9,196 nucleotides of DNA. It comes from Desulfobacterales bacterium (lineage in GTDB: Bacteria > Desulfobacterota > Desulfobacteria > Desulfobacterales > Desulfobacteraceae). The stretch covers positions 1 to 9,196 of the forward strand of contig JAKSBM010000012.1 in the NCBI GenBank assembly GCA_022361135.1. The letters run 5' to 3'. The translations under genes were made by a program, and so were the position numbers. The notes under the pieces are model-generated. The model saw nothing but the letters and a program-made list of their open reading frames with translations. It had not been told where the DNA came from and ran no database searches. Positions 1 to 9,196 of the stretch are shown one piece after another; positions within the stretch are counted from its first letter, which is position 1, and every line of letters begins with the position of its first letter.

Positions 1-1083
1 GTGTGGAACCGCCTGGACCAGCGCCTCCTCCCCTTGAGGGAGAAGGCGGGGCTGGAGGTGACCATTTGGGATCATCACATGGAAGGGGACATGGAGGGGG
101 AGGAATCCCATGTCCGTGAGACCGGCTCCACCGTGACCATGATTATCCAGGAGATCCAGAATCAGAAAAAATTGATTACCCCCATCCAGGCCACCCTGTT
201 CCTGATGGGATTGTATGAAGATACGGGAAATCTGACTTTTCCGTCGACCTTGCCCGAGGATGCCCATGCGGCCGGATACCTGCTGGACCGCAAGGCCGAT
301 TTGAACATCCTTTCTGCTTTTCTGAAGCAGGCCTACGGCCACCAGCAGAAGGAGGTGTTGTCCCGGATGATTGACCGGGCGGAAAAGGAAAAGGTGGGGG
401 ATTGGACCCTTAGTTTTTCCGTGCTGGAAATCGAGGGACGGATCCAGAATCTGGCCATGGTGGTCCAGATGTACCGGGAAATCGTCAATGCCGACGTGGC
501 CTTCGGGATTTTCCGGGATGTGGAAAAGGATCGTTGCATGGTCATCGGCCGCAGTGGCGTGGATGATATCAACCTGGCGGTCATCATGCGGGCATTGGGC
601 GGCGGTGGTCACCCCGGTGCGGGCTCTGCCCTGCTGAAAAAGGCCAATCCCGATGTGATCAAGGAGATGATCCAGGATTTGATCCTGGGCAACCAGCACA
701 CCTCCATCATGCTTTCGGACATCATGTCCTACCCCGTGATCACGGTGAACCACAAGACACCGGTGGAAAAGGTGGGTCAGCTCCTCAGGGACATGGGCTG
801 CACGGGCATGCCCGTTGTGGACGATGAAGATCGCCCCGTGGGTGTGATTTCCCGCCGGGATTTCAGAAAGGTGAAGAAGGAAAAGGAGCAGAAGTCTCCC
901 ATCAAGGCTTTCATGAGCCGGAAATTCATCCATATTTCCCCGGACAAGAGTGCGGTGGAGGCGGCCCGTCTCATGATCAAGCATGACATCGGTCGCATCC
1001 CCGTGGTGGAGGATGAAAAGATCATCGGGATCATCACCCGGTCCGACGTGATGATGTTTATCTACGATTTGCTGCCCGATTAA
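1..1083 (+). CDS. DHH/DHHA1 phosphoesterase-like protein with tandem CBS domains (5'-partial)
   Basis: This is the C-terminal 360 residues of a protein that begins before the window; the GTG at base 1 is probably an internal Val. Visible parts, numbered from base 1: a DHH motif (W-D-H-H, residues 23-26), a second metal-site motif (E-D-T-G-N, about 72-76), the DHHA1 signature G-G-G-G-H-P-G-A (about 201-208), then two CBS domains (about 240-293 and 305-357), each ending in a typical G-V-I-S-R or G-I-I-T-R strand. The DHH/DHHA1 fold hydrolyses phosphodiesters such as nanoRNA or cyclic dinucleotides, and CBS pairs usually bind adenine nucleotides and regulate the attached domain. In Geobacter-type relatives the same order continues into a poly(A) polymerase/CCA-transferase domain; here the TAA stop follows directly after CBS2, so that domain is absent. 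The gene is convergent with the ole operon and separated from it by a terminator hairpin, so it is probably functionally unrelated. The domain call is firm; the substrate is unknown. Confidence 0.88.
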   Translation: MWNRLDQRLLPLREKAGLEVTIWDHHMEGDMEGEESHVRETGSTVTMIIQEIQNQKKLITPIQATLFLMGLYEDTGNLTFPSTLPEDAHAAGYLLDRKADLNILSAFLKQAYGHQQKEVLSRMIDRAEKEKVGDWTLSFSVLEIEGRIQNLAMVVQMYREIVNADVAFGIFRDVEKDRCMVIGRSGVDDINLAVIMRALGGGGHPGAGSALLKKANPDVIKEMIQDLILGNQHTSIMLSDIMSYPVITVNHKTPVEKVGQLLRDMGCTGMPVVDDEDRPVGVISRRDFRKVKKEKEQKSPIKAFMSRKFIHISPDKSAVEAARLMIKHDIGRIPVVEDEKIIGIITRSDVMMFIYDLLPD

Positions 1084-1149
1084 TTCTGACGTGGAACCCG
1101 TCCGGGGATGGAAATGAAGGTTCCGGGTGGGATCGTTTCTTTAAAATAG

Positions 1150-1185
1150 ACAGGCCGGATTCATGCTGCCATGGATCCGGCCTGT
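1150..1185. terminator. Bidirectional rho-independent terminator between convergent genes
   Basis: An inverted repeat with arms 1150-1164 and 1171-1185 (ACAGGCCGGAT pairs with ATCCGGCCTGT and continues through one G-T wobble into CAT/ATG) gives a 15-bp GC-rich stem with a 6-base loop, GCTGCC. On the + strand it runs into TTTTGTTT; on the - strand it is followed by TCTATTTTAAAG. It therefore has the form of a terminator for both the DHH-CBS gene, whose stop lies 67 bases away, and the oleC end of the opposing operon, whose stop lies 29 bases away. Confidence 0.85.
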
Positions 1186-1213
1186 TTTGTTTCGTGTCCG
1201 GGTGGGGAATGGG

Positions 1214-2875
1214 TCAGGCGGTCTTTTTCACCAGCCGTTTGGCCTTCACCGCCAGTTTTTCCCGGAAAATTTTGGAATTGTGGCGGATGTCCACGGGAAA
1301 GCTTTTTTCCATGAAGATGTGCTCAATCCCCTGGGTGAGGGGGTTGGATTGGCCCAATTCCCTGAGGTCCGCCAAAAAGCCCTTTTTGTCTTTGATGGCT
1401 TCGGTGGGTTCGATGAAGATCACCGGGGTCTGGCGGCCCTTGGGGCCCACGCCGGCCAGGGCGCTGCGGAAGACCTTTTCATGGTTGTTGAAAATGGCCT
1501 CCACCGGAATGGTGAACAGGGGGCCGTTTTCCGTTTCCACCCGGTGGCTTTTTCTGCCGCAGAACCAGATCCTGCCCTTGCTGTCCTTCCAGCCCAGGTC
1601 GCCCATGCGATGCCAGATCTGGCCGTCGGGGTCTGGGATTTTGGCCTTGAGGTCTTCCTGGCGGTTGTCAAAGTAGTTCTTGGTGACCAATGGGGCCTTC
1701 ACCGCGATTTCCCCCACCTGGTTTCCTTCCACCTGGAGGGTGTCCCGGATCTGGGTGATGGGTTCGTCGGAGATTTTGATGAGCTTGATCTGGGTGTCCT
1801 GGATGGGGCGGCCCACGCACATGCCGTATCCCTGTTCGCTCAACTCACGGGTTTCACCGAGGATTTCATTGCTTTCGATGGAGATGATGGGCACGGCTTC
1901 GGTGGCCCCGTAGGGGGTGTGGATCTGTGCATCCCCGGTGAGCATGGATGAAAATTGCTCGATGTTGGCCGGGGAAACCGGAGCACCGGCGGAGACCACC
2001 CGACGCAGGGAATTGAGTTTGATCCCCTTTTCCTTGCCGTATTTCCCCACCCGGTTGAGCAGGGCAGGGGAGGCAAACATATTGGTGACGCCCTGGTTTT
2101 CAATGGCTTCGATGATCCGCTCCGGGTTGACCTGGGCCGGCTTTGTGGGGTCCATGTCCGGGATGACCGCGGTCATGGCCAGGCAGGGATCAAAGACGGC
2201 AAAGAGGGGAAATGTGGGCAGATCCACTTCGTCTGGACCGATGTTGAAATGGGCCTGGAGCTGGTCGATCTGGGCGTGGAAATTGCCGTGGGTGTAGACC
2301 ACGCCCTTGGCCGGGCCGGTGGAACCGGTGGTGAAGGCGATGGCCGCAGTTTCGTCCCAGGTGGTCTGGGCCCGGGGAAAGGGCTCGTTGGCCCGGCCGT
2401 GGTCCATGAGTTGGGTCAGGGTTTGTCCTCCCCAGAACCATTTTCTCCCCACGGTGACCCAATGTTTCACCTGCTTGAAATATTTGGGGCGCAGGGTTCT
2501 GAGGACATGGGCCTTTTCAATGCCGATGAAGGCCTTGGGTTTGCCCTGTTCCAGACATTGGAGCATGCGGTCGATGCCCATGCCCGGGTCCACCACCACG
2601 GGCACCGCCCCCACCTTGAACATGGCAAAGACGGTGATGAAGAACTCAATGCCCGGGGGGATCATAAGGATGGTCCGGGTGCCCCGGATGATGCCCATGT
2701 TTTCCAGGCCGAATGCCAGGCGGTCGGATTGTTCTTCCAATTGTTTGAATGTCAGTTGGCTGTATAGGACCCGGCCATGCTTGTCCCGGCTTGCGGGGTA
2801 TACGATGGCCCGTTTGTGGGGGTAGGTTTCAGCTGTGATTTTAAGCCGTTCAGAAATATTGGTATAGGTGGTCAT
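1214..2875 (-). CDS. oleC: OleC, AMP-forming beta-lactone synthetase
   Basis: A 553-residue adenylate-forming (ANL) enzyme. Visible core motifs: the A3 phosphate loop F-T-T-G-S-T-G-P-A-K-G (181-191), A5 P-Y-G-A-T-E-A (321-327), A7 H-R-M-G-D-L-G (422-428), A8 G-R-K-S-H-R-V-E-T (440-448) and the C-terminal lysine in R-H-N-S-K-I-F (K535). The C-terminal V-D-I-R-H-N-S-K-I-F-R-E-K-L block and the HRMGDLG/GRKSHRVET blocks are characteristic of OleC rather than of ordinary acyl-CoA ligases. OleC uses ATP to convert the 2-alkyl-3-hydroxy acid from OleD into a cis-beta-lactone, the substrate of OleB; it acts in the cytoplasm and in other bacteria forms a complex with OleB and OleD. The ATG overlaps the TGA of the preceding membrane-protein gene (ATGA) and has no strong Shine-Dalgarno of its own, so translational coupling is likely. 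It is the last gene of the operon. A generic long-chain acyl-CoA synthetase is the alternative, but the adjacent oleA and oleB make this unlikely. Confidence 0.93.
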   Translation of the reverse strand: MTTYTNISERLKITAETYPHKRAIVYPASRDKHGRVLYSQLTFKQLEEQSDRLAFGLENMGIIRGTRTILMIPPGIEFFITVFAMFKVGAVPVVVDPGMGIDRMLQCLEQGKPKAFIGIEKAHVLRTLRPKYFKQVKHWVTVGRKWFWGGQTLTQLMDHGRANEPFPRAQTTWDETAAIAFTTGSTGPAKGVVYTHGNFHAQIDQLQAHFNIGPDEVDLPTFPLFAVFDPCLAMTAVIPDMDPTKPAQVNPERIIEAIENQGVTNMFASPALLNRVGKYGKEKGIKLNSLRRVVSAGAPVSPANIEQFSSMLTGDAQIHTPYGATEAVPIISIESNEILGETRELSEQGYGMCVGRPIQDTQIKLIKISDEPITQIRDTLQVEGNQVGEIAVKAPLVTKNYFDNRQEDLKAKIPDPDGQIWHRMGDLGWKDSKGRIWFCGRKSHRVETENGPLFTIPVEAIFNNHEKVFRSALAGVGPKGRQTPVIFIEPTEAIKDKKGFLADLRELGQSNPLTQGIEHIFMEKSFPVDIRHNSKIFREKLAVKAKRLVKKTA

Positions 2876-3555
2876 AGAAATTTCTTTTTCAGCGTGTAAA
2901 GAGTTCCCTTGATGAGCCCGGGGGGCGCTTCGGGTTTGCGTCCTTTGATGATTCGGGTTTGATCCTGGGCGATTTTCAATGCAGCATCTGCTGTGCCGGC
3001 CAGTTCGGCGCGTTTCTCCTGGACACCGGCAAGTCCCTGGTCTGTGTTCACCAGGAAAAGAACATAGGATTCTTTAATGGGTTTTTCCAGTTTTGAAAAG
3101 GCTTTTATGAGGGTCCTTTGATTTTTCTCCCAGAACTTTCTTTCCTTGGCCGCGATTTTTCGTTGTTGGGGATACCGCTCGCCGATTTCCCGGATGCGCT
3201 GGATTTCCCGCTCCAAAAGATCGACCTCGGCGTTGAATATCAGCAGGGCATCGTAGACTTCGGGCATTTGATCAAAGGTGAACTTGAGCATTTCTTCGGG
3301 CAGTTTGACATGCTCCAGGACAATGGGGACATAGATGGGCGCATCGCCGTCGCCCTTGGCGAAGTAGAAATATCCCACCCCGCCTCCGGCCAGTAAAATG
3401 GCCGGAAGCAGGACAAAAAGAACCAGCTTTTTGACGAGGCTTTTTTTCGGTTTTTCCTTTTTCTTGGCATCTTCCCCGGTTTCGGCGGTGCCGTCTTCGT
3501 TGGGGGCGGATGCGGGCGGCTCTTTTTCTTTCTTCTTTTTCTTAAATCCAAACAT
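2872..3555 (-). CDS. Unknown single-span membrane protein with coiled-coil domain
   Basis: I do not recognise the family. The 227 residues comprise a very Lys/Glu-rich tail (1-43, with a K run at 5-9 and K-K-K-E-K-P-K-K at 31-38), one hydrophobic segment (about 43-65, V-K-K-L-V-L-F-V-L-L then a Gly-rich stretch and Y-F-Y-F), and a charged, mostly helical region (about 85-200) with a coiled-coil-like stretch at about 103-160. It ends in basic K-K-K-F-L. By the positive-inside rule the N-tail should be cytoplasmic and the long C-terminal part periplasmic; this is a prediction. There is no signal-peptidase or lipobox site evident. It lies inside the ole operon, 52 bases after oleB, and its stop overlaps the oleC start by four bases, so it is co-translated with oleC. 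Context suggests a role tied to the Ole products or enzymes, such as membrane anchoring or handling of hydrocarbon, but nothing in the sequence proves this. The superficial Lys-tail plus single span resembles FliL-like proteins, without clear homology. Confidence 0.8.
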   Translation of the reverse strand: MFGFKKKKKEKEPPASAPNEDGTAETGEDAKKKEKPKKSLVKKLVLFVLLPAILLAGGGVGYFYFAKGDGDAPIYVPIVLEHVKLPEEMLKFTFDQMPEVYDALLIFNAEVDLLEREIQRIREIGERYPQQRKIAAKERKFWEKNQRTLIKAFSKLEKPIKESYVLFLVNTDQGLAGVQEKRAELAGTADAALKIAQDQTRIIKGRKPEAPPGLIKGTLYTLKKKFL

Positions 3556-3607
3556 AGCTAATTTTTACCCCGGCGGCGGCGAAATGTCAAAATTCAGCTC
3601 TATTTCA

Positions 3608-4525
3608 TCATTGGGCCAAAAAATCCCGGATCAGTGTTAATGTTTCCTCGGGCTTGTCCTCGAAAAGGTAATGGCCGGCATCTTCAAAGCAATGGGCCTG
3701 GGATTGGGGGAAACGCCGTCTGAATTCCCGGTAAAAGCTCAGGTCAAAGACAAAGTCCCTGGCCCCCCAGAGGAAGAGCAATTGCTCCGGTTCCAACCGG
3801 TGCAGGGTTTTGGATACCCGGTCCACAATGGGCCATGCCTTGTCGCCCGGGGCAAGGGGAATGTCCTGGACGAATTTCAGGGTGGCGATGCGGTTTTTGA
3901 TGGAGTTATAGGGGGCGATGAGTCCTTTTTTCACCGGGCAGGGCAGGCGGCGTTCCGACCCCACGAAAAGGGCGGAGCCGGCAAACCCGTTGCATCCCTG
4001 GATGGCACCCCGGCCGAATCCCTTGATGAATTTGGTCATCCACAGGGCCGTGGGCAACCGTTTTTCCCGGGGCAGGAAGAAGCCGGCCGTGTTGGTCACC
4101 ACGATTTTATTCACCCGGTTGATGTTTTCCATGGCCCAGGCCAGGCCGATCATTCCCCCCCAGTCGTGGACGATGAGGTTGACCTTGCCCAGGGGGGCGG
4201 TTTTGGAAATCAGGGCATCCAGGTCGGCCACCCGGCTGGCCAGGGTGTAATCGTATGCTTCCGGGGAGGGCTTGTCCGAAAAACCGCAGCCCATGTGGTC
4301 CGGGACAATGGCACGGAATTCCGGGGTCAGCCCCTGGATAAGGTGGCGGTAATAAAAGGACCAGGTGGGGTTGCCGTGGACCATGACCACGGGGGTGCCG
4401 TCCCCCTGGTCCACATAGTGGAGTTCATGGCCGTTGATGTCCAAGGCCCGGGATTCAAAGGGATAGAGTTCTTCAAATCCTTTGGTTGATGTCTTCTTTC
4501 CATTGATGATGCGTTGGACTACCAT
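3608..4525 (-). CDS. oleB: OleB, beta-lactone decarboxylase (alpha/beta hydrolase)
   Basis: A 305-residue alpha/beta-hydrolase related to haloalkane dehalogenases. The oxyanion region is H-G-N-P-T-W-S-F (50-57); the nucleophile is an aspartate in the elbow H-D-W-G-G (D121, followed by W122) instead of Ser; a candidate acid is D257 in W-G-A-R-D, and the general base is H285 in D-A-G-H-Y-L-F. The Asp nucleophile and neighbouring Trp are shared by OleB and haloalkane dehalogenases. OleB opens the beta-lactone made by OleC and releases CO2, giving a cis-olefin. The gene starts inside the end of oleA (7-base overlap) and the start ATG is preceded by a G-rich stretch within oleA, so it is coupled to oleA. 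OleB and OleC are separate here, not fused as in some Actinobacteria. Haloalkane dehalogenase would be the call from sequence alone; the oleA/oleC neighbours decide for OleB. Confidence 0.9.
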   Translation of the reverse strand: MVVQRIINGKKTSTKGFEELYPFESRALDINGHELHYVDQGDGTPVVMVHGNPTWSFYYRHLIQGLTPEFRAIVPDHMGCGFSDKPSPEAYDYTLASRVADLDALISKTAPLGKVNLIVHDWGGMIGLAWAMENINRVNKIVVTNTAGFFLPREKRLPTALWMTKFIKGFGRGAIQGCNGFAGSALFVGSERRLPCPVKKGLIAPYNSIKNRIATLKFVQDIPLAPGDKAWPIVDRVSKTLHRLEPEQLLFLWGARDFVFDLSFYREFRRRFPQSQAHCFEDAGHYLFEDKPEETLTLIRDFLAQ

Positions 4526-5571
4526 TCCACCCCCAGCATATAACAGTTCAGGCCCGAGCCAATGCCCATCAAGGCCACAAAATCATCCGGTTCCAGAAAT
4601 CCCCGTTCGTCGGCAATGGCTGCCGTAATGGGCATGGAAACCGTTCCCACATTGCCCAGGAAGGGATAGGTGCAAAAATCTTTTTTAATGTCCAGCCCCA
4701 GGCTGTTGTAAAAGTTCTGGTGGTGGAGGGAGCCCACCTGGTGACCGATGAACTTATCGGGCTGGTCCGGGCCCAGGTTGAATTCGGCCCTGAATTTGGC
4801 AAAGGTTTTCCGGGCCAGGGCCAATCCGTTTTCCATGACCCCCTGGCCGTCTGTGCGCATGATCACCCGGGAGGTGGTGGGCATGCCCTTTTCCTCAAAT
4901 CCCCAGCGGCAGAGCCCGTGGTGGCGGATGGCATTGCGCAGGACCCCGCCTTTGATGCGATGTGGGCGGACCCCGGGATCCCCCAGGGTTCCGTCGGTGA
5001 GCAGCACGGCCGCAGCACCGGACCCACCGGTCATGGTAGCCACGGCCTCCTTGTAAAAGTCCACGCTTTTGTTGGCATTGATCTCATTGATGGTGGAATC
5101 GACAATCTGGCGGGCTGTTTCGCAGGATACCACCAGGCCGGCTTTGATATGGCCCAGCTCGATTTCGTTGGCCACCTGGACCATGCCGGTGACTGCGCCC
5201 AGGCAGGCGGTGCGTACATCGTAGACCTGGGTTTCCGGTCCCACGCCGAGCTGGTCTGCAACACCGCAGGCGGTGGAGGGTTCGAATCCGTCCATGCCAA
5301 TGCCGCAATAGACCACGGTGCCCAGGTCCTTGGGGGAGATTCCACCCTCCTCCAGGGCCTTGAGTCCGGCCTTGGCTGCGGGTTCGGCCAGGGTGTGGTC
5401 CACATCCCAGAACCGTCGTTCCCGGATGCCGGTGAGGGCCACCAATTGGCCGGGTTCGAATCCCATGCGGTGGAAAAAGGGTTTGATCCGGGCCTCGATT
5501 TCCTCCGAGGTCACCACATGGGGGGCCAGTTCATATCCAAAGGCCTGAATACATACCTTTGAGTATTTCAT
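4519..5571 (-). CDS. oleA: OleA, head-to-head acyl-thioester condensing enzyme (thiolase superfamily)
   Basis: A 350-residue FabH-like thiolase-fold protein. The catalytic set typical of OleA is visible: nucleophilic C123 in R-T-A-C-L-G-A, H277 in I-G-H-Q-V-G, N307 in L-G-N-V-G-T, and the OleA-type glutamate in G-F-E-P-S-T-A-C (E97), which in the family reaches across the dimer to act as the condensation base. OleA performs a non-decarboxylative Claisen condensation of two fatty acyl thioesters to a 2-alkyl-3-keto acid, the committing step of long-chain olefin or ketone synthesis; acyl-CoA is the known donor. The start is supported by a good Shine-Dalgarno (GGAG, six bases before ATG), and the ATG overlaps the stop of the PfaC-like gene as ATGA. 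Its position directly behind a PUFA-synthase subunit suggests that it takes polyketide-made acyl chains. FabH is excluded by E97 and by the oleB/oleC context. Confidence 0.94.
   Translation of the reverse strand: MKYSKVCIQAFGYELAPHVVTSEEIEARIKPFFHRMGFEPGQLVALTGIRERRFWDVDHTLAEPAAKAGLKALEEGGISPKDLGTVVYCGIGMDGFEPSTACGVADQLGVGPETQVYDVRTACLGAVTGMVQVANEIELGHIKAGLVVSCETARQIVDSTINEINANKSVDFYKEAVATMTGGSGAAAVLLTDGTLGDPGVRPHRIKGGVLRNAIRHHGLCRWGFEEKGMPTTSRVIMRTDGQGVMENGLALARKTFAKFRAEFNLGPDQPDKFIGHQVGSLHHQNFYNSLGLDIKKDFCTYPFLGNVGTVSMPITAAIADERGFLEPDDFVALMGIGSGLNCYMLGVEW
4527..4534 (-). promoter_or_regulatory. Likely G-rich ribosome-binding site of oleB
   Basis: GGGGGTGG on the - strand lies immediately before the oleB ATG, inside the last codons of oleA. 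It is a plausible but non-canonical Shine-Dalgarno: the GGGGG part is four bases from the start. oleB is probably also translated by ribosomes terminating on oleA, because the two genes overlap by seven bases. Confidence 0.4.
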
Positions 5572-8500
5572 TTATTTCTCCAGAATTCAGTTAGGGCCGT
5601 TGGGGTCAGACCTTCCAGTTTCATGCCCATGTCCTTGTAGAGAACGATTCTCAAATCGTCGGAGAACATGTGGGCATCGGCAATTACATAGGGCTCCGGG
5701 CCATAGCCCAGTTCCTTTATTTCAATTTCGTACCGGGCCTTGGATGTTTCGCAGGTCACCGGGCCCCGGCATTTCAGGTCGCTCTCGTTGGCGGGCAATA
5801 CATTGTAGTGTACGGCGGGATCCGAACTCACCCACCCCATGCGTTGGACAAAGATGCGCAGGGCATGGGCACAGCATTCGTACATCAGGGTGCCGGGCAT
5901 GACCATGTCGTCTATGAAATGGCAGGTGAGGAACCAATCGTCGGGATGGATGTCGGCTTCGGCAATGATGGAACCCAGGCCGAACCGGCCGCCCTTGGGA
6001 TCCAGCTCCAATACCCTGTCGATCAGGTGCATGCGTCCCGTGGGAAGGCGCTGGGCCTCACCCAGTTCGATTCCGGCAAAGGCCGGGCCGAATGCCCCTT
6101 CCAGATTACCGGCCCTCAGGGCTTCCACCTGGGGTTCGGCCAGGGCTGTCTTTTCCATGGCCACCAGGGGGGTAACCTGGGTGGTGGCCGCCACCCTTTG
6201 GGTTTCGTCTTTTTTCAGGATGATGCCGCCGGAATTTTCCACCTCTTCTTCGGTGAAGAATCCGGCACAGCCGTCCCGCATGGAGATGAGCAGTTCATTG
6301 CCCACATATCCCTTGTAATGGAAGAAGAAGAGATAGACGTCTCCCTGGCGCAGGAAGCGGTCGATTTCAATGTGGTATTCAATGGTTTCCCCCACCCGGG
6401 GCAGGGAACGGTGGAAGGTGACCTTGGCATCCAACAGCCGGTATTTCCGGCTTCCCTTCACTGCATGGTCAATGCCCAGGTAGGTGCAGAGCACCAGGTC
6501 GGCCTGGCCCGCTTCAATGGAGATGGACACCGGGGCAAGGCCCCCGTCCAGGTACCAGGCTGCGGGTTTGACATCGTGTTGGGTGACGATTTTGCCCTTG
6601 CCCAGGGAGCGGGGTTCCCCCTCAATGGAGACGATTCGGTCCACAAGCATGAGGGGTTCCGCCGGCAGGCGAACCCGCACCGGGTAGGAGTCCACAATGT
6701 CGAAGTCCGGGCCAAAGACCTTGCCGATTTTTCCCACGGCCAATTCCATGCACATGTCCCGGTCGTAGGCCGGTTTGGGCTGGACCGGGGTCGGCTGGGA
6801 TGCCGGCATCCCTGTGCTCCGGTTTTGATTGGTCTTTGGATCCGGGGCGTCGGGCGGGGTAAATTGCGGCATGGATTCCAGGGGCGGGAGTTCTCCCTCC
6901 ATGGGGACATCCTTCCCCTGGATCAGTTGGGAGGCCAGCCGGGTCAATTGGGCGTATTGGGCTTCCATCTGGGCCTGGGCCGCATGGGAAAGGGTGAGGA
7001 ATTTTTCATGGGCACGGGCCGTGGTCAGGGCGGTTTCCTCCCAAAGTTCCACAAAATTTTTCCGGCCGTCTCCGGTTTGATCCTTTTGGAACTCCGGTTG
7101 GGGAAAGTCCCATTGGGGCGTTGCAATGGGTTCGGCCTGTGACGGTTCCTGTGACGGCTTCTGGGGACTGCTGTTGCCCATGGCTGCCAATACCGGTTCC
7201 GGCAGGCAGGGGCTTTGGATGGGGAGTGTGATCCCTCGTTCTGCTTTGGGGTCCGGGGCCGAAGACAACGGCATGTCCTTCACCGGTGCCGGGGGGGCCG
7301 ATACCAGGGCCTGGGCCAGGGCACCATCCGTGGCCAATGCCGTTACCAGGGCCATGGCGTTTTCCGGCGCGGCTGCCGGGGCGGGGTTCAGGGTGAATTG
7401 GGCCCCAGCCGAATCCATCCAATTTTCCCCGGATGCCGGGCAGGCGGGTATTTGCTTTTTGTAAAGGCCCAGGGCGGTTTTCATGAGGCTGAACATGCCC
7501 GATGCCGTGCCGGTCATTCCCAATTGTCCCGGTGTCCAGCCCAGGTGACAGCCCTTGGAGCGGGCGGCCTTGGCAATGTCGCACAGGGCCTGGGATTCCA
7601 TTTCTCCGGCCGGTCCCATGCTTCCCATTTCCACCTGGGTGATTTGGGAAAAACGGATCTGTTGATCCTCCAGCAGGCTTTGCAGGGCCCGTCGGTAGGA
7701 TTTTTTATCTTTTTTGATTTGCCCGGGGGCCGTTTCCGTCGGGGCGCCGGCGGTGATGGCCGATGCCGCTGCCGTGGCCTGGATGACGCCGTAGATCCGG
7801 TCTCCGTCCCGCTGGGCCTGGGAGAGGCGTTTGAGCACCAGGGCCCCGGCCCCTTCCCCGGTTGTTGCCGAGTTTGCACCATGGGCCGGATTGAGAAGGC
7901 GATCCAGGGTGAATTGGCGGATGTCCCCGCACATGTCCACGCAACCGCAGATGAAGATGTCGGTTTCCCGGCTGCTCAGGGAGGCCTGGGCCACTTCCAG
8001 GGCCTTGTGGGCCGAGGCTTCCTTGGCCGACAGGGTGAAGCAGGGCCCGCCCAGTTTGAATTCCCGGGCCGTGCGGGAGGCCACGATGCCCCCCAGGGCG
8101 CCCAGGGTTCGGTTGAAGTCCAGGGGCGGACCCATCTGGTCCTTGAGTTCCGGGGCCAGGTCATGGTGTTTCCAGCGCATCTGGAAATCGGCGGCCCCAA
8201 AGTCAAAATCAATGCCCACGGCAGCGCCCATGCGATGGCGCAGGGCAGAGTCCCTATTGGGTCTGGGGGTGATGCCCGCATCTTCCAGGGCGGCCTTGCC
8301 GGCCTTGAGCAGGACCAAGTGCTGGGGCAGGATGTCCCGGAGTTGGTTGGGGGGAATGTGGAATTCTCCCAGCTCCACGGCCAGGGATTCCATGAACCGG
8401 GCCTGTTCCGGTGGGGAAATGACCGCCGGGGGCCTATTGTTCTGCCAGCGTTGGGCTGGAGAGACTCCATCCGGGACTGTTTCCCCAAAGATGAGGCTGG

Positions 8501-9196
8501 AAAATTGGTTCAAATCGGCGGCATCCCGGGTCATGCAACCCATGCCCACAATGGCACAGGGTTCCAGTTCCAGGGGGGCCGTTTCTAGGTCCGTCTCCCC
8601 GGTGCCCACCGGTACGCTCACCCGCCGGGGCTGGTATTCCTCCACCAGAAGATGGGCGTTGATTCCGCCGAAACCAAAGGCGGAAACCGCTGCCCGGCGG
8701 CCCCATTGGTCGGTGTCGGCCTCCCAGGCCTGGGCGGTTTTCTGGACCTGGATCCGGCCCTGGTTTAAGAGGCTGTCTTCACCCGGAGCGTCAAAGTTCA
8801 GGGAGGGGGGCAGGGTCTTTCTGCCCATGGCGGCCACGGTCTTGATGAATCCGGCTGCACCGGCCCCCGTGAGCAGATGGCCGATGTTGGATTTCACCGA
8901 ACCGATGGACAGGGGCCGTTGGAAGGAGATCGGTCCGGCTGCCGCATATTCGGTTGTGTTGAGCAGGGTGTCAATGGAGGAGAGCTCGATGTTGTCCCCC
9001 ACCGGGGTGCCGGAGCCGTGGCATTCCATGTATTGGACCTGTGCCGGGGACCAGCCAGCCATGTGATAGGCTGCGGCCATGGCCCGGATCTGTCCCTCCG
9101 AGGCCGGGGCCACCAAATTGCCCTCGATGTCGTTGGATACCCCGTATCCCTGGATCACGCCGTGGATGGTATCGCCGCAGGCCAGGGCATCCTCCA
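5568..9196 (-). CDS. pfaC: PfaC-like PUFA/polyketide synthase subunit: KS(C-term)-CLF-DH (5'-partial)
   Basis: The reading frame is open to the right edge (E-D-A-L-A-C-G-D-T-I-H-G precedes the GTG at 9158), so the start and the ketosynthase active-site Cys lie outside. Residues here are numbered from 9158. (1) Ketosynthase C-terminal half, 1-180: H47 in C-H-G-S-G-T, then K89 and H94 in V-K-S-N-I-G-H, and G-F-G-G-I-N-A-H near 162-169. (2) Chain-length-factor domain, about 200-590: same fold, but the Cys position reads L-S-A-K-E-A-S (376-382) and both His motifs are lost (M-G-S-M-G-P; P-G-Q-L-G-M). (3) Pro/Gln/Ala-rich linker, about 590-800, with a helical segment at 700-745. (4) Two hotdog folds: 801-980, with E882 but no His, and 1020-1190, with H1080 in C-H-F-I-D-D-M-V-M-P-G and E1094. 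This order matches PfaC of bacterial PUFA synthases, which elongate and dehydrate ACP-bound chains. PfaC usually has two dehydratase units; only one is seen. The gene leads the operon within the window. Other Pfa-type secondary-lipid synthases are the alternative. Confidence 0.88.
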   Translation of the reverse strand, partial: EDALACGDTIHGVIQGYGVSNDIEGNLVAPASEGQIRAMAAAYHMAGWSPAQVQYMECHGSGTPVGDNIELSSIDTLLNTTEYAAAGPISFQRPLSIGSVKSNIGHLLTGAGAAGFIKTVAAMGRKTLPPSLNFDAPGEDSLLNQGRIQVQKTAQAWEADTDQWGRRAAVSAFGFGGINAHLLVEEYQPRRVSVPVGTGETDLETAPLELEPCAIVGMGCMTRDAADLNQFSSLIFGETVPDGVSPAQRWQNNRPPAVISPPEQARFMESLAVELGEFHIPPNQLRDILPQHLVLLKAGKAALEDAGITPRPNRDSALRHRMGAAVGIDFDFGAADFQMRWKHHDLAPELKDQMGPPLDFNRTLGALGGIVASRTAREFKLGGPCFTLSAKEASAHKALEVAQASLSSRETDIFICGCVDMCGDIRQFTLDRLLNPAHGANSATTGEGAGALVLKRLSQAQRDGDRIYGVIQATAAASAITAGAPTETAPGQIKKDKKSYRRALQSLLEDQQIRFSQITQVEMGSMGPAGEMESQALCDIAKAARSKGCHLGWTPGQLGMTGTASGMFSLMKTALGLYKKQIPACPASGENWMDSAGAQFTLNPAPAAAPENAMALVTALATDGALAQALVSAPPAPVKDMPLSSAPDPKAERGITLPIQSPCLPEPVLAAMGNSSPQKPSQEPSQAEPIATPQWDFPQPEFQKDQTGDGRKNFVELWEETALTTARAHEKFLTLSHAAQAQMEAQYAQLTRLASQLIQGKDVPMEGELPPLESMPQFTPPDAPDPKTNQNRSTGMPASQPTPVQPKPAYDRDMCMELAVGKIGKVFGPDFDIVDSYPVRVRLPAEPLMLVDRIVSIEGEPRSLGKGKIVTQHDVKPAAWYLDGGLAPVSISIEAGQADLVLCTYLGIDHAVKGSRKYRLLDAKVTFHRSLPRVGETIEYHIEIDRFLRQGDVYLFFFHYKGYVGNELLISMRDGCAGFFTEEEVENSGGIILKKDETQRVAATTQVTPLVAMEKTALAEPQVEALRAGNLEGAFGPAFAGIELGEAQRLPTGRMHLIDRVLELDPKGGRFGLGSIIAEADIHPDDWFLTCHFIDDMVMPGTLMYECCAHALRIFVQRMGWVSSDPAVHYNVLPANESDLKCRGPVTCETSKARYEIEIKELGYGPEPYVIADAHMFSDDLRIVLYKDMGMKLEGLTPTALTEFWRNK
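5578..5581 (-). promoter_or_regulatory. Shine-Dalgarno site of oleA
   Basis: GGAG (within TCTGGAGA on the - strand) sits six bases before the oleA ATG and inside the last codons of the PfaC-like gene. It fixes the oleA start and shows that oleA has its own ribosome site in addition to the ATGA overlap with the upstream stop codon. Confidence 0.75.

Follow-up and report, generated by a model that had tools for sequence, protein, structure and literature searches.

A pfaC-like gene of the PUFA-synthase type that encodes no terminal acyltransferase (AT) overlaps oleA in the DNA studied here, and AT is likewise absent from the PfaC of most members of the same family, the Desulfobacteraceae. We predict that OleA has stepped in for the lost AT and accepts the synthase's acyl-ACP, a change that would make this a hydrocarbon-dedicated megasynthase; we give this reading a probability of roughly 55%. 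Linkage of pfa and ole genes is itself known and is no novelty. The new part is the AT-less pfaC joined to oleA, on which no paper was met in the literature searched, a search with subscription literature largely outside its scope.

The gene run in the window

The window, that is, the whole analysed stretch of 9,196 nucleotides, appears to be a whole contig with nothing readable to its right, since 9,196 bases is also the length of the longest contig listed for its OleA. The closest relatives of its genes belong to the Desulfobacteraceae, and the host is probably a sulfate-reducing bacterium; the nearest other OleA (P0002, at 86%) is encoded on a contig of 5.3 Mb. The order on the minus strand is pfaC-like gene, oleA, oleB, small membrane protein gene and oleC, with the following features:

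1..1083, plus strand: DHHA1/CBS gene, convergent, cut by the contig end
1214..2875, minus strand: oleC, 553 aa, olefin beta-lactone synthetase-like AMP-binding enzyme
2872..2875, minus strand: ATGA overlap of the small membrane protein gene and oleC
2872..3555, minus strand: small membrane protein gene, 227 aa, uncharacterised, between oleB and oleC
3608..4525, minus strand: putative oleB, 305 aa, alpha/beta hydrolase of haloalkane-dehalogenase type
4519..4525, minus strand: oleA/oleB overlap, 7 bases
4519..5571, minus strand: oleA, 350 aa, thiolase-like head-to-head condensing enzyme
5568..5571, minus strand: ATGA overlap of the pfaC stop and the oleA start, spacing conserved in relatives
5568..9194, minus strand: pfaC-like gene, 5' end outside the window, frame open at the window edge
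5610..6752, minus strand: two FabA-like dehydratase/isomerase domains (DH1 about 6165-6752, DH2 about 5610-6107)
6753..7394, minus strand: linker of about 215 residues between CLF and the DH pair
7395..8582, minus strand: CLF, KS-like without the active-site Cys, SAKEAS at that place
8625..9194, minus strand: C-terminal part of KS with ECHGSGT and SVKSNIGH motifs, active-site Cys outside the window

Three of the four junctions in this run overlap, and a gap of 52 bases separates oleB from the gene of the 227-aa protein. The preliminary description had correctly read the four-base overlap of pfaC and oleA, the overlap of oleA with oleB, and oleC on the same strand as the close of the run. It overlooked the 227-aa membrane protein gene and the absence of the terminal AT. 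The convergent DHHA1/CBS gene is the boundary of the run and lies outside the pathway.

The PfaC-like protein is composed of a KS tail, CLF and two DH domains, and its frame matches Pfam PF02801, PF00109 and, in two stretches, PF07977. Its best sequence match among solved structures is 6riw, ORF10. We take ECHGSGT and SVKSNIGH to be KS motifs, and SAKEAS in place of the active-site Cys is presumably the signature of a CLF. The KS-CLF-DH-DH architecture of a PUFA synthase PfaC is thus found, with the N-terminal KS part outside the window because the sequence ends there. No acyltransferase family of Pfam matched the window's PfaC, no AT motif was found in its linker, and a fused PfaB-type terminal AT is accordingly absent from it; at this linker, AT-bearing relatives have some 400-490 extra residues that include the acyltransferase. 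Since the PfaB-type AT is not in PfaC, and a separate PfaB is judged from relatives only, the system is called PUFA-synthase-type rather than a full PUFA synthase.

The oleA product scored 423 bits against PRK09258 (cut-off 285) and matches the solved structures 3fk5/3row, which we take to be Xanthomonas OleA. Cys123, Glu97, His277 and Asn307 are all in place, and catalytic roles are presumed for the latter three. The window therefore holds an OleA-type thiolase with its catalytic residues; Cys123 is named as an active-site residue in PMC6463001. The oleC product scored 736 bits against NF006754 (cut-off 478), by which an OleC beta-lactone synthetase-like enzyme is present; it scored 591 bits against NF045786, under the cut-off of 900, and about 590 bits with both OlefBLtnSyn equivalogs, also under cut-off. 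The product of 3608-4525 is a haloalkane-dehalogenase-type hydrolase in the expected place, below all NCBIfam cut-offs shown and without a match to any OleB-specific model, and by position and similarity it is probably OleB. No oleD was found within the window. The 227-aa protein has a Lys-rich N-terminus, one likely membrane helix (residues 40-66, judged by eye) and a helical bundle (87-204), and its AlphaFold2 model has a mean pLDDT of 80. It matched no Pfam family at E 0.001; the matches listed comprise 22 proteins, itself included, and the description also draws on an alignment.

Acyltransferase, oleA linkage and the rest of the pathway in relatives

PfaC is followed by oleA in 61 of the 67 family genomes that have both genes; in the other 6 they lie on different contigs. 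Among 43 family genomes in which the linked PfaC frame measures 1300-1600 aa, the start of OleA lies between -1 and +22 bases from the final aligned base of PfaC in 42, and since this spacing is kept, the arrangement is not due to chance. In the order sample, 58 of the 82 genomes holding both genes have them linked (on one strand and less than 5 kb apart; PfaC matches with identity below 53% left out). In the remaining 24 they are not within 5 kb, and five of these (G046, G069, G090, G133 and G141) have them far apart on one contig. One MAG locus (L025) lacks oleA. Gene coordinates for the family and order counts were transcribed by hand, and because the genomes are related the counts are not independent events. 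The conserved synteny proposed as a check in the preliminary description is thus borne out in the family and in a large part of the order.

The linkage differs with the state of PfaC. Of 46 scored loci with an AT-less PfaC, 44 have oleA directly after it, the exceptions being L250 and L202 (one gene between in L202); for AT-bearing PfaC the figure is 13 of 29. Cultured species with an AT-less PfaC include Desulfobacter latus, Desulfobacter vibrioformis and Desulfospira joergensenii. This count left out 11 loci with a truncated PfaC or under 1 kb downstream, as well as L246 and L247, and the states of loci L237 to L256 were transcribed manually. Linkage is possible without AT loss, as the 13 AT-bearing loci with oleA directly after pfaC show. 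A tree of 75 rows (without L005, L012-L014, L022-L026, L236 and L245-L247) has at least five AT changes by its best-supported branches and seven by parsimony; an earlier tree of 60 rows had four, at least three of them by starred branches. L016 and L027 retain AT within an otherwise AT-less clade.

PfaB is a separate gene in Shewanella and Photobacterium. No PfaB-type AT was found elsewhere in 12 near-complete AT-less genomes; their single AT match at E 1e-8 is situated some 3 kb from pfaD, where the MAT of PfaA would be expected, and it probably represents that domain. In each of the seven AT-bearing controls PfaC itself was matched, with E no higher than 2.2e-61. Other matches in AT-less genomes were PfaA-type MATs, a few other large PKS frames and stretches read as CLF tails; marginal matches came from G007, G010 and G011 (near E 4e-4) and from G018 (1.6e-7), whose AT state was not set. 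The pfaB model stayed under its cut-off in all 20 genomes searched. Relocation of PfaB to another locus is improbable within the sensitivity of these searches, which were aimed at PfaB-type acyltransferases and not at FabD or free thioesterases (PfaT).

The AT motif is GHSLG in all 13 family ATs and GYSLG or GYSIG in all 22 outside the family. His is likewise present in four AT-bearing family loci without adjacent oleA (L231, L233, L234 and L235), which shows that the change from Tyr to His goes with lineage and not with linkage. PMC12895367 reports that this Tyr is essential in PfaB of M. marina, that His cannot take its place, and that longer-chain PUFA went undetected when PfaB was absent.

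The preliminary description expected the rest of the synthase upstream of pfaC, and this was not upheld: in relatives PfaA and PfaD lie elsewhere or, in a few, downstream of oleC. The upstream genes scanned (selected ORFs of L001, L003 and L015 only) encode a rhomboid protein, signal-transduction proteins and unrelated enzymes, and a complete pfa cluster at this place was rejected. For the window's organism, pfaA, pfaD, oleD and the lack of a free pfaB are known from relatives only. PfaD, the enoyl reductase, was matched in 20/20 and 23/23 genomes and was over cut-off in 19/20 and 23/23, the one under cut-off being a fragmented MAG. Of 20 genomes, 19 gave a match to the PfaA model with E of 8e-194 or below, and 11 were over its cut-off; at E 0.001 it also matches 11 of 14 controls. 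PfaA of the relatives is composed of KS-MAT-two ACPs-KR-DH-FabA pair. Among six PfaAs checked, five have two ACP motifs, and L072 gave three motif matches. The distal DH pair is carried by PfaA in two relatives (46-47% identity). For OleD, all 20 genomes have one clearly best 3Beta_HSD match (E 8e-42 or lower), and the four scanned matched best to two OleD models, under the cut-off of 580 bits. In 19 of the 20 genomes this OleD-like gene and pfaC are, by their coordinates, on separate contigs, and G002 has about 120 kb between the two; an OleC-like frame (L084) stands next to the OleD-like gene of G019. A pathway broken by a missing OleD is therefore unlikely.

Predicted hand-over to OleA and rival explanations

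The preliminary description assumed that synthase and Ole genes elsewhere occupy separate loci. This premise is outdated because linkage is already published, including that of a C31:9-producing Geobacter. The ole genes are often linked to pfa-like clusters (PMC3098273); in P. profundum SS9 the two are adjacent (PMC6463001); and G. bemidjiensis has pfaDABC-oleABCD-pfaE in tandem, with a C31:9 hydrocarbon reported (PMC4882568). The assumed route from PUFA synthase to OleA stands, being established in Shewanella (PMC6463001) and attributed to the linked genes in G. bemidjiensis (PMC4882568).

As in G. bemidjiensis, PUFA-synthase-type and ole genes occur together here in an anaerobe. According to PMC4882568, however, that cluster includes pfaB and oleD, whereas the window has pfaC-oleA-oleB-membrane protein-oleC without a PfaB-type AT, and its relatives usually keep pfaA/pfaD and oleD elsewhere. 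Pfa-made chains are condensed by OleA in Shewanella and Photobacterium (PMC6463001), as is predicted here from the genes, but there EPA is also made, with PfaB, whereas here PfaB was not found and pfaC overlaps oleA. The system also resembles the secondary lipid synthase types C, I, K and S (Shulse and Allen 2011, PMC3098273), which are pfa-like, occur in Deltaproteobacteria and are often linked to ole. Types C and I are described there with a pfaBC fusion, C being written KS-CLF-AT-DH2, whereas the window's PfaC has no AT.

PfaA, PfaC and PfaD would build an unsaturated acyl chain on the ACPs of PfaA. Because the PfaB-type terminal acyltransferase is gone, OleA would dock on the synthase, take two acyl-ACP chains and condense them head to head. 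OleD would then reduce the product, OleC close the beta-lactone and OleB decarboxylate it to a long polyunsaturated alkene, perhaps kept at the membrane by the small membrane protein. The pfaC-like gene would be translationally coupled to oleA, oleB, the membrane protein gene and oleC. In E. coli deleted for fadD, OleA is reported to form a 31:8 ketone with the Pfa synthase as its source, and mutation of the OleA active site lowers EPA as well (PMC6463001), which we read as direct contact between OleA and the synthase. A further step, to which we would give somewhat less than even odds when its parts are taken jointly, is that OleA replaced PfaB as terminal enzyme, that the Desulfobacteraceae and, independently of them, a few other Desulfobacterales lost AT, and that head-to-head condensation is the only exit; in the family, AT would have been lost after the key Tyr became His.

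Against direct hand-over, chains could be released by the PfaA MAT, FabD or a thioesterase such as PfaT. Deletion of pfaT lowers hydrocarbon about tenfold in S. oneidensis, and P. profundum SS9 is reported to give no detectable hydrocarbon despite its adjacent operons (PMC6463001). It is thus conceivable, at appreciably lower probability than hand-over, that this is an ordinary linked pfa/ole pathway as in G. bemidjiensis, in which AT loss is irrelevant because chains leave through the PfaA MAT, FabD or a thioesterase and acyl-CoA is the substrate of OleA. Such linkage in print (PMC3098273, PMC4882568) and the 13 AT-bearing loci with linked oleA agree with it. However, AT-less PfaC is strongly tied to adjacent oleA, long PUFA depended on PfaB in the system studied in PMC12895367, and no PfaB-type AT was found elsewhere in the 12 near-complete genomes, FabD and thioesterases being outside that search.

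PMC3098273 suggests a role in supplying membrane fatty acids for the Type S synthase of Desulfobacterium autotrophicum, whose strain HRM2 is said to lack fabA and fabZ. That this is the main role here too, with ole as a side branch, is unlikely. The family pfaC is coupled to oleA, not to pfaA or pfaD, and this role requires a release step, yet PfaB was not found in relatives (FAS II genes lay outside the search). That the genes are remnants without product, as was considered for the pfa genes of D. autotrophicum (PMC4882568) and as the oleA-less MAG locus might hint, is very improbable, since the window's frames are open with key residues in place, the order is the same across dozens of genomes, and pfaD and, in 19 of 20 genomes, a strong PfaA match are retained.

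Meaning for the Desulfobacteraceae

Chain release from PUFA synthases and the substrate supply of OleA are so far only partly understood. Since the part that releases fatty acids is missing, the chain-joining enzyme OleA may have taken over release, and marine sulfate reducers that apparently lost AT and kept pfaC-oleA are a natural test of direct hand-over. The finding also argues against the pfa genes of D. autotrophicum being mere remnants. If hand-over to OleA is true, the Desulfobacteraceae are predicted to make long polyunsaturated hydrocarbons, and these would bear on how lipid biomarkers of anoxic sediments are interpreted.

Gene run in the window

The gene order of the preliminary description, in which a PfaC-like gene overlaps oleA by ATGA, oleA overlaps oleB, and oleC lies on the same strand, was all found in the window.

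Genes in the window
5568-9194, minus strand: PfaC-like frame, open at the contig edge (Pfam and NCBIfam: C-terminal part of KS, CLF, two FabA-like domains)
4519-5571, minus strand: oleA (NCBIfam PRK09258, over the cut-off)
3608-4525, minus strand: oleB, haloalkane-dehalogenase-type hydrolase (Pfam, NCBIfam)
2872-3555, minus strand: gene for a 227-aa protein, between oleB and oleC
1214-2875, minus strand: oleC (NF006754, over the cut-off)
1-1083, plus strand: DHHA1/CBS gene, convergent to oleC, the left-hand boundary of the gene run

ATGA overlaps occur at two junctions, pfaC/oleA and small-protein gene/oleC; oleA shares 7 bases with oleB, and a gap of 52 bases follows oleB before the small-protein gene. 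No OleB-specific model in Pfam or NCBIfam matched the window's oleB product. For the 227-aa protein, a helical bundle and a single probable membrane helix are predicted. The closest solved-structure sequence matches of the window OleA are 3fk5 and 3row, which we take to be Xanthomonas OleA, and it contains Cys123, Glu97, His277 and Asn307, presumably the catalytic residues of OleA. The KS-CLF part is closest to 6riw (ORF10). Among the best 120 of 5304 matches, the window OleA was 86% identical to a protein on a 5.3-Mb contig, and the named matches were mostly from Desulfobacula, Desulfospira, Desulfobacter and Desulfobacteraceae at about 70% identity. The window OleA itself is assigned to a contig of 9196 bases, which suggests that the window is an entire contig. 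At the DHHA1/CBS position, many relatives have a frame of 432-446 aa; in the MAG locus L016 this gene is two frames (L016:19224-20524).

Conservation of the pfaC-ole neighbourhood

The gene arrangement is real and conserved. OleA was present in 17 of the 27 genome loci retrieved with the PfaC query, and PfaC, OleA, OleB and OleC in 14, eleven of which also carry the DHHA1/CBS gene; several other loci of this set end at contig ends. In the family of Desulfospira joergensenii, 71 of 86 genomes gave a PfaC match and 70 an OleA match, with both in 67. Synteny of the pair, proposed as a check in the preliminary description, was borne out: PfaC and OleA are linked in 61 of these 67 genomes and on separate contigs in the remaining 6, and in a sample of 126 genomes of the order, where PfaC (at least 53% identity) and OleA occur together in 82, the genes lie on the same strand within 5 kb in 58 and not so in 24, five of the latter having them far apart on one contig. 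Of the 58 linked genomes, 52 have pfaC and oleA 1.2-2.0 kb apart, and in the five such loci inspected (L251-L255) this interval is taken up by a further DH pair at the PfaC end. The small membrane protein is found in 33 of 42 loci showing both OleB and OleC.

The preliminary description also took the linkage of pfa and ole genes to be new. This does not hold, as linked clusters are already in print in the available parts of PMC3098273, PMC6463001 and PMC4882568, the last of which covers Geobacter bemidjiensis, a producer of C31:9.

Three other arrangements were observed. At L025:1591-2628 there is no oleA between pfaC and oleB, either by assembly error or by real loss, and a genome-wide search of its genome found no OleA. 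In L202 a more divergent oleA is separated from pfaC by the gene of a 426-aa protein (L202:7838-9118) whose cysteine motifs look ferredoxin-like by eye. In three loci from Verrucomicrobia and goat-rumen genomes (L022, L023, L024), two large KS-containing genes are adjacent, the second PfaC-like with an acyltransferase (AT); no ole genes were detected within these loci.

The missing terminal acyltransferase

An AT lies between CLF and DH in L016, L018, L020, L021, L026 and L027; none was found there in the window PfaC or in the other compared loci covering that stretch. PfaB was searched for with three queries: the L016 AT against 15 genomes, the family model of pfaB against 20 and the L020 AT against 23. 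In the AT-less genomes these returned MATs of the PfaA type, marginal matches, a small number of further large PKS frames and stretches that look to us like the tail of CLF. The pfaB model stayed below its cut-off in 20 of 20 genomes, so its sensitivity is limited; among six AT-bearing genomes its E-values were at most 4.5e-26 in five and 5e-14 in the other. With the L020 AT as query, all seven AT-bearing controls matched at 2.2e-61 or lower.

Among scored loci, oleA is directly linked to 44 of 46 AT-less PfaC but to only 13 of 29 AT-bearing PfaC (Fisher p 8e-7, descriptive only since the rows are related). AT-less PfaC also abuts oleA outside the family (L237, L238, L239); in L250 it does not adjoin oleA, and in L202 one gene intervenes. 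A PfaC tree of 75 rows, from a quick search without bootstrap, suggests at least five changes in AT presence by starred branches and seven by parsimony. AT-bearing L016 and L027 are nested among AT-less rows, which implies either regain or many losses of the AT. In genome G193, an AT-bearing pfaC is followed after 7 bases by oleA, with PfaD about 1.08 Mb away; this layout speaks against the remnant idea for the Desulfobacterium autotrophicum pfa genes in the available part of PMC4882568.

The active serine lies in GHSLG in 13 of 13 AT-bearing PfaC of the family, and in GYSLG or GYSIG in 22 of 22 from outside it, L020 being counted as outside by its place in the PfaC tree. According to the available part of PMC12895367, PfaB is a terminal acyltransferase required for the PUFA product, and the corresponding Tyr is essential in Moritella PfaB, with His no substitute. 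Four loci of the family that lack an oleA next to pfaC read GHSLG as well, so the Tyr-to-His change marks lineage, not linkage. OleA is encoded elsewhere in three of these four genomes, and none was detected in the other, G146.

Remaining subunits and the working model

PfaD was over the cut-off in 19 of the 20 genomes behind the first loci. Matches to the PfaA model had E-values of at most 8e-194 in 19 of the 20 genomes and passed its cut-off in 11; at E 0.001 the model also matches 11 of 14 control genomes, and in G016 its best match was that genome's own PfaC frame. In two relatives PfaA has the order KS-MAT-ACP-ACP-KR-DH-FabA pair. In 12 near-complete AT-less genomes the AT match and pfaD are about 3 kb apart. 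The distance between pfaD and pfaC-ole ranges from about 5 kb in G165 and G166 up to about 1.1 Mb, G163 aside, where it is 5.9 Mb in linear coordinates or about 0.46 Mb if the contig is circular. In Desulfobacter latus (L009), oleC is followed on the same strand by pfaD and a pfaA-type gene. OleD-like genes of relatives are located away from pfaC-ole. Because PfaA, PfaD and OleD-like genes were found, mostly elsewhere, the pathway in relatives looks complete, though its genes are usually spread across two or three loci. An outgroup of the order (L240) carries the distal DH pair at the PfaC end, the family (L069, L076) at the PfaA C-terminus, with 46-47% identity between them; this is a domain move between the subunits.

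In the available part of PMC6463001, OleA accepts chains made by the Pfa synthase in a fadD-less E. coli, EPA is also lowered by an active-site mutant of OleA, the thioesterase PfaT has a role, and P. profundum SS9 has an ole operon yet no detectable hydrocarbon. The suggestion that the locus is a dedicated assembly line, the synthase supplying chains straight to OleA, is strengthened because the AT is missing, but it is a model that we infer, in which acyl donor, product and membrane-protein role are likewise putative. OleA would off-load chains from a PfaB-less synthase, and because no PfaB was found in the AT-less genomes searched, OleA is the best candidate for this off-loading.
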